64,000 nucleotides of DNA from Brucella sp. BE17. Lineage in GTDB: Bacteria > Pseudomonadota > Alphaproteobacteria > Rhizobiales > Rhizobiaceae. The notes beneath the pieces were generated by a model. The model had not been told where the DNA came from. It did not search any database and was given only the letters and a program-made list of their open reading frames with translations. This document shows, piece after piece, positions 1 through 64,000 of the stretch (position 1 is its first letter; each line of letters opens with the position of its first letter). Location: positions 1,674,001 to 1,738,000 of the forward strand of contig NZ_CP154467.1 in assembly GCF_039545455.1 (NCBI RefSeq), written 5' to 3'. The translations under genes and the position numbers were made by a program.

Positions 1-319
1 TAATCAGCGGTGCAAGCCTGAACGAACCGCGCAACGGCCGATAAGCCACGCGCTCGATCGTCCAGCTCCACAATCCCGTCAGCATCATCGCCACGATCAT
101 CATCAGGAAGAGCATAAGTGCTATCGGCAGAAGTCCGATAAATGTCGTAATGATCAAAAAGACAATCAGCGCCATGAAAGCGCCGAGCATGAAGACATCA
201 CCGTGGGAAAAGTTGATCATCCCGATGATGCCGTAAACCATCGTATAGCCGATGGCGATCAAGCCATAGATCGAACCGAGCGCGAGCCCGTTGATCACCT
301 GCTGGAAGAAATATTCCAT
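1..319 (-). CDS. livH: Branched-chain amino acid ABC transporter permease, LivH type (partial)
   Basis: Only the N-terminal 106 residues are present; the gene runs off the left edge. The protein starts MEYFFQQVINGLALGSIYGL and continues with GYTMVYGIIGMINFSHGDVFMLGA (read in two pieces: GYTMVYGIIG, MINFSHGDVF), the hallmark of LivH permeases of the inner membrane. At least two hydrophobic membrane segments follow. LivH proteins form the channel of Liv-type ABC importers for branched-chain or other small amino acids. The neighbouring hydroxyproline genes make an amino acid substrate linked to that pathway possible, but this is inference. The start is the ATG at 317-319. Confidence 0.9.
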   Translation of the reverse strand, partial: MEYFFQQVINGLALGSIYGLIAIGYTMVYGIIGMINFSHGDVFMLGAFMALIVFLIITTFIGLLPIALMLFLMMIVAMMLTGLWSWTIERVAYRPLRGSFRLAPLI

Positions 320-613
320 CGATTAGCCACCCATTTTACACCCCGGGATGTTTATCGCGCATCTTTATTTCGCGCACCATCATTTTTTTCCCGGAAGATT
401 ACACCTAACGGCTGCGCCAAGGAATGCAAGCCTCTTTGTCTTAGACAAAAGGCTAAACGCGACCCTCGCCCACAAACCAGTCATGTTCACTAATAAATGC
501 CCTGTATATGCTCTTTTCTCCTATTAGAAGCATCTTTTCCCACATTTTCCCCAAAGCTCGAAAAGCTGAATTTTAGGGTGTCGGCACATCTTTGCGCAAC
601 CGTACCCGTTTTG
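320..613. other. Intergenic region upstream of the livH-type gene
   Basis: This 294-bp stretch lies between the stop of the hydroxyproline epimerase gene and the start of the minus-strand permease. It should carry the permease promoter. I see no strong hairpin with a T-run, no repeat array and no convincing open frame. Confidence 0.4.
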
Positions 614-1615
614 CTAAGCGACCGTAAACCCATGTGCGAAAGGATCACGGTCATCAATGAAGATTGTATTATATCCGGTCATCCGCGCCCAGCCTGCAAT
701 TGACGGGATGATGGCGGGCTTGCCGGCGACTTCCGCTGACCGCTCAACCCGTCCATGAAAAAGGGAGCCGATGATCGATTCGTGTACGAAATCATCTCCG
801 GGCTTCAGTTTTCCTTTGGCTGCAAGTTGCGCCATACGGGCCGAAGTGCCAGTACCGCACGGCGAGCGGTCGATGGCTTTGTCGCCATAGAAGACCGCGT
901 TGCGCGCATGCGCTTCAGGTTTTGTCGGCTTTCCCGTCCACAGGATGTGCGTCAGACGATTGATATCGCTGAGCTCAGGATGTTGAAACTTGTATTTCTC
1001 GTTCAGGCGCTGACGCAGGATTGGACTCCAGCCGATCAATTGCAGCGCGGAATAATCTTGCATGTCGGTGTAATTTTCTTGGCGCTCGACAATCGCATAG
1101 AAATTGCCGCCGTAGGAGACATCCACCTTGAGCGGCCCTAGATCAGGGCATTCCACCTCAAGCGCTTCTGCATAAAGAAAAGCTGGAACATTGGTCAGGC
1201 GAACGCGCTCTACATATTGCCCTTCTTGTTCATACTCTATGGCAACCAGACCGGCAGGCGTTTCAAGATTGAGCTTGCCCGGCGTCTTCGGTGTTATCAA
1301 CCCCTGCTCTATGGCCATCGTAACCGTGCCTATGGTTCCATGGCCGCACATGGGCAGACAGCCTGACGTTTCGATAAACAGCACCGCGACGTCGCAATCA
1401 GGCCGCGTCGGTGGATAGAGGATCGAGCCGGACATCATGTCATGGCCGCGCGGCTCGAACATCAAACCGGTTCTGATCCAGTCATATTCGCGCAAAAAAT
1501 GGGCACGCTTTTCCATCATGTTCGAGCCGACAAGGTTCGGGCCACCACCCGCAACAAGGCGCACGGGATTGCCGCAGGTGTGTCCGTCGACGCAGAAAAA
1601 AGAATGCTTTGCCAT
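614..1615 (-). CDS. hypE: 4-hydroxyproline 2-epimerase (proline racemase family)
   Basis: A 333-residue cytosolic enzyme predicted to interconvert trans-4-hydroxy-L-proline and cis-4-hydroxy-D-proline, the first step of bacterial hydroxyproline use. The two catalytic cysteines of the family are seen at C90 (MCGHGTIG) and C253 (SPCGTGTSA). Both are Cys, which fits an epimerase/racemase and not a Cys/Thr dehydratase. I chose the ATG at 1613-1615 (MAKHSFF); an in-frame TTG lies 9 bases upstream and overlaps the previous gene's stop. The next upstream gene is an FAD amine oxidase, 5 bp away, so the pair are co-transcribed. The protein closely recalls Brucella PrpA, which has been described as proline racemase; hydroxyproline is the likelier substrate given the neighbours. 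Confidence 0.9.
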   Translation of the reverse strand: MAKHSFFCVDGHTCGNPVRLVAGGGPNLVGSNMMEKRAHFLREYDWIRTGLMFEPRGHDMMSGSILYPPTRPDCDVAVLFIETSGCLPMCGHGTIGTVTMAIEQGLITPKTPGKLNLETPAGLVAIEYEQEGQYVERVRLTNVPAFLYAEALEVECPDLGPLKVDVSYGGNFYAIVERQENYTDMQDYSALQLIGWSPILRQRLNEKYKFQHPELSDINRLTHILWTGKPTKPEAHARNAVFYGDKAIDRSPCGTGTSARMAQLAAKGKLKPGDDFVHESIIGSLFHGRVERSAEVAGKPAIIPSIAGWARMTGYNTIFIDDRDPFAHGFTVA

Positions 1616-1620
1616 GATGG

Positions 1621-2883
1621 TCAATTCCGAAAACGTTGTGGCTTGAATGGTTCGATATCGATGGCAGGCTTTTCCTGCAAGACCAGATCACGGATGATCC
1701 GCCCCGTTGCTGCTGCCTGAGTCAGACCGAGATGGCCATGACCAAACCCGTAATAAAGATTGCCACCGGCGCTCGCACGACCAATGACCGGCAGGGAATC
1801 AGGCATGGATGGGCGATATCCCATCCATTGCCGCCCACCTTCCGTCTTGAGGCCAGGAAGGAACATCGACGCCTTTTTCAACATCGCTTTTGAGCGGGCA
1901 TAATTGGGCGGCAGTTTCAGCCCACCAAATTCCACAGCACCCCCGACCCGCAATCCTGTCGTCAGCGGTGTAATGACGAAGCCGTGCCCCGGAAAGGTCA
2001 ATTGCCGCTTCACATCGAAACTATCGGCTGGAAGCGTCGTGTTATAACCGCGCTCGGTATCAAGTGGCAGAACGTCGCCAAACTCCTTTGCGAGATTGCC
2101 CGACCATGCACCAGCCATGACCACAAGATGTTTCGCATCGATAATGTTGCCATCGGCAAGCTGTACTTGCGCGCCGTCTCCAGCACTCCTGACGCCTGTG
2201 ACGTCTGCTTTGAGGAACCGCGCGCCTAAACGCTGCGCATGAGCCCAGATTGCTTGTCCGAACAGTTTTGGATCGTCAACGTTCTTCCATCCAGGAACAA
2301 AAGTTCCGGCGACGAAACGCGGGCTCAAACCGGGCTGCAAATCTTCCAGCCTTTTAGCGCGCACGTGTTCATAGGCGATGCCCGCCTTTTCGCGGATATC
2401 CCAGCCGGGCTGCGAAAGGGACAATTCATCGTCATTTTCATAAAGCTCAAGATTTCCATTCTCCCGCAGGCTGGCGCGCAACCCCGCCCTGTCGATCAGT
2501 GCCAGCATTTCGCTTTCGGCAAGACGCATCATCGCACCCTGGGCGAGTGCAGTCTTCATTTGTGCCGCAGCACTGCTTGCACGCCAGAAGCGATAAAGCC
2601 AAGGCACCATTTTCGGAAAATAGGATGGGCGGATCGTAAACGGTCCGAGCGGATCCATCAACCAGCCCGGCACCTTGCGCATGACACCCTTTGAAGCCAT
2701 CGGCAGAATATCCGAAAAGGCCAGCGCTGCGGCATTGCCTACACTCGTTTCCTCACAAATTCCGACCCGGTCTATGAGCAGCACATCACGGCCAGCCTCA
2801 ACAAGCAACGCTGCGGTGGCAACGCCGACGATACCGCCACCGATAATGGCGATATCATGCGGCTCAGAGGGACTGGATCTCAT
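1621..2883 (-). CDS. FAD-dependent D-amino-acid oxidase/dehydrogenase (DadA-like), probable D-hydroxyproline dehydrogenase
   Basis: 420 residues with an N-terminal Rossmann dinucleotide fold, DIAIIGGGIVGVATAALL near residue 10, followed by the acid-ended strand DVLLID. The C-terminal GRASAGGNLYYGFGHGHLG resembles the flavin-contacting end of the DAO/DadA family. Its role is predicted as oxidation of cis-4-hydroxy-D-proline, made by the adjacent epimerase, to the pyrroline carboxylate. The ATG at 2881-2883 is chosen because the FAD motif starts at once after it. Upstream in-frame codons would run into the divergent GntR promoter and give a low-complexity hydrophobic leader. The downstream epimerase follows after 5 bp. 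The substrate is inferred from context; other D-amino acids are possible. Confidence 0.82.
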   Translation of the reverse strand: MRSSPSEPHDIAIIGGGIVGVATAALLVEAGRDVLLIDRVGICEETSVGNAAALAFSDILPMASKGVMRKVPGWLMDPLGPFTIRPSYFPKMVPWLYRFWRASSAAAQMKTALAQGAMMRLAESEMLALIDRAGLRASLRENGNLELYENDDELSLSQPGWDIREKAGIAYEHVRAKRLEDLQPGLSPRFVAGTFVPGWKNVDDPKLFGQAIWAHAQRLGARFLKADVTGVRSAGDGAQVQLADGNIIDAKHLVVMAGAWSGNLAKEFGDVLPLDTERGYNTTLPADSFDVKRQLTFPGHGFVITPLTTGLRVGGAVEFGGLKLPPNYARSKAMLKKASMFLPGLKTEGGRQWMGYRPSMPDSLPVIGRASAGGNLYYGFGHGHLGLTQAAATGRIIRDLVLQEKPAIDIEPFKPQRFRN

Positions 2884-2950
2884 TTTTGTGGCTTCCAACC
2901 TGAATAGACGGCTATCTGCTCGGCATCGTCTGAATATAGAGATGATGATA

Positions 2951-2985
2951 ACGATCGATATTGATATATCAAAAATATATCTGTA
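2951..2985. promoter_or_regulatory. Divergent promoter region with candidate GntR operator
   Basis: Between the divergent FAD oxidoreductase and GntR genes lies an AT-rich patch with a perfect 12-bp palindrome, TTGATATATCAA, at 2961-2972. It is overlapped by a wider inverted repeat GATATA (2963-2968) / TATATC (2976-2981). Dyads of this kind in the shared promoter of a GntR regulator and its target genes are typical autoregulated operators. Binding is inferred. Confidence 0.5.
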
Positions 2986-3029
2986 TGATTTTCTCGTGTC
3001 AATCGCATTCGAAAAACCATAGGAACGGC

Positions 3030-3725
3030 ATGATCGAAACGCACAAGAGCAAGCAGGCATCTGCAATGGCCACCGATCCTGTGATGGTTGCCATTGACGG
3101 TTTCGGCAACGAAAGCCTTGCCGAACAAGCCTATCGTATCCTCGAAAGAATGATTGTCATGCTGGAGCTCGAGCCTGGAACGGTTGTCACCGAAGGCAGG
3201 CTAATCGATCTGACCGGCATGGGGCGCACGCCGGTGCGTGAAGCGATCCAGCGCCTCGCCTGGGAAGGTCTCATGGACGTGCGCCCACGGTCCGGCATCG
3301 CAATAGCATCGATAAACCCGGAAGATTTCGCAAAAGTGATTGATGCACGCGAAGGGGTAGAGCGTGTTCTGGCGCGCGACGCCGCCCGCTTCGGCAGCCC
3401 CCGCGATTATGAGCGTTTGGAAAAAGCTGCCATGACGATGCGTTCGGCAATTCCAGCCGAGGACATCGCTACATTTCTCGACGCCGACAAGGCGTTTGAT
3501 GTCGTCTTGGGTTCGGCGTCCAACAACCCCTATGCGGTGCGCCTTGCCGCACCGCTTCAGACACATAGCCGCCGCTTCTGGTTTCACTTGCGGCCGTCAT
3601 CCGGGATTTCCGCCTCTGCCAATGCCCATGCGGCACTGATCGAGGCCATTGTTTCACGCCAGCCAGACCATGCCAGCGATACAGCCGGAAAATTGATGAA
3701 CTATCTGCGCACGCTTGCGCCATAA
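3030..3725 (+). CDS. GntR-family transcriptional regulator (FadR/FCD-like)
   Basis: 231 residues. The N-terminal winged helix includes QAYRILERMIVMLELEPGTVV and the recognition segment GMGRTPVREAIQRLAWEGL, a standard GntR signature. The C-terminal all-helical domain, with EDFAKVIDAREGVERVLARDAA, fits the FCD-type effector-binding fold. The start ATG at 3030 is preceded by AGGA at 3021-3024; longer in-frame starts would lie inside the palindromic operator. The gene is divergent from the D-amino-acid oxidase and hydroxyproline epimerase genes, so it is predicted to control them in response to hydroxyproline or a derivative. Confidence 0.88.
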   Translation: MIETHKSKQASAMATDPVMVAIDGFGNESLAEQAYRILERMIVMLELEPGTVVTEGRLIDLTGMGRTPVREAIQRLAWEGLMDVRPRSGIAIASINPEDFAKVIDAREGVERVLARDAARFGSPRDYERLEKAAMTMRSAIPAEDIATFLDADKAFDVVLGSASNNPYAVRLAAPLQTHSRRFWFHLRPSSGISASANAHAALIEAIVSRQPDHASDTAGKLMNYLRTLAP

Positions 3726-3821
3726 GCGCATCGATCTAATGGCTTTTACGAGTTTTGCATTTGAAAAGATCATCGTGGCAGTCGGAATTCTAATGTCAAA
3801 TTCAATCCACTAGGGGAGAAG

Positions 3822-4277
3822 CTAAATTGCCTCGGCTTCACCTGGCATTTTATTCATGGAAGTCGACATTTTATGCAGGACATGGAGCGCAACGCTCATC
3901 TCCTCGTCACTCACGCCTTCGAGCAGCTCTTCACGCACATCTTCGGCAAGCTTGACCACCTGCTCGGCAAGACTTCTGCCTTCGGCCGTCATGACGATAC
4001 GCTTGGCCCGGCGATCACCGGGAACTGCTTGCCTCTCGATAAAGGACTGCCGCTCGAGCCCGTCAAGCAACCGAACCATCGTTGCATTTTCGATCTCCAG
4101 AACTTCTGCCAGTTCCTTCTGGTAGAGCCCTTCCTGCTCCATCAAGGCAAGCAAGGTGCGTGCGCGCGCAAGTGTAAGTCCGCGTTCCTTGACGCGCGCG
4201 TCGAAAACGGTACGCACCTTGCGGTTGACCTTCGCCATGGCGTCGATCATCTCTGCCTTGAGGTCCAATTGGCTCAT
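3822..4277 (-). CDS. MarR-family transcriptional regulator
   Basis: 151 residues with a MarR winged helix: LTLARARTLLALMEQEGLYQ, then helix-turn-helix QKELAEVLEIENATMVRLLDGLE, and a wing containing GDRRAKRIVMTAEG. MarR proteins bind DNA as dimers and usually release it on binding aromatic or phenolic ligands. The start at 4275-4277 (MSQLDLKAE) is chosen over a longer frame whose leader is unlike the family. No clear target gene is adjacent; the ATP synthase genes downstream are separated by a terminator. A candidate operator dyad lies about 85 bp upstream at 4362-4381. Confidence 0.87.
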   Translation of the reverse strand: MSQLDLKAEMIDAMAKVNRKVRTVFDARVKERGLTLARARTLLALMEQEGLYQKELAEVLEIENATMVRLLDGLERQSFIERQAVPGDRRAKRIVMTAEGRSLAEQVVKLAEDVREELLEGVSDEEMSVALHVLHKMSTSMNKMPGEAEAI

Positions 4278-4361
4278 GTCCACCGTCTCGTCACATAGGG
4301 GCCTAATTATTAGATATGTCTGGTAAACGGAGCGCCACATATTTTCAACGCCGTCGTTGAA

Positions 4362-4381
4362 CTTTCACGCAAGCGTGAAAG
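4362..4381. promoter_or_regulatory. Perfect 9-bp inverted repeat upstream of the marR gene
   Basis: CTTTCACGC (4362-4370), a 2-bp spacer, then GCGTGAAAG (4373-4381). The tight spacing suits a dimeric repressor site and there is no T-run to suggest a terminator. It could be a MarR autoregulatory operator, or a small structured 5' end of the marR transcript. Confidence 0.4.
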
Positions 4382-4430
4382 GCCGTTATCTCGATTGCGC
4401 CGATTTGCCTTCGCCATTCCCCATCGAAAC

Positions 4431-4458
4431 AAAAGAAAAGCGGGCCAAAGCCCGCTTT
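4431..4458 (-). terminator. Rho-independent terminator of the atp operon
   Basis: On the minus strand AAAGCGGGC (complement of 4450-4458), a 4-base loop and GCCCGCTTT (complement of 4437-4445) form a 9-bp stem followed by a T-rich tail (complement of 4431-4436). It lies about 30 bp past the atpC stop codon. Confidence 0.85.
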
Positions 4459-4485
4459 CAGTCATCCATAGATATTGATTATCGA

Positions 4486-4893
4486 TCAAGCTGGAAGAAC
4501 GGCACCTTGTAACGTCATCAACTGATGCAGGAATGTTTCAGCCTTGGTGCGATGTTCGCTGGATGTTGCACTCTCCAGTGTTTCACGTGCATGTTCAATG
4601 CGACGCTGGATATCCGCTTTATCGAAGTCATCAATATGGGTTGCCGACTCAGCAAGCAAAGTGCAATTCTGTGGCGTGATATCGGCAAAACCACCGAAAA
4701 CCACGTAAGAATCGGATTTACCGTCGGCAAGCTTCACAGAAACGACACCCGGCATAATCGTCGTCATCAACGGCGAATGACCGGCGAGTGCTGTCAGGTA
4801 GCCTTCGCTGCCCGGTATAACCACTTCCGTTACTTCTGCCGAAAGCAGGAGCCGCTCAGGCGACACGAGTTCGAATTGGAAAGCTTGAGCCAT
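4486..4893 (-). CDS. atpC: F1F0 ATP synthase epsilon subunit
   Basis: 135 residues, the usual size. The N-terminal beta-sandwich begins FQFELVSPERLLLSAEVTEVV and contains GSEGYLTALAGHSPLMT, the conserved epsilon signature. The C-terminal helical pair holds EHARETLESA. Epsilon couples rotation of the central stalk and can inhibit ATP hydrolysis. I chose the ATG at 4891-4893; a GTG three codons upstream is possible. It is the last gene of atpHAGDC, 70 bp after atpD and directly before the terminator. Confidence 0.95.
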   Translation of the reverse strand: MAQAFQFELVSPERLLLSAEVTEVVIPGSEGYLTALAGHSPLMTTIMPGVVSVKLADGKSDSYVVFGGFADITPQNCTLLAESATHIDDFDKADIQRRIEHARETLESATSSEHRTKAETFLHQLMTLQGAVLPA

Positions 4894-4963
4894 GGTTCTC
4901 ACTTGATATTAGACATGAAAAGATTTTCCCGGCGGACATAATATCCGCCGGAAACTCAATTCA

Positions 4964-6571
<1,608 letters not shown>

Positions 6572-6584
6572 TTACCTTCCTTTA

Positions 6585-6625
6585 GCATGACACCGAAAAG
6601 TTGCAGCCTCTTCGGAAGATCATGC
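6585..6625. repeat. Palindromic intergenic repeat, copy 1 (atpG-atpD)
   Basis: GCATGA (6585-6590) followed by ACCGAAAAG, a short loop, TCTTCGG and ATCATGC (6619-6625) forms an imperfect hairpin. It is plainly the same family as the element at 7598-7640: both share CCGAAAAGTTGC and the ATCATGCGG end. Such elements may affect mRNA stability between co-transcribed genes. Confidence 0.7.
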
Positions 6626-6640
6626 GGTAAAACCAAACTT

Positions 6641-6716
6641 CAGAGCATTTCCAGCAAAAGTGCGTAAGCGGCTTTGCGCCGGATAATGCGTAACAAGTCC
6701 TTAGAGCGCTTCCGCG
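6641..6716. repeat. Second type of palindromic repeat (atpG 3' end)
   Basis: The inverted repeat starts GCATTTCCAGCAAAAG (6645-6660) and ends CTTTGCGCCGGATAATGC (6671-6688). It is flanked by CAGAGCATTT and TTAGAGCGCTTCC, a layout recalled from dispersed repeats in Rhizobiales genomes. It runs into the last codons of atpG (stop at 6701). Confidence 0.6.
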
Positions 6717-7579
6717 CCCGAAATAATTTCGATCAGTTCCTTGGTGATCTGCGCCTGACGCTGACGGTTATACGTGATCGACAATTTGTTGATCATGTCG
6801 CCCGCATTGCGCGTCGCATTATCCATGGCACTCATCTTCGCGCCCATCTCACCGGCAACGTTTTCCAGCAATGCGCGGAAAATCTGCACCGAGATATTGC
6901 GTGGGATCAGCGTGCTCAGGATTGCTGCCGGATCAGGTTCATATTCGTAGATTGCATCACCCGCCGTTTCCGCCTGCGAAGTATCACCTGCCGAGGCAGG
7001 AATAAGCTGCTGGGCGGTCGGAATCTGTGCAATCACCGACTTGAACTCGGAATAAAACAGCGTGCAGACGTCGAATGCGCCTTCTTCGAACAAAGAAATA
7101 ATCTTCTGTCCGATCTGGTCGGCATGCACGAAGGCAAGCTGTTTCACTTCACGCAGATTGACGTGATCAATGAGCAGCGAAGTGAATTCACGGCGCAGAA
7201 TATCCGCGCCCTTCTTGCCGACTGTTATGATCTTAACCGTCTTGCCTTCAGCCAAAAGCTTGCGGGCATGATCACGCGCAAGACGCGCAATCTGCGAGTT
7301 GAAACCGCCGCAAAGACCACGCTCCGCGGTGCAGACGACGAGCAGATGCACATCGTCCTTACCCGTACCAGCCATCAGGGCCGGCGCATCTTCACCCGAA
7401 ACATTCTGCGCGATATTTGCGAGAACGGCACCCATGCGCTGCGAGTAAGGCCGTGCAGCCTCCGCAGCTTCCTGAGCACGGCGCAACTTGGCCGCTGCGA
7501 CCATCTGCATCGCCCGGGTGATTTTCTGCGTCGCCTTGACCGAGGCGATACGGTTTCTCAGATCCTTTAGTGAAGGCAT
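6701..7579 (-). CDS. atpG: F1F0 ATP synthase gamma subunit
   Basis: 292 residues. The N-terminus [20 protein letters not shown] and the C-terminus [22 protein letters not shown] are the conserved helices that form the rotating coiled-coil shaft inside the alpha3beta3 ring. The central part contains [12 protein letters not shown], a family signature. The start at 7577-7579 matches the family exactly. It lies between atpA and atpD; both intergenic gaps contain palindromic repeats. The last codons overlap one of those repeats, which may explain the slightly variable C-terminus of such proteins. Confidence 0.96.
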
Positions 7580-7597
7580 CCGTTCATCCCGTCTGAA

Positions 7598-7640
7598 GCA
7601 TGATTCCGAAAAGTTGCCGGCTTTTCGGATAAAATCATGC
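7598..7640. repeat. Palindromic intergenic repeat, copy 2 (atpA-atpG)
   Basis: GCATGATTCCGAAAAG (7598-7613), loop TTGCCGG, then CTTTTCGGA (7621-7629) and ATCATGC (7634-7640). It fills most of the 74-bp gap between atpA and atpG and is a near copy of the element at 6585-6625. Confidence 0.7.
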
Positions 7641-7653
7641 GGCTAAACATAAA

Positions 7654-9183
7654 TCAGGCAAAAGACTTGGCGTAAGCGTCGATCGCCGCTTTGAGCTTGC
7701 CCTTGATATCATCGCTGATGGCTTTCTCATCGCGGATCGCATCCAGCACATCCTTGTGCTCATTGCGCAGCGAAGAAAGAAGACCTTCTTCGAACTTGCT
7801 AACCTGATTGACGGCGAGCTTGTCAAGATAGCCATTCACACCGGCAAAGATCACGGCAACCTGTTCTTCCGTCTTGAGCGGCGAGAACTGCGGCTGCTTG
7901 AGAAGCTCGGTCAAACGTGCACCACGGTTAAGCAGACGCTGCGTCGAAGCATCAAGATCGGAACCGAACTGTGCGAAGGCCGCCATTTCACGGTACTGCG
8001 CGAGTTCACCCTTGATCGAGCCTGCAACCTGCTTCATGGCCTTGATCTGAGCGGCGGAACCAACGCGCGAAACCGACAGACCGACGTTAACAGCCGGACG
8101 GATACCCTGATAGAACAGATTGGTTTCAAGGAAGATCTGGCCGTCGGTGATCGAGATCACATTGGTCGGAATAAAGGCCGAAACGTCGTTGCCCTGCGTT
8201 TCGATGACCGGCAGAGCCGTCAGCGAGCCAGCGCCGCTTTCGTCATTGAGCTTTGCAGCGCGTTCGAGAAGACGCGAGTGCAGATAGAAAACGTCGCCCG
8301 GATAAGCTTCACGGCCCGGAGGACGACGCAGCAGAAGCGACATCTGACGATAGGCAACAGCCTGCTTGGACAGATCGTCATAGCCGATCAGTGCGTGCTG
8401 ACCATTGTCGCGGAAATATTCGCCGATGGCGCAGCCTGCGAAAGGTGCTAGATACTGCATCGGAGCCGGATCGGAAGCAGTTGCCGCGATCACGACGGAA
8501 TATTCAAGAGCGCCGCGTTCTTCAAGAACCTTCACGAACTGTGCAACGGTCGAACGCTTCTGGCCGATAGCCACATAGACGCAATAAAGCTTTTCTTTCT
8601 CGGGGCCATTATCGTGGATCGCCTTCTGGTTAAGGAAGGCGTCGAGAATGATCGCAGTCTTGCCGGTCTGGCGGTCACCGATGACCAGCTCACGCTGGCC
8701 ACGGCCAACCGGGATAAGAGCATCAACGGCCTTGAGGCCGGTCGACATCGGCTCATGAACCGACTTGCGCGGGATGATGCCGGGTGCCTTGACGTCCACG
8801 CGGCGACGCTCGGTTGCCTTGATCGGACCCTTTCCGTCAATCGGGTTGCCGAGCGCGTCAACAACGCGGCCAAGCAGGCCCGGACCGACAGGAACGTCAA
8901 CGATCGCGCCGGTACGCTTGACGACGTCGCCTTCCTTGATGTCACGGTCGGCACCGAAGATAACGACACCGACATTGTCATTTTCAAGGTTCAGCGCCAT
9001 GCCGCGAATACCACCGGGGAATTCGACCATTTCGCCAGCCTGAACATTGTCCAGACCATAAACACGAGCAATACCGTCACCGACGGACAGAACCTGACCG
9101 ACTTCCGAGACCTCAGCCTCTTTGCCGAAATTCTTGATTTGCTCTTTCAGGATAGCGGAAATTTCCGCGGCGCGGATGTCCAT
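7654..9183 (-). CDS. atpA: F1F0 ATP synthase alpha subunit
   Basis: 509 residues, standard length. It has the nucleotide-binding loop [10 protein letters not shown], the arginine-finger region [38 protein letters not shown] (quoted in parts) and the N-terminal [19 protein letters not shown] helix. Alpha alternates with beta in the F1 head; its nucleotide site is regulatory and it supplies an arginine to the catalytic site. The ATG at 9181-9183 overlaps the atpH stop (TGATG), pointing to translational coupling. Confidence 0.97.
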
Positions 9184-9743
9184 CAGCCGACCTCTTTCAG
9201 TGCAAGCTTGAGAGAAGAAAGTTTTGTGCGAAGGGACGTGTCGATCTGACGCGAACCCATTTTGACGATAAGACCGCCGAGGATCGACGGATCGACGGTG
9301 ACGTTGATCGTCACGTCCTTGCCGGCCACGCTTTTCAGCGTTGCCTTCAATTCGTTTTGCTGCGCCGCAGTCAACGCATGCGCAGAAATCACATCGGCGG
9401 AAACCTCGCCGCGATGTTCGGCTGCAATCTTGCGGAAAGCGGCAATGATACCCGGCACCGCGAAAAGACGCCGGTTGCGCGCAACAACGCGCAGAAAATT
9501 GCCAACCAGCCCCTTGATGCCCGCCTTGTCGGCAATCGCGCCAATGGCGTGCAGCTGGTCTTCTGCAGAGAAGACCGGACTGGTTATTAAACGCTTGAGA
9601 TCGTCGCTTCCATTAAGAAGGGCCTCGAAACGGCCAAGATCTTTTTCCACAGCGGCAATAGAATTTGCCTCTAGCGCCAGATCGAAAAGCGATCCGGCGT
9701 AACGCTGTGCGACACCTGAAATGAGCGAAGACGTTTCAGCCAC
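9183..9743 (-). CDS. atpH: F1F0 ATP synthase delta subunit
   Basis: 186 residues with an N-terminal six-helix domain ([18 protein letters not shown]) and the conserved C-terminal [20 protein letters not shown]. Delta fixes F1 to the peripheral stalk. I start at the GTG at 9741-9743 (reading MAETSSLIS), which fits the family; a TTG two codons upstream is also open. First gene of atpHAGDC. The F0 genes are not in the window, as expected for alphaproteobacteria, where F0 and F1 genes sit apart. Confidence 0.95.
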
Positions 9744-9967
9744 GAACAACCTGCTCTCTACGTTGAAATCATCCTTTTGGACCCTAATTTCGCTCAGGAA
9801 ACCAAGCCGATGATTTTATTGAATCTTTCCGGAGAACCTCTGACGCGCGGACACGCCAACACCGAAATGTGATTGCCGTCTAGCATAGACGAACGGGACT
9901 CGCAACACGCGAATCCCGCACTTTTATGTAAGTTTGGTCGTGTTTTTCGATTTAAAAACCTGGCCGC

Positions 9968-10357
9968 TTAACCGATAAAGCCGAAAGCATAGAGGAGTGG
10001 ACCTGCCGCCAGCAAAAATTCGATGATGGCAGCCCCCCAGTTATAGAGCGTCCCACCCCTATCTGACATCATGGAAATAAAGCGCCCGAACAGCGCAAAT
10101 CCCCATACGGCGCCAAGGACGACCCACAAGAACGGCTGCGCAAAGATAAGGCAGCCGAAGCCTAAGCCCAGATAAGGACCGGCAAGAACCGCACGTATGG
10201 AACCGAAGGCTTCAGGCCGCGCATTGATCGGTTGCAGGCGAAGCAATTTCATGGTGATGCCCGGCGCAAACAGCATGATAAGACCAGCAAAGGCGGTTAG
10301 CGCGGCAGAACACCATGCCATCCATTCGCCGGTCGTTGCAGGAAGATAGAGCTCCAT
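9968..10357 (-). CDS. Small four-helix membrane protein, DUF4345-like
   Basis: 129 residues, strongly hydrophobic, with about four membrane segments: AWCSAALTAFAGLIMLFAPG, GPYLGLGFGCLIFAQPFLWV, VLGAVWGFALFGRFISMM and AAIIEFLLAAGPLLYAFGF. The layout and the GSIRAVLAGPYLG core recall DUF4345 proteins of unknown function. The ATG at 10355-10357 (MELYLPATT) is preferred to a longer frame that would overlap priA. It is 65 bp downstream of priA on the same strand. No function can be assigned. Confidence 0.6.
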   Translation of the reverse strand: MELYLPATTGEWMAWCSAALTAFAGLIMLFAPGITMKLLRLQPINARPEAFGSIRAVLAGPYLGLGFGCLIFAQPFLWVVLGAVWGFALFGRFISMMSDRGGTLYNWGAAIIEFLLAAGPLLYAFGFIG

Positions 10358-10422
10358 CAGTATACCCCTATGGTTTGAAACTCTGTAGCGAGAAAACCAT
10401 CGCGTTTCCACACCCGCGCACT

Positions 10423-12633
10423 TCACAGGAAGCTTTGCGGGTCAATATCCACCTGAACACGAACCGAACCGCGTGCCTTTGGCGCATTGCTCAGCACTGC
10501 GCGGATAAACGCCTGAATATCGGCGCGTTTCGTGCCATGGATCAGAATGCGGAAACGATAACGCCCGCGTATGAGGGCAAGCGGCGCTTCCGCAGGTCCA
10601 AGCACCGAAATATCAGAAGAAGAAGGCGCGGCACGGCGTAGCGCACGGGCATGGTTTTCAGCATCTACGCGGCTATCGGCAGAAATGATCAGCGCCGCAA
10701 GCCGCCCGAATGGCGGCAACAGACTGCGCTCGCGCTCTTCGATCTCGCGAGCATAAAAGGCATCCGAATCACCACTCACGATCGCCCGCATCACCGGGTG
10801 ATCCGGCTGATAGGTTTGAAGTAGCCCAAGGCTTTTGCGCCCTGTGCGCCCAGCGCGGCCCGTCACCTGATTGAGCAGCTGAAACGTGCGTTCAGCAGCA
10901 CGCGGATCGCCATTGGCAAGGCCGAGATCGGCATCGATGACGCCCACCAGCGTCATATTGGGAAAATTATGGCCTTTGGCGACCAACTGCGTGCCGATCA
11001 CAATATCCGCCTCGCCCTTGGCAATGGCATCGAGTTCCAGCCGCAGACGCTTGACACCCCCCGCCATGTCGGACGACAGAACAATGATTCGCGCCTCGCT
11101 GAACGTTGCCGCCACTTCTTCGGCAATCCGTTCCACGCCTGGGCCGCAGGCGACCAGATGATCGAGCGTGCCGCATTCGGGGCAGGCATCAGGCGTCGGC
11201 TCATGATAGCCGCACTGGTGACACATGAGCTGGCCGCGAAAGCGATGCTCAACCAGCCAGCTTGAACATTGCGGACATTGAAAGCGATGGCCGCAGACCC
11301 GGCAGAGCGTCAAAGGCGCGTAGCCACGCCGGTTGAGGAACAAAAGCGCCTGTTCGCCGCGTGCCACCGTTTTGCCGATTTCCTCAGTGAGCGCTGGCGA
11401 CAGAAACCGTCCGGGCGGCGGCGGAGAACGCCGCATGTCAATGGTTTTGAGATCAGGAAGAGCGGCGTCTGCATAACGCCCATAAAGCTTGATTCGCTTA
11501 TAACGCCCCTGATCGGCATTGACCTGACTTTCAATCGACGGCGTGGCTGACGCCAACACGACGGGAAAGCCGCCAATATGTGCACGCACCACCGCCATAT
11601 CGCGGGCATTATAAAAAACGCGGTCTTCCTGCTTATAGGCCGGATCATGCTCCTCATCGACCACGATGAGGCCAAGATCGCGAAATGGCAAAAACAGCGC
11701 GGAACGCGCACCGGCCACCACCCGCACGGTGCCTTCGGCCACCTGGCGCCACACGCGTTCACGGGTACGGGGGGCAAGATCGGAATGCCATTCGGCGGGT
11801 TTTGCCCCGAATCGCTCATGAAAACGGTCGAGAAACTGTTGCGTCAGCGCAATTTCCGGCAAGAGAATAAGCACCTGCCTGCCCTGCTCCAGCGCTTTTG
11901 CAACCGCCTCAAAATAGACTTCCGTCTTGCCCGAACCGGTCACGCCGTCGAGAAGTGTGACCGAAAACTGGTTTTCTTCCACGGATTTCGCCAGCATGTC
12001 AGATGCCGCCTGCTGATCTTCCGACAATTGCGCCCGACCATATTCGATATCGGGTTTTGCCACGACCGCAGGTGGCGGCAGCGACACCTCCTCGAACACG
12101 CCCTGACTTTTAAGCCCGTCCACCACAGTCAGTGAAACGCCTGCGGCATGGGCAAGGCCGGAACGGGTCCACGCAAGTCCCTCGCGCACAAGCTCCATCA
12201 CCCGCAGGCGCGCATCAGTCATGCGTTCGGGTTCTCCGCCGTTATAGCGCAGACCGGCAACGGACGGTTCGGGATCGAAAGCCGCAGGCACGCGCAAGAT
12301 CATCCGCGCCACCATGCCCGGCGGCGACAACGTATAATCAGCCGCCCAGCGCATGAAGCGCAGCATGTCGGCATTGACCGGCGGACAATCAAAAACTTGC
12401 GCAATGGCCCGCAGTTTCGACACATTGACCTGATCACTTTCACCGTCGCAAACGATGCCCGGCACTTCGCGCGGCCCCAGAGGCACGCGCACAACCGATC
12501 CCGGCTGAACCGTCATGCCCTCTGGAACCAGATAGGAATAAGCGCGTTCGGCAGGCATGGGGACGAGCACCGGAACCACCCGTAAAGCGGGTTCGGCAAA
12601 GAGGCCCAAAATATCGTGCGAATCTTTCGACAT
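10423..12633 (-). CDS. priA: Primosomal protein N', replication restart helicase PriA
   Basis: 736 residues, normal for PriA. An N-terminal DNA-binding domain precedes the SF2 helicase core: Walker A DGVTGSGKTE, motif II VDEEHD, motif III ASATPSIES. The zinc-binding insert has its paired cysteines: CRVCGHRFQCPQCSSW and CHQCGYHEPTPDACPECG. The C-terminal helicase lobe includes VTGRAGRTGRKSLG. PriA recognises stalled forks and reloads the replicative helicase. The ATG at 12631-12633 faces the divergent transaldolase gene across about 110 bp. Confidence 0.96.
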   Translation of the reverse strand: MSKDSHDILGLFAEPALRVVPVLVPMPAERAYSYLVPEGMTVQPGSVVRVPLGPREVPGIVCDGESDQVNVSKLRAIAQVFDCPPVNADMLRFMRWAADYTLSPPGMVARMILRVPAAFDPEPSVAGLRYNGGEPERMTDARLRVMELVREGLAWTRSGLAHAAGVSLTVVDGLKSQGVFEEVSLPPPAVVAKPDIEYGRAQLSEDQQAASDMLAKSVEENQFSVTLLDGVTGSGKTEVYFEAVAKALEQGRQVLILLPEIALTQQFLDRFHERFGAKPAEWHSDLAPRTRERVWRQVAEGTVRVVAGARSALFLPFRDLGLIVVDEEHDPAYKQEDRVFYNARDMAVVRAHIGGFPVVLASATPSIESQVNADQGRYKRIKLYGRYADAALPDLKTIDMRRSPPPPGRFLSPALTEEIGKTVARGEQALLFLNRRGYAPLTLCRVCGHRFQCPQCSSWLVEHRFRGQLMCHQCGYHEPTPDACPECGTLDHLVACGPGVERIAEEVAATFSEARIIVLSSDMAGGVKRLRLELDAIAKGEADIVIGTQLVAKGHNFPNMTLVGVIDADLGLANGDPRAAERTFQLLNQVTGRAGRTGRKSLGLLQTYQPDHPVMRAIVSGDSDAFYAREIEERERSLLPPFGRLAALIISADSRVDAENHARALRRAAPSSSDISVLGPAEAPLALIRGRYRFRILIHGTKRADIQAFIRAVLSNAPKARGSVRVQVDIDPQSFL

Positions 12634-12742
12634 GATTGCGTGACCTTGGCGCGGCTTTGCGCTAAAGAAAAGCCACCTTCCGGGATTTAAATTGGTTTAA
12701 ATTCCTCAAACCCCACCGCGCTCACTATGGAGGAACGATGTT

Positions 12743-13396
12743 ATGAAGTTTTTCGTCGACACTGCGGACGTCAAGGAAATTCGCGAACTCAACGATTTAG
12801 GTCTGGTCGACGGCGTGACCACCAACCCGTCACTGATCTTGAAATCGGGTCGTGACATCATCGAAGTCACCAAGGAAATCTGCTCTTTCGTCAAGGGCCC
12901 GGTTTCGGCTGAAGTCGCTGGCACCGAATATGAGCAGATCATGAAGGAAGCCGCGGTCATTTCCAAGATCGCAGACAATATCTGCATCAAGTTGCCGCTG
13001 ACGCTCGACGGTCTCAAGGCGTGCAAGGCTTTGACCTCGGATGGTCACAAGACCAATGTGACGCTGTGCTTCTCGGCCAATCAGGCGCTTCTCGCTGCAA
13101 AAGCCGGAGCGACTTTTGTTTCGCCCTTTATCGGTCGTCTCGACGATACCGGCATTAACGGCATGGAACTGATTGCTGAAATCCGCACTATTTTCGACAA
13201 TTACGATTTCCAGACCGAAATTCTTGCGGCTTCGATCCGTACCGTCAATCACGTCAAGGAAGCAGCGCTGATCGGTGCCGATGTCGTCACCGCGCCACCT
13301 GCAACGCTGAAAGGTCTGGTAAAGCATCCGCTGACCGACAAGGGGCTTGAAGCCTTCCTCGCCGATTGGGCCAAGACGGGTCAGAAGATCGCCTGA
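12743..13396 (+). CDS. tal: Small-type transaldolase / fructose-6-phosphate aldolase-like (TalC/Fsa)
   Basis: 217 residues, typical of the short decameric transaldolases. It starts [20 protein letters not shown] and has [11 protein letters not shown], the family signature. The Schiff-base lysine is K83 (ICIKLPLT). The enzyme acts in the non-oxidative pentose phosphate pathway; sequence alone does not settle transaldolase versus fructose-6-phosphate aldolase. GGAGG at 12729-12733 sits 9 bases before the ATG at 12743. The gene is followed by a strong bidirectional terminator. Confidence 0.93.
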
Positions 13397-13415
13397 TCGA
13401 TCACCATCTTCAAAG

Positions 13416-13445
13416 AAAAAGGCGGGTCAATGACCCGCCTTTTTT
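13416..13445. terminator. Bidirectional rho-independent terminator
   Basis: AAAAAGGCGGGTCA, a 1-2 base loop and TGACCCGCCTTTTT form a near-perfect hairpin with A and T runs on both sides. It serves the transaldolase gene on the plus strand and the convergent MBL-fold gene, whose stop is at 13451, on the minus strand. Confidence 0.92.
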
Positions 13446-13450
13446 GTGTT

Positions 13451-14347
13451 TCATTCCCATGTCATCTCCCCCTTGATGACTTTGGCCCCGAGCTCCAGAC
13501 TGCTTTCACCGCCAAGATCGGGATAGCGTTTTTTCATCGCGACGATCAGCTCGCCACTGTCCTTTGCCTTGGCGGCTTCCTCCTCAAAAGCAACGAGATA
13601 ATCGCGGGTGAATGTGATCGCCGAAACATCCGTTGCCGAGCCGGACGTCATATGCGCGGGAACGACAATAGCAGGATCACGGGCGGCAATACTATCAAGG
13701 GTGGCGATCCATGCTTTGCGCTGCTCTGCCTCCGGCGTATCGGCAATCCACACATGTTCGCCCGCCGTAATCAGCACACCGCCGAATATGGCTTTGAGCG
13801 ACGGCACCCAGAGATAGCGCCGGTTGTCCATGCCTTGCGCTTCAACGATCTCGATGGCATTGCCGTCAAGCTCCAGCGCCTTTGCATCGGATGCTTCGGG
13901 GATAACGACATCCGATAAGGCTTGCGGACCATTTTCCTTGAGCTGCGGTCCCCAAACCTTGAGCTTTTCTGCAACATTGCCCTTGATCGCTTCGACCGTT
14001 TCCGGTGCCGCAATGACACGGGCGTCGGGAAACGCTGATCTGATCGGCCCAAGGCTGAAATAATAGTCCGGGTCGCTCTGACTGACATAGATCATGGTCA
14101 GTTTCTTCCCGCTCTCGCGGATCTTTTCAGCAACCGCCTTGCCGTCCGAAAGGGTGAAGCCGCCATCGAGCAGGATTGCTTCACTCTCCCCTTCCAGAAG
14201 AACGGGGGTGCGTAAAAAGCCGTTTTCATCGGCCTGAAAATATTGCCATTTTAACGGTTTGGCCGCTTCTTGCGCCGTTGCATGCCCCGCCATTGCCAGC
14301 CCTGCAGCAAAGGCAAGACCACTGACAATTCCAAAAACTCGTTTCAT
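13451..14347 (-). CDS. Exported MBL-fold protein lacking the usual metal motif
   Basis: 298 residues with a signal peptide: MKRVFGIVSGLAFAAGLAMA, cleavage probably after GHATAQ. The fold markers of metallo-beta-lactamase-like hydrolases are seen: EAILLDGGFTLSDGKAVAEKI, KLTMIYVSQSDPDYYFSLGP and AIVVPAHMTSG. In the canonical position of THxHxDH it reads SQSDPDYY, so the metal-binding histidines are replaced by Q, D and Y. It may have lost hydrolase activity or use other residues. The ATG at 14345-14347 gives a clean export signal. Function unknown. Confidence 0.78.
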   Translation of the reverse strand: MKRVFGIVSGLAFAAGLAMAGHATAQEAAKPLKWQYFQADENGFLRTPVLLEGESEAILLDGGFTLSDGKAVAEKIRESGKKLTMIYVSQSDPDYYFSLGPIRSAFPDARVIAAPETVEAIKGNVAEKLKVWGPQLKENGPQALSDVVIPEASDAKALELDGNAIEIVEAQGMDNRRYLWVPSLKAIFGGVLITAGEHVWIADTPEAEQRKAWIATLDSIAARDPAIVVPAHMTSGSATDVSAITFTRDYLVAFEEEAAKAKDSGELIVAMKKRYPDLGGESSLELGAKVIKGEMTWE

Positions 14348-14541
14348 CCGACTACTCCTATTACAAGCTGGTTTGAACCAATGGACGTATGGTCCACTTC
14401 GTATGCAGGAATATTCAGTTTGTGTATTTATTGATAAAAAACAAGAAGTTAAATTATAATTCCATAGGAACACCAATGTTACCTTGTTCAATATATTATG
14501 CTTTTTACAGGTTAGAGCACCGTGCACCCGGCCGCCCCCGC

Positions 14542-14571
14542 CGGGAAACTCCACCATGTTGAAGTTTCCCG
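14542..14571. repeat. GC-rich inverted repeat upstream of the MBL-fold gene
   Basis: CGGGAAACT (14542-14550) and AGTTTCCCG (14563-14571) are a perfect 9-bp inverted repeat with a 12-bp spacer, next to a G/C-rich block at 14525-14545. It lies in a 321-bp gene-free stretch (14348-14668) that otherwise holds the AT-rich MBL-gene promoter (14400-14510) and the lptE terminator. Whether it is a dispersed repeat or a regulatory hairpin cannot be told. Confidence 0.4.
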
Positions 14572-14620
14572 TCGCGCTTTTCAAAAAGCAACTGTGATTT
14601 TGAAGTCAACTGGCAGAACA

Positions 14621-14649
14621 AAAAGCGGCACACTGCGGCGCCGCTTTTA
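14621..14649 (-). terminator. Terminator after lptE
   Basis: AAAAGCGGC (14621-14629) and GCCGCTTTT (14640-14648) form a 9-bp stem. Read on the minus strand it ends in a T-run about 20 bp past the lptE stop at 14669. Confidence 0.8.
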
Positions 14650-14668
14650 AATACTATGCAAAATTACA

Positions 14669-15247
14669 TCAGAGCTTTGACAACTTCATCGCAAGCGAAA
14701 GGTAAATCTGCTGTGCCAGTTCTTCTGCGGCACGCTTGGTCGCATCGCGCTGAGCGCGCAGGTTGGCGAATTCCTGACGCGGACGGTCGAACGATGCGCC
14801 CGCGGTGCGGGTGCCGCGCGCCACAGGCTTGCCGTCCATGTCACGCAGCACGAAATTTGACGTCGCCTTGATAATCCCTGCCGACGGCCGACCAGTGCGG
14901 TCGGTCCGATCACCGATATCCACGCTCACAGCATTCAATGCCTTAAGGCCCAATCCAAGGCTTAGCCTGTAGTTCGGATGGGCAGGCTCACCTGCACCAC
15001 CGCTCAACAGGAAGATCAGCTGATTACGGACCTGCTGCCCGAACACGTTACCAGCTGGTTCTATGGCCACCGAAGCAAGCTTGCTGCGCATATCCGGTGC
15101 CGCACTACCACCGATGGTAGCACCCGCATTGCCAGATGAATAAAGCGGCTGCGCGGTGCAGCCTGCAAGGAGTATCACAGCACCCAGTGCTACAAAACCA
15201 GCGCGAACAGACTTGACTGCGGACAAAAAGCGATCAGGCAACGACAT
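14669..15247 (-). CDS. lptE: LPS-assembly lipoprotein LptE
   Basis: 192 residues with a lipoprotein signal: a charged start, the hydrophobic stretch [14 protein letters not shown], then the lipobox cysteine. LptE plugs the LptD barrel in the outer membrane and aids LPS export. The middle contains [20 protein letters not shown] and the C-terminus a helix rich in A, R and Q, as in alphaproteobacterial LptE. Placement directly after leuS is the common gene order. The ATG at 15245-15247 overlaps the leuS 3' end by 14 bp, so the two are translationally linked. Confidence 0.88.
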
Positions 15248-17867
15248 TGACGATCCTTTGCGGAACCACGATGATTTTCTTCGGCGAGCCCCCATCAAGT
15301 GCTGCCTTGACGAAGTCAAGTTCGAGCACCGCCTGCTGGATGCTAGCTTGATCAGCGTCGCGGGCGATTGTCAAATCCCCCCGCTTCTTTCCGTTGATTT
15401 GAACAGGCAGGACGATCTCGTTTTCCACCACCAATGCCGGATCGAAAACCGGCCATGGCGCACGCGCAACCAGCGTCTGCTGACCAGCAATCTTTCCGTC
15501 CAAAACCTTAAGGCATTGTTCGGCCAGGTGCGGCATCATCGGTGCGAGCATGATGATCAGCATTTCGGTGGCTTCACGGGTTGCGGCTTTCAAGGCATCA
15601 TTCGCCTTGGCCGACGCCACCTGCTGCAACGGTTGAGCCAAGATGTTGAGCAACTCATAAAGACGTGCAACGGCGCGATTGAAGGCCAGTTTCTCGATAT
15701 CGTCACCGACCGACTTGACGGCCTTGTGCACAGCCTTGGAAACGGCAAGCGCCTCGCCTTCACTGCCCGCTTTCGGCGCAACATTTGCAAGCGCATCTGC
15801 TGCTTCAAAGACAAGGCGCCAGACGCGCTGCACAAAACGATGCGCGCCTTCAGCCCCCGCTTCCGTCCAGATCACATCGCGCTCAGGCGGCGAATCGGAA
15901 AGCACGAACCAGCGTGCCGTATCCGCACCATAGGATGCGATGATGTCATCGGGATCGACGACATTCTTCTTCGACTTCGACATTTTTTCAATCGAGCCGA
16001 TTTCAACCGCTTCACCCGTTTCGATCAGCGTGGCCCGACGTGCGCCATCCACTTCCTCGATGCGAATATCGGCGGGTGCCACCCATTGGCCATTGGCCTT
16101 ATAGGTTTCATGCACCACCATGCCCTGCGTGAACAGTCCCTTGAACGGCTCATCGACGCCGACATGGCCTGCGACCTTCATGGCGCGGGTAAAGAAACGC
16201 GAATACAACAGATGCAGGATCGCATGCTCGATGCCACCAATATATTGATCGACCGGCAACCAGCGATCCGCAGCCGCACGGTCCGTTGGCTCGTTTTCCC
16301 ATGGTGCAGTGAAGCGCGTATAATACCATGATGAATCGACAAACGTGTCCATCGTGTCCGTCTCGCGACGCGCTTCGCCACCACATTTGGGGCATTTCAC
16401 ATGCCGCCAGGTCGCATGACGGTCGAGCGGATTACCGGGACGGTCGAATTCGACATCATCAGGCAGCTTGACTGGCAGATCGGCACGCGGCACCGGGTTG
16501 ACGCCACAGCTTTCGCAATGAACCATCGGGATCGGACAGCCCCAATAGCGCTGGCGCGAAATGCCCCAGTCGCGCAGACGGAACTGCACCTTGCGGCTGG
16601 CCTGCGGGCGACCATCAAGCTCGGTCTTTTCAAGACGCTCCGCGACTTCATTGAAAGCGGCATCCGGCGCAAGCCCATCGAGGAAGCGCGAATTGATCAT
16701 CACGCCGTCATCGGTAAAGGCGGTTTCGCCAACACTGAAACTGGCCGCGTCCTCACCTTTCGGCAGAACAACCGGCGTGACTTTCAAGCCGTATTTATTG
16801 GCAAAATCCAGATCGCGCTGATCATGCGCCGGACAGCCGAACACCGCACCCGTACCATATTCCATCAACACGAAATTGGCGACATAGAGTGGCAATTCCC
16901 AGTTCTCATCGAAGGGGTGTTTGACCTTGATGCCTGTATCAAACCCCTTCTTGTCAGCAGTTTCTAGTGCTGCAAGAGAAGTGCCTTGCTGATGGCATTC
17001 ATCGATAAAGCCGGAAAGTCTGGCATTACCTAGCGCAATATGTTTTGCCAATGGATGATCGGCGGAGATCGCCACGAAAGCCGCACCGAACAACGTGTCG
17101 GGACGGGTGGTGTAAACCTCGACTTCCGAAAAACCTTGCGGTGCTGTCGCGCCATCGAGCGCGAAACGAACCTGCAAGCCTTCCGACTTGCCGATCCAGT
17201 TCTTCTGCATGAGGCGGACTTTTTCCGGCCATTGGTCGAGCGTATCGAGCCCCGACAGCAATTCCTCGCTGAAATCGGTGATCTTGAAAAACCATTGTGT
17301 CAGTTCGCGCTGTTCGACCAGCGCACCCGAACGCCAGCCGCGCCCATCCACCACCTGCTCATTGGCAAGCACGGTATTGTCGACGGGATCCCAATTGACC
17401 TTGGAGGTCTTGCGTGTCACCAGACCTTTTTCAAAAAGATCGATGAACAGCATCTGCTGGCGATGATAATACTCCACATCGCAGGTCGCAAATTCGCGTG
17501 ACCAGTCGAGCGACAAACCCATAGATTTGAGCTGGCTCTTCATGGTGGCGATGTTCTGATAGGTCCATTCCTTAGGATGAACCTTGTTCTGCATTGCCGC
17601 ATTTTCCGCAGGCATGCCGAATGCGTCCCAGCCCATTGGATGTAGAACGTTAAAACCCTTGGCGCGCTTATAGCGGGCGACCACATCGCCCATCGCATAA
17701 TTGCGCACATGGCCCATATGGATGCGCCCCGATGGATAGGGAAACATCTCTAGGACGTAATATTTCTCGCGAGGGTCGCTGTTATCGGTTTCAAAAGTCC
17801 GGTTTTCGTCCCAGATTTTCTGCCAATGTGCTTCCGCCATGCGGGGATTATAACGTTCGGCTGCCAT
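15234..17867 (-). CDS. leuS: Leucyl-tRNA synthetase
   Basis: 877 residues, full length. Class I signatures: HIGH-type [14 protein letters not shown] near residue 45 and [12 protein letters not shown] near residue 620. Between them lies the editing (CP1) domain with [20 protein letters not shown], and zinc-like cysteines in CESCG and CPKCGG. The C-terminal anticodon-binding helices and the LeuS tail ([18 protein letters not shown], here [15 protein letters not shown]) are complete. Start at 17865-17867 ([10 protein letters not shown]); the longer frame upstream is not conserved. Followed by overlapping lptE. Confidence 0.97.
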
Positions 17868-17988
17868 GAGCGTATTTACTCGTACGAAGGTGATGCAATA
17901 AAGAGAGTCGGTATTGAGCGCGACCTTCATCATGGTTTGAAGGTAGCGTCAAGTTTTTGCGGAAAAAAGACCGGAAAGTGAGAGTTTC

Positions 17989-18660
17989 ATGGCCGATATC
18001 GTCGCCAGTCTCGATGCAGTCAGGAAAAAAGTCGCCGAGGCAGAAAAAGAGGCCCATCGCCCTTCCGGCTCGGTGGCACTCGTAGCCGTATCGAAAACCT
18101 ATGATGGCGATACGATCACACCCGTTCTTGAAGCAGGACAACGCATTTTTGGCGAAAACCGTGTGCAGGAAGCGTTGGCCAAATGGCCTCAACTGCGCGA
18201 AAAATATTCCGGTATCGAGTTGCATTTGATCGGCCCACTGCAATCCAACAAGGCAGCGGATGCGGTCGCTCTTTTCGACGTGATCGAAACCGTCGACCGT
18301 GAAAAGATCGCAGCCGCACTCGCCACGGAAATCAAGAAGCAGGGAAAGTCGCCAAGACTTTACGTGCAGGTCAATACCGGCCTTGAAGAGCAGAAAGCAG
18401 GGATCGCGCCCAAAGACGCTGTGGCCTTCGTCGAACGTTGCCGCGACCATCACGGTCTTTTGATAGAAGGCCTGATGTGCATTCCGCCTGCGGACGAAAA
18501 TCCCGGACCGCATTTTGCGCTGCTGGAAAAGCTAGCCCTTAAAGCCAGCGTCGAAAAGCTTTCCATGGGCATGTCCGGCGATTATGAAACGGCCGTCGGT
18601 TTCGGTGCCACATCGGTGCGGGTTGGCTCGGCAATTTTTGGCGAGAGGGATTATAGCTAA
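17989..18660 (+). CDS. YggS-family PLP homeostasis protein
   Basis: 223 residues, a single alanine-racemase-type TIM barrel. The PLP lysine lies in LVAVSKTYDGD; other family marks are FGENRVQEAL, HLIGPLQSNKA and the phosphate-binding SMGMSGDYETAV near the C-terminus. YggS/PROSC proteins bind PLP and keep PLP and amino-acid pools in balance with no known catalytic turnover. It is divergent from leuS across about 120 bp. Confidence 0.94.
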   Translation: MADIVASLDAVRKKVAEAEKEAHRPSGSVALVAVSKTYDGDTITPVLEAGQRIFGENRVQEALAKWPQLREKYSGIELHLIGPLQSNKAADAVALFDVIETVDREKIAAALATEIKKQGKSPRLYVQVNTGLEEQKAGIAPKDAVAFVERCRDHHGLLIEGLMCIPPADENPGPHFALLEKLALKASVEKLSMGMSGDYETAVGFGATSVRVGSAIFGERDYS

Positions 18661-18801
18661 CCCATATCCCGGCTGCGTCATTGTGGACCTATGCCTGTCC
18701 ATTGGTCTAATTTACGTTGCCCGCCCGAAAGACTAGTTAGAGTAGAAGCGGCTTTGAGCCGCGCACCGGCAGAGAGGATGCCGGACATTTAGGAGGAATT
18801 C

Positions 18802-20757
18802 ATGTCGGAGAAGCTTTACCCGGTCCTGCCAGAGGCAAAGAAAAATACCCTTATCGACAACGAAAAATATCTGGAGTGGTACAAGGAAAGCGTGACCGAT
18901 CCGGATGGTTTCTGGGCCAAGCATGGTCGCCGCATCGATTGGTTCAAGCCTTTCACCAAGGTCAAGGACACCAGCTTCGATGGCGATGTTTCCATCAAAT
19001 GGTATGAGGATGGCGTCACCAATGTTTCTTACAACTGCATTGATCGGCACCTGAAAAGCCGTGGTGATCAGGTCGCCATCATCTGGGAAGGCGACAACCC
19101 CTATATCGACAAGAAGGTCACCTATCGCGAGTTGCACGAAAATGTCTGCCGTCTCGCCAATGTGCTCAAAAAGCATGGTGTGAAGAAAGGCGACCGCGTC
19201 ACCATCTATCTGCCGATGATCCCGGAAGCCGCTTACGCCATGCTTGCCTGCGCGCGCATCGGCGCTGTGCATTCCGTCGTCTTTGCGGGTTTCTCGCCTG
19301 AAGCACTTGCAGGGCGCATCGTCGATTGCGAATCCACTTTCGTGATTACCGCCGATGAAGGCGTTCGTGGTGGCAAGCCGGTGGCATTGAAAGAAAATAC
19401 CGACACCGCCATCGATATTGCTGCCAAGCAATATGTCATGGTCAACAAGGTGCTTGTGGTGCGCCGGACTGGCGGCAAGGTGAGTTGGGGTCGCGGACGC
19501 GATCTCTGGTATCATCAGGAAGTCGCAAGCGTGGAACCCACTTGCGAACCCGAACCGATGAATGCGGAAGATCCGCTGTTCATTCTTTATACGTCCGGTT
19601 CCACCGGTAAGCCAAAGGGTGTGCTGCATACGACCGCTGGCTATCTCGTCTATGCCTCAATGACACATCAATATGTCTTCGACTATCATGATGGTGACAT
19701 CTACTGGTGTACGGCGGATGTGGGCTGGGTGACGGGGCACTCCTATATCGTTTATGGACCGCTCGCCAATGGTGCCACGACATTGATGTTCGAGGGCGTT
19801 CCCAACTTCCCCGATCAGGCGCGTTTCTGGGAAGTCGTGGACAAGCACCACGTCAATATCTTCTATACGGCACCGACCGCCATCCGCGCCCTGATGGGGG
19901 CTGGCGACGACTTCGTCACGCGCTCCTCGCGCTCGACGCTCCGCCTGCTCGGTTCGGTTGGCGAGCCGATCAATCCGGAAGCCTGGGAATGGTATTACAA
20001 CGTCGTTGGTGATCAGCATTCACCAATTGTCGATACATGGTGGCAGACGGAAACGGGTGGCATTCTGATTACGCCGCTTCCCGGTGCGACCGATCTTAAG
20101 CCCGGTTCGGCAACACGGCCGTTCTTTGGCATCAAACCGCAACTGGTCGATCCCGAAGGCGCAGTTCTTGAGGGTGCTTCCGATGGCAACCTGTGCATCA
20201 CCGATAGCTGGCCGGGCCAGATGCGGACGCTTTACGGCGACCATGCGCGTTTCAAGGAAGCCTATTTCTCTACCTATAAGGGTAAATATTTCACCGGCGA
20301 CGGCTGCCGTCGCGACGAAGACGGCTATTACTGGATCACTGGTCGCGTCGATGATGTGCTCAATATTTCCGGCCATCGTCTGGGGACGGCGGAAATCGAA
20401 TCGGCGCTCGTCTCGCACCATTCGGTTTCCGAGGCTGCCGTGGTGGGCTATCCGCACCCCATCAAGGGGCAGGGCATTTATTGCTATGTGACACTGATGA
20501 CTGGTGCCGATGCGCAGGACGCCGACGAGCTGCGCAAGGAATTATCGCAATATGTGCGCAAGGAAATCGGACCGATCGCCACGCCCGACAAAATCCAGTT
20601 CTCACCGGGCCTACCCAAAACCCGTTCAGGCAAGATCATGCGCCGAATCCTGCGCAAGATCGCCGAGGACGAGTGCACTTCACTGGGCGATACATCGACA
20701 CTCGCCGATCCGGGCGTCGTGGACGAACTGATCGAAAATCGCCAGAACAAGAAATAA
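18802..20757 (+). CDS. acs: Acetyl-CoA synthetase
   Basis: 651 residues, full length. ANL-superfamily motifs: ATP loop [41 protein letters not shown], and the acetylation-site region [12 protein letters not shown] holding the catalytic lysine. It makes acetyl-CoA from acetate, ATP and CoA through acetyl-AMP in the cytosol. AGGAGG at 18791-18796 precedes the ATG at 18802 and is very strong. A terminator follows directly. Confidence 0.97.
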
Positions 20758-20766
20758 ATATAGACA

Positions 20767-20793
20767 AAAAGGCCGGGGCAATCCCGGCCTTTT
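20767..20793. terminator. Bidirectional terminator between acs and the sdhAF4-like gene
   Basis: AAAAGGCCGGG (20767-20777) and CCCGGCCTTTT (20783-20793) form an 11-bp perfect stem with a 5-base loop and flanking A/T runs. It serves acs and, on the minus strand, the convergent DUF1674 gene ending at 20813. Confidence 0.92.
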
Positions 20794-20812
20794 CAATTGG
20801 AATTATCTCAAA

Positions 20813-21037
20813 TTAAAAATCAATGGTCCGTCCCTTGATCTCCCAATCGCCAAAACGAGCAGGGTCTTTGCCGCCGCGACCGCCGATTTCACGCGGCGCC
20901 GTCTCTGCTTTCTCGGCTACACGCCGCGCTTCCGCTTCCTTCAGCGCACGCTGCGCCGCAGGCGGCAAATGGTCAAAGGCTCGCGGTTGCATATCTGTTG
21001 CGCCTTCGACATCATCAGATTTTTCATTCATCGCCAT
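20813..21037 (-). CDS. Succinate dehydrogenase assembly factor 4-like protein (DUF1674)
   Basis: 74 residues. The conserved C-terminus is GGRGGKDPARFGDWEIKGR followed by TIDF, the DUF1674/SDHAF4 signature. The middle is a charged helix (KEAEARRVAEKAE). SDHAF4 proteins protect flavinylated SdhA before it joins the complex. Start at 21035-21037; an internal Met two codons on is possible. It stands alone, convergent to acs and divergent from htpX. Confidence 0.85.
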   Translation of the reverse strand: MAMNEKSDDVEGATDMQPRAFDHLPPAAQRALKEAEARRVAEKAETAPREIGGRGGKDPARFGDWEIKGRTIDF

Positions 21038-21172
21038 ATTCCAATTTTAGACATGCATTATTGAAGCGTATGCTTTTCATCCCCATCATATAGGCAGCCA
21101 TCTTATAGCCAGAAAGGCTTTTGGTGCAAAACTCTTTGGAGACAAGCACCGTCAATTTGGAGACCGCCACGA

Positions 21173-22135
21173 ATGAATATGACGAAAACTGCCATGTTGA
21201 TCGCGCTCATGACGTTCATGTTCATGAGCATCGGCTATTTGCTTGGTGGCGGCGGCGGCATGATGATTGCACTGGTAATCGCTGTCGCCATGAACCTGTT
21301 CGGGTATTGGAACTCCGACAAGATGGTGCTGCGCATGTATAATGCGCAGGAAGTGGATGAGCGCACCGCCCCCGATTATTATCGCATGGTCAGCGGACTT
21401 GCTGCCAATGCGGGCCTGCCAATGCCAAAGGTCTATATTATCCATGAAGACCAGCCCAACGCCTTTGCCACCGGACGCAACCCAGAAAATGCCGCGGTTG
21501 CTGCAACAACCGGCCTCCTCCAGCGCCTGAGTCCGGAAGAAGTGGCAGGCGTGATGGCGCATGAACTTGCGCATGTGCAAAACCGTGACACGCTCACCAT
21601 GACAATCGTGGCAACCATTGCCGGTGCCATTTCCATGCTGGGCAATTTCGCCTTCTTTCTCCGCGGAAATCGTGAAAATGGCAATGGTATCATGGGTATC
21701 GTCGGCATGATCCTCGCCATGGTAGTCGCCCCCTTTGCCGCCATGATCGTCCAGATGGCGGTGAGCCGTACCCGTGAATATGCAGCCGACAAGCGCGGTG
21801 CGGAAATCTGCGGCAATCCGCTGTGGCTGTCATCGGCGCTGGGCAAGATCGCCCGCAGTGCAAAAGCCATTCCCAATGAGGAAGCCGAGCATAATCCGGC
21901 GACCGCGCATATGTTCATCATCAATCCCTTAAGCGGGCGTGGTGCGGATAGTCTGTTCTCCACCCACCCCGATACCGACAACCGTATTGCAGCCCTTGAA
22001 CAACTGGCTGGTGAGATGGGAATCCGTTCCGCAAACATGCGCCAGCCTTCTGCCCCTTCCCAAAGCACGGGTCCATGGGGTAATGCAGGCTCTAACAGCA
22101 ATGACGGTTCCGGCTTTCGGGGACCGTGGTCGTAA
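21173..22135 (+). CDS. htpX: Membrane zinc metalloprotease HtpX
   Basis: 320 residues. Two N-terminal membrane segments ([20 protein letters not shown] and [17 protein letters not shown]) precede the M48 catalytic motif HELAH near residue 130, with two further hydrophobic segments after it. The third zinc ligand is in [12 protein letters not shown]. The C-terminus is a low-complexity S/G/N/P tail ([17 protein letters not shown]). HtpX degrades misfolded inner-membrane proteins. It is followed after 26 bp by the rsmB-like gene. Confidence 0.95.
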
Positions 22136-22161
22136 AAGCCTATCCTGAAAAGTAGAACAGC

Positions 22162-23568
22162 GTGACGAATAAAAAGCCCGCAAAGAAGCGGGACGATAAA
22201 AAACCGCAAGCCAGCAACCATGCGACAGAGCGTGCCGAACAGCGGCCCGGTCTTGCTGCGCGACTGTGTGCGGCACGCCTGCTTGGCGCGGTCATTGAAA
22301 AGAAGACCTCGCTCGATGGGCTGACCGACAATGTCCACGGCCATCCGCAATATCTGGCGCTGGAGCCGCGCGACCGTTCGCTGGTTCGCGCCATTCTGGG
22401 GTCTGCCTTGCGCAATCGCGGCGCAATCGAACGCGCCATCAAAAAGCGTCTCGACCGTCCGCTGCCTGAAAATGCGGTGGCCCTCAAACATCTGCTGCAT
22501 ATCGCGGTGGCCCAGATTTTCTATCTCGACCTGCCCGATCATTCGGCCGTTGATCTTGCGGTTGAAGCGGCAAACAGCGATCCGCGCAATCGCAAATATG
22601 CTGGTCTCGTCAATGCCCTTCTGCGCCGTCTTTCGCGCAACAAGGACCGGGCTCTTGCCCACAGCCAAGAGCCGCACACAAACGTGCCGGAATGGTTTGC
22701 AAAAAGCCTGACGGAAGCTTACGGCCCGGAAAAGGCAGCAAGCATCCTTGCCATGCATGCCTATGAGCCTGCAATCGACTTTACGCTCAAAGGCGATCCG
22801 CAAATCTGGGCCGAAAAACTCGGCGGTGTGGCGCTGCCAAACGGCTCCGTGCGTCTGCAAACGGTCCAGGGAAATATTACGGACCTGCCCGGTTTTGCCG
22901 AAGGCGAATGGTGGGTACAGGACGTGGCAGCAAGTCTGCCAGCGCACCTGATGGGCGACATCAAAGGCAAGCGCGTTGCCGATCTTTGTGCCGCGCCGGG
23001 TGGAAAAACCGCACAGCTCGTCCAGCAAGGGGCCGATGTGACAGCACTTGATCTGTCCGAAAACCGGCTGAAACGCCTTGAGGGCAATCTGGAGCGTTTA
23101 GGCTTTAAAGCACAGACTATCGCCATCAATCTGATGGATTATACACCGGACGAATTGTTTGACGCAGTCCTGCTGGATGCGCCCTGCTCGTCCACCGGCA
23201 CCGTGCGCCGCCATCCCGACGTGCCATGGACAAAGACAGCACAGGATGTGGAAAAACTCGCCAGCCTTCAGGCAAAGCTTTTGCAGCAGGCAGCCACTCT
23301 GGTCAAACCGGGCGGCACGATTGTGTTTTCCAATTGCTCGCTGCATCCGCTCGAAGGTGAGGACATGGCGCGTCAGGCGCTCCAAAACACCAATCTGGAA
23401 GCCTGGCCGATCACCCCGGATGATTGCCCCGGCTTTGAGGCGCTGATAACGCAGGAAGGCTTTTTGCGTTCGACGCCTGCCGACCTGCCCGCAGGCCATT
23501 TTGATGCTGATCCACATATGGCTGGAATGGATGGTTTCTTCGCAGCCCGCTTTCGCCGCGTGAAGTAA
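22162..23568 (+). CDS. rsmB: RsmB/Fmu-type 16S rRNA m5C methyltransferase
   Basis: 468 residues. An N-terminal NusB-like RNA-binding domain (residues about 30-160) is followed by a SAM-dependent methyltransferase domain: RVADLCAAPGGKTAQL for SAM, then DAPCSSTGTVRRHPD and the catalytic-cysteine motif FSNCSLHPLEGED. The family methylates C967 of 16S rRNA. The start is a GTG at 22162, preceded by a long basic N-terminus (TNKKPAKKRDDKKPQ). It follows htpX and precedes a heparinase II/III-family gene on the same strand, an order recalled from Brucella. Confidence 0.9.
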   Translation: MTNKKPAKKRDDKKPQASNHATERAEQRPGLAARLCAARLLGAVIEKKTSLDGLTDNVHGHPQYLALEPRDRSLVRAILGSALRNRGAIERAIKKRLDRPLPENAVALKHLLHIAVAQIFYLDLPDHSAVDLAVEAANSDPRNRKYAGLVNALLRRLSRNKDRALAHSQEPHTNVPEWFAKSLTEAYGPEKAASILAMHAYEPAIDFTLKGDPQIWAEKLGGVALPNGSVRLQTVQGNITDLPGFAEGEWWVQDVAASLPAHLMGDIKGKRVADLCAAPGGKTAQLVQQGADVTALDLSENRLKRLEGNLERLGFKAQTIAINLMDYTPDELFDAVLLDAPCSSTGTVRRHPDVPWTKTAQDVEKLASLQAKLLQQAATLVKPGGTIVFSNCSLHPLEGEDMARQALQNTNLEAWPITPDDCPGFEALITQEGFLRSTPADLPAGHFDADPHMAGMDGFFAARFRRVK

Positions 23569-23662
23569 CCATCGCAATTCGCACAATCTGACGTTTCAGG
23601 CCGCGATAGCTGTCATGGTTAACACTCGGTTTACCATTCTCGTCAATCTTATATGAGCATGA

Positions 23663-23689
23663 TTCCATAAGCGCGCAACGCTTGCGGAA
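23663..23689. repeat. Small inverted repeat in the rsmB-heparinase gap
   Basis: TTCCATAAGCG (23663-23673) and CGCTTGCGGAA (23679-23689) pair with two mismatches over a 5-base loop. The left edge, GCATGATTCC, equals the start of the atp-operon palindromes, so this may be a diverged relative. Confidence 0.4.
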
Positions 23690-23760
23690 ACAGTGCCAGC
23701 CCGGGACGCGGCCATAGTGATGGCCGATTTATAGTAATGCACAATACGGAGAACGAAAGG

Positions 23761-25476
23761 GTGGCAATCGCGTTGAGCGAAACCCCGCATCTTTGGGGCC
23801 TTGCCCTTGCCCAAGCCTGGCGCAGGTTCAGCCGCCGCTTGCGCATGGGGCCGCTTTATCGCTGGCGTTTTACCGGTTTCACGCCGGAACGCATTCTCAT
23901 CGCGCCTCCCGATCTACGCGTCGCCGACCCGCAGCTCGCGCAGGAGTTTTATCACGGTCGTTTCGCTCTGGCCGGGCGTCTGGTGGAAACAGGCGGGCTT
24001 TCACCTTTTGCCGTCATCCCGCCAACACCGGAATGGGATGCGGCACTGCATGGTTTTGGCTGGCTGCGACATCTCAAAAGCGCCGAGAGTGAACTTGCGA
24101 CAGCCAATGCACGGGCGCTCGTCGATGATTGGCTGCAAATGTTTGGCAAGCGTATCGATGGCCTTGCCTGGGCACCGGAAGTCACAGCACAACGCATCAT
24201 CGCCTGGCTACAACACTCTAATCTCATCCTGCTCGGTGCCGATCTGCCGACTTATCGCAAGTTCATGCGCTCACTTGCCATGCAGGTGCGCTATTTGCGC
24301 ACCGTCGCTTCCGCTATGGATGACGGCGAAGATCGCCTTCGCACCCGCATAGCCCTTGCCTATGCAGCACTTGCCTTACCGGTATCGCCCCCCACGGCAC
24401 GCGCGGCGCGGCGCAATCTCGAATATGAACTCAAACGCCAGATATTGCCTGATGGCGGCCATACTTCGCGTAACCCCGCCACTCTCCTCGAATTGCTGGC
24501 CGATCTGCTGCCACTGCGCCAGACTTATGCCAACGGCACCGAATCGCCGCCCAGGGCATTGATCGAAGCGGTCGAACGCATGCTGCCCGCACTTCGCTTC
24601 TTCCGCCATCAGGACGGCAATCTCGCGCTGTTCAACGGCGTCGGGCCGACCATGTCCGAACGCATTATTTCGGTTCTGCGCCATGACGAAATTGGCGGCT
24701 CCCCCCTCACCCATGCGCCTTATTCGGGCTATGAACGTTTGACGATGGGGTCGACCACAATTATCGCCGATACAGGACTGCCGCCACCTGTGACGGCCTC
24801 GCGCGATGCCCATGCAGGTTGTCTCGCCTTTGAGATGTCCTCGGGACGTCAGCGCTATATCGTCAATTCCGGTATCGACCGTTTTGGCCCGCCAGAATTT
24901 CGTCCTTTGGGGCGCTCGACCGCAGCACATTCAACGGCCACCATCAACGACACCTCATCGTGTCGTTTCAGCATTAATGCTGGTCTTTCCAGCATGATTG
25001 GCACACCAATCATTGCAGGCCCCAGCCGTGTCGACCGAGATCGCATTGACGAAATCGACCGCCAGGGATTTGTTGCAAGTCATGATGGTTATGCACGGCT
25101 CTTTGGCCTTTATCATGAGCGCCGGCTTGTCTTATCGCACAATGGCAGCGTGATTCACGGTGCCGACCGCTTTTATCGCGGCGATGGCAGGCCCCTGAAA
25201 GCAAATGGCCGCGATAATATTGCGGTGCGTTTTCATCTGCATCCATCCGTCGACATATCGTTTGATGAAAACGGGCTCATCGTCCTGTCCGCCGAACGGG
25301 ATGATACCTGGGTCTTCTCGTGTTTCGAAGTTGCGCCTCAACTGGAAGATTCAATCTTCTTTGCCGGCTTTCGCGGGCCGGTATCATCACGGCAGATTGT
25401 TCTGTCATTCCCAGCATCACAACTCCCAGAAGTCAACTGGCAGTTTAGCCGGACAGAACTTGGAAGCTACGTATAA
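23761..25476 (+). CDS. Heparinase II/III-family protein
   Basis: 571 residues. The N-terminal half is an all-helical toroid as in polysaccharide lyases (WLQMFGKRIDGLAWAPEVTAQRIIAW); the C-terminal half is the heparinase II/III beta-sandwich, with YSGYERLTMGSTTIIADTG and RAAHSTATINDTSSCRF-like residues. There is no signal peptide, and the substrate is unknown; a role in cell-envelope polysaccharide turnover is possible. I chose the GTG at 23761, with GGAGA at 23748-23752 as ribosome site, over an ATG at 23737 that has no ribosome site. Confidence 0.85.
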   Translation: MAIALSETPHLWGLALAQAWRRFSRRLRMGPLYRWRFTGFTPERILIAPPDLRVADPQLAQEFYHGRFALAGRLVETGGLSPFAVIPPTPEWDAALHGFGWLRHLKSAESELATANARALVDDWLQMFGKRIDGLAWAPEVTAQRIIAWLQHSNLILLGADLPTYRKFMRSLAMQVRYLRTVASAMDDGEDRLRTRIALAYAALALPVSPPTARAARRNLEYELKRQILPDGGHTSRNPATLLELLADLLPLRQTYANGTESPPRALIEAVERMLPALRFFRHQDGNLALFNGVGPTMSERIISVLRHDEIGGSPLTHAPYSGYERLTMGSTTIIADTGLPPPVTASRDAHAGCLAFEMSSGRQRYIVNSGIDRFGPPEFRPLGRSTAAHSTATINDTSSCRFSINAGLSSMIGTPIIAGPSRVDRDRIDEIDRQGFVASHDGYARLFGLYHERRLVLSHNGSVIHGADRFYRGDGRPLKANGRDNIAVRFHLHPSVDISFDENGLIVLSAERDDTWVFSCFEVAPQLEDSIFFAGFRGPVSSRQIVLSFPASQLPEVNWQFSRTELGSYV

Positions 25477-25657
25477 GACAGCAAACAGGATACCCTCGAA
25501 TTGACGTCAGAGGCCCTATGCGGCCACGTGCCTCCGACTATCTCTCTGCCGATGACACGCAGGTTTCCGCGCCTGGCAAGGGCTTTGCTTGATCGGATCG
25601 TTACAGCACTTTGTACCGGTCTTCTCAATCCACTAGCTACATCCGTAAACAGCAGCT

Positions 25658-26050
25658 TCAAACAGGCTTGTAAGCAATCACGTCCATTTCGACTTTGGCA
25701 TCGACCATCAAAGGTGACTGCACCGTCGAACGTGCCGGCGGATGATCGATGAAATACTTCTGAAAGACCGCATTGAAGCTGGAGAAATCGCGTGCATCGT
25801 CCAACCAGACATTGACTTTAACGACATCCGCCAAGGTGCAGTCGGCCAGCGCCAGAACATCCTTGATATTGGCCACCACCTGCTCGGTCTGGGCCACGAT
25901 GTTTCCGGCAACGACTTCGCCATCAACCGTCGGAACCTGTCCGGAAATATAGACGAAATCGCCCGCCCTGACTGCCTTGGCAAAAGGGCGGCGTTGTCCG
26001 CCTGCCTGATGATCGGCCACAGCATAACGGGTTATTTTCTTGTCGCTCAT
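25658..26050 (-). CDS. RidA-family (Rid/YjgF) reactive-intermediate deaminase
   Basis: 130 residues with the Rid fold: FAKAVRAGDFVYISGQVPTV, NIKDVLALADCTLADVVKVNVWL and the active-site arginine region PARSTVQSPLMVDAKVEMD. Rid proteins hydrolyse enamine/imine intermediates made by PLP enzymes. It is the last gene of the M81-peptide ABC-dgo operon, 14 bp after the aldolase gene, so an imine-forming step in that pathway is likely. A PLP aldolase-like gene lies nearby at 34747. Confidence 0.9.
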   Translation of the reverse strand: MSDKKITRYAVADHQAGGQRRPFAKAVRAGDFVYISGQVPTVDGEVVAGNIVAQTEQVVANIKDVLALADCTLADVVKVNVWLDDARDFSSFNAVFQKYFIDHPPARSTVQSPLMVDAKVEMDVIAYKPV

Positions 26051-26064
26051 GTTTCAAAAACTCC

Positions 26065-26721
26065 TTAGTTTTGAGCCGCAATCGCCGCATCATAGGCTTT
26101 GATGGCCTCGACGGCGTTTACGCCCACTTGTTTTGCATTTTGACCCGGTCGGTAAAGGCTGCTTCCAAGGCCGAAGGTGCGTATGCCTACCGCCACGTAA
26201 TCAGCAAAATTATGGTTCGATACGCCGCCAACAGCGCCAGTAATAGCGCCTTTGGGCAGAACCACACTCAAGGCGGAAATACCAGAAGGCCCCAGAACGG
26301 AAGCGGGAAAAAATTTCAAGGCCGATGCGCCAAGGCGGATTGCAAGCAATGCTTCTGTCGGGCTGAAAACACCCGGCAACGTCACCATGGAATGCTTCTG
26401 GGCGATCGTGATCACCTCAGCATCAATGTTCGGGCTGACCATGAGACGCCCGCCGCATTCTGCAACCCTTGCACAATCTTCGCCGGTTAAAACCGTTCCG
26501 GCCCCGATCAGGCAATCCGTGCCAAAGCGTTTGCTCAAGCGTTCGATGGACGTAAAGGCATCGGGTGAATTCAGCGGCACTTCAATGGCTTCAAAACCGG
26601 CATCGATCAGCGCGCCGGCAATCGCTTCCACCTCGTCGGGGCGAACACCACGCAGGATAGCAACCAGCGAGCGTTGAAAATCAGGCCATGACACATGAGG
26701 GGGAACAAAAGCTTGGGCCAT
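26065..26721 (-). CDS. dgoA: 2-dehydro-3-deoxy-6-phosphogalactonate aldolase
   Basis: 218 residues, KDPG/KDPGal aldolase family. FQRSLVAILRGVRPDEVEAIAG gives the catalytic-site glutamate/arginine region (ILRG), GAGTVLTGEDC the family loop, and ALKFFPAS the Schiff-base lysine. Product of the reaction: pyruvate and glyceraldehyde-3-phosphate. The ATG at 26719-26721 lies 1 bp after the stop of the kinase gene. Adjacent dgoK makes KDPGal rather than KDPG the likely substrate. Confidence 0.9.
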   Translation of the reverse strand: MAQAFVPPHVSWPDFQRSLVAILRGVRPDEVEAIAGALIDAGFEAIEVPLNSPDAFTSIERLSKRFGTDCLIGAGTVLTGEDCARVAECGGRLMVSPNIDAEVITIAQKHSMVTLPGVFSPTEALLAIRLGASALKFFPASVLGPSGISALSVVLPKGAITGAVGGVSNHNFADYVAVGIRTFGLGSSLYRPGQNAKQVGVNAVEAIKAYDAAIAAQN

Positions 26722-26722
26722 C

Positions 26723-27652
26723 TTATTTATCCTTATTCCAGAGATTACACGCGGCTTTGTGCAATCCGTCACGCGATGCGGCTTCTGCATCCATGCTGAC
26801 AGGCTCATAACCGGCATGCCGCATGGCTTTTGCATAAAGAGATGCAAGACGCCCACTTCCGATCAGAATAAGCGCCTCATTTTTGGTAACATCTTCAACC
26901 GCATCCGCGATTTCAACACCGATGAGCAAACCTGATAACCCATCTATACCGTCAGCTCGTTCGGAAAAGCCCAGAAGCTGGCTGGCACGCAGACCAAAGA
27001 GGCTTGAAGTCAGGCTCTTGGGATTTTCTAGCCCCTTCTCGACCCCTGTAAAAAACGCAGAGCTCTTTAGTGCCCCTTCGTTCTCCCGGTCGACAGCATG
27101 TTTGAGGATGCTGTGACTGGACAAAATCGAAAACAGTTCGCCGGTCATATAGGTCGTGAATGATTTTACGGCACCGCGTGAAATCCGCACCCATTTGCTG
27201 TGTGTGCCGGGAATGCAGACAAGGCCGGAAAAGTCGCTGTCTATTGCGCCCAGAAGTTGCGTTTCCTCGCCTCGCATAACGTCTGGCCTGTTTTCATCTG
27301 CCTGTGCAAGCCCCGGCAAAATACGAACGTCCGCTTCAAATGGCGCCGCTACAGACCCAAGATGCAAACTGTCGAGCACCGTGGGTGTTTTGCAATATGG
27401 CGCTTCAACCCAGCCCTGTCGTGCGCCCGCCATGCCACAGATCAAAACCGGCAAGCCAGTGGGGGCGTTCAGTTTTTCCAGATGCTCCGCGAGCGCCGTA
27501 GCGAAGCCATTTTCAGCACAATGGAGCATACCTTCAGATGATTTGCTTTCTGAAAGCACATGCCCCGCAGCGCTCATCAGCCAGGCACGAAAGCTGCTCG
27601 TCCCCCAATCCACGCCGACGAAAGCCGGTTTCTGAGCTTTATTCTCGGTCAT
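26723..27652 (-). CDS. dgoK: 2-dehydro-3-deoxygalactonokinase
   Basis: 309 residues. The N-terminus FVGVDWGTSSFRAWLM is the phosphate loop of the DgoK family; LICGMAGARQGWVEAPY and VCIPGTHSKWVRI are further signatures. It phosphorylates 2-keto-3-deoxygalactonate at C6. The start overlaps the stop of the upstream ATPase gene by 4 bp (ATGA type), so it is coupled to the transporter genes. No galactonate dehydratase is in the window. Confidence 0.92.
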   Translation of the reverse strand: MTENKAQKPAFVGVDWGTSSFRAWLMSAAGHVLSESKSSEGMLHCAENGFATALAEHLEKLNAPTGLPVLICGMAGARQGWVEAPYCKTPTVLDSLHLGSVAAPFEADVRILPGLAQADENRPDVMRGEETQLLGAIDSDFSGLVCIPGTHSKWVRISRGAVKSFTTYMTGELFSILSSHSILKHAVDRENEGALKSSAFFTGVEKGLENPKSLTSSLFGLRASQLLGFSERADGIDGLSGLLIGVEIADAVEDVTKNEALILIGSGRLASLYAKAMRHAGYEPVSMDAEAASRDGLHKAACNLWNKDK

Positions 27653-29460
27653 GCTGCTGGAGCGTCCTGCACCATATGACCCGGTGAAACTTCCCGATAG
27701 TTTTTTTGTGGCGGTACATAATCGAGCGGCCGTAGCGGGCTTTTAATTTCTTCACCAAGTTGCGGCCGCGCGAGTTTGCGCGCATCCGGATCAGGAATCG
27801 GGACGGCGTCAATGAGGCGGCGCGTATAGGGATGCTGCGGATTGTTGAATATGGCCTGTCGGGGACCGATCTCGACGATTTCACCGAGATACATCACAGC
27901 CACACGGTGACTGATACGTTCGACCACAGCCATATCGTGACTGATGAAGAGATAGGCCAGATCGTGCTTTTCCTGCAAATCCATCAGCAGATTGGCGACC
28001 TGCGCCTTAACCGACACGTCAAGCGCAGAAACCGCTTCATCGGCAACGATGAGTTTCGGTTCAAGCGCCAGTGCACGAGCAATCGAAATACGCTGGCGCT
28101 GACCACCGGAAAACTCATGCGGGAAGCGATTTGCCATGGTAGCGGAAAGGCCGACTTGTTGCAGAAGCTCCGCCACTCTCTCCTTCGCCTGATTTTTATT
28201 CAATATCCCATGTGAAAGCATCGGTTCGGCGATGGCTGCACCGATACGGATACGCGGATTAAGCGAGGCAAAGGGGTCCTGAAAGATCATCTGCGCATTG
28301 CGGCGCATGCTGCGCAACGACGACGCGCCCAGTTTTGTCACGTCCTGACCATCAATGACGATGCTACCGGAGGTGGGCTGCAAGAGCCGCATGATCGCGC
28401 GCCCGGTGGTGGATTTGCCGCAACCAGACTCCCCCACCAGCGCAAGCGTTTCACCGGGTCGCAGATCAAACGAAACATTTTCAACCGCATGAATGCGACC
28501 ATTGGGCAGATCGAAACGTACAACAAGGTCGGACGCCTGAAGGACCGGTTTGCGGTCGACCGCGACAGGTTTTGTCACGCGGCCATCTTCTGCCTGGCCT
28601 GTTTTGGGATCCACTTCCGGAAAGCGTTTGGGCGCAATGGCATCACCCATGGTGCCAAGGCGGGGAATGGAGGCGAGAAGCGACTTTGTATAAGCGGCCT
28701 TGGGGTTCGCAAAAATATCCTTAGTGGCACCCGTCTCGACCATATCACCGCGCAGCATGACGACCGTCCGGTCAGCGACCTCTGCCACCACGCCCATATC
28801 ATGGGTGATGAAGAGAACAGCCATATTCTCCTCTCGCTGCAATTCGCGAATGAGATGCAAAATTTCGGCCTGGATGGTCACATCAAGCGCCGTTGTCGGC
28901 TCGTCGGCAATCAGCAGTCGGGGCTTGCAGGCCAGCGCCATGGCAATCATCACGCGTTGACGCATGCCGCCTGAAAATTTGTGCGGATATTCGTGAAGCC
29001 GCGTCTTTGCAGCGGGAATACGAACGCGCTCCATAAGTTGTAATGCTTCGGCCTCGGCCTGCTTCCAGCTAAGTTTCTGATGCAGGACCAGCGCTTCGGC
29101 CAACTGGTTGCCGATGGTGAAAACCGGATTGAGCGAGGTCATCGGCTCCTGAAAGATCATGCCGATAGAGCCGCCGCGCACGGAGCGCATTTCCGCTTCC
29201 GACACCTGCAACAAATCACGCCCATCAAGCAGGATACGGCCTTCCGAGCGCGATTTTCCAGCAGGTAAAAGCCGCATGGTGGAAAGCGCTGTTACGCTTT
29301 TGCCCGAACCGCTTTCACCAACGATGGCGACGGTTTCACCGGCATGGACCTGAAAGTCGATGTCACGAATAACCGCGCGCCAGCCTTCTGCGGTCTTGAA
29401 GGACGTGGTCAGTTTTTCAACCGAGAGAACCGGCTTTGTGTCGAGATTTGTTTCAGCCAT
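27649..29460 (-). CDS. Peptide/nickel-type ABC transporter, fused double ATP-binding protein (DppD-DppF)
   Basis: 603 residues with two complete ATPase units. First: Walker [10 protein letters not shown], signature FSGGMRQRV, Walker [13 protein letters not shown]. Second: [30 protein letters not shown]. Each ends with the oligopeptide-type extension near TGRLPEI-like residues, here [10 protein letters not shown] and [15 protein letters not shown]. It powers import with the two permeases and binding protein in the same operon. In most systems DppD and DppF are separate; the fused form is common in Rhizobiales. Start at 29458-29460, 2 bp after the permease stop. Confidence 0.92.
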
Positions 29461-29462
29461 GA

Positions 29463-30323
29463 TCAGCTCTCCCTCGCCAGACGCGGATCGACCAGATCGC
29501 GCAGACCATCGCCGACCAGTTGCAGCGAAAGCACGGAAAAGACGATTGCCAGACCCGGAAACAGCATCAGCCACGGTGCATTGTTCATATATTCACGACC
29601 CGACGCGAGCATGGTTCCCCATGTCGGCATGTCGGATGAAACGCCAACACCGAGGAACGAAAGGCTGGCTTCTGCAAGCATGGCCGATGCAAAGACGAAT
29701 GTTGCCTGAACGAGAATGGGCGAGGCAAGATTGAGCAGCACATGGCGCAACAAAACCTGCCATGTCGGCAATCCAAGCGAGATGGCCGCCTCGATATAGG
29801 GCATTTCGCGGATAACCAGCGTCGAGCCGCGCACGATACGCGCCAGACGCGGCGCATAGGTGATGCCAAGCGCGATGATGACAGTCATCAGCGAAGGCCC
29901 GAGCGCTGCGACAAGGGCTATTGCCAAAAGAATATCCGGGAACGACATCATCGCATCCAGAAGGCGCGAGATCGGTGCATCGAGCCTGCGGAAATAGCCA
30001 GCCGTCACGCCCAAAATAATGCCAAGAACCGTCGAGATGGCAACAACGCCCAGGCTGACGAGCAGCGAAATGCGCCCCGCGTAGATGGCGCGCGAGAAAA
30101 TATCGCGCCCGAACTCATCGGTGCCGAAGAAATGCGACAGCGATGGCCCCTGCAACTTGTTGACAATGGAGAGCTTGTTGGGCGCATAAGGTGCGACCCA
30201 TGGTGCCAGCAGCGCGGCAAGCACCACGACCAGCAGAATAAAAGCCCCAAGCGCAATGGTCCGATTGCCGAAAAGACGACGCAGGTTATTAATGAAGGGC
30301 ATGGAGAAGGAAGCGAGCGTCAC
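29463..30323 (-). CDS. Peptide-type ABC transporter permease, DppC family
   Basis: 286 residues, about six membrane segments; the first is IALGAFILLVVVLAALLAPW. HFFGTDEFGRDIFSRAIYAG is the DppC/OppC signature, and the EAA loop reads EAAISLGLPTWQVLLRHVLL. I start at GTG 30321-30323, which overlaps the upstream permease stop as GTGA; an ATG 21 bases on (MPFINN) is the alternative. Confidence 0.92.
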   Translation of the reverse strand: MTLASFSMPFINNLRRLFGNRTIALGAFILLVVVLAALLAPWVAPYAPNKLSIVNKLQGPSLSHFFGTDEFGRDIFSRAIYAGRISLLVSLGVVAISTVLGIILGVTAGYFRRLDAPISRLLDAMMSFPDILLAIALVAALGPSLMTVIIALGITYAPRLARIVRGSTLVIREMPYIEAAISLGLPTWQVLLRHVLLNLASPILVQATFVFASAMLAEASLSFLGVGVSSDMPTWGTMLASGREYMNNAPWLMLFPGLAIVFSVLSLQLVGDGLRDLVDPRLARES

Positions 30324-31270
30324 AGTCTTACCCTCGGATCAACCAGAATATAAAGCATATCGACGATGAAATTGATCAGCACATAGATTGCGGCAACCAC
30401 AAGCAATGTGCCCTGAATAACCGGGTAATCGCGTCGGAGAACGGCGGACACCACCAGATTGCCAATGCCTGGCAGGCCGAACACAGTCTCTGTCACCACC
30501 GCCCCCGCAACCAGCATGGCAATCGACAGGCCGATGACGGTGATGATGGGAACGAGCGCGTTCTTGAAAGCGTGCTTGAGAATGACACGGCGCTCGTTTG
30601 CGCCTTTGGCGCGCGCGGTGCGCACATAATCATCGCCCAGAACATCCAACATGGCCGCCCTTGTGAAGCGCGTGATGAGCGCGGAATTGACAACACCAAG
30701 TGCCAGCGCCGGTAAAATGAGATGGTGCAGCCGGTCAAGAAAGCCAGTATCCGGCCCGCCATAGCCAGACGCTGGAAACCAGCCCATGCCGACGGCGAGC
30801 GTCTGGATGAGGATGAGACCAAGCCAGAAACTGGGCACACTGGCCGCGATCATCGTCAGCGTTACCACCGACTGATCGAAAAGGGTTCCGCGCTTGACAG
30901 CCGATAGAATTCCGACCGGAAGCGCAATCACCACTGCGATCAGGATAGAAAACAGGGTCAGAAAAAATGTCGGCTCGGCACGCGCGGCAAGCGCCTGCGT
31001 CACCGGCTGGTTGAGAAAAATGGATTGCCCCAGATCGCCCTGAAATATGCCCAGAACAAACTGGGCATACTGCACCAGAAGGGGTGCATCCAGCCCCATT
31101 CTGGCCCGCAGATCGGCAATGTCCTGCGGGGTCGCATCCGACCCCAGCATGACCGCTGCCGGATCGCCCGGTGTTACACGCACAATGATGAAAACAACGG
31201 TCACCACCAGAGCCAGCACAATCAGCATGCCGACCAGACGGTTTAACAGTGCCCAAGCGATCCTTTGCAT
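30320..31270 (-). CDS. Peptide-type ABC transporter permease, DppB family
   Basis: 316 residues with six predicted membrane segments. The N-terminal segment LVGMLIVLALVVTVVFIIVR precedes the DppB signature VTPGDPAAVMLG. The EAA-type loop is TARAKGANERRVILKHAFKN. It pairs with the DppC-type permease encoded just downstream, with a 4-bp overlap. Start at 31268-31270, 10 bp after the binding-protein stop. Confidence 0.93.
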   Translation of the reverse strand: MQRIAWALLNRLVGMLIVLALVVTVVFIIVRVTPGDPAAVMLGSDATPQDIADLRARMGLDAPLLVQYAQFVLGIFQGDLGQSIFLNQPVTQALAARAEPTFFLTLFSILIAVVIALPVGILSAVKRGTLFDQSVVTLTMIAASVPSFWLGLILIQTLAVGMGWFPASGYGGPDTGFLDRLHHLILPALALGVVNSALITRFTRAAMLDVLGDDYVRTARAKGANERRVILKHAFKNALVPIITVIGLSIAMLVAGAVVTETVFGLPGIGNLVVSAVLRRDYPVIQGTLLVVAAIYVLINFIVDMLYILVDPRVRL

Positions 31271-31280
31271 GTTGAGTGCC

Positions 31281-32798
31281 TTACTTTTTCGGGGTCACAT
31301 TCCAGAAATGCGGCCAGTAGGTTGGCGTATAATCGGTGATCGTATTGGCAACACCGGACAAGGCGTTGAAATTGCCAACCTTATAAAGTGGTGCATCGTC
31401 ATAGATGACGGTCTGGATGCCTTCCCACGCTTTCAGCTTTTCCTCGTCCGTGGTGGCGTCCATATATTGTGCGACGGCCTTGGTCTTCTGGTCGGAAACA
31501 TACCAGCCCGGATAGGAATCGGTGATCGTATTGATCGTGGTGGGATCGCCGGGGAAATTGGAATGGGTGATGAAAATGTCCCATTGTTTCGCATCGGCGC
31601 GGCGTGTGGTCAGTGTTGCCCAGTCCACGACCTGGAAATCAACCTTGAAACCGGCAGCTTCCAGATAGGCCTTGGCGACTTCGCCAATCTTGTAGTGGAA
31701 CTCATATTGGCGACTGGTCAAAAGGCGGATTGGCGTGCCGTCGTAACCTGCATCCGCAAGGAGCTTCGCAGCAGCTTCGGGATCACCTTCGCCATAACGG
31801 GCGACACCTGCTTCCGTGTGCCAATAAAAGCCCTTCGGGAAGATCGAACCATCGACGCTGTAGAAGCGCTCGTCAGAAAAAGCTGCCAACATCATGTCGG
31901 ATGCGTTCAAGGCTGCCTGCACCGCCTGACGCAGTTCCTTCTTGGCCAGCACGCCTTCCTTCATATTCATGTTGAGCGAAGCCCAGCCGGTATTCTCAAA
32001 AATAACGGGCTTTGCCTTATCGCTTCCCTCGATGCGTTCAAAAGTGCTCACGGGTAGGGAATCCGCAAAATCAAACTGGCCGGAAATCAAGCCTTCGACG
32101 CGGGTATTGGCATCGGGAACTGGCACGAAACGCAGTTCCTTGGCAATTGCTTCGCGTTTTCCGGCATAGTTGCTCGGCTCGCCTTCAGGCGATTTGTAAT
32201 CCTCGAAACGCACAAGCTGCGTATATTGGTCGGGCTTGCGTTCCTTAAGCGCATAGGGACCAGTGCCGATAAATTTGGTCAGCGTATCTTCAACCGTCTC
32301 GGACGGAATGATGACGGACGCCTGAGAAAGCGTGGCCAGAAGCGGCGCATAGCGTGACTTGAGCTTGAAGATCACCGCATGATCGCCATCTTCGCTGAGG
32401 CTTTCGACAATTTCGGCGACCTGCTTGCCCTTGGTGTTGATCTCCATCCAGCGTTTGAGCGATGCGACGACATCCTTGGCGTCGAAATCGCTGCCATCAT
32501 GGAATTTAACACCTTCGCGCAAGGCGATGCGGTAGGTCAGGCCATCTTCCGATATTTCGGGCATAGCTGCTGCGAGCAGCGGCACAGACTTCCACTCAGC
32601 ATCATAGGTGAACAGCGTTTCAAAAATATGCTGATCAATGGTCAGCACGATATCCGTCGGCGTCTGCATGACATCGAGTGTTGGCGGCTCACCAATGGTT
32701 GCAATGGTCAGAACACCATCTTGAGCCTGGGCCAGCGCGATAGCGCTTGAACAGGCAAGAGCGGCTGTGGCTGCTGCAATCAAGAGACTTTTCTTCAT
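31281..32798 (-). CDS. Periplasmic substrate-binding protein, peptide/nickel SBP family 5
   Basis: 505 residues with signal peptide MKKSLLIAAATAALACSSAI and cleavage near ALAQA. Family signature: PLLAAAMPEISEDGLTYRIA LREGVKFHDGSDFDAKDVV (in parts). It would deliver an oligopeptide or peptide-like compound to the DppBC permeases. The bound ligand cannot be read from sequence; the M81 peptidase and deoxygalactonate kinase/aldolase in the same operon suggest a sugar-acid-containing or modified peptide, which is inference. Confidence 0.92.
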   Translation of the reverse strand: MKKSLLIAAATAALACSSAIALAQAQDGVLTIATIGEPPTLDVMQTPTDIVLTIDQHIFETLFTYDAEWKSVPLLAAAMPEISEDGLTYRIALREGVKFHDGSDFDAKDVVASLKRWMEINTKGKQVAEIVESLSEDGDHAVIFKLKSRYAPLLATLSQASVIIPSETVEDTLTKFIGTGPYALKERKPDQYTQLVRFEDYKSPEGEPSNYAGKREAIAKELRFVPVPDANTRVEGLISGQFDFADSLPVSTFERIEGSDKAKPVIFENTGWASLNMNMKEGVLAKKELRQAVQAALNASDMMLAAFSDERFYSVDGSIFPKGFYWHTEAGVARYGEGDPEAAAKLLADAGYDGTPIRLLTSRQYEFHYKIGEVAKAYLEAAGFKVDFQVVDWATLTTRRADAKQWDIFITHSNFPGDPTTINTITDSYPGWYVSDQKTKAVAQYMDATTDEEKLKAWEGIQTVIYDDAPLYKVGNFNALSGVANTITDYTPTYWPHFWNVTPKK

Positions 32799-32845
32799 GA
32801 CTTACTCCCCTTTTTTGGATTGGCGTTTCGCCGCTCCCCTAATGA

Positions 32846-34324
32846 TTAATCCAGTCCAAGCGGGTCGGCGACCCGTGGCCAAAGTTCAAGACTTGCCTTG
32901 CGATAGGGCGTTGTTGCCGGATCTGTCGGATAGGATGTCGGAGCCGCGATATAAACGATCTCCGAGGTGATTGGCTGAAAACCGGCCTGAAAATGGTTGG
33001 TCGACTTGACCAGCAGGAAATCCTTGGCGCGGAAATCAATATCCAGATTGGTGAAAATATCCGGCTCGTAGGTCTGCGAACGGCTGGTGATCAGGATGAT
33101 ATCGATCTTTGTTCCCACCGGTCGCACCACCGCGACGCGACCAAGATTGACGCGACTTTTGCGAAAACTCTGCCAGCCTGCATCCATCACTTTTGTAATT
33201 GTAACCGTGAGATCAAGCGGATCGCCGCCCTGCCATGATGATTTTCCGCCAATGCGAATGTCGAGTTCTGCACCTTCTCCCGCCGCATGACAGAAAGAGA
33301 CGGCAATCGGGTCCCAGAGGGTCGCAACACCAAAATTATCAAGCCCACGCTCGATCATGCGGCGAATGATATAGGTCGCGTCTCCCGCAACACCGCCACC
33401 CGGATTATCCCAGATATCGGAGATGACGACGGGCAGCGTTGGATTTGCCTCACGCACCGCAATGGCATGATCAAGCCCGGCTTCCGTTTCAAACATCGGC
33501 ATGGCTGTGCGCTTGCGCATGGCATAAAGCTCGTGCCCGAGGTTTTGAGCCAAGGTGTCCCCTTTGGCTTTGTCATTATCGCTCACAACGATGATGCGCG
33601 TACCCATGTCCGGTGCGTCCCCGGCCATGAAGCCGTGAATGACGGATACGGAAAGAATGCCATTCTTGCCCTGCAGGGCGACCAGACGGTCGACGAAGGA
33701 GCGCATCGGCTCACGGCTGGTCGGATAGATGGTGATCATGCGGCAATCAAATGTCGAGATGACCGGTTTGATCTCTCCGCGCAATGTGCGTAAAGCCAGA
33801 TCAACGACATGTTCGCCGCGTTCTTCAAAATCCGTATGTGGGAATTCGAGGAAAGTCGCCATGATATCGAGATTGGCGACGCGCTTGGTCGTCAAATGGC
33901 TGTGCGGGTCGAATTCCGCTGCGATAAGCACGTCAGGACCGACGATCTCGCGCACACGCGCCAGAAAATCGCCCTCCGGGTCATCATATCCTTGCGCGAC
34001 CATGGCGCCATGGAGCCCAAGCACAACGCCATCAACAGGCAAGGCAGCCTTCAACTCATCCAGAATGATGTCGCGCAAAGTCTCATAGGTCTGGCGCTGA
34101 ATAAGACCCGCTGGCTCAGCCCAGCAGGATGTACCCTCAATGACGGTGAAACCTTCCGCACGGCCACGTCGACGCAGGATCGGCACCACGGACGAGCACA
34201 GTGTCGGTGTGTCTGGATGTTCACCCGGTCCCGCATAGAATGCCGCCCTGAACGCATCCATATCGGTTGGAACCGGTGAAAAAGTGTTGGTTTCTGTGGC
34301 CAGTGAGGCTGTAAAAATACGCAT
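32846..34324 (-). CDS. M81-family metallopeptidase (MlrC/microcystinase C-like)
   Basis: 492 residues. N-terminal MRIFTASLATETNTFSPVPT and LHGAMVAQGYDDPEGDFL are hallmarks of the DUF1485/MlrC family; DPHSHLT and SDIWDNPGGGVAGDATYI carry probable metal ligands. The first known member, MlrC, cuts linearised microcystin peptides; most others are uncharacterised and sit beside peptide ABC transporters, as here. No signal peptide, so cytoplasmic. Start at 34322-34324; an upstream in-frame ATG would add 27 unconserved residues. First gene of the operon running to ridA. Confidence 0.88.
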   Translation of the reverse strand: MRIFTASLATETNTFSPVPTDMDAFRAAFYAGPGEHPDTPTLCSSVVPILRRRGRAEGFTVIEGTSCWAEPAGLIQRQTYETLRDIILDELKAALPVDGVVLGLHGAMVAQGYDDPEGDFLARVREIVGPDVLIAAEFDPHSHLTTKRVANLDIMATFLEFPHTDFEERGEHVVDLALRTLRGEIKPVISTFDCRMITIYPTSREPMRSFVDRLVALQGKNGILSVSVIHGFMAGDAPDMGTRIIVVSDNDKAKGDTLAQNLGHELYAMRKRTAMPMFETEAGLDHAIAVREANPTLPVVISDIWDNPGGGVAGDATYIIRRMIERGLDNFGVATLWDPIAVSFCHAAGEGAELDIRIGGKSSWQGGDPLDLTVTITKVMDAGWQSFRKSRVNLGRVAVVRPVGTKIDIILITSRSQTYEPDIFTNLDIDFRAKDFLLVKSTNHFQAGFQPITSEIVYIAAPTSYPTDPATTPYRKASLELWPRVADPLGLD

Positions 34325-34665
34325 GCAATCGCCAAGCTTTAATGAGGTTGGAAAATCCCTCTCCGTCGCATCTGCCACGGTTGCAAGAATTTCATCATTC
34401 GACACGATTTATGAAAACGTCCTCGCAGTTCGCCTCTTATTTTGTAATTTATTTTCTTAATAATGCGAGAGTGAGGCTGTATGTCAACCGGATTTACGGG
34501 CCATTTCGGAGCCAAATTAGACGTTATGTAAATTTCATGAAATTGATTTTCATCGAAAAGAGTGTCATTCAATTACAGCGTCATCAAAATAAGACGACAA
34601 TCGAACCGGTTAGCTGCAACAAGCCCGTCAAAGGCTGCGACAAGGAAAACACTGCGCGGTCCAAT
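34325..34665. promoter_or_regulatory. Promoter region of the M81-dpp-dgo operon
   Basis: About 340 bp without a gene, AT-rich at 34420-34560. It must carry the promoter of the long minus-strand operon. I see no exact long dyad; stretches such as TTATTTTGTAATTTATTTTC (34437-34456) suit a promoter. No small open frame is convincing. Confidence 0.4.
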
Positions 34666-34704
34666 CATGAAAAAAAGAGCCTCACGGAAGCTCTTTTTTT
34701 CATG
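34666..34704 (-). terminator. Strong hairpin terminator after the PLP aldolase-like gene
   Basis: CATGAAAAAAAGAGC (34666-34680) and GCTCTTTTTTTCATG (34690-34704) form a perfect 15-bp inverted repeat around a 9-base loop. With A and T runs on both sides it can work on either strand. It lies 43 bp past the stop of the minus-strand gene at 34747. Confidence 0.88.
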
Positions 34705-34746
34705 AAAATTTTGTTCGTATTTCAAGTCTACACAGTTCGGTGAAGC

Positions 34747-35835
34747 TTACCAGACCGTTCCGCGTGCGGCGACATCTTCGACACGCGTTACAACGCCGTC
34801 ACGATGGAAAACCATCCGGTCAAACAAATTGCTGACGACGCAGGTATGGTTGGGAATGACCCGAACCATCGCACCAATGGCGGGAAAATCGAGTTTGCAG
34901 TCGCTGAGATCGACCACGGCGTGTTCTTCCGAAAGCGAGACGATACGCGCGCCTTCAAAGCCCTCAATAGCGCCAAAATCGGAAAACCCCAAAAGGTCGG
35001 ATGTCAGCGCCTTGGAACCGCAGTCAAGAACCGCCCGGTTTTCAGCCGGGCGCGAAACAACGGTTGCCAGAATGTGCATGGCAAGATCGTTGGCGGTGCA
35101 TTGCCCGGCACGCACCATGCTGCGATCATTATACACATAGGTGCCGGCACGATGCTCGGTTGCAGATGGCACCAGATTTGCAGAATAAAGGTCTGGTGAG
35201 CCGCCATTGGAACGGACCGGACAATCCAGCCCCTCTGCCTGGAGCTTTTCCATCGTATCGACAATAAAGCGCTCCACAGCCTGCGCGCCGCCGATAGCCG
35301 GATAGGTCAGAATACCGGCAAAGCGCAAACCGGATTGTGCGGCAATGAGCTTTGCCAGCGCAACAGCCGCGTCCGGTGTCTGTACACCACAGCGCTTGCC
35401 ACCCGTATCGCATTCGACAAGCACGGACAGAGGACGTTCCGTATCAAAGGTTTCGGCAAGCCCTGCCACCACTGTCGCATTGTCTGCTGTTACCTTTAGC
35501 GCGCCGATCTTGTCATTCAACGCCTTCAGCCGAGCGAGCTTGGCTTTTCCCAGAATATTGTAGGTGATGAGAATATCGTCGAACCCCGCAGCCGCAAAAA
35601 CCTCAGCTTCGGTGACTTTCTGGCAATTGATGCCCACAGCACCTGCCTCGACCTGCTGACGGGCGATCGCTGGAATCTTGTGCGTCTTGATGTGCGGCCT
35701 AAACGACTTGCCGCTCTTTGCGATATAGTCCTGTGCACGGGCGATATTCGCTGCAAGCCTGTCTTCATCAATAATGGGCAAAGGCGTTGGCAGATCGTCT
35801 ATGCGTGTACCCACTTCGGGCCAGGGGAATGTCAT
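34747..35835 (-). CDS. D-threonine aldolase / D-serine dehydratase-like PLP enzyme
   Basis: 362 residues. An N-terminal alanine-racemase-type barrel holds the PLP lysine in FRPHIKTHKIPAIARQQ. The C-terminal DSD1-type domain ends with VIPNHTCVVSNLFD, where H and C are the metal ligands known in eukaryote-type D-serine dehydratases. Reactions in this family: retro-aldol cleavage of D-3-hydroxy amino acids or their dehydration. Start at 35833-35835 (MTFPWPEVG). It is divergent from an RpiR regulator and neighbours an operon ending in a Rid deaminase. Confidence 0.88.
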   Translation of the reverse strand: MTFPWPEVGTRIDDLPTPLPIIDEDRLAANIARAQDYIAKSGKSFRPHIKTHKIPAIARQQVEAGAVGINCQKVTEAEVFAAAGFDDILITYNILGKAKLARLKALNDKIGALKVTADNATVVAGLAETFDTERPLSVLVECDTGGKRCGVQTPDAAVALAKLIAAQSGLRFAGILTYPAIGGAQAVERFIVDTMEKLQAEGLDCPVRSNGGSPDLYSANLVPSATEHRAGTYVYNDRSMVRAGQCTANDLAMHILATVVSRPAENRAVLDCGSKALTSDLLGFSDFGAIEGFEGARIVSLSEEHAVVDLSDCKLDFPAIGAMVRVIPNHTCVVSNLFDRMVFHRDGVVTRVEDVAARGTVW

Positions 35836-35984
35836 CCGGAAACCTCTTGTCTCAGAAACCGTGTATATAATTTTCCTGAAGGGCAGATTTCTGCCGTTCG
35901 TGTTGACACTATTGCAGGTATTTTCCATAAATGTGTAATTATTTTTCAGAATTCGCGCCTGCATCGAAGGGACAACACGCTCCT

Positions 35985-36848
35985 ATGGATATTATTCACG
36001 CGCTCAGCGATGAAGACGGCAGGCTTTCAGTACTTGAGAAAAAACTCGCGGGTTTTGTGCTCGACAATGTGGATTTTGTTGTCAATTCATCCATCAGTGA
36101 ACTGGCTGCAAAAGTGAAGGTTTCCGCGCCGACCGTGACACGGTTCTGTCGCCATCTTGGCTGTCAGGGCTATTCCGACTTCAAGGTGCAATTAGCCAAA
36201 ATAACCTATGTGGGACTGCGTTACCTTACACCGGAAACCCAGACCAGCAGCGTCGAAGAAGTTGCGGAAGATATCATCACCAAAGCGCAGAATGCGCTGT
36301 TTCAATTGCATCGCCAACTCGATCTCGAAGCGATCAGCAAGGCCGCTGACCTTTTGCGTGGTGCCAGTTTCATTCAGGCTTTCGGGGCAAGCGGGAACTC
36401 GGCGATGATCGCCAATGAGTTGCATAACCGGCTGTTCCGCCTTGGTTGCCCTATTCATTCATCCAATGACCACAGCATGAATATCATGCTCTCTTCTGCC
36501 GCCCTGCCCGGAACGGTGATGATCGGCTCGTCGATCACCGGACGCGATCCCGATCTGTTGCATTGCGTCAAACTCTTGCGGGAGCGGAGCATCCCGACGA
36601 TCGTCATCACGCAGAGCAACTCGCCTCTTGCAAAAGCCTGCGATGTGCTCATCGCAATTGACCTTCAGGAAGGCAATAACATCTTCCGCCCGACCTCCAC
36701 GCGCTATGCCTATCTCGCAGCCGTCGACATCCTGGCCAATATGGTCGCCTATGCGGATCGCAACCGTGCAGTGCGCATTCTACGCCAGATCAAGGAAGAA
36801 CTCGTCCGCTCGCGCGATGGCGACGACCGTCAGGTGCTGGGCGACTGA
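35985..36848 (+). CDS. RpiR-family transcriptional regulator
   Basis: 287 residues. The N-terminal HTH_6 domain has SISELAAKVKVSAPTVTRFC RHLGCQGYSDFK (in parts), and the C-terminal SIS domain has FIQAFGASGNSAMIANELHN and VMIGSSITGRDPDLLHCVKL. RpiR proteins sense phosphosugars through SIS. It is divergent from the D-threonine-aldolase-like gene and close to the dgoK/dgoA operon, so KDPGal or a related phosphosugar is a plausible effector. Start ATG 35985 is the one that fits the family length. Confidence 0.87.
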   Translation: MDIIHALSDEDGRLSVLEKKLAGFVLDNVDFVVNSSISELAAKVKVSAPTVTRFCRHLGCQGYSDFKVQLAKITYVGLRYLTPETQTSSVEEVAEDIITKAQNALFQLHRQLDLEAISKAADLLRGASFIQAFGASGNSAMIANELHNRLFRLGCPIHSSNDHSMNIMLSSAALPGTVMIGSSITGRDPDLLHCVKLLRERSIPTIVITQSNSPLAKACDVLIAIDLQEGNNIFRPTSTRYAYLAAVDILANMVAYADRNRAVRILRQIKEELVRSRDGDDRQVLGD

Positions 36849-36924
36849 ACAGAAAGCACCGATCGCTTTTCAGTCATGTCCTGCATTAGAATGGGGACTC
36901 GTTCGCACCATCACCCGCGACCGA

Positions 36925-37650
36925 TCACACTGCCAGAAAACCACCATCTACTGGCAAGGTAATCCCTGTGACCATCGCGCTGTCATCACCTAAAAGCAGC
37001 GCAATTGCCTGCGCAACATCTTGCGATTGGGCAAAGCGATTAACCGGATGGCGCACCATCATCGGCGCGCTTTTTGCGGGATCGCTCCATGCTTCAAGCG
37101 CCAGCTCGGTCAGTGTGATTGTGGGAGCAACCGCATTGACACGGATACCATGCGGTCCCAGTTCCTTGGCGAGAACCCGCGTTGCGCCTTCAAGCCCTGC
37201 CTTGGATGCGGCATAACACAAATGGTCCTGAAAACCGCGATGCCCGGCAATGGATGTGATATTGACGATAGCGCCGCCGCCGCCCGCTGCCACGCGCATG
37301 CGGGCAAACTCCTGACACCCAATCAGCGCTGCGCGCAGATTGATGCTCATAACTGCCTCATAACCGGCATCGCTCATATCAAAAACGCTCTCAAGAACAT
37401 TGGTGCCTGCGCTATTGATGAGATAATCGCATAGCCCAGCCTCTTTGAACGCGTCACGCGCGGCTTTTACATCGGCCAGATCGACACGGATCGAACGACC
37501 GCCGATTTCCGCACGCAAGCTATCGAGATCAGACTGGGTACGGCTCAGCGCCACCACTTCTGCGCCACGATTGGCCATCAATTGCGCACAGGCGCGACCA
37601 ATACCTTTGCCTGCCCCGGTAACAATGACGGTTTTTCCCGAAAACTGCAT
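36925..37650 (-). CDS. Short-chain dehydrogenase, L-xylulose reductase-like
   Basis: 241 residues. NAD(P) motif TGAGKGIGRACAQL; active-site serine in NITSIAG and YAASKAGLE supplies the YxxxK pair. The N-terminal MQFSGKTVIVTGAGKGIGRA and the GGFLAV-type end are very like dicarbonyl/L-xylulose reductases. In this operon it would interconvert a ketose and polyol. Last gene of the polyol operon, 49 bp after the FGGY kinase. Confidence 0.85.
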   Translation of the reverse strand: MQFSGKTVIVTGAGKGIGRACAQLMANRGAEVVALSRTQSDLDSLRAEIGGRSIRVDLADVKAARDAFKEAGLCDYLINSAGTNVLESVFDMSDAGYEAVMSINLRAALIGCQEFARMRVAAGGGGAIVNITSIAGHRGFQDHLCYAASKAGLEGATRVLAKELGPHGIRVNAVAPTITLTELALEAWSDPAKSAPMMVRHPVNRFAQSQDVAQAIALLLGDDSAMVTGITLPVDGGFLAV

Positions 37651-37699
37651 AGTAACAACCTCTTTGGCGAGATCCCCCGCCTGTTATTAAAACAATGAA

Positions 37700-39328
37700 T
37701 TATGCTGATAGTGCCTGTGCCATGCTCTGACGTATATCTCGGGCGCTGTGCTGCAATGTCAGAAAAGCCTTATAACGTGCGTCATGCACTGCTCTGATGT
37801 CCGCTTGCGGCAGGCATTGTGTGCCGACGCGCGACATGGCTCCCATGGCCGTTTCCGTATCGGCAAAAAGAGCTGCCGCCATGGCGCCCAGAATTGCCGA
37901 TCCAAGCAGGACCGGCTCATCGCAATCGATCACCTCGACGGGCAGGCCCGACGCATCGGCCAGAAGCTGGCGGATGAGCGGATGAGCACCAGCGCCACCG
38001 CTGATGCTGATGGCCTGAACCGGAGCGCCATTTGCGCTTTGCGTATCGATGATCTGGCGCAGGCCATAGCCAAGACCGCAAACACCGGCAATATAAAGCG
38101 CGACAAGGCTGTCCACCCCTGTCTCCATGCCCTGACCTAGAATCACCGCACGCGCCTGCGGATCGGCAAAGGGTGCACGATTACCCAAGAATTCCGGGAC
38201 CACATGCAAAAGATCGGCGAGCCTTATGGCGTCGCTCGGTGAATTTGCTAGCATCAATGCCCGGTCACCAAGCCATTGCGGCAGGGATTTGCCTTCTGCT
38301 TTTGCGAGCATGCTGGCTTCGAGCGCTGCCGGTTGACATTGTACGAGATGATCGATTGCAGCACCCGCTGCCGATTGTCCGCCTTCATTGAGCCATTTGC
38401 CTGGCAGCATGGCCGAATAATAAGGCCCCCAGACACCGGGAACAAATGCGGCTTCTACCGTCGTTGTCATTGTGCAGGACGAGGTGCCAAAGACATAGGC
38501 GAGACATTTCACAGGATCGGCAACACCACCCTGAGCGCCCACCGTTCCCACGCCACCCGCATGGGCATCAATCAGTCCTGCGGCAACGGCAATGCCTGAG
38601 ACGAGCCCCATTTCGGCTGCTGCATCGGCTGTCAAACCCTGGTTAAGGGCGGTGCCGGGTGCGACGATGCTTTGCCCTATGCGGGCAAAGTCATCGTCTG
38701 CGAGATCGCCCAGACCAATTGACCGAAAATAGTCCGCATCCCATCGCCCTTCATGCGCCAGATAGGTCCATTTACAGGTCACGGTACAGGAAGAGCGCTC
38801 AAGTGCGCCGCTCGCCTTAAACGTCAGAAAATCCGTGAGATCAAAAAAATGCCGCGCCTTAGCATAGGTTTCGGGATTATTTTCGCGCAGCCAAAGTAGT
38901 TTTGGCGTCTGCATTTCGGGCGAAATACGCCCGCCGACATATTTGAGTACATCATGGTGGCCTGCATTGATCCGCTCGGCCTGTTCGAGTGCGCGATGGT
39001 CCATCCACACAATGATATCGCGCTCGCTGTCGCTACTCACCGGGAGAATTTTTTCATCCGCGCCAATGACGACGAGCGAGCAAGTGGCATCAAAACCAAT
39101 GCCTGCCACCGCAGTCGGATCAATACCGGCCCGTGCCACACTTTCACGAACGGCATCACATACCGCCCGCCATATCTGCTGGCTTGATTGCTCGACGAAA
39201 CCGCGATCATCCCGATAAAGATCGAGCGCTCGTTTGGCTGTGGCCAGAAGCTTGCCTGAGCGATCAAAAACACCGGCGCGGGCGGAACCCGTGCCGACAT
39301 CGACGCCAATCAGATATTTTGGGACCAT
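37700..39328 (-). CDS. FGGY-family carbohydrate kinase, probable D-ribulokinase
   Basis: 542 residues. N-terminal phosphate loop YLIGVDVGTGSARAGVFDRS; C-terminal ATP site SISGGAGAHPLIRQLLADAS. Length and the GFDATCSLVV, VWMDHRA, GLIDAHAGGVGTVGA motifs fit the ribulokinase-like (YpCarbK/FGGY) branch. With a ribitol-dehydrogenase-like enzyme upstream, D-ribulose is the likely substrate, giving ribulose-5-phosphate. Start 39326-39328. Confidence 0.86.
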   Translation of the reverse strand: MVPKYLIGVDVGTGSARAGVFDRSGKLLATAKRALDLYRDDRGFVEQSSQQIWRAVCDAVRESVARAGIDPTAVAGIGFDATCSLVVIGADEKILPVSSDSERDIIVWMDHRALEQAERINAGHHDVLKYVGGRISPEMQTPKLLWLRENNPETYAKARHFFDLTDFLTFKASGALERSSCTVTCKWTYLAHEGRWDADYFRSIGLGDLADDDFARIGQSIVAPGTALNQGLTADAAAEMGLVSGIAVAAGLIDAHAGGVGTVGAQGGVADPVKCLAYVFGTSSCTMTTTVEAAFVPGVWGPYYSAMLPGKWLNEGGQSAAGAAIDHLVQCQPAALEASMLAKAEGKSLPQWLGDRALMLANSPSDAIRLADLLHVVPEFLGNRAPFADPQARAVILGQGMETGVDSLVALYIAGVCGLGYGLRQIIDTQSANGAPVQAISISGGAGAHPLIRQLLADASGLPVEVIDCDEPVLLGSAILGAMAAALFADTETAMGAMSRVGTQCLPQADIRAVHDARYKAFLTLQHSARDIRQSMAQALSA

Positions 39329-39353
39329 TGAGATTTCACTCCGTGAAACGCGA

Positions 39354-40085
39354 TTATACCCGGTCGAAATTGGTCGGCAGAACCAACATATCGCGGATCG
39401 TGACTGTGCGCTTGCGCGTTAGCATATATTCAACCGCATCCGCCACTTCGCTCGGATCGATCAGGCTGCCTGATTCTTTTGCCTTGCGCAGATTTTCCTC
39501 CGGCCAGTCGGCCAGAAGCGCCGACACCACCGGACCGGGCGAGACTTGCGCCACACGCACACCATGCGGGATCATCTGGCGACGCATGGTCTGAACGAAG
39601 CAGGTGACAGCCCATTTGGACGAAGCATAGACTGGCTCCCAATAGGTCGGGTAATGGCCAGCGATTGAACAGGTGACGATGATGTCGCCGGTCTTGCGCT
39701 CGATCATGTGCGGCGCGACGGCATGAACATTCTTGATGACCGCATTGACGTTGAGGTTGAGCATCTGATCGATGGCTTCGGCTGTGGTTTCCGTCAGATC
39801 GCCACCAATATAGGTGCCAGCATTACAATAAAGAATATCGATATGATCGACCTTCTTCAGGATTTCCGGCACCATCGCGGCACAGCTTTCCGCATTGAGC
39901 AGATCAGTCACCTGTGCGATCGCCTTCTCGCCAAGTTCGCTTACGAGCGCGTTGAGCGCTGCCTCATTGCGATCCACCAACACGACCGTGGCACCTGCGG
40001 CAAGCAGTGTCTTGGTCGTAGCCAGTCCAATACCTGAAGCAGCCCCCGTGATGACTGCAATCTTGCCTTGAAGCGATTCCGCCAT
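39354..40085 (-). CDS. Short-chain dehydrogenase, probable ribitol 2-dehydrogenase
   Basis: 243 residues. NAD motif VITGAASGIGLATTKTLLAAG, catalytic TCSIAG serine and YASSKWAVT tyrosine/lysine. The overall sequence, with AGTYIGGDLTETTAEAIDQM, resembles bacterial ribitol dehydrogenases, which oxidise ribitol to D-ribulose. It lies between the ABC permease and the FGGY kinase, which agrees with that role. Arabitol or another pentitol is possible. Confidence 0.83.
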   Translation of the reverse strand: MAESLQGKIAVITGAASGIGLATTKTLLAAGATVVLVDRNEAALNALVSELGEKAIAQVTDLLNAESCAAMVPEILKKVDHIDILYCNAGTYIGGDLTETTAEAIDQMLNLNVNAVIKNVHAVAPHMIERKTGDIIVTCSIAGHYPTYWEPVYASSKWAVTCFVQTMRRQMIPHGVRVAQVSPGPVVSALLADWPEENLRKAKESGSLIDPSEVADAVEYMLTRKRTVTIRDMLVLPTNFDRV

Positions 40086-40136
40086 TTTACTCTCCTGTCT
40101 ATGCAGCCGGCCTGTTTCCGGCAGATTTTAAGATGA

Positions 40137-41114
40137 TTAGCGCCACTCACGCCCGATATAGATGGCAAGCAATATGATTCCGCCCTTGATCACATCCTGC
40201 AGATACGGATTGATGCCCATCAGGTTGAGACCATTGTTCAAAATGCCCAAAAGGATCGCGCCGATCAGCGTGCCGAGTACCAGACCGCGCCCACCGGCAA
40301 TAGCCGTGCCGCCTAAAACGACTGCGGCGATGGCATCAAGCTCGAAGCCCACGCCCGCATTGGGCTGGCCGCTCATCAGACGCCCGGTCAGAATAACCGC
40401 AGCCAGTGCCGATGTGAGGCCCGAGATCGCATAGACGGCAAGCTTGACACGCAGCGTCTTCACGCCTGAAAGCCGGGCTGCAGTTTCATTGCCACCCAAC
40501 GCATAGACATGTCGCCCGAAGGCCGTTCTTTCGAGCAACACCCACGCAATCGCATAGATGATCACCATGATGATGACCGGCACCGGGATCATGCCGATGC
40601 GCCCGACGCCAAACCATGAAACCCAGCTTGGCAGGCCGCTGATCGGATATCCGCCGGAATAAATAAGGCCGAGACCGCGCGCCATGCCCATGGTGGCAAG
40701 CGTCACGATAATAGCAGGCATTCGTCCCCATGCGACAAGCACACCGTTGATGGTACCAATTGCAAGTCCGATGAGCAGGCCAAGAGCAAGAGCAGCACTT
40801 GCCGGGATCCCCGCATGCACCATGAGGCCGGAAGCAAGGGTTCCGACCAATGCCATGACTGCGCCGACAGACAGATCGATACCACCGGTGAGAATGACAA
40901 AAGTCATGCCGACCGCCAGCACCGCCACGATGGAGACCTGCCGCAACACATTCAAAATGTTGGAGACGCTGAAGAAGTTGTCGCTGGCAAGCCCCATCAG
41001 GAGAGAGACGACGATCAGGCCCGCCAAGGGCAGCACCAGCGGCGAATGCAGCCAATGGCGCAGTGAAAAGCCGCTCTTCTTTTCAACTGTGGCAATATTT
41101 GCATCATTGGACAT
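40137..41114 (-). CDS. Ribose-type ABC transporter permease
   Basis: 325 residues, about nine hydrophobic segments. Family marks: [40 protein letters not shown] (in parts) and [18 protein letters not shown] [20 protein letters not shown]. Its start overlaps the ATPase gene's end by 11 bp. It forms the membrane channel of a pentose/polyol importer. Confidence 0.93.
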
Positions 41115-42606
41115 AGTGCGGTTTCCCCGTTGTGGCCTGGGTCATGATTTCCTCGGACGTGATTTTCTCACCCTCAATCGTTGCGACGATGCCGCCGGAA
41201 CGGAACACGCAAACCCTGTCTGACATGCCGATGATTTCGGGCAGTTCGGAAGAAATCATGATGATCGAATATCCGGCATTGGTGAAAGCGCGCATGAGGG
41301 CATAGATTTCTGCCTTCGCACCAACATCAATGCCGCGTGTGGGTTCGTCGAAAATGAGCACGCGCATGTCATGATTGAGCCAGCGTGCAATAACGACTTT
41401 CTGTTGATTGCCGCCCGAAAGCGTGTCGATGCGCGCATGCGGCCCCTGTGCCTTTACGCGCACCTGCTGCATGGCGGCCTTTGTGGCTTCCAGCTCTTTT
41501 TTGAGATCGACAAACCAGTGCAGGCGGCGATATTTGCCGTAATTGTTAAGAGAAATGTTTTGCAGGATCGAAAAGCTGGTGATCAGCCCCTGTTCTTTCC
41601 GGCTTTCCGGCAAAAGCCCGATGCCTGTTTCAAGCGCCTGATCGGGGCCGGAAAACCGTGTCTCCACGCCATCAAGCTTCATCTTGCATTGGACAGACGG
41701 ATGCGCGCCAAGGATCGCCAGAACGCTTTCTGTGCGGCCCGAGCCAACCAGACCGGCAAAACCCAAAATCTCACCCTTGCGCAAATCAAAGCGCGAGACA
41801 GGGCCATTTTTGCGCAATTGCAGCGCTTCGACGTCAATAATGGGGGCCGTCGATACATCGACGACGGCTTTTGGCGGAAAGCCCGCTTCCAGACGTCGTC
41901 CGACCATCATCTCGACCAGACGGTCATTATCGACCTCGGAAACATCGCAGGAATTGATGTAATTGCCATCGCGTAAAACCGTGATCCGGTCGCAGATCTC
42001 AAAAATCTCCTCAAGGTGATGGGAGATGAAAATGATTGCCACGCCCTGACGGCGCAATTCACGCATCACCTTGAAAAGATGTTCGACTTCGGATGGCGTC
42101 AGCGTTGCCGTCGGCTCATCCAGAATAAGAATACGCGCATCGAGCGCCAGCGTCTTGGCGATTTCAACAAATTGTTGCTCGGCAACCGAAAGCCGGTTGA
42201 TCGGCACATCCAGCCGAACATCCACGCCGAGCTTTGCCATGATTTCACGCGCACGGGTGCGCATCGCAGACCGGTCGAGAAGCCTGAGACGATTGCGCAT
42301 TTCACGCGCCAGAAACATGTTTTCAACCGCATTGAGATGCGGAATGAGGCTGAACTCCTGAAACACAATGCCGATACCAGCACGGATGGCATCGTCGTAA
42401 TCGGCGAAATGGCGCTCTTTGTCGTCAATCCAGATCTCGCCTTCAGAAGGGTGGAGGATACCGGAGAGTATCTTCATCAGCGTGGATTTGCCCGCGCCGT
42501 TCTCACCAAGAAGGGCGTGGACTTCACCCACGCGCACTTTCAGATCAACCCCGTGAAGAACCTCGATCCGGCCAAAGCTTTTTTTGATGCCTTTCAGCTC
42601 AAGCAC
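41104..42606 (-). CDS. Ribose-type ABC transporter double ATPase
   Basis: 500 residues with two RbsA-type ATPase units. First: Walker [10 protein letters not shown], signature-like [10 protein letters not shown], Walker [12 protein letters not shown]. The second is degenerate at Walker A (VGSGRTE), as usual in RbsA, with [15 protein letters not shown] and [13 protein letters not shown]. Start is a GTG at 42604-42606. A hairpin separates it from the binding-protein gene upstream. Confidence 0.93.
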
Positions 42607-42629
42607 GATTAGTTCCTAACTTATGTCAG

Positions 42630-42659
42630 GCCCCGTCCCACCATTGAGCGGAACGGGGC
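42630..42659 (-). promoter_or_regulatory. Intercistronic hairpin between binding-protein and ATPase genes
   Basis: GCCCCGTCCC (42630-42639) and GGAACGGGGC (42650-42659) pair with one G-U-type mismatch. No T-run follows. Hairpins here commonly stabilise the upstream binding-protein mRNA so that it is made in excess. Confidence 0.55.
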
Positions 42660-42670
42660 GAGCAGCATGA

Positions 42671-43576
42671 TTACCAGCTGAAACCTTCAGCATTCTTGGC
42701 ATCGATCACCTTGACGTCGATGGGCACTTCCTTGGGCACGACGCGTGCACCCCATTTCTGTGCCAGCGCCATCGCAAGACCAACGCGCACCTGATCACGC
42801 GGGAACTGCGCCGTGGTCTCGATGAAAGGCGTGCCGTCCTTGATGGCCTGGATCGCTTCCGGCGCACCATCGACAGAGGTCAGTTTGATATCGCGGCCCG
42901 AGCCCTGAATTGCGGCCAGAGCGCCCATAGCACCACCGTCATTGACCGAGAAAATGCCTGTAAGATTAGGATGCGACTGGATCATGTTTTCAACGACACC
43001 AAGTGCGACTGAACGATCCTGACGACCATTCTGGGTATCGACCAGTTTAATGCCCTCGAACTCTTCAAGCGCAGCCTTGCAGCCTTCAACGCGCTGTAGG
43101 ATAGGAACAACCGGAATTCCATCCAAAATGGCAACTTCACCTTTTCCATCAAGGCTTTCGCCAAGATACTTGCAGGACTGATAGCCAGCATCGCGATTTT
43201 TGGAGCCGACGAAAGTATCAACGGGACCATTTGCGTTGGCATCGACTGCAACGACAATCACGCCTTTTTCCTTGGCAGCAACAACGGCTGCTTCAACGCC
43301 AGCGCTGTCGGTCGGATTGAGCAGCAGGATGTCGATGTTCTGCTGGAGCATATCTTCCACGTCGGAAATCTGCTTGGCGACATTATGGCCAGCATCGCTG
43401 ACAACAACGTCAGCGCCAATGCTCTCGGCTGCACCGCGGAGCGCTTCCTGCATCGAAACGAAATAGGGATTGTTGAGTTCCTGAAACGTCATCCCGATTT
43501 TAAGCTTTTCCTGCGCAACAGCAGGGGATGCCAGAAGAGCAAGAACAGTGCTCACAGTTAGAATAGCTTTTTTCAT
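42671..43576 (-). CDS. Ribose-type periplasmic sugar-binding protein
   Basis: 301 residues with signal peptide MKKAILTVSTVLALLASPAV and cleavage near AVAQE. Fold type I marks: KIGMTFQELNNPYFVSMQEA, DILLLNPTDSAGVEAAV and FSVNDGGAMGALAAI. First structural gene of the AraC-linked polyol operon. Ligand likely a pentose or pentitol. Confidence 0.92.
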   Translation of the reverse strand: MKKAILTVSTVLALLASPAVAQEKLKIGMTFQELNNPYFVSMQEALRGAAESIGADVVVSDAGHNVAKQISDVEDMLQQNIDILLLNPTDSAGVEAAVVAAKEKGVIVVAVDANANGPVDTFVGSKNRDAGYQSCKYLGESLDGKGEVAILDGIPVVPILQRVEGCKAALEEFEGIKLVDTQNGRQDRSVALGVVENMIQSHPNLTGIFSVNDGGAMGALAAIQGSGRDIKLTSVDGAPEAIQAIKDGTPFIETTAQFPRDQVRVGLAMALAQKWGARVVPKEVPIDVKVIDAKNAEGFSW

Positions 43577-43602
43577 TGAGATTTACCTCCCGTTATAGCC
43601 CG

Positions 43603-44586
43603 CTATAGATTGACAGGCGACGCCTGCATGTTTTGGGCAGAAACCCGCCCGCCCAAATTACGAATGGCTGCATTCTCCGGCTCGGTTTGATCTGATCCAG
43701 ACTGCTCTGGCATCACCGGAATTTTGTTTGCGGCAAAAGTGGTACGAAACTGCGAGGGGGACATGCCCTTGAGCTTGAGAAAATGCCGGTTGAAATTGGA
43801 CAGGTTGGAGAAGCCGATCTCATAGCAGATATCGGTGATCCGCACTTCCGGCATCGTCAGCAGCATCTGGCAGGCCAGGTCGACACGCAACTGGTTGCGA
43901 TAGCGCACCAGCGTTGTTCCTGTATGGCGCTTGAAGGCACGTGAAAACGCGCTCTGGCTTTGCCCCAGCATCTCGGCGAGTTCGCTCTCTTCAATCTGCT
44001 CTGTCAGATGTTCGCGCAGATAGGCAAGGGCGCGATTGATCCCGCCGGGGTTAAAACGCGCTACATCAAGTTCATAGCTGAGGCTTGCCAGCACTTCGGC
44101 TTCAGGCGCATTAACCAGCAGATCGAGTATTTCCCAGAAAAGCGCAATCCGCGTTAACCCCTGCGCCACGATCAGCCGCTCCATAAGAGGGCGAATTCTG
44201 ACGCTCGTCTCATCATCAAACAACAGCCCACGACGGCTGCGCTCCAGCAACGGGCGCAGATCGACCATTTCCGGCATAGTTATGAGCGCATTTTCAATAA
44301 AGGCTTCCGGGAACTGGATCACCAGCGAGCGCGTGGGCACGATTTCACCGCGCTCGATCTCGCTGATCCAGTTTTGCGGCAGATTGGGGCCGGTCATGAT
44401 CAGTTGCCCCGGCGCAAAACGCCCGACATGATCGCCCATGTAGTAGGTGCCGGAGGTTGCCACAACCAGATGGATTTCATATTCGGGATGGTAATGCCAG
44501 CGCACAGTGCGAAATGGATAACCATGCATCCATGCCGCAAAGGACTCTCCCTTGCGAATATGCACAAGCTCCAGATCCGGCTGCAT
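43603..44586 (-). CDS. AraC-family transcriptional regulator
   Basis: 327 residues. An N-terminal cupin-like sensor domain (RWHYHPEYEIHLVVATSGTY, GDHVGRFAPGQLIMTG) precedes the AraC DNA-binding pair of helix-turn-helices: ESELAEMLGQSQSAFSRAFK and ITDICYEIGFSNLSNFNRHF. Start at 44584-44586 (MQPDLELVH). It is on the same strand just before the binding-protein gene, so the regulator is probably the first gene of its own operon. Confidence 0.9.
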   Translation of the reverse strand: MQPDLELVHIRKGESFAAWMHGYPFRTVRWHYHPEYEIHLVVATSGTYYMGDHVGRFAPGQLIMTGPNLPQNWISEIERGEIVPTRSLVIQFPEAFIENALITMPEMVDLRPLLERSRRGLLFDDETSVRIRPLMERLIVAQGLTRIALFWEILDLLVNAPEAEVLASLSYELDVARFNPGGINRALAYLREHLTEQIEESELAEMLGQSQSAFSRAFKRHTGTTLVRYRNQLRVDLACQMLLTMPEVRITDICYEIGFSNLSNFNRHFLKLKGMSPSQFRTTFAANKIPVMPEQSGSDQTEPENAAIRNLGGRVSAQNMQASPVNL

Positions 44587-45126
44587 GACATCCTCCCTGA
44601 CGCAGATCATGATACGGTTGGAGGGCTGGGCTCCTCTGCTCCAGACCACGTCTCATGATCGATGCATTCTGGATGGTGCGAGCGCCCACGGCTACATCAC
44701 AACATAGAATATTATGATACTTTTTTTACATCTAATTTCAGTGTTTTAAGAAAATCGAAGCACCGAACGGAGTTAATTTCATGCCCCGACATCTTAGATT
44801 GCCTGTCTGATACCCATAAAATCCCTGTATTCTCGGGATTTTCGGTGTGAGGGCTGCGGTGCGCACAGATATGGCAGATGCCAATAAGCTACAGGATAGT
44901 CCTCATATTTTTTAACATACACCGATACCAGCTTAGGATCAGATACTATTTCAGCACACCCTTCTGGTGACGAGATGACTCATCCTGATCCGTTCTGAGT
45001 GGTGCGGGGGCAACTCCGATTCTGGCCGCACCGAAAGCAGCAGAATAATCTGCCCTGCTTCGGTTCCAGAAGTGTCAATATTTTGCGGACGCAAGATTGC
45101 GCAACGCATGCGCCCAAGCGAGTATC
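44587..45126. other. 540-bp gene-free region with an inverted repeat
   Basis: It lies between two minus-strand genes, so it carries the araC-type promoter and the SorC-gene 3' end. AAAATCCC (44818-44825) and GGGATTTT (44835-44842) form an 8-bp inverted repeat with a 9-base loop, a possible weak terminator. GGTGCGG (45000-45006) and CCGCACC (45026-45032) form another. I see no convincing open frame on either strand. Confidence 0.45.
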
Positions 45127-46098
45127 TTATGCCTCGCCCAGGATCAGACGCGCTGTATTTTCATCGGTGATAAGACCATTGGCAAGCCTTGCGGACAACG
45201 CCGCAGAAATTGCACTCGCGCGATTTGTTCCGGAGGCGACAATCACCGTTGGCCGTCCGACGGCAGAAGCCAGAGCAAAAGAGGTCAAGCGCGGATGATA
45301 GTCTGCATCGACGACATTCCCGTTTGCATCGATGGCGGTTCCAAGGAGCTCCCCGATGGCACCACACTCCATCGCCTGCCCCGTTTCGGCAGCGGTGATG
45401 AATCCATCCTTATAAAGCGAAGCTTCCGGTCCCCAATAGCCGATCCCCATTATAAGCAGGCTCGCCTCCTCGACCAGCGACTGGAGGTTTCTATATCCGG
45501 GCTGTGCCTGCAAGACTTCGCGTTCCTCCACCGAATGCGTCACAACGGGCATCGGCAAGGGAAAGCATTGCGCCCCGATGCGCTCGGAAAGCCAGGTGAC
45601 CACATCGTAATGGCTCGCTCGTCCGTCACGGGTAAGATTACCCATCAATGAAACGCATTTGTGCTGGGGGCGGTTGATAGGCTTCAAGCGACGCGACACT
45701 TCACGCATCGCCTTGCCATTGCCTATCGCAATTGTCAGCGGCGCCTTCTGCTGCAAAACGGTTTCGAGATATAATGCGGCATGTAGACCGACCGCCGGTA
45801 TATCTTCATTATTGCCGAATTCGTTCATCGCGACATCGCAATATTGCAGCGAAAAACGATCCTTGAGCCGCTCGGCCAGCTCAATGCACTCGCTCATCGG
45901 ATGAACGAGCTGAAAACGAATGAGGCGTTCGCTCTGCGCAAGAGCGATCAGGCGCTGTACAACCTGTCGCGAAACTCCAAGATCCGCAGCAATCTGATCC
46001 TGCGTCCTGCTCTTTTCAAAATAGAGCCACGCCGCACGGGCAGCAAGGTCAAGCCGCCTGTCGCCGTTGGCTTCACCTTTGTCGCCATGACTGCTCAT
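45127..46098 (-). CDS. SorC/DeoR-type sugar-binding transcriptional regulator
   Basis: 323 residues. The N-terminal HTH reads RTQDQIAADLGVSRQVVQRL; the rest is the SorC sugar-binding domain, with LTIAIGNGKAMREVSRRL and LLIMGIGYWGPEASLYKDGF. Start ATG 46096-46098 has GGGAG about 8 bases upstream; a GTG at 46144-46146, 5 bp after the previous stop, is the alternative. It is the last gene of the ABC-amidohydrolase operon, which it likely controls. Confidence 0.87.
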   Translation of the reverse strand: MSSHGDKGEANGDRRLDLAARAAWLYFEKSRTQDQIAADLGVSRQVVQRLIALAQSERLIRFQLVHPMSECIELAERLKDRFSLQYCDVAMNEFGNNEDIPAVGLHAALYLETVLQQKAPLTIAIGNGKAMREVSRRLKPINRPQHKCVSLMGNLTRDGRASHYDVVTWLSERIGAQCFPLPMPVVTHSVEEREVLQAQPGYRNLQSLVEEASLLIMGIGYWGPEASLYKDGFITAAETGQAMECGAIGELLGTAIDANGNVVDADYHPRLTSFALASAVGRPTVIVASGTNRASAISAALSARLANGLITDENTARLILGEA

Positions 46099-46151
46099 CA
46101 AGCCCGCTCCCTGCTTTTGGATTGCCTGTTTATCGCCATAAGGCACACAGC

Positions 46152-46865
46152 CTAAAGCTTCAACAGGCGGGCAATGTTGCCGCCCACGATTTTCGCGTAG
46201 CCAGCAGCGTCATCGGTCGCTCTTTCCATTTTCCTGAATTCCCATTCGTAATCGACGAACGGTGAATCCGTGCCCCATATCACCTTATCGGGACCGAGCG
46301 ACCGCACAGCCGTCTGTATCTCGAATATCGGTGCGCGCGATGTTTCAAGATAGAGGTTCGGGAATTCACGCGCGAAAGCGATCGCCTGATCCACAGACCA
46401 GAAAAAGCCCATATGTGCCATCAGAAGCGGAACGTTGGGAAACCGCGCTGCCATGAGCGCGAATTCGGGCGGGCTGTTAAAAAGGTCGCTCGCTCCATGA
46501 ACGATCACGGGAATGCCCAGCTCATCGGCGACCTTAAACAACGGATCGACCAGATGGGGATCGGCAAGGTGATATCCATTGATGGTCGGATGCAGCTTCA
46601 ATCCCTTGAAGCCCCAATCCACTACGCATCGGCGTATCTCATCGGCAGCATCCGCCTCCCATGCATTGACCGCGCAAAATGGAATAAGGCGATCGGGAAA
46701 CTGGTCAAAAGCTTCTTTAATCGGCTCATTGGTGAAATTGCCTTCGACAAAAGGAAACATCACCGCCTTATCCACGCCTACGGCGTCGATCCTTGCGATC
46801 AGGTCAGCGCCGGTCTGGACTTCACCCGCGCGGGTGCCAAGATGGTTGTGTGCATCGATAATCAT
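46152..46865 (-). CDS. Amidohydrolase-2 family (TIM-barrel) hydrolase or decarboxylase
   Basis: 237 residues, short for the family. The N-terminal IIDAHNHLG gives the HxH metal ligands; later GLKLHPTINGYH, VIVHGAS and WGTDSPFVDY supply the remaining ones. Family members hydrolyse lactones or amides or decarboxylate aromatic acids. It lies directly after a ribose-type permease gene (21 bp) and before the regulator. The substrate is presumably the compound brought in by the transporter. Confidence 0.83.
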   Translation of the reverse strand: MIIDAHNHLGTRAGEVQTGADLIARIDAVGVDKAVMFPFVEGNFTNEPIKEAFDQFPDRLIPFCAVNAWEADAADEIRRCVVDWGFKGLKLHPTINGYHLADPHLVDPLFKVADELGIPVIVHGASDLFNSPPEFALMAARFPNVPLLMAHMGFFWSVDQAIAFAREFPNLYLETSRAPIFEIQTAVRSLGPDKVIWGTDSPFVDYEWEFRKMERATDDAAGYAKIVGGNIARLLKL

Positions 46866-46886
46866 TCGTTGCTCTCCTTCATTGTC

Positions 46887-47870
46887 TCAATGCTGGCGTT
46901 TCAATCCGCCAACGGCCATGGCAAGCAATATGAATGCGCCGTTCAGCGCGAGACGATAAGGCGCCCCAAGACCGAGTAGGGTTAATCCGTTGCCGAGAAA
47001 TGCAATGAACAGCGCCCCCAGTAGCGTGCCGAATATATTCATTTCACCACGTCTGGACGCAAGCGTGCCCAGATAGGCAGCAGCAAAGGCATCCAGCAGG
47101 TAGGGTTCCGCGCCACGCGGCATTGCAATACCGGTTCGTGACACAAGCGCGACACCCGCAATAGCCGCAAGCAAGCCCGCAACGATGAAGCCAGCACCGA
47201 AGATGAGCCTGATATCGATACCGGCAAGAAACGCCGCACGAACATTCAGCCCCACCGCCTTTGCCCGACGTGCAAAAGGCGTGTATCGCATCAACACAAA
47301 TGTCATGACGAAGACGACCACAGTCAAAACGATCAGCGCCGAAACCGGGCCGATCGTCCCTTGACCGAGGAACAGAAAGGGCTTTGTCACACTGCGTGGC
47401 AGCGTGAAGAGCATTTGCGGCTCAGCACCATTTGTCATCATCAATTCACCGGAACGGATGACAAACATCATACCCAATGTTCCGATAATTGCCGGCACAC
47501 CTATATAGGCCATGAGCGCAGCATTGATCAGGCCGATACATAGTCCGAAACACAACGGCAACAGATATGCGGTCCAGACAGGATACTGGTGGATAATCAG
47601 CATAGCAGCGATCAGTCCGGCGGCATCGGCGACCTGCGCTACCGAGAGGTCCACGCCCCGCATCGACATAACCACTGTCAACCCCAGCGCGAGGATGATG
47701 AGAACTGTGCTCTGTCGCAAGACATTGGCGACATTGGCGGGACTGAGAAATGCAGGCTTGAGCAGATAGAACAGCACGAGCACGAGAACCATGCCGATAA
47801 TCGCGCCGTAATTCCGCAGGAAATCGACTGCGCTGCGCATGAAGGAAGAGGAAGAAGCCATGGTGTTCAT
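46887..47870 (-). CDS. Ribose-type ABC transporter permease, second subunit
   Basis: 327 residues, multi-spanning. AIIGMVLVLVLFYLLKPAFL, NVLRQSTVLIILALGLTVVM and SMRGVDLSVAQVADAAGLIA match the RbsC family. The upstream gene already carries a fused permease of the same family, so this is probably the partner in a heteromeric channel. Start at 47868-47870, 10 bp after the fusion gene's stop. Confidence 0.9.
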   Translation of the reverse strand: MNTMASSSSFMRSAVDFLRNYGAIIGMVLVLVLFYLLKPAFLSPANVANVLRQSTVLIILALGLTVVMSMRGVDLSVAQVADAAGLIAAMLIIHQYPVWTAYLLPLCFGLCIGLINAALMAYIGVPAIIGTLGMMFVIRSGELMMTNGAEPQMLFTLPRSVTKPFLFLGQGTIGPVSALIVLTVVVFVMTFVLMRYTPFARRAKAVGLNVRAAFLAGIDIRLIFGAGFIVAGLLAAIAGVALVSRTGIAMPRGAEPYLLDAFAAAYLGTLASRRGEMNIFGTLLGALFIAFLGNGLTLLGLGAPYRLALNGAFILLAMAVGGLKRQH

Positions 47871-47880
47871 CGCGAAGCTC

Positions 47881-50418
47881 TCAAAAAATCAATACCTGCC
47901 CGATCTCTCTTCGCCGGAATACGCCCAGCGCAATCGAGAGAATAAGAACGAGCCCTTGAATGCCCGGAAGCAACTGGTTTGAAATGCCGATCAGGACCAA
48001 ACCATTCGACAGAGATGCGAGGAAAAGCGCAGTGATCACAGTTCCCGCGACACTGAGGTCACCGGCCCGCGACAAGGCACTTCCCAGAAAGGCTGCCGCC
48101 AGAGCGCTGATCAGAAAATCGATTCCCGTCGCCAAGGCCGAAGCGCCGTAGCTGTAAGAAGCAAGAACGACGCCAGCAAGACCAAGGATCAGCCCGCCAA
48201 TCACGAAAGAGGCAAAAGCATAAGGCTTTCGCGCCACGCCGCGCAATTCGGCGGCTTCGAGATTTTGCCCGACTGCATACATCCGCAGGCCGAGCCTTGT
48301 ATGACGCAACAGCAGGTGCAAAATCACCGTCACCATAAGCAGCAGAATGAATACGAATGGGACAGGCCCTACATATCCCTGCCCTATAAAGAAAAATGCG
48401 GGTTCGTTAGACAGCGTAAGTGCCTGGCCGCCATTATAGAGTAATGTCGCGCCCATGGTCACGAACATGATTCCAAGCGTGGCGACAAAGGCTGGCATGC
48501 CGAAAAAAAGCACAAGCACGGCATTCACCACGCCGATCGCGACGCCGGCTGCCAGACTGATTCCGATCGCGCCAATAAGGCCTGTACCACCAATCATAAA
48601 ACCGGCGGCGATATTCGTTGCCAGCTGGCTTGCCGCGCCTGCGGACATATCAAGCCCGCCAGCAATAAGCACCACTGTCAGCCCAAGAGCGATGAAGGCA
48701 AGAACGCTGCCCTGTTTCAGCACGTCAAAGACGTTGCCAATCGACAGGAAATTGGGGGCAAGCAGCGTAATGATCATCAGCGCCAGCACCATTCCCCCAA
48801 TAGTGCTCCAGCGGGTGAGCGTATTTCTCGCAGGCTTTCGCGCGTCCGTTTTGCCCTCATCGGTGCTTGGGACCGCCGAAGTGCCGTGCTCTGTCTCGTT
48901 GCTGCCCGAAGCCCAATAAAGCATGGTCTCGGGATTGTTGTCCGCTCCTTCGAGCACAGCATTTATCTTGCCCTTGTGCATGACCGCGACGCGGTCGCAC
49001 ATGCCGGCAATTTCCTCAAAATCGGAAGATATGAAGATGACTGCAGCACCACGCCGCGCCAACTCGATCATCTGACGATAGATTTCCACCCTCGACCCGA
49101 CATCGACGCCGGTGGTCGGCTCGTCGAACAGAAACACCTCGGTATCGCCGGGAAGCCACCGACCGATAACGACCTTCTGCTGGTTACCGCCAGAGAGATT
49201 GCGCGTCAGCTGATCGAGAATGGGCGGCTGGATATTAAGATTCTGCACAATGGCAGCCGTATCCGCTTTTTCCCGCTTGAGATCGATAAGACCGGCACGC
49301 GACCACAGACTTACATTCGGCAAGGTCAGATTTTCACGCATCGTCATGTCGGTGAGAAGACCTTCATGACGACGATCTTCAGGTATGATCGCGAAACCTT
49401 CACGTCTCGCAGCGCCCGGGTCGGCGGGAGCCGATACCTGACCCCGCAGGATCACCTCACCGGCGCTGCGCGGCAAGGCACCGATGAGAGCCATAGCCAG
49501 TTCCGAACGGCCCGCGCCCATAAGGCCCGCAATGCCAAAAATCTCACCGCGTCTCACCGAGAAATCCACACCACGGACGGCATGTCCCTGCCGTAACCCT
49601 TTTACCTCCAGCAACACTTCCCCCAATGGAAGCGTCTCTTTCGGATAAAGCTGGGAAATTTCCCGCCCGACCATCATATGCACGATATCCGAACGGTTCG
49701 TACCCTGCGCATCCCGTGTGGCCACAAAACACCCGTCTCGCAGGATAGTGATACGATCAACGAGATCCAGCACCTCGTCGAGATAGTGCGAAATGTAAAT
49801 AATAGTCACGCCTTGATCCCGCAGGGATCGAACTGCCGTGAATAGAAGCTCTGCCTCCTTTTCGCTCAGCGACGCCGTCGGTTCATCCAAAACCAGAATC
49901 TTCGGATTGCGAAGCAGGGCGGCAGCAATGGATACCTGTTCGCGTTGCGCGACGCTGAGGTCGCGCACCAACGTATCAGGTGTAAAGGAAGCGCCTACAC
50001 GCTCAAGAGCCGTCCGGGCAGCAACGGCCATAGCCGCCTTGTCGAGCAATCCGCTGGCCAGTTTTTCATGCCCCAGAAAGATATTCTGGGTAACATCGAA
50101 CTGCGCCACAAGTTGCTGATCTTGATGAACGATAGCGATCCCGTTCGCCTCGGCATCTGTAGGCCTGCGCATACGAACCGGTTTACCATCGACGTATATC
50201 TCGCCACCATCGGGCTGATAAACGCCAGTCAAAACCTTGACGAGCGTTGATTTTCCCGCGCCATTCTGGCCAAGAAGCGCGTGTATCTCACCTTTACGGA
50301 TCGACAGCGAGACATCGCTCAACGCCCTCACACCTGGGAAAACCTTGCTGATAGAAAGGCATTCCAGCGCGGGCACATCCATGCCCGCCACAGCCTTGCC
50401 CGTTTGGTGGGAAACCAT
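47881..50418 (-). CDS. ABC transporter double ATPase fused to a permease (RbsA-RbsC fusion)
   Basis: 845 residues. Residues about 15-505 are an RbsA-type double ATPase: [34 protein letters not shown]; then [18 protein letters not shown] and LFDEPTTGVDVGS. A charged linker (EHGTSAVPSTDEGKTDARKP) follows, then an RbsC-type permease of about 310 residues beginning with GGMVLALMIITLLAPNFLSI and containing IALGLTVVLIAGGLDMSAGA. There is no stop or frame change in between, and the separate reading frames of the usual rbsA and rbsC are joined. The transporter is completed by the permease and binding protein on either side. Confidence 0.88.
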   Translation of the reverse strand: MVSHQTGKAVAGMDVPALECLSISKVFPGVRALSDVSLSIRKGEIHALLGQNGAGKSTLVKVLTGVYQPDGGEIYVDGKPVRMRRPTDAEANGIAIVHQDQQLVAQFDVTQNIFLGHEKLASGLLDKAAMAVAARTALERVGASFTPDTLVRDLSVAQREQVSIAAALLRNPKILVLDEPTASLSEKEAELLFTAVRSLRDQGVTIIYISHYLDEVLDLVDRITILRDGCFVATRDAQGTNRSDIVHMMVGREISQLYPKETLPLGEVLLEVKGLRQGHAVRGVDFSVRRGEIFGIAGLMGAGRSELAMALIGALPRSAGEVILRGQVSAPADPGAARREGFAIIPEDRRHEGLLTDMTMRENLTLPNVSLWSRAGLIDLKREKADTAAIVQNLNIQPPILDQLTRNLSGGNQQKVVIGRWLPGDTEVFLFDEPTTGVDVGSRVEIYRQMIELARRGAAVIFISSDFEEIAGMCDRVAVMHKGKINAVLEGADNNPETMLYWASGSNETEHGTSAVPSTDEGKTDARKPARNTLTRWSTIGGMVLALMIITLLAPNFLSIGNVFDVLKQGSVLAFIALGLTVVLIAGGLDMSAGAASQLATNIAAGFMIGGTGLIGAIGISLAAGVAIGVVNAVLVLFFGMPAFVATLGIMFVTMGATLLYNGGQALTLSNEPAFFFIGQGYVGPVPFVFILLLMVTVILHLLLRHTRLGLRMYAVGQNLEAAELRGVARKPYAFASFVIGGLILGLAGVVLASYSYGASALATGIDFLISALAAAFLGSALSRAGDLSVAGTVITALFLASLSNGLVLIGISNQLLPGIQGLVLILSIALGVFRRREIGQVLIF

Positions 50419-50447
50419 GACAGATCCTCTTGCTTACCTTGTGCGTG

Positions 50448-50477
50448 GGCAGGGGAACGAGTGTTCGAGCCCCTGCC
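50448..50477 (-). promoter_or_regulatory. Intercistronic hairpin after the binding-protein gene
   Basis: GGCAGGGG (50448-50455) and CCCCTGCC (50470-50477) are a perfect 8-bp inverted repeat with a 14-base loop. It lies between the binding-protein stop and the fusion gene, in the same position as the hairpin at 42630-42659 of the other sugar operon. Confidence 0.55.
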
Positions 50478-50486
50478 GTTTGCCTG

Positions 50487-51524
50487 TCAGGGCAGCACGG
50501 GATGGACGACCTGAAGCTCACCATCCTGCGTCCAGCGGCTTTCTACATCTGAACGCTCTATGGAAAGCTCGTCCCAGACATTGTCACCCCAGCGTTTTTC
50601 AGCAGCGGCCACACCATTAGCGCGCGTCGCCAGCCAGGCGTCAGTGAAAAGCGTATCGGGAAAATCTTCCTTGCCGCTCATCTTCTGCGTCAGAACTTCG
50701 GCAGCAAGAGAACCAATACGCGGAACGTCCTGCACGACAGTTGCGATAAACGGGCTATCGGCATCCAGCAGCATCTGGAACCCAACGCGGTCTCCGTCGA
50801 TAGATGCAACCTTGATTTCGTCGCGGCCATTGCGTCGGATGGATTCGACCGCGCCTGATACGAGCAAATCATACGCCCCCCAAACCGCAGCGATACTGCC
50901 CGGCTCGGCATTTGCGGTCAGAATGTCTTCCATCTGCGCCTGAACCCGCGCAGCACTATGCTCCGTCGGCACTTCATGCAGCTTGACCTGAGGATAGTCG
51001 GCAACGATCGCCTGAAGGATACGTTTGCGCGTTTCGAGCAACGGTGCGCCCGGCACCCAAAACACATAAACGTCGCCCTTATAATTAATGCTCGAAAGCA
51101 GTGCACGGCTCATGATTGCGGACATGAGAGGATCATCACCCCCAACGTCGGCAACAGAGCCTTCCACTTTCGAGCCGATTGAGGTCGTCACAACAGGAAT
51201 ACCCGCCGCATTCGCTTTTTGTACGACAGGCGACAACTGCTGTGCATCGCCGAGTTGCACAATGATTCCCGAAACGCCTGAGTTGATGAGGCTTTCGATA
51301 TTCTCATTGTGCTTGCGCGGATCGGCGCCGCCATCGGTAACGACAATTTGCGCACCATCTTTCTCCAGCACCGTCTTGGCTCCGGCGATAATGTCGCGAT
51401 TATAATCGTTGGTAATTTCGCGTGCGGCGATACCGATTTTCTTACCGCTCAACGCCTGAGCATGCACAGCAACAGGTGCACACACGACGGACACAATCAA
51501 TGCACAAACCATGCTTCGAAACAT
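50487..51524 (-). CDS. Periplasmic binding protein of the second ribose-type ABC system
   Basis: 345 residues. Signal peptide MFRSMVCALIVSVVCAPVAV, cleavage near VHAQA. Fold type I features: KKIGIAAREITNDYNRDIIA, SLINSGVSGIIVQLGDAQQL and IAAVWGAYDLLVSGAVESI. First gene of the minus-strand operon with the RbsA-RbsC fusion, second permease, amidohydrolase and SorC regulator. Ligand unknown. Confidence 0.9.
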   Translation of the reverse strand: MFRSMVCALIVSVVCAPVAVHAQALSGKKIGIAAREITNDYNRDIIAGAKTVLEKDGAQIVVTDGGADPRKHNENIESLINSGVSGIIVQLGDAQQLSPVVQKANAAGIPVVTTSIGSKVEGSVADVGGDDPLMSAIMSRALLSSINYKGDVYVFWVPGAPLLETRKRILQAIVADYPQVKLHEVPTEHSAARVQAQMEDILTANAEPGSIAAVWGAYDLLVSGAVESIRRNGRDEIKVASIDGDRVGFQMLLDADSPFIATVVQDVPRIGSLAAEVLTQKMSGKEDFPDTLFTDAWLATRANGVAAAEKRWGDNVWDELSIERSDVESRWTQDGELQVVHPVLP

Positions 51525-51848
51525 GAAAACCTCCCTAAGGGGCCCTCCCGGCCCTCAAATCGAACATTTAATCGGTAATCGATTATTTGATCGATTTCAA
51601 GCGAAAAATCAACACACTTCGATCTGCGTTAGTACCTGGGTACTAGCATTTTTTCGTCTTTAAGCTTGCCCCCTATTCGAATAATTGCCCTGTATAAATT
51701 GAAATTTTCGCCCAGATCACGGATAGAAGTCCACCTTTCGAGCCGACGTCTGTGCCAGCAAGCAAAATCTACACGAACGTCATCAGTGTAGCCTACGGAG
51801 TAAAACAGGACTTGCTATGATTTATTAGAGGGTTTCTGTCGCGAATTT
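51525..51848. promoter_or_regulatory. Promoter region of the second ABC operon with operator-like dyads
   Basis: AATCGAT (51577-51583) and ATCGATT (51590-51596) form a 7-bp inverted repeat with a 6-bp spacer. An overlapping, less exact dyad ATTTAATCG/CGATTATTT centres near 51577. This is a candidate site for the SorC-type regulator of the operon. The rest of the stretch up to 51848 holds nothing I can name; it is the boundary of the accessory region. Confidence 0.5.
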
Positions 51849-51905
51849 TTAGTTCATCGTCTCGACTTGGCTCGGCGATGTGTACCCGAGCGTAGATTGC
51901 CTTGG
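51849..51905 (-). pseudogene. C-terminal fragment of an IS3-type transposase
   Basis: The last codons before the stop at 51849 read RQSTLGYTSPSQVETMN, matching the end of IS3-family OrfB proteins (RxxHSTLGYLSPxxYE). The rest of the transposase is missing; the reading frame upstream runs into recombinase-derived DNA on the other strand. It differs from the complete IS at 55889-57126. Confidence 0.5.
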
Positions 51906-51925
51906 TGTTAGGTTTAAAAGCGTTC

Positions 51926-52337
51926 GGTGTAGCGGCGAACGATAACGATCCGCCTGCCCTTCTGGATCCAAACATGGCCAAACTCTATCACGAGCAGATC
52001 GCAGCACTGCATGATCAGCTTGATAATGAGGAAACGCGGGTAAAGGCAACCAGAAAGGTTGCGCTCTCTCGTCTATCTGGTTCCGGATGCTGACAAACTG
52101 GTGATTGTGCTGCGAGGCGATCTTGCCGCGATCCTCACCTTTGCATCTGGTAAGAAGAAGCCCGAATTTCTCAGCGAGCGGGCAATCCTCGAAGACCTCA
52201 TGGGCCGCGCCGGTGCGGCTGAGGGACAAAAACGCAAAAAGCCCTTCGTTAAGAAGGGCTTGATGGATTTTCAGGGATCGTTGGTTGCGGGGGCACGCAA
52301 CTACCGATACCGACATTCACTACAAGTCACTGTCTGA
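51926..52337 (+). pseudogene. Frameshifted C-terminal remnant of a large serine recombinase
   Basis: Two overlapping plus-strand frames carry the end of a resolvase-type recombinase. The first has ALLDPNMAKLYHEQIAALHD QLDNEETRVKAT (in parts), the coiled-coil segment. The second, entered near 52058, has RSLVYLVPDADKLVIVLRGD followed by LAAIL. The N-terminal catalytic domain is absent, and a one-base frame change separates the halves. A short hairpin, AAGCCCTTC / GAAGGGCTT at 52239-52261, lies near its end. It suggests an old integration event at the edge of the island. Confidence 0.6.
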
Positions 52338-52371
52338 AATGGAGCAATCGGCGCTTGGATCGTTTTGAGGC

Positions 52372-55300
52372 CTATTCCTCGTCGTCCAAATCCGTGAATG
52401 ACTGGAGCAACATTGCCGTAGTAACCTCGTCTCGTACAACATCCATTTCTGCGGATGCACCCGCCTTGAATGATCCACGCAATGAAACATATGCTCCAAA
52501 AGTCTCAACCCGCGAGGCGTTTGTTGTCATTTGTCTTAAGGCCGTATGATGACGATCATGATCCCCACCTCTTACCATCTGTGGCAACATGTCAACCACG
52601 GGAAGTGAAACCCCGCCCTCTTCAGCGTTCTTGTAAGCGGCGATCTGCCCAAGCACACCACACAGAAAGCCGAGATCAGGGGCGATGCGTATGGCGAAGC
52701 GGCGAGCCCGTTGTGCTGTTGAGGATTGGTTTGCTCGCTGTTTGACCTCTCCTTCGTGCTTCCGAATGAACGCGAGAAGCCAAGCCTCGATCTCGACCAG
52801 CGTGCGTCCTGCGCACCACATTGAAACCAACGTCTTGAGCGCTCCCAATATCCGCTTAGCGGTGGCCTTAGGTTTTGTTTTATTCGTGTAGGCGCGGCCG
52901 AAAACGGACTCAAGAGCTGTTTCCCTGACGAAGATCGTCAAATCCAAAGGATGTTCGGCCACTATATCCAGCAGCCAATTTATCCAGTCCTCGGTAGCCG
53001 TCTTTTCAACTGGCGCATGATCAAACGCCTCGACCAATCTTTCGATCAGCCTTGGCGGAACACCATTGCGGACAGCAATTTCCCGTTGCCAATCAAGAAC
53101 GGGCGGATCTTCCAGTTGTTCCTCGGCAGCCCTGAGCGCGGTTCGGCGACGTTCGAGCCATTTGTCCGCCCCCAAAGCATTAGCTTCCCTACGCCGGAAA
53201 AACCCCAGCGAACGGCGAACGATATCGTCGAAGCCGCTCTCTCCTGCTGTGGTGACAGCAGACAAACGCCGGATTATCGACTGCACTTTTGGATCAGGGT
53301 TAGCGGATACCTCGATCCGATCAAGAAGCAACTCTATCGGATCATAAACCTCCTCACAGGCATCCTGCTCGGAGAAAACGGTCTTCAGAATTCCTTCGGA
53401 CGGAAGAGAGAGGTTCCCTCTTTCCACACCGATGGGTTTTGCGGGAACAACGATTGCCAGACCGGTTGCAGCATACGCCGCGCGTCCAGCCCTCCCGAGC
53501 GCATTGAGTATCTCGTGAGGACGCAAGTCCGTGCGAGGATTGCCGCTTGGGTCATCAACCGCGCTCCTGTCGGTTCCTGCAAGAATCACGACATCGCACG
53601 GCAGATTCAACCCTTGCGCAATTGTGGATGTCGCGGCAACCACATCAAGGCCCAGATCCTCACTCTCAGAATCCCTGCGAACCCGAAAAACGCTTTCCGT
53701 CAACCGCCGCTCCAATGGCAGCAGATCACCATGATGCACCGCTGCTCTGCACCCCATGGGATCGAATGTGGCTTCGGCCGCTCCCACATCCCTGAGAACT
53801 GACTTGCGCATTTCCTCCTGCGTCTCATCCAGAGCGATGGTGGCCGGGGCCAATAGTCCATTGATCTGATCCGCAACGCTCCCGCATGCTTTAGTATCGT
53901 TGCAGAAGACGATCACGCGCTTTCCTACGGCCGCATAGTCGGCCGCGATCCGCGCAGCGACTTCGTTCCTGTTCGATGTCAACTTCCCCTTGGCATTTTT
54001 CACGAGCGGCGGCCGTTGATCCGTGAGCGCCTGCACGACCAGCTTCTCCGACCTTTTGGGGTGCCATCCAGAAATCAACGAAAAGAGTCCAAGAGGCTGT
54101 GCGGGGACCCGACTCCGCGCGGACTGGGTCTTCGCCTTCGATGCCGCTTGCACAGCCTCAAGCACGTCAGAGCGATCATAGATGACGCAAGAGCGAAGTT
54201 GCCGTGTTGGCTTCCAAGGATCGTCGAACGCTTCGACCTCCCTTCCCGTCACGGCCCGCAGCCAACGAGCGATTTCGGCGCCGTTGGCGACCATAGCAGA
54301 CAGCAGCAGCAGGTCTGCTTCCTTGCGATGGCGGAGAAACGTCAAGAACGCTAACATCGCATCAATGGCGCGTGCGCTGATTTTCGATGACGTAGCCGGA
54401 TCGTCGGCACTGATGAGATGGAACTCATCGAAGACGAGGAGGCCGACCTTGTCGAAAAGCTCAGGCGCGAAACCAAGGAGGGCAAGGCAACGCTCGGGTG
54501 TCATGACGGAGAATGGTGGTAGCTTGTCCCCAAGCTCTTCGAGCGCAACGTCTTCAACGACGCTGACCGCCTCTAGGCCTCCGATTTGTGCAGAGAGATC
54601 GGTCTCTACCTGATCTACGAGAGCGTGAGTAGGAGCCAGGTAGACGACGCTCTCTCCCGCGCATAGGGTTGCTGCGATTTTCAGGACGGATAGCGTGGTC
54701 TTCCCCGAACCGGTGGGCGATGTCATCACCATAGACCTGCCACGGTTCAGGTATCCCGTCCTGATAGCTTTCAGATGATTGATCCACAGAAACGGACGCG
54801 ATTGCGCCTGAGACAGGAGCCAGTCAGCCCATGCCTTGGCTTGCGCTCCAGATGGTGTTGGGAGTCGAACCAGCATCGCGGCCTGCATTCCATCAACAAG
54901 CCGACTCAACAGTGTGGCCAGATGATGCGGACCGGCAAACTGGTGATGCACGGTTCCTTCCATCGCAACGTTGATATCTACGGCTGTGGCCTCCGACAAG
55001 CGGATAACACGCTTGAGCCTTGAACGGATATCAGGGTCGGACACAGCGCTCCCGCGCGCCTCCTGTCCAAGTCCCTGAACCACGTAAGCACATTCCCTTA
55101 GAAGAAGGTCAGTGGCTACTTCTCGGCTATCTCCCGTTGCGATGGAGTCTTCGCCAAGGTCACGCTCTATCAGCGTCGTGAGATTGCCAGTTGCCAATTC
55201 CCGAAGGCTCAGGATCAGAGATCGTCGAACCGCCCGCCGTTCGCCCCTGGCCCGGAGTTGCCCCGCCACTTCCGCAGCGTCCGCCGCCCGATCAGCAACC

Positions 55301-55662
55301 AAGAACAGTAGCGTTGCCGAGATTGATGATGCAATTGCATCACTCGAAACAACGGTTGGACGAACCAACGCAGTTTCACGAACGCGGCTCAATATCTGAT
55401 GAGCACTAGCGGCGACGAAGGCCGCGGCACGCGTCTGCTCAGGTCGAAGATTGAGTGCGACATAGGCTTCAAAAGTCGAAGCAAGACGCCTCACCCGGTC
55501 GATCACTCCGCTTGCAGGCTCAGGTTCACCTTCACGTGACAGAAGGCGAACTGTCGCCAACTCAATGTGAGCCGCCGTCAACAACTCATCCAACGTTTCA
55601 GGATCGAGACCCGGTAGGTCCGGAGCCTCTCGTAGAAGAGCGCGAGAACTTGGATCAAACAC
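52372..55662 (-). CDS. hamB: HamB-like SF2 (Ski2-type) helicase of a Hachiman-like defence cassette
   Basis: 1096 residues. A helical N-terminal domain of about 300 residues precedes the helicase core: Walker A TSPTGSGKTT (314-323), motif Ia APTHALVDQ, motif II as DEFH (412-415) in place of DEAH, motif III LLLSAM, motif IV RVIVFCND, motif V VVAATSTIAQGLNLP and motif VI ALGRAGRA (721-728). Hachiman HamB helicases share this size and layout. The start is the GTG at 55660-55662, which overlaps the end of the HamA-like frame by 8 bp, so the two were translationally coupled. The frame is intact, though the partner gene is split by an IS. A stand-alone repair helicase (Lhr/Hel308-like) is the alternative. 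Confidence 0.75.
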   Translation of the reverse strand: MFDPSSRALLREAPDLPGLDPETLDELLTAAHIELATVRLLSREGEPEPASGVIDRVRRLASTFEAYVALNLRPEQTRAAAFVAASAHQILSRVRETALVRPTVVSSDAIASSISATLLFLVADRAADAAEVAGQLRARGERRAVRRSLILSLRELATGNLTTLIERDLGEDSIATGDSREVATDLLLRECAYVVQGLGQEARGSAVSDPDIRSRLKRVIRLSEATAVDINVAMEGTVHHQFAGPHHLATLLSRLVDGMQAAMLVRLPTPSGAQAKAWADWLLSQAQSRPFLWINHLKAIRTGYLNRGRSMVMTSPTGSGKTTLSVLKIAATLCAGESVVYLAPTHALVDQVETDLSAQIGGLEAVSVVEDVALEELGDKLPPFSVMTPERCLALLGFAPELFDKVGLLVFDEFHLISADDPATSSKISARAIDAMLAFLTFLRHRKEADLLLLSAMVANGAEIARWLRAVTGREVEAFDDPWKPTRQLRSCVIYDRSDVLEAVQAASKAKTQSARSRVPAQPLGLFSLISGWHPKRSEKLVVQALTDQRPPLVKNAKGKLTSNRNEVAARIAADYAAVGKRVIVFCNDTKACGSVADQINGLLAPATIALDETQEEMRKSVLRDVGAAEATFDPMGCRAAVHHGDLLPLERRLTESVFRVRRDSESEDLGLDVVAATSTIAQGLNLPCDVVILAGTDRSAVDDPSGNPRTDLRPHEILNALGRAGRAAYAATGLAIVVPAKPIGVERGNLSLPSEGILKTVFSEQDACEEVYDPIELLLDRIEVSANPDPKVQSIIRRLSAVTTAGESGFDDIVRRSLGFFRRREANALGADKWLERRRTALRAAEEQLEDPPVLDWQREIAVRNGVPPRLIERLVEAFDHAPVEKTATEDWINWLLDIVAEHPLDLTIFVRETALESVFGRAYTNKTKPKATAKRILGALKTLVSMWCAGRTLVEIEAWLLAFIRKHEGEVKQRANQSSTAQRARRFAIRIAPDLGFLCGVLGQIAAYKNAEEGGVSLPVVDMLPQMVRGGDHDRHHTALRQMTTNASRVETFGAYVSLRGSFKAGASAEMDVVRDEVTTAMLLQSFTDLDDEE

Positions 55663-55918
55663 CGGCGATCTCCTGGACTTTAGCCGCCACCTCGCCGGCG
55701 AGAAGAGCCAACCCCTTGCGCACGTCCTCGAAAGCCAGCACTCCGGCCGTGCGAGTTTCGAGCTCACCACCAGCGACCGCTTCAAACCCGGCTATGATAT
55801 GCAGAAAGCTTCCGGCCTTGCGCTGATCTTCGCCGGTCGCCACGGCAACTCTGAACTCGCGAGCACCTTCCCAGAACATCTCGTCGACTGAGCTGCTGCC
55901 GGTTCGGTGGACACGAAG

Positions 55919-56779
55919 TTAGGCTAGCTTAGCTTGCTCTTCGTATTCCACGGGGCTGAGATAGCCCAGTGTCGAGTGTCGGCGCCTCGGGTTGTAGAAG
56001 CGCTCGATATAGTCGAACACATCGGCCTTGGCGTCGTCCCTTGTGCGGTAGACCTTGCGGGCGGTGCGTTCGGTCTTGAGCGAGGAGAAGAAGCTCTCCA
56101 TCGCCGCATTGTCCCAGACATTGCCAGACCGGCTCATTGAGCAGGTGATGCCGTGATCGGCCATCAGGCGCTGGAACTGCTCGGATGTATATTGGCTGCC
56201 CTGGTCGGAGTGGTGCAGCAGCCTGTCGGGCTTGCCGCGACGCCAGATCGCCATGATCAGCGCATCGGTCACCAGTTGAGCGGCCATCGATGAACTCATT
56301 GACCAGCCCACCACCCGGCGGGAGTAGAGGTCGACGACCGCCGCCACATAGAGCCAGCCCTGAGCCGTCCAGATGTAGGTGAAGTCGGCGATCCACTTCT
56401 GGTTCGGCGCCGACGCCACGAACGCCCGGTCCAGGATGTTGGGCGAGACCGCGTGGCGCTGCCCGCCATCCTTGGGCAGGCCGCGCCGACGAGGGCGTGC
56501 CCGCAGGCCTTCCTGGCGCATCAGCCGCTCGATGCGATGCAGGCCGGCCTCGAGCCCCTCGGCCAGCACATCGTGCCAGACTCGCCGGGCGCCATAGGTG
56601 CGATCACTTCCGGCAAAGCTGGACCGGATCCCGGCGACAAGCACTTCGTCATATTGAGTCCGTCTGCTCGGCGAGCGGTTGAGCCAGGCATGGAAGCCCG
56701 AGCGAGACACACCGAGCGCCTCGCAGATCCACGAGACCGGCCAGATCCCTCGGTGCTTCGCAACAAAAGAGAACCTCAT
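55919..56779 (-). CDS. IS3-family transposase OrfB (DDE integrase)
   Basis: 286 residues. The catalytic triad is D132 (WIADFTYI), D192 (HHSDQGSQY) and E228 (NAAMESFF), giving DD(35)E. The N-terminal HTH_21-like part has YGARRVWHDVLAE and the C-terminus RRRHSTLGYLSPVEYEE. Its ATG (56777-56779) overlaps the orfA stop. It is expressed mainly as an OrfAB fusion through a -1 frameshift at a run of seven A residues (complement of 56809-56815). Confidence 0.93.
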   Translation of the reverse strand: MRFSFVAKHRGIWPVSWICEALGVSRSGFHAWLNRSPSRRTQYDEVLVAGIRSSFAGSDRTYGARRVWHDVLAEGLEAGLHRIERLMRQEGLRARPRRRGLPKDGGQRHAVSPNILDRAFVASAPNQKWIADFTYIWTAQGWLYVAAVVDLYSRRVVGWSMSSSMAAQLVTDALIMAIWRRGKPDRLLHHSDQGSQYTSEQFQRLMADHGITCSMSRSGNVWDNAAMESFFSSLKTERTARKVYRTRDDAKADVFDYIERFYNPRRRHSTLGYLSPVEYEEQAKLA

Positions 56780-57066
56780 ATCGAGTCCCTGGCGAAGTAG
56801 GCCGCGGCTTTTTTTAGGATATCGCGCTCCGCCTTGAGCTTGGCGACCTCACGGCGCAGCTTCTCGATCTCAAGCTGCTCGGGCTTCATCTGCCCATGAC
56901 CGGGGAAGGCCTGCTGCGGGTCGGAAGACTGCTCGCGCACCCACTTGCGCAACACGTTCACATGCAGATCCAGATCGCGGGCCGCCTGCGCCACCGCAAC
57001 GCCCCGTTCCCTGACCAGCTTAACAGCCTCGAGCTTGAACTCCCGGCTGAACTTGCGTCTCTCCAT
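56776..57066 (-). CDS. IS3-family OrfA (helix-turn-helix protein)
   Basis: 96 residues. HTH_Tnp_1 domain: FSREFKLEAVKLVRERGVAV AQAARDLDLHVNVLRKWVRE (in parts), then a leucine-zipper-like helix EIEKLRREVAKLKAERDILK KA. The A7G run at 56808-56815 (minus-strand AAAAAAAG) near the 3' end is the expected -1 slippery site for OrfAB. It binds the terminal repeats and regulates transposition. Confidence 0.93.
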   Translation of the reverse strand: MERRKFSREFKLEAVKLVRERGVAVAQAARDLDLHVNVLRKWVREQSSDPQQAFPGHGQMKPEQLEIEKLRREVAKLKAERDILKKAAAYFARDSI

Positions 57067-57790
57067 AAAAACTCTCCAGTTCCAAAAACACCTTAACTCG
57101 GTGTCCTCAAAACCGGCAGCAGCTCAGACCGCTGCCTCAGCGTCAATGTCAGGGACACTCTTCAGCAAGGTTACGAGGTCGGCGAGGATTTCATCATCGC
57201 GATCACCGCACAGAATAGTTCCGATCTCGGGCCATACGCTGGAGCTTATAAGGCTGCGCGGCGATTTCGAAGCTTTGTCCTCACAAAGCACAATGCGCTT
57301 GATCTCGCGCCCACCATCTTCCAGTTCGATTATAAAGCCGTCGAATCCCTTGTCTGCCTGTCGGACATGAGGCGATGTCATATAACCGTTCGAAAGAGCT
57401 AGCCGCGCCGCAACCCAGGAGATATGCTGAAATAACAGTCCGTCCCGGTGAATAACGGACGTCCTTATCCGCTTTCTTGCCGCCTCCTTCTGTTCGTCGG
57501 TTCCCGACCGGAAAAGCTCAACGTCTTCGGCACGCGGAGCCGTCAGCTTCCTCACGACATTCTGAGCGACCCTGCCTTTTGAAACGCGCCGTCGCGGTTC
57601 CAAAGCATTGATCACTCGCTGAGCGTTTTCCTCCTGTCGCAAATAGAGATAGGCGATAATTTCGATTAGTTTGGCACGATTTTTCTTGCTTATTGTCCAT
57701 TCCGAAAAATCACATTCTGTAGTTGGAGAATGAGTTATAGACAGTGGCATATGGTTCCCGCCCGAGACAGTTCGTCGCCAGCCCAAATGG

Positions 57791-59674
57791 CTATATATCG
57801 ACCGCGACCATCATTTGTGAAATTGTAGTAAGCCACCCCCTGATCTCATTCTGAGGATCTGTTACCGCAAGCCTATCGAGGGTCATACGAGACATCGCCG
57901 CATTATTAAGGCAGCGCTTCGCTGCACTCTCTTTCTTCCGCCGCTTCTCCTCATCAAGATTGTCCCAAGGATCAGCACCATTAGCCGCATGGACTGCCTG
58001 CGCCACGATTTTCGGTACATCGTCGAAATCACCGAAGGGTGCTGCAAATGCAATGTTTATCTGGTTCATAGCGTAGGCCTCATTAATGGCCTCATGGTGC
58101 AGGTAACTTTCCAACTCACGCTTCTGTGTTGCAACGGCCTGACATCCAGCGCGGGCGTTAACTGCATTCATATGATCGGCATACTTCGGCAGACCCGGCG
58201 GAGAATTGTCACGATCACAAATGTGAAACTCTGGCCTATTGAACGGGGCCAGACGCGATGCCCATAACGCTAGGTTACTACCCCCAAGTGGCACGAAGAT
58301 GAGTTCCCCATCTAACTCTAGTTTTTCGAGGTCGCACACTTCTTCGCCTGCGGCGATAAGTATTCGAGATACACCTTTGAGAAATGCAATGTCATGTGGA
58401 CCTTCCACGCCGATAAAGATTTTAACATTGTGGTCGGGAAGAACTCCCAGAGATTTTGCTATTTCAGCGGACGTTGCTTCATTGCCTTCGTTGACCGAAC
58501 GAATTCCGCCTTCTCCTCGCTGTATGAATCGAAGATCAGTCTCGTCCAGATAACGGGCCAACATAGGAGTATGCGTGGTAACTATGACTTGTTTACCTTC
58601 TCCATCCGAGAGTTCTCGAAGAGCGTTCAATAGTAGGCGTTGGTTTCTAGGATGCTGGCTGGTCTCAGGTTCCTCAATAGCATAGATTACCGATGCTGAG
58701 CCTTTCTCGACAGCAGCCTTCTCGGCTTTCGCCCGAAAGAAATTGAGGAGGACGAGGCGTTTTACGCCGCTGCCACGTTTATTTAGCGGAATGCCTTCGT
58801 CACCAGTAATACTCGTAGAAAATAACGTATCCCATTTCTTGGTCGTGATGACGGGATTGAGGGTTTCAGCAATGGACGCATCCATTTCCCGCAACTTCTC
58901 TACAGTTGCGGTAGCAATTTTATTCACCTCACCTTCAACGTAATCTCGAATTTCCTGCAACTTTGGCTCGACGGCCTTGATCGCTTCTCTAATTGCGGCC
59001 TTTAGAGGATCTTGAGCTTCCGCGTCTTGATCTGTGCTAGCTCGGTCTGACTTAAACAGTGCGAACGTTGGCAGGTATTGCTGCAACTCAGCCCAAACCT
59101 GTTTACTCCCTTCTGCATCAAGAGGCACCGCGACCGTTGCTAGTTTAAGGTCGTCACAGCTCTGCCAAATCGCCGCTCGCACGAGGGCGTTTGCTCTCTT
59201 GTCCACACCATCCAAATTCACGCCGAGATCGGCCGCCCGTTTGGCAAGGTCCGCTTTTTTGAGAGTAAGAAGGTCGTTATACCCTTCTACTGTCGGATGG
59301 TCAGCCAATGCTTCTATCGCAGTGATCTTCGGCGTCCCGAGGCTTCCATTGTAGGTCTTCTGAATCACAAGCGTTCCGTTCGCACTCAGAAGATACTCCC
59401 CAGAGAGCGTGGTAGGAAATTCAGCATCCACCACCATCTGCTCAGGAAGATGATCGAATTCGCATGTTATGCGCATCTGTTTGGGATCACCTGCCTTGCA
59501 GGCGTCATCCTTGTCAGGCGAAGCAGTTTCAAAGAAGATTGCCAGCGCGTCCATGAGAGTAGATTTACCTACGTCATTTCTACCAACAAGCGCGGTCAAA
59601 TTACCAAAGCGTACCGTGACAGGTGCTGAGTAACAACGAAAGTTCTCAACTGTAAGACCAATTAGACGCATCAT
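57791..59674 (-). CDS. OLD-family ATP-dependent endonuclease (ABC-type ATPase + TOPRIM)
   Basis: 627 residues. N-terminal ABC-type ATPase: Walker A GRNDVGKS (31-38) after TVENFRCYSAPVTVRFGNLT, signature-like NKRGSGVKRLVLL (298-310), Walker B with YAIEEPETSQHP (331-342) and H-loop VTTHTP. C-terminal TOPRIM: E424 (IGVEGPHDIAFLKG) and D487/D489 (HICDRDNSPP). OLD nucleases act in phage defence, for example Gabija GajA, but no UvrD-type GajB is present. It precedes the HamA-like frame on the same strand by 40 bp and so appears to be the first gene of one operon with hamA and hamB. Confidence 0.87.
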   Translation of the reverse strand: MMRLIGLTVENFRCYSAPVTVRFGNLTALVGRNDVGKSTLMDALAIFFETASPDKDDACKAGDPKQMRITCEFDHLPEQMVVDAEFPTTLSGEYLLSANGTLVIQKTYNGSLGTPKITAIEALADHPTVEGYNDLLTLKKADLAKRAADLGVNLDGVDKRANALVRAAIWQSCDDLKLATVAVPLDAEGSKQVWAELQQYLPTFALFKSDRASTDQDAEAQDPLKAAIREAIKAVEPKLQEIRDYVEGEVNKIATATVEKLREMDASIAETLNPVITTKKWDTLFSTSITGDEGIPLNKRGSGVKRLVLLNFFRAKAEKAAVEKGSASVIYAIEEPETSQHPRNQRLLLNALRELSDGEGKQVIVTTHTPMLARYLDETDLRFIQRGEGGIRSVNEGNEATSAEIAKSLGVLPDHNVKIFIGVEGPHDIAFLKGVSRILIAAGEEVCDLEKLELDGELIFVPLGGSNLALWASRLAPFNRPEFHICDRDNSPPGLPKYADHMNAVNARAGCQAVATQKRELESYLHHEAINEAYAMNQINIAFAAPFGDFDDVPKIVAQAVHAANGADPWDNLDEEKRRKKESAAKRCLNNAAMSRMTLDRLAVTDPQNEIRGWLTTISQMMVAVDI

Positions 59675-59739
59675 CCGCCTCCCGAAACAACTACAAGTAT
59701 CTCTACAACTTCAGTCGGGTCAATGATTTTGCGGCGGAA

Positions 59740-60053
59740 CCGCCGATAGCAAAATGCCTCATGTAAGGGGCAACCCAGCCATTGCCCGACATGAGCGAGA
59801 TCAGGTTGGAAAGCTGCTGGCTTTGCGAAGCGAAAAGCTGGTTGCCGACCTAGGTGCCTTGCAGCGCGCTGGCGGTATTCTGGCTCTGGGCGACCAAAGC
59901 CGAGTCACACCGACAGATGACGGCAGATGCACAGTTTCTGTCCCCGGACCTCGACAAAGAGCGGATCGCGCTTCGCAGCCCAGACTGCTCGGAGATTTTG
60001 GCAACTTGCCCCTCTATTGACTGAACTGTCTGCTGGACCGACACAGCGAGCAA
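59740..60053 (-). pseudogene. trbJ: Decayed TrbJ-like fragment
   Basis: Minus-strand translation gives DSALVAQSQNTASALQGT, a TAG stop (59850-59852), then in the same frame VGNQLFASQSQQLSNLISLM. This matches the C-terminal part of conjugal TrbJ proteins (SALV..SQ.A.GALQA.QAGNQLLALQSQQLADL). The upstream part is degenerate and the N-terminus is absent. In trb operons trbJ lies ahead of trbL, so its place after the DUF2274 gene is out of order. No gene seems active in 59675-60059. Confidence 0.5.
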
Positions 60054-60059
60054 ATGTCA

Positions 60060-60311
60060 TCATAGCGCATCATTGCTTACTCTAGCTATCTTGGCGTGCT
60101 GTTGGACACGCCGCGCCTTGGCAAAGCCGCGATCCGTAGCGATGAACCGCTCCAGCATCGGCACGATCAGTCTGGCAGGCTCGATGGGCGCGCCGCCATC
60201 GGCCAAGAGAGCACCATAGTCTATCAGATCGCGGTGGAGCGCGCCCGGCAGCTCCACCGTCACTTTGACGGGTTTGTTCTCAACAAGCGGCCCAAGTTTC
60301 AGCTTTGTCAT
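60060..60311 (-). CDS. DUF2274-family protein of the trb operon
   Basis: 83 residues: MTKLKLGPLVENKPVKVTVE followed by LPGALHRDLIDYGALLA. The DUF2274 family regularly follows trbI in rhizobial and proteobacterial conjugative elements. Its basic N-terminus and the helix pair recall a ribbon-helix-helix-like DNA-binding protein, though the function is unknown. Start at 60309-60311, 2 bp after the trbI stop. Confidence 0.85.
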   Translation of the reverse strand: MTKLKLGPLVENKPVKVTVELPGALHRDLIDYGALLADGGAPIEPARLIVPMLERFIATDRGFAKARRVQQHAKIARVSNDAL

Positions 60312-60313
60312 GG

Positions 60314-61447
60314 TCAGTTCCTGTAAGGTTCGAGTACAAGGTCGCGGGTGACGATGACCCTGACGGGATAGCCCGGCCGGATGGTCAGGGTCGGCGCGAC
60401 CTGCAACTGGCGCTGGACGATCTGCTGTCCGGCCTGATTGATGGTGTCCTGCGCCCCGTCGCGGATGGCGCGGATCAGGCGGTCTTCGTCGTCGGTCGCC
60501 AGTTCCGTGCCGATGCCGAGCAGCGTGGACAGGCCCGCCGCTTTCATCAGATCCCACCAGTGGTAATCGACGCCACCCTCAAGCCCGGCATAGCCGGAAG
60601 CGTCCGCACCGGGCTGGCGCTCCAGCACGATGGATCGGCCGTTGGGCAGAATCAGGCGGTTCCAGACCAGGAGCACACGGCGCTGGCCGAACTGCACACT
60701 GGCGTCATACTGGCCGATTAACCGTGTTCCCTGAGGGATCAGGAGCAGGCTGCCGGTCGGGCTGTCATAGACATTTTCCGTGACCTGCGCGGTGATCTGG
60801 CCAGGCAGATCGGAACGGATGCCGGTAATCATCGCCGCCGGTATCACGGCCCCTGCCTGAAGGATATAGGGCGAGGCTGGCGCCATGATCCGGTCGGTGG
60901 CGACGGTCTGCCGATCCACCGGACCATTGAGAAATGCCGTGTGCCGGTCCTGCGTTGCGGGCTGACCGCCAAGGTCAAGGCCAGCGAGGCCCGGCACACT
61001 GGAGCCAGGTGTTGTCATTATCCTCTGCCCCGACTGGAAGAACACGGTGCTAAGACGTGCTGCTTCTTCCTCGGCAAGACGTCGCTCCTCGGCAGGATCA
61101 CGGGCTGGTGTCGCCATAGCGGACGGCGTAACGGGCTGCCCCCTGTTCTGGGCGTCGAGGATCGGGCCGCCGAGGTCTCCCGGCAAAGCTGGTCCCAGAA
61201 CCGGCCCAGTATAATCACGCGGCAGACCGGCCAGCCCGTCCGCTGTCGGGCGGTTCTCGGTCGAATAAAGTTCTTCGCCGCTGCCATTCATATCGCGGGT
61301 CTGGAGCGCATAGATCAGTGCGCCACCAATGCCGAGGAGCGCGACAGCGCCAACACCAGCCAGCATCTTGCGCGACAGGCGAGTGACACGCGGCGGCTCG
61401 GCACGCAGGCGCATGGGAGGCGCATTGGTGGTCGTCTCTTCGCTCAT
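60314..61447 (-). CDS. trbI: Conjugal transfer protein TrbI (VirB10-like)
   Basis: 377 residues. A cytoplasmic N-terminus, one membrane segment (MLAGVGAVALLGIGGALIYAL, residues 28-48), a Pro-rich periplasmic linker and the C-terminal TrbI/VirB10 barrel: SPYILQAGAVIPAAMITGIR, GSLLLIPQGTRLIGQYDASV and RLILPNGRSIVLERQPGADA. It spans both membranes in the type IV secretion channel. ATG 61445-61447 overlaps the trbG stop as ATGA. Confidence 0.95.
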   Translation of the reverse strand: MSEETTTNAPPMRLRAEPPRVTRLSRKMLAGVGAVALLGIGGALIYALQTRDMNGSGEELYSTENRPTADGLAGLPRDYTGPVLGPALPGDLGGPILDAQNRGQPVTPSAMATPARDPAEERRLAEEEAARLSTVFFQSGQRIMTTPGSSVPGLAGLDLGGQPATQDRHTAFLNGPVDRQTVATDRIMAPASPYILQAGAVIPAAMITGIRSDLPGQITAQVTENVYDSPTGSLLLIPQGTRLIGQYDASVQFGQRRVLLVWNRLILPNGRSIVLERQPGADASGYAGLEGGVDYHWWDLMKAAGLSTLLGIGTELATDDEDRLIRAIRDGAQDTINQAGQQIVQRQLQVAPTLTIRPGYPVRVIVTRDLVLEPYRN

Positions 61448-62463
61448 GACGGCTCCTCCCCGGTATTCGCGGGCTGAGCCGCATGCCTTTGTTCAACGCG
61501 GATAATCCTGACGGTCTGCTGACGATCGCCGCTGCCCAGGCGCAGCTCGGCCGCGCCGAACAGGCGATCTACGATCAAGACGTTCTGATGGATACGGCTG
61601 TTGACGATCTGCGGCTCGCCGTTCGATCCAAGCACGAAGATCGGCGGCATCTCGCCCTGCACAATCCCGGCCGGGAAAACGACATAGACGCGGCGTCCAT
61701 CGTCGAAGACGGAAACCGGCCGCCATGGCGGGCTATCGCCCTGCACCTGCAAGGAGTAGCGATAGTTGCGCGCGGCCTCGGCTGGAATGATCGGCGCGGC
61801 GGGAGCCGTCTGGCGTTGACCGGCAGGCAGCGCAGGATAGGACCAGGACACAGACGGCATATAGAGCGCCTCACGCGCCCGCAACTCGATCATGTAGGTG
61901 CGCCGGTCGGTCGTCACCACGAGATTGGTCGAGATATCGGGCCGGGTAGGCTTGACGAGAATGTGGACGCGGCGCGTTGTTCCCGATCCGCTCTCGGTGT
62001 CGCCGATGATCCAGCGGGCGGTGTCGCCAGCGGCAATCGGTCCCGCGCCGGTCAGGCTCTCGCCAGGCTCCAGCGCGATATTGGTGATCTGGCCCGGCGC
62101 GGCATAGACTTGATAGAGCGCGCCTTCCGACCACGGATAGATCTGGATAGCGTTATAGTAGCCTTCCCGGCGCGGCTCGACGCGGGCCGCGGCATTGGCA
62201 TTCTCGACGCGACCTGCCGGCGTTCCGGCAGCGGTGCCGCCGCGTGCCACTGTCCACGCGGGCGGCGTGTGCAATGCCCGGGGCCGGTCGTCGGTGACGG
62301 CGGCCTGCACCACGGGCAATGCGGGAACATCGGCATCATAGCTGAACTGTGGCGTGCGGTTGGTTGCGCAACCGGCCAGCATGGTCGCCGACAACAACAA
62401 AGCCGCCAAAGCGGGTTTACGGAAAACCGGCAAGCCGGAATTACGAACCATTGTGCGGGTCAT
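61444..62463 (-). CDS. trbG: Conjugal transfer lipoprotein TrbG (VirB9-like)
   Basis: 339 residues. Lipoprotein signal LAALLLSATMLAGC, then the VirB9 beta domains: YNAIQIYPWSEGALYQVYAA and YSLQVQGDSPPWRPVSVFDD, with RVYVVFPAGIVQGEMPPIFV. I chose ATG 62461-62463, which overlaps the trbF stop as ATGA; an ATG 21 bases upstream is possible. It forms the outer-membrane ring with TrbI. Confidence 0.94.
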   Translation of the reverse strand: MTRTMVRNSGLPVFRKPALAALLLSATMLAGCATNRTPQFSYDADVPALPVVQAAVTDDRPRALHTPPAWTVARGGTAAGTPAGRVENANAAARVEPRREGYYNAIQIYPWSEGALYQVYAAPGQITNIALEPGESLTGAGPIAAGDTARWIIGDTESGSGTTRRVHILVKPTRPDISTNLVVTTDRRTYMIELRAREALYMPSVSWSYPALPAGQRQTAPAAPIIPAEAARNYRYSLQVQGDSPPWRPVSVFDDGRRVYVVFPAGIVQGEMPPIFVLGSNGEPQIVNSRIHQNVLIVDRLFGAAELRLGSGDRQQTVRIIRVEQRHAAQPANTGEEPS

Positions 62464-63149
62464 TGGCTCATCTCCCGCGACCATGAAATTGCATTGACGT
62501 AGATACCGAGCGGATTGGCGCGCAGGCGCTCAGCATCGCGCGGCGTCTGGATTACGATGGTCAGGATCGCCGTCCAGCGTTCGGTCGCGGAGAGCTGGCC
62601 ATTTTCGTAATGGCGCTCGGTCCAGGCGACACGGAAGCTGTCATTCGAGGCTCGGATCACCGACGAAACCTCGACCGCAATCTGCTGCCGTCCGACCCTG
62701 GTGAACGGGTCATTGGCACGGGCATAATCATTGAGGGTCGCAGCACCCCGATCCGTAGTGAACTCATAGGCGCGCAGCCAGTTCTGGCGCACGATGATGG
62801 CGTCGGACGCGATCGAGCGCGTCTGCTCGATGAAGCGGCCGAGATGAAAAGCGATCTGGGGATCGGTCGGGCGATAGTCGGCGACGGCCGGCGCAACAGC
62901 CTGCGACTGCCCGAGATTGTCGACCTGCACCACCCAAGGCACTACGGTCCCACGCGCCGACTGCCAGACCAGCGCGGAGGCAAAGCCAGCGGACAGGATC
63001 AGTGAGCCGACGGCCATGATGCGCCAGTTCTTTGCCTGCACGCGAGCCGAGCCGATACGCTCGTCCCAAGCTTGGGCAGCTTTCTGATAGGGCGTCTCGG
63101 GTTCGGGCGATTTGCCGTAATGGGCCGATGGACGTTTGAAGATGTTCAT
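62460..63149 (-). CDS. trbF: Conjugal transfer protein TrbF (VirB8-like)
   Basis: 229 residues. MNIFKRPSAHYGKSPEPETP YQKAAQAWDERIGSARVQAK (in parts) is the standard start; a membrane segment IMAVGSLILSAGFASALVWQ follows, then the VirB8/TrbF NTF2-like domain with VPWVVQVDNLGQSQAVAPAV. A core inner-membrane piece of the secretion channel. ATG 63147-63149 overlaps the trbL stop. Confidence 0.94.
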   Translation of the reverse strand: MNIFKRPSAHYGKSPEPETPYQKAAQAWDERIGSARVQAKNWRIMAVGSLILSAGFASALVWQSARGTVVPWVVQVDNLGQSQAVAPAVADYRPTDPQIAFHLGRFIEQTRSIASDAIIVRQNWLRAYEFTTDRGAATLNDYARANDPFTRVGRQQIAVEVSSVIRASNDSFRVAWTERHYENGQLSATERWTAILTIVIQTPRDAERLRANPLGIYVNAISWSREMSQ

Positions 63150-64000
63150 GAGCGGTCACTTTCAGAAAGATTGATGGAGGAGCCGCCGCCATGGCTGTCG
63201 CCAGAGCGCACGGCATGGGCGGCCATCGACGTGCCCTGGCCGAGTGTCTGTTTGCGCTGCATCTGCTTTGCCCATGCCGGAGAACCGCCAGCCTGCGCGG
63301 CGGGTGACAGGGCCGCGCTCGCAGCCTCGCTCGCACCTCCGACTGTTCCAGCCGTCGAAGAGCCGCCGCTGACGCCGAAGCCGGCACGCGCTCCATCGGA
63401 AAAGCTGGACTTGACGCTTTCCGATGCCTTCGAGGCAGCACGTTTCAGGGGCGATGCGGCGGCGGAGCCTGCGGCACGGGCAACACCACCCAGACCCGAA
63501 GCAACACCGGCAGCGCCGGACTGGCCAAGCGAACCGACACTATAGGCGGCGCTCGCCGCACCTGCGGCGGCAGCACCACCCCGTACGGCAGCCGCTCCAC
63601 CAGAGAGCGCTGCTGCTCCTCCCTTCGCGGCCATGCCTGCGGCGGCACCCCCGGCAAGCATCATGCCGCCTGCGGCAAGGCCGGTTCCAACGGCAGCACC
63701 TGCGCCCAGCTGCGGGCCGCCGGAAACGAGACCGGACGCGATACCGGGACCGAATATGCCGAGGCCGAGAAGGGAAAGGGCTGCCAGCACGATCGCCATG
63801 GCATCGTCGATGGTCGGCGTCACGCCGCCGAAGCCTGCCGTGAACTGTGAAAACAGCGTCGAGCCGATACCGATGATGACGGCCAGCACCAGCACCTTGA
63901 TGCCGGAGGAAACGACATTGCCGAGCACGCGCTCGGCCATGAAGGCGGTCTTACCGAACAGGCCGAACGGGATGAGTACAAAGCCCGCCAGCGTGGTCAG
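63146..64000 (-). CDS. trbL: Conjugal transfer membrane protein TrbL (VirB6-like, partial)
   Basis: 284 C-terminal residues; the 5' part is off the window. LTTLAGFVLIPFGLFGKTAF MAERVLGNVVSSGIKVLVLA (in parts) and membrane segments are followed by a long Ala/Gly/Ser-rich tail (GGAAAVRGGAAAAGAASAA), typical of TrbL. It is a polytopic inner-membrane protein of the transfer channel. The order trbL-trbF-trbG-trbI matches rhizobial and Tn4371-like elements. Confidence 0.93.
   Translation of the reverse strand: MTTLAGFVLIPFGLFGKTAFMAERVLGNVVSSGIKVLVLAVIIGIGSTLFSQFTAGFGGVTPTIDDAMAIVLAALSLLGLGIFGPGIASGLVSGGPQLGAGAAVGTGLAAGGMMLAGGAAAGMAAKGGAAALSGGAAAVRGGAAAAGAASAAYSVGSLGQSGAAGVASGLGGVARAAGSAAASPLKRAASKASESVKSSFSDGARAGFGVSGGSSTAGTVGGASEAASAALSPAAQAGGSPAWAKQMQRKQTLGQGTSMAAHAVRSGDSHGGGSSINLSESDRS

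What the first reader, a model, noticed from the sequence alone, without database searches (positions are those of the whole stretch)
52372..59674. OLD nuclease + HamA-like nuclease + HamB-like helicase: a Hachiman-like defence cassette with an extra gene
Three minus-strand genes lie head to tail: an OLD-family ATPase/TOPRIM nuclease (57791-59674), a PD-(D/E)XK HamA-like gene (split by an IS) 40 bp later, and an 1096-residue SF2 helicase whose GTG overlaps the HamA-like stop. HamA-HamB is the known two-gene Hachiman system; OLD nucleases are known from Gabija and retron-type systems. The OLD gene as leading member of a Hachiman-type operon is not an arrangement I know. Motifs and spacing are seen; joint function is inference.
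Basis: partly seen in the sequence, partly recalled or inferred. Interest (0 to 1): 0.82.

Follow-up and report, generated by a model that had tools for sequence, protein, structure and literature searches.

The report
OLD nuclease beside unnamed nuclease-helicase pair
A mobile element carries two probably separate antiviral modules side by side, a lone OLD nuclease and a two-gene nuclease-helicase pair that resembles the Hachiman system but whose nuclease has no family name in the databases searched and is broken here by a jumping gene.

Summary
The middle family has an invariant D...E-D-K core (20 of 20 aligned relatives) but no HamA/DUF1837 hit, and whole-length profile comparison with HamA gives under 1% probability (controls 70-99%). 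The helicase core is HamB-like but far below true HamB scores. Nuclease and helicase lie together in 39 of 40 loci examined, not all independent; OLD precedes them in 5 of 40, one clade, in one trb-type conjugative-element lineage. OLD relatives lack the pair in 20 of 20 loci examined. A recombination breakpoint just inside the nuclease gene shows separate histories. None of 20 related cargo sites holds any of the three genes. Best reading: two stacked, probably independent defence modules, the second a Hachiman-like, unnamed two-gene system, disabled here. The OLD+Hachiman cassette is mostly not supported; the unnamed pair is the more interesting part.

The parts
57791..59674 (-). OLD-family ATPase/TOPRIM nuclease, 627 aa, intact
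   Evidence: AAA_15 4.5e-67; PADLOC AriA 7e-55, Old 1.2e-23, GajA 1.5e-21 over residues 214-593; PDB OLD 6p74 3.8e-9; Walker A at 31, EEPE at 334, DRD at 487 (motif names are mine)
57124..57750 (-). nuclease gene, first piece (208 aa), holds the conserved D137, E157, K159
55889..57126 (-). IS3-family insertion sequence that splits the nuclease gene
   Evidence: inverted repeats; NF033516; three identical copies; GTC on both sides read
55655..55888 (-). nuclease gene, last piece
   Evidence: match of relative P0001 residues 205-284; sequence
52372..55662 (-). SF2 (Ski2-type) helicase, 1,096 aa, HamB-like core
   Evidence: DEAD/Helicase_C; PADLOC PDC-M23B 2.1e-28, HamB 1.8e-26; PDB HamB 8vx9_B 3.4e-15; TGSGKT at 317, DEFH at 412, GRAGR at 723
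60060..60557 (-). ORF with DUF2274 domain (residues 83-150), last gene before the cargo
   Evidence: Pfam 3.3e-30
60314..61447 (-). TrbI conjugation protein
   Evidence: Pfam 2.3e-67
61444..63940 (-). further conjugation genes: CagX, VirB8 and TrbL domains
   Evidence: Pfam
52260..52282 (.). end of the stretch shared with OLD-bearing elements of other genomes; probable edge of the cargo
   Evidence: homology stops here in L011, L012, L013 and L031; L014 is too short to tell

Best explanation
Two defence modules lie next to each other in the variable cargo site downstream of trbI/DUF2274 of a trb-type conjugative element. Module 1 is a stand-alone OLD ATPase/TOPRIM nuclease. Module 2 is a two-gene nuclease-helicase pair that works like Hachiman: the Ski2-type helicase patrols DNA and, on aberrant DNA made during phage replication, releases a PD-(D/E)XK-type nuclease that destroys DNA and stops the infection. 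Shown here: gene content, conserved pairing, conserved residues, helicase homology, purifying selection, separate histories of the modules, variable cargo site. Inferred: defence role, nuclease activity, the gating mechanism, co-transcription. In this genome module 2 is probably inactive because an IS3-family insertion cuts off the last 76 residues of the nuclease; module 1 is intact.
For: Helicase next to the nuclease in 24 of 24 genome loci (in L019 and L022 only helicase residues 14-347 match) and 15 of 16 further loci. OLD in front in 5 of 24 and 0 of 16. OLD-bearing nucleases form one group on the tree, support 93/88. OLD relatives without the window's nuclease or helicase nearby in 20 of 20 loci (8 of 380 plasmid records, plus 12 viral contigs). 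Against L012, L013 and L031 the OLD gene is 82-92% identical at DNA level in 300-base steps and the pair 94-100%, the step lying between about 57,700 and 57,650. dN/dS of OLD 0.05-0.13 in four comparisons with finite dS. Cargo site: 0 of 20 related sites carry OLD, nuclease or helicase; others carry a type III methyltransferase, a type IIG enzyme or GmrSD.
Against: The OLD-pair arrangement is seen with two OLD haplotypes (dS about 0.7) in elements of several genera, so the linkage is older than one transfer. Against L011 there is no such step: OLD 97-100%, pair 89-99%. Gap 40 nt, same strand, so co-transcription is likely. No experiment shows defence for this pair. No structure could be predicted. 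One of the 20 OLD loci has a RecD-like helicase directly upstream (L007).
Confidence: 0.7

Rival explanations
1. A functional three-gene cassette: OLD is a third component of a Hachiman-type system, as HamM is in HamMAB.
For: 40-nt spacing and same strand; arrangement kept with two OLD haplotypes and in several genera; HamM, an upstream nuclease gene, is a published precedent (PMC12799240, passages).
Against: OLD not found in 35 of 40 pair loci; OLD without the pair in 20 of 20 loci; separate recombination histories; one group on the tree in one element lineage.
Confidence: 0.12
2. The pair is a true Hachiman system with a diverged HamA that sequence profiles miss. This does not exclude the two-module reading.
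For: Core-only comparison with all HamA sequences together puts D and ExK in register over 60 columns, score 19.6 against at most 15.4 in 40 permuted decoys; HamB-like core; same gene order; two relatives are labelled 'DUF1837 domain-containing' by a source (P0021, P0059).
Against: No HamA hit in Pfam or PADLOC. hhalign probability 0.7%, 0.05% and 0.98% over the whole length and 2.8%, 0.1% and 5.5% for the core, while HamA sets find each other at 70-99%; 1 of 40 decoys reached the core score against the canonical HamA set and 32 of 40 against the second set.
Confidence: 0.25
3. The pair is not defence but a DNA-repair or element-maintenance unit.
For: Ski2/Hel308-type helicases also act in repair; Hel308-type models are the best NCBIfam hits of the helicase.
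Against: Patchy distribution (7 of 297 genomes of the family; 4 of 398 of the phylum; own genome counted in both); on plasmids near Fic (L064), DUF4365 and TIR genes (L066); cargo site shared with restriction genes.
Confidence: 0.1

Closest known systems
Hachiman (HamA-HamB)
   Same: small nuclease-type gene followed by a Ski2-type helicase gene; D...ExK residues; helicase core homologous (hhalign 99.8%)
   Different: nuclease not recognised by HamA/DUF1837 models; C-E-D-K instead of G-E-x-K; helicase 90 bits against HamB models where the same genome's own HamB scores 628
PDC-M23 (PADLOC candidate) and long-helicase HamB subfamilies (PDLC00194, 00174, 00188, 00192)
   Same: nearest helicase models (PDC-M23B 97 bits, HamB PDLC00194 90 bits for the window; 118 and 117 bits to PDLC00194 for two relatives); helicases of similar length
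   Different: the two partner nucleases tested hit HamA models, one also PDC-M23A weakly; ours hit neither
OLD nucleases / GajA of Gabija
   Same: ABC-type ATPase plus TOPRIM in one chain
   Different: no UvrD-type GajB partner; the helicase here is SF2
HamMAB (PMC12799240, passages)
   Same: an extra nuclease gene upstream of a Hachiman-type pair
   Different: HamM is an MBL-fold nuclease cut by a protease fused to HamA; here an OLD protein, and the middle protein has no Pfam domain
AbpAB (PMC10732053, passages)
   Same: nuclease-type protein plus helicase, related in idea to Hachiman
   Different: AbpA is 538 aa with a Cap4-type nuclease domain and a HamA domain; the protein here is 284 aa with neither by Pfam

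Membership tests
Hachiman | HamA/DUF1837 (PF08878) protein | tested here: not met
   0 of 9 relatives in Pfam and in PADLOC; 0 of 9 distant relatives in Pfam, where the control HamA of the same genome hits at 4.3e-39; window piece 0 hits
Hachiman | HamA catalytic D-GExK | tested here: inconclusive
   D137, E157, K159 invariant in 20 of 20, but the residue before E is mostly C, in three rows F, not G; register with HamA suggestive only
Hachiman | HamB Ski2-like SF2 helicase | tested here: inconclusive
   core homologous, scores far below true members
Hachiman | HamB N-terminal helical domain that binds HamA | tested here: inconclusive
   no similarity found, but the HamB against long-HamB control was negative too, and only 2 HamB and 1 long-HamB sequences entered
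Hachiman | two adjacent genes, nuclease then helicase | tested here: met
   39 of 40 loci
Hachiman | phage defence by DNA degradation after DNA damage | not testable with these tools
   needs experiment
Gabija | GajA with UvrD-type GajB | tested here: not met
   neighbouring helicase hits DEAD/Helicase_C; no UvrD model among its 9 Pfam hits
OLD family nuclease | ABC ATPase plus TOPRIM | tested here: met
   the GajA-profile match runs to residue 593, through the TOPRIM part; TOPRIM labels are mine
PARIS (AriAB) | AriA with AriB | tested here: inconclusive
   AriA model 7e-55 (the same region hits the general AAA_15 model); no AriB among the best 25 of 142 hits shown

The most novel reading that the evidence does not exclude
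The nuclease-helicase pair is a separate, unnamed defence system in Pseudomonadota, with nuclease relatives in Bacillota too, in which a HamB-type sensor helicase gates a PD-(D/E)XK nuclease that is not HamA. That would make the helicase the conserved sensor and the nuclease an exchangeable or independently recruited effector.
Probability: 0.45. Interest if true: 0.62.

Novelty: new variant of a known kind. Interest (0 to 1): 0.45.

Why it matters
By the profile libraries used here this locus shows, at best, an OLD-type gene and a weak HamB. The nuclease family is large (285 and 202 relatives in two searches that may overlap), so a family model and a phage test would pay off, and would show whether helicase-gated nucleases arose once (HamA) or more than once. 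The OLD part warns against reading gene neighbourhood in a cargo hotspot as one system.

Tried and rejected
OLD as an obligate part: judged unlikely for the counts. Gabija: rejected, no UvrD-type helicase. HamA by profile: (PDB by sequence profile) gave no HamA; negative to suggestive. Terminal domains of the helicase: uninformative, controls weak or negative. Viral contigs and phage records held no relative of the nuclease. E. coli complete genomes held none at DNA level, although one search lists a protein with an E. coli label (P0044), so that negative is weak. Papers: the searches listed no title or abstract that I recognised as describing this pair; open-licence PMC papers only, listings plus passages of five papers. 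Co-transcription: the promoter/terminator scan was near chance level.

Limits: the 40 loci are not all independent (L012 and L013, L014 and L031, L019 and L022 have identical nucleases; L064 and L121 give identical nuclease scores). L018 and L019 have only 132 and 1,051 nt upstream, yet count as OLD-less. In one search the helicase match is partial in L065, L068, L121 and L128; the exception is L129, a nuclease fragment. L014 is a 3.5-kb contig of a cyanobacterial genome, probably contamination. The 20 OLD loci were searched with the window's own nuclease and helicase at E 1e-5, and some flanks are short, so distant partners could be missed. The 8 plasmid records came from the top-ranked rows. 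Of the trbI places I followed 20. PADLOC was run on 8 proteins from 3 of those 20 sites and Pfam on one gene of a fourth. Neighbours of the Bacillota relatives and of OLD hit L062 were not examined.
Full report
Observation. The window lies at G000:C1:1674001-1738000 of a 3.89-Mb genome in two contigs. The insertion is 55889-57126, an IS3-family element with terminal inverted repeats, flanked by GTC on both sides, in three identical copies, so the break is probably recent. The first nuclease piece keeps D137, E157 and K159; the last 76 residues are cut off.

What the proteins are. OLD protein: AAA_15 4.5e-67, GajA and Old models, solved OLD protein 6p74 3.8e-9. Helicase: DEAD and Helicase_C; best PADLOC models PDC-M23B (97 bits) and HamB (90 bits); HamB of the solved Hachiman complex 8vx9 3.4e-15, but yeast-type Slh1 scores better (4.3e-25), so the raw score says Ski2-type first and HamB-like second. 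Profile-profile comparison gives 99.8% with HamB (10 sequences) and 99.9% with long HamB-type helicases (3 sequences), confined to the core. Controls: the same genome's own HamB scores 628 bits, three other HamB-type proteins 1,065-1,660. Two distant relatives of our helicase score 118 and 117 bits to HamB model PDLC00194.

The nuclease. 285 relatives at E up to 1e-3 (120 listed) and 202 from a distant member (120 listed), the latter with Bacillus, Paenibacillus and Brevibacillus entries. None of the 240 listed rows carries a precomputed Pfam domain. Pfam, PADLOC and NCBIfam gave nothing above noise; two rows are called 'DUF1837 domain-containing' by a source. NCBIfam also missed the true HamA control, so that library is no test of HamA. 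In 20 aligned relatives R102-D-G, F107, S111-W, P127-H, G135, D137-G, E157-D-K159 and P164-R are invariant, which by general knowledge fits a PD-(D/E)XK core. Against HamA: whole-length hhalign 0.7%, 0.05% and 0.98%; controls 70-73% between HamA subfamilies and 97.6-99.0% within. Core only: 2.8% (1 of 40 decoys as high), 0.1% (32 of 40) and 5.5% (0 of 40); the last aligns D and ExK in register; control 94%. This suggests the same superfamily, not membership of HamA. The published HamA motif is D-GExK (PMC12799240, passages; PMC12278908, passages); here it is mostly D...C-E-D-K.

Neighbourhoods. Genome scan: 24 loci. Helicase next to the nuclease in 24 of 24; OLD in front in 5 of 24: L011 Brucella sp., L012 Paracoccus kondratievae, L013 Ochrobactrum sp., L014 (short contig), L031 Amaricoccus. 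On the nuclease tree (35 rows) the five OLD-bearing rows form one group, support 93/88; the tool warns that near-copies cluster by themselves. Only the nuclease and the helicase recur in all 23 loci clustered (L014 left out); the next clusters hold 5 loci or fewer. Upstream genes of OLD-less loci differ, one being an MvaI/BcnI enzyme (L025). OLD relatives: 380 plasmid records matched, 8 regions read, plus 12 viral contigs: none has a match to the window's nuclease or helicase in the flank fetched.

One element lineage, two histories. In L011, L012, L013 and L031 the shared DNA runs from the trb genes through OLD to the end of the helicase and stops at window 52260-52282. trb identities are confirmed by Pfam. 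Against L012, L013 and L031, identity in the OLD gene is 82-92% and rises to 94-100% for the pair, the step lying between about 57,700 and 57,650, some 50-100 bp inside the nuclease gene. Against L011 there is no such step (OLD 97-100%, pair 89-99%). OLD dS is 0.69-0.77 against L012, L013 and L031, helicase dS 0.07 against L012. So the pair has been exchanged between OLD haplotypes. OLD is under purifying selection (dN/dS 0.05-0.13, four comparisons with finite dS).

The cargo site. trbI relatives occur in 84 of 190 genomes of the family. I fetched the 8 kb downstream of 20 close ones: 0 of 20 hold OLD, the nuclease or the helicase. One holds a type III methyltransferase with an SNF2-type gene, one a type IIG enzyme, one a GmrSD gene; 16 of the 20 were not annotated. 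Cargo in conjugative elements of the Tn4371 kind is known (PMC11448139, passages), but I ran no test that assigns this element to that family.

Mechanism. [quoted passage not shown] Here the helicase would be the sensor and the E-D-K protein the effector. This is inference from gene order, conserved residues and helicase homology. OLD probably acts alone; how it is triggered is unknown.

Verdict. Observation confirmed; interpretation partly supported. The OLD+Hachiman cassette is most likely two stacked modules. The remaining interest is an unnamed nuclease-helicase pair. The searches (open-licence PMC papers only) listed nothing that I recognised as describing it.

Noticed in passing
G000:C2:20803 to about 23.6 kb (L039, L074), outside the window: The same genome carries a true HamA-HamB pair (HamA 3.8e-39, HamB 628 bits).
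   Followed up: partly
G000:C2:1248221-1249351, outside the window: A second trbI, 96% identical, points to a second related conjugative element without OLD or the pair in the next 8 kb.
   Followed up: partly
window 51849-52316: 155-aa ORF that by eye looks like a transposase remnant just beyond the helicase; no Pfam hit.
   Followed up: no
L120 (about 102-109 kb in window-extended coordinates): ORFs of 1013, 431, 409 and 546 aa that by eye resemble a type I restriction-modification set with an extra ATPase; no family search was run.
   Followed up: no
L019 and L022: Identical nuclease proteins in Sphingomonas and Novosphingobium, each with only a helicase match to residues 14-347: probably a shared broken helicase.
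   Followed up: no
L161 343-5800: Three-gene set (365, 600, 868 aa; the third with weak SNF2-type hits) at the same cargo site; PADLOC gave no hit for the first two.
   Followed up: no
L042/L085 and L040/L082: Long-helicase HamB-type loci that also match PDC-M23B and whose nucleases are diverged HamA (L042 and the similar L041 tested); they may link canonical Hachiman with PDC-M23.
   Followed up: partly
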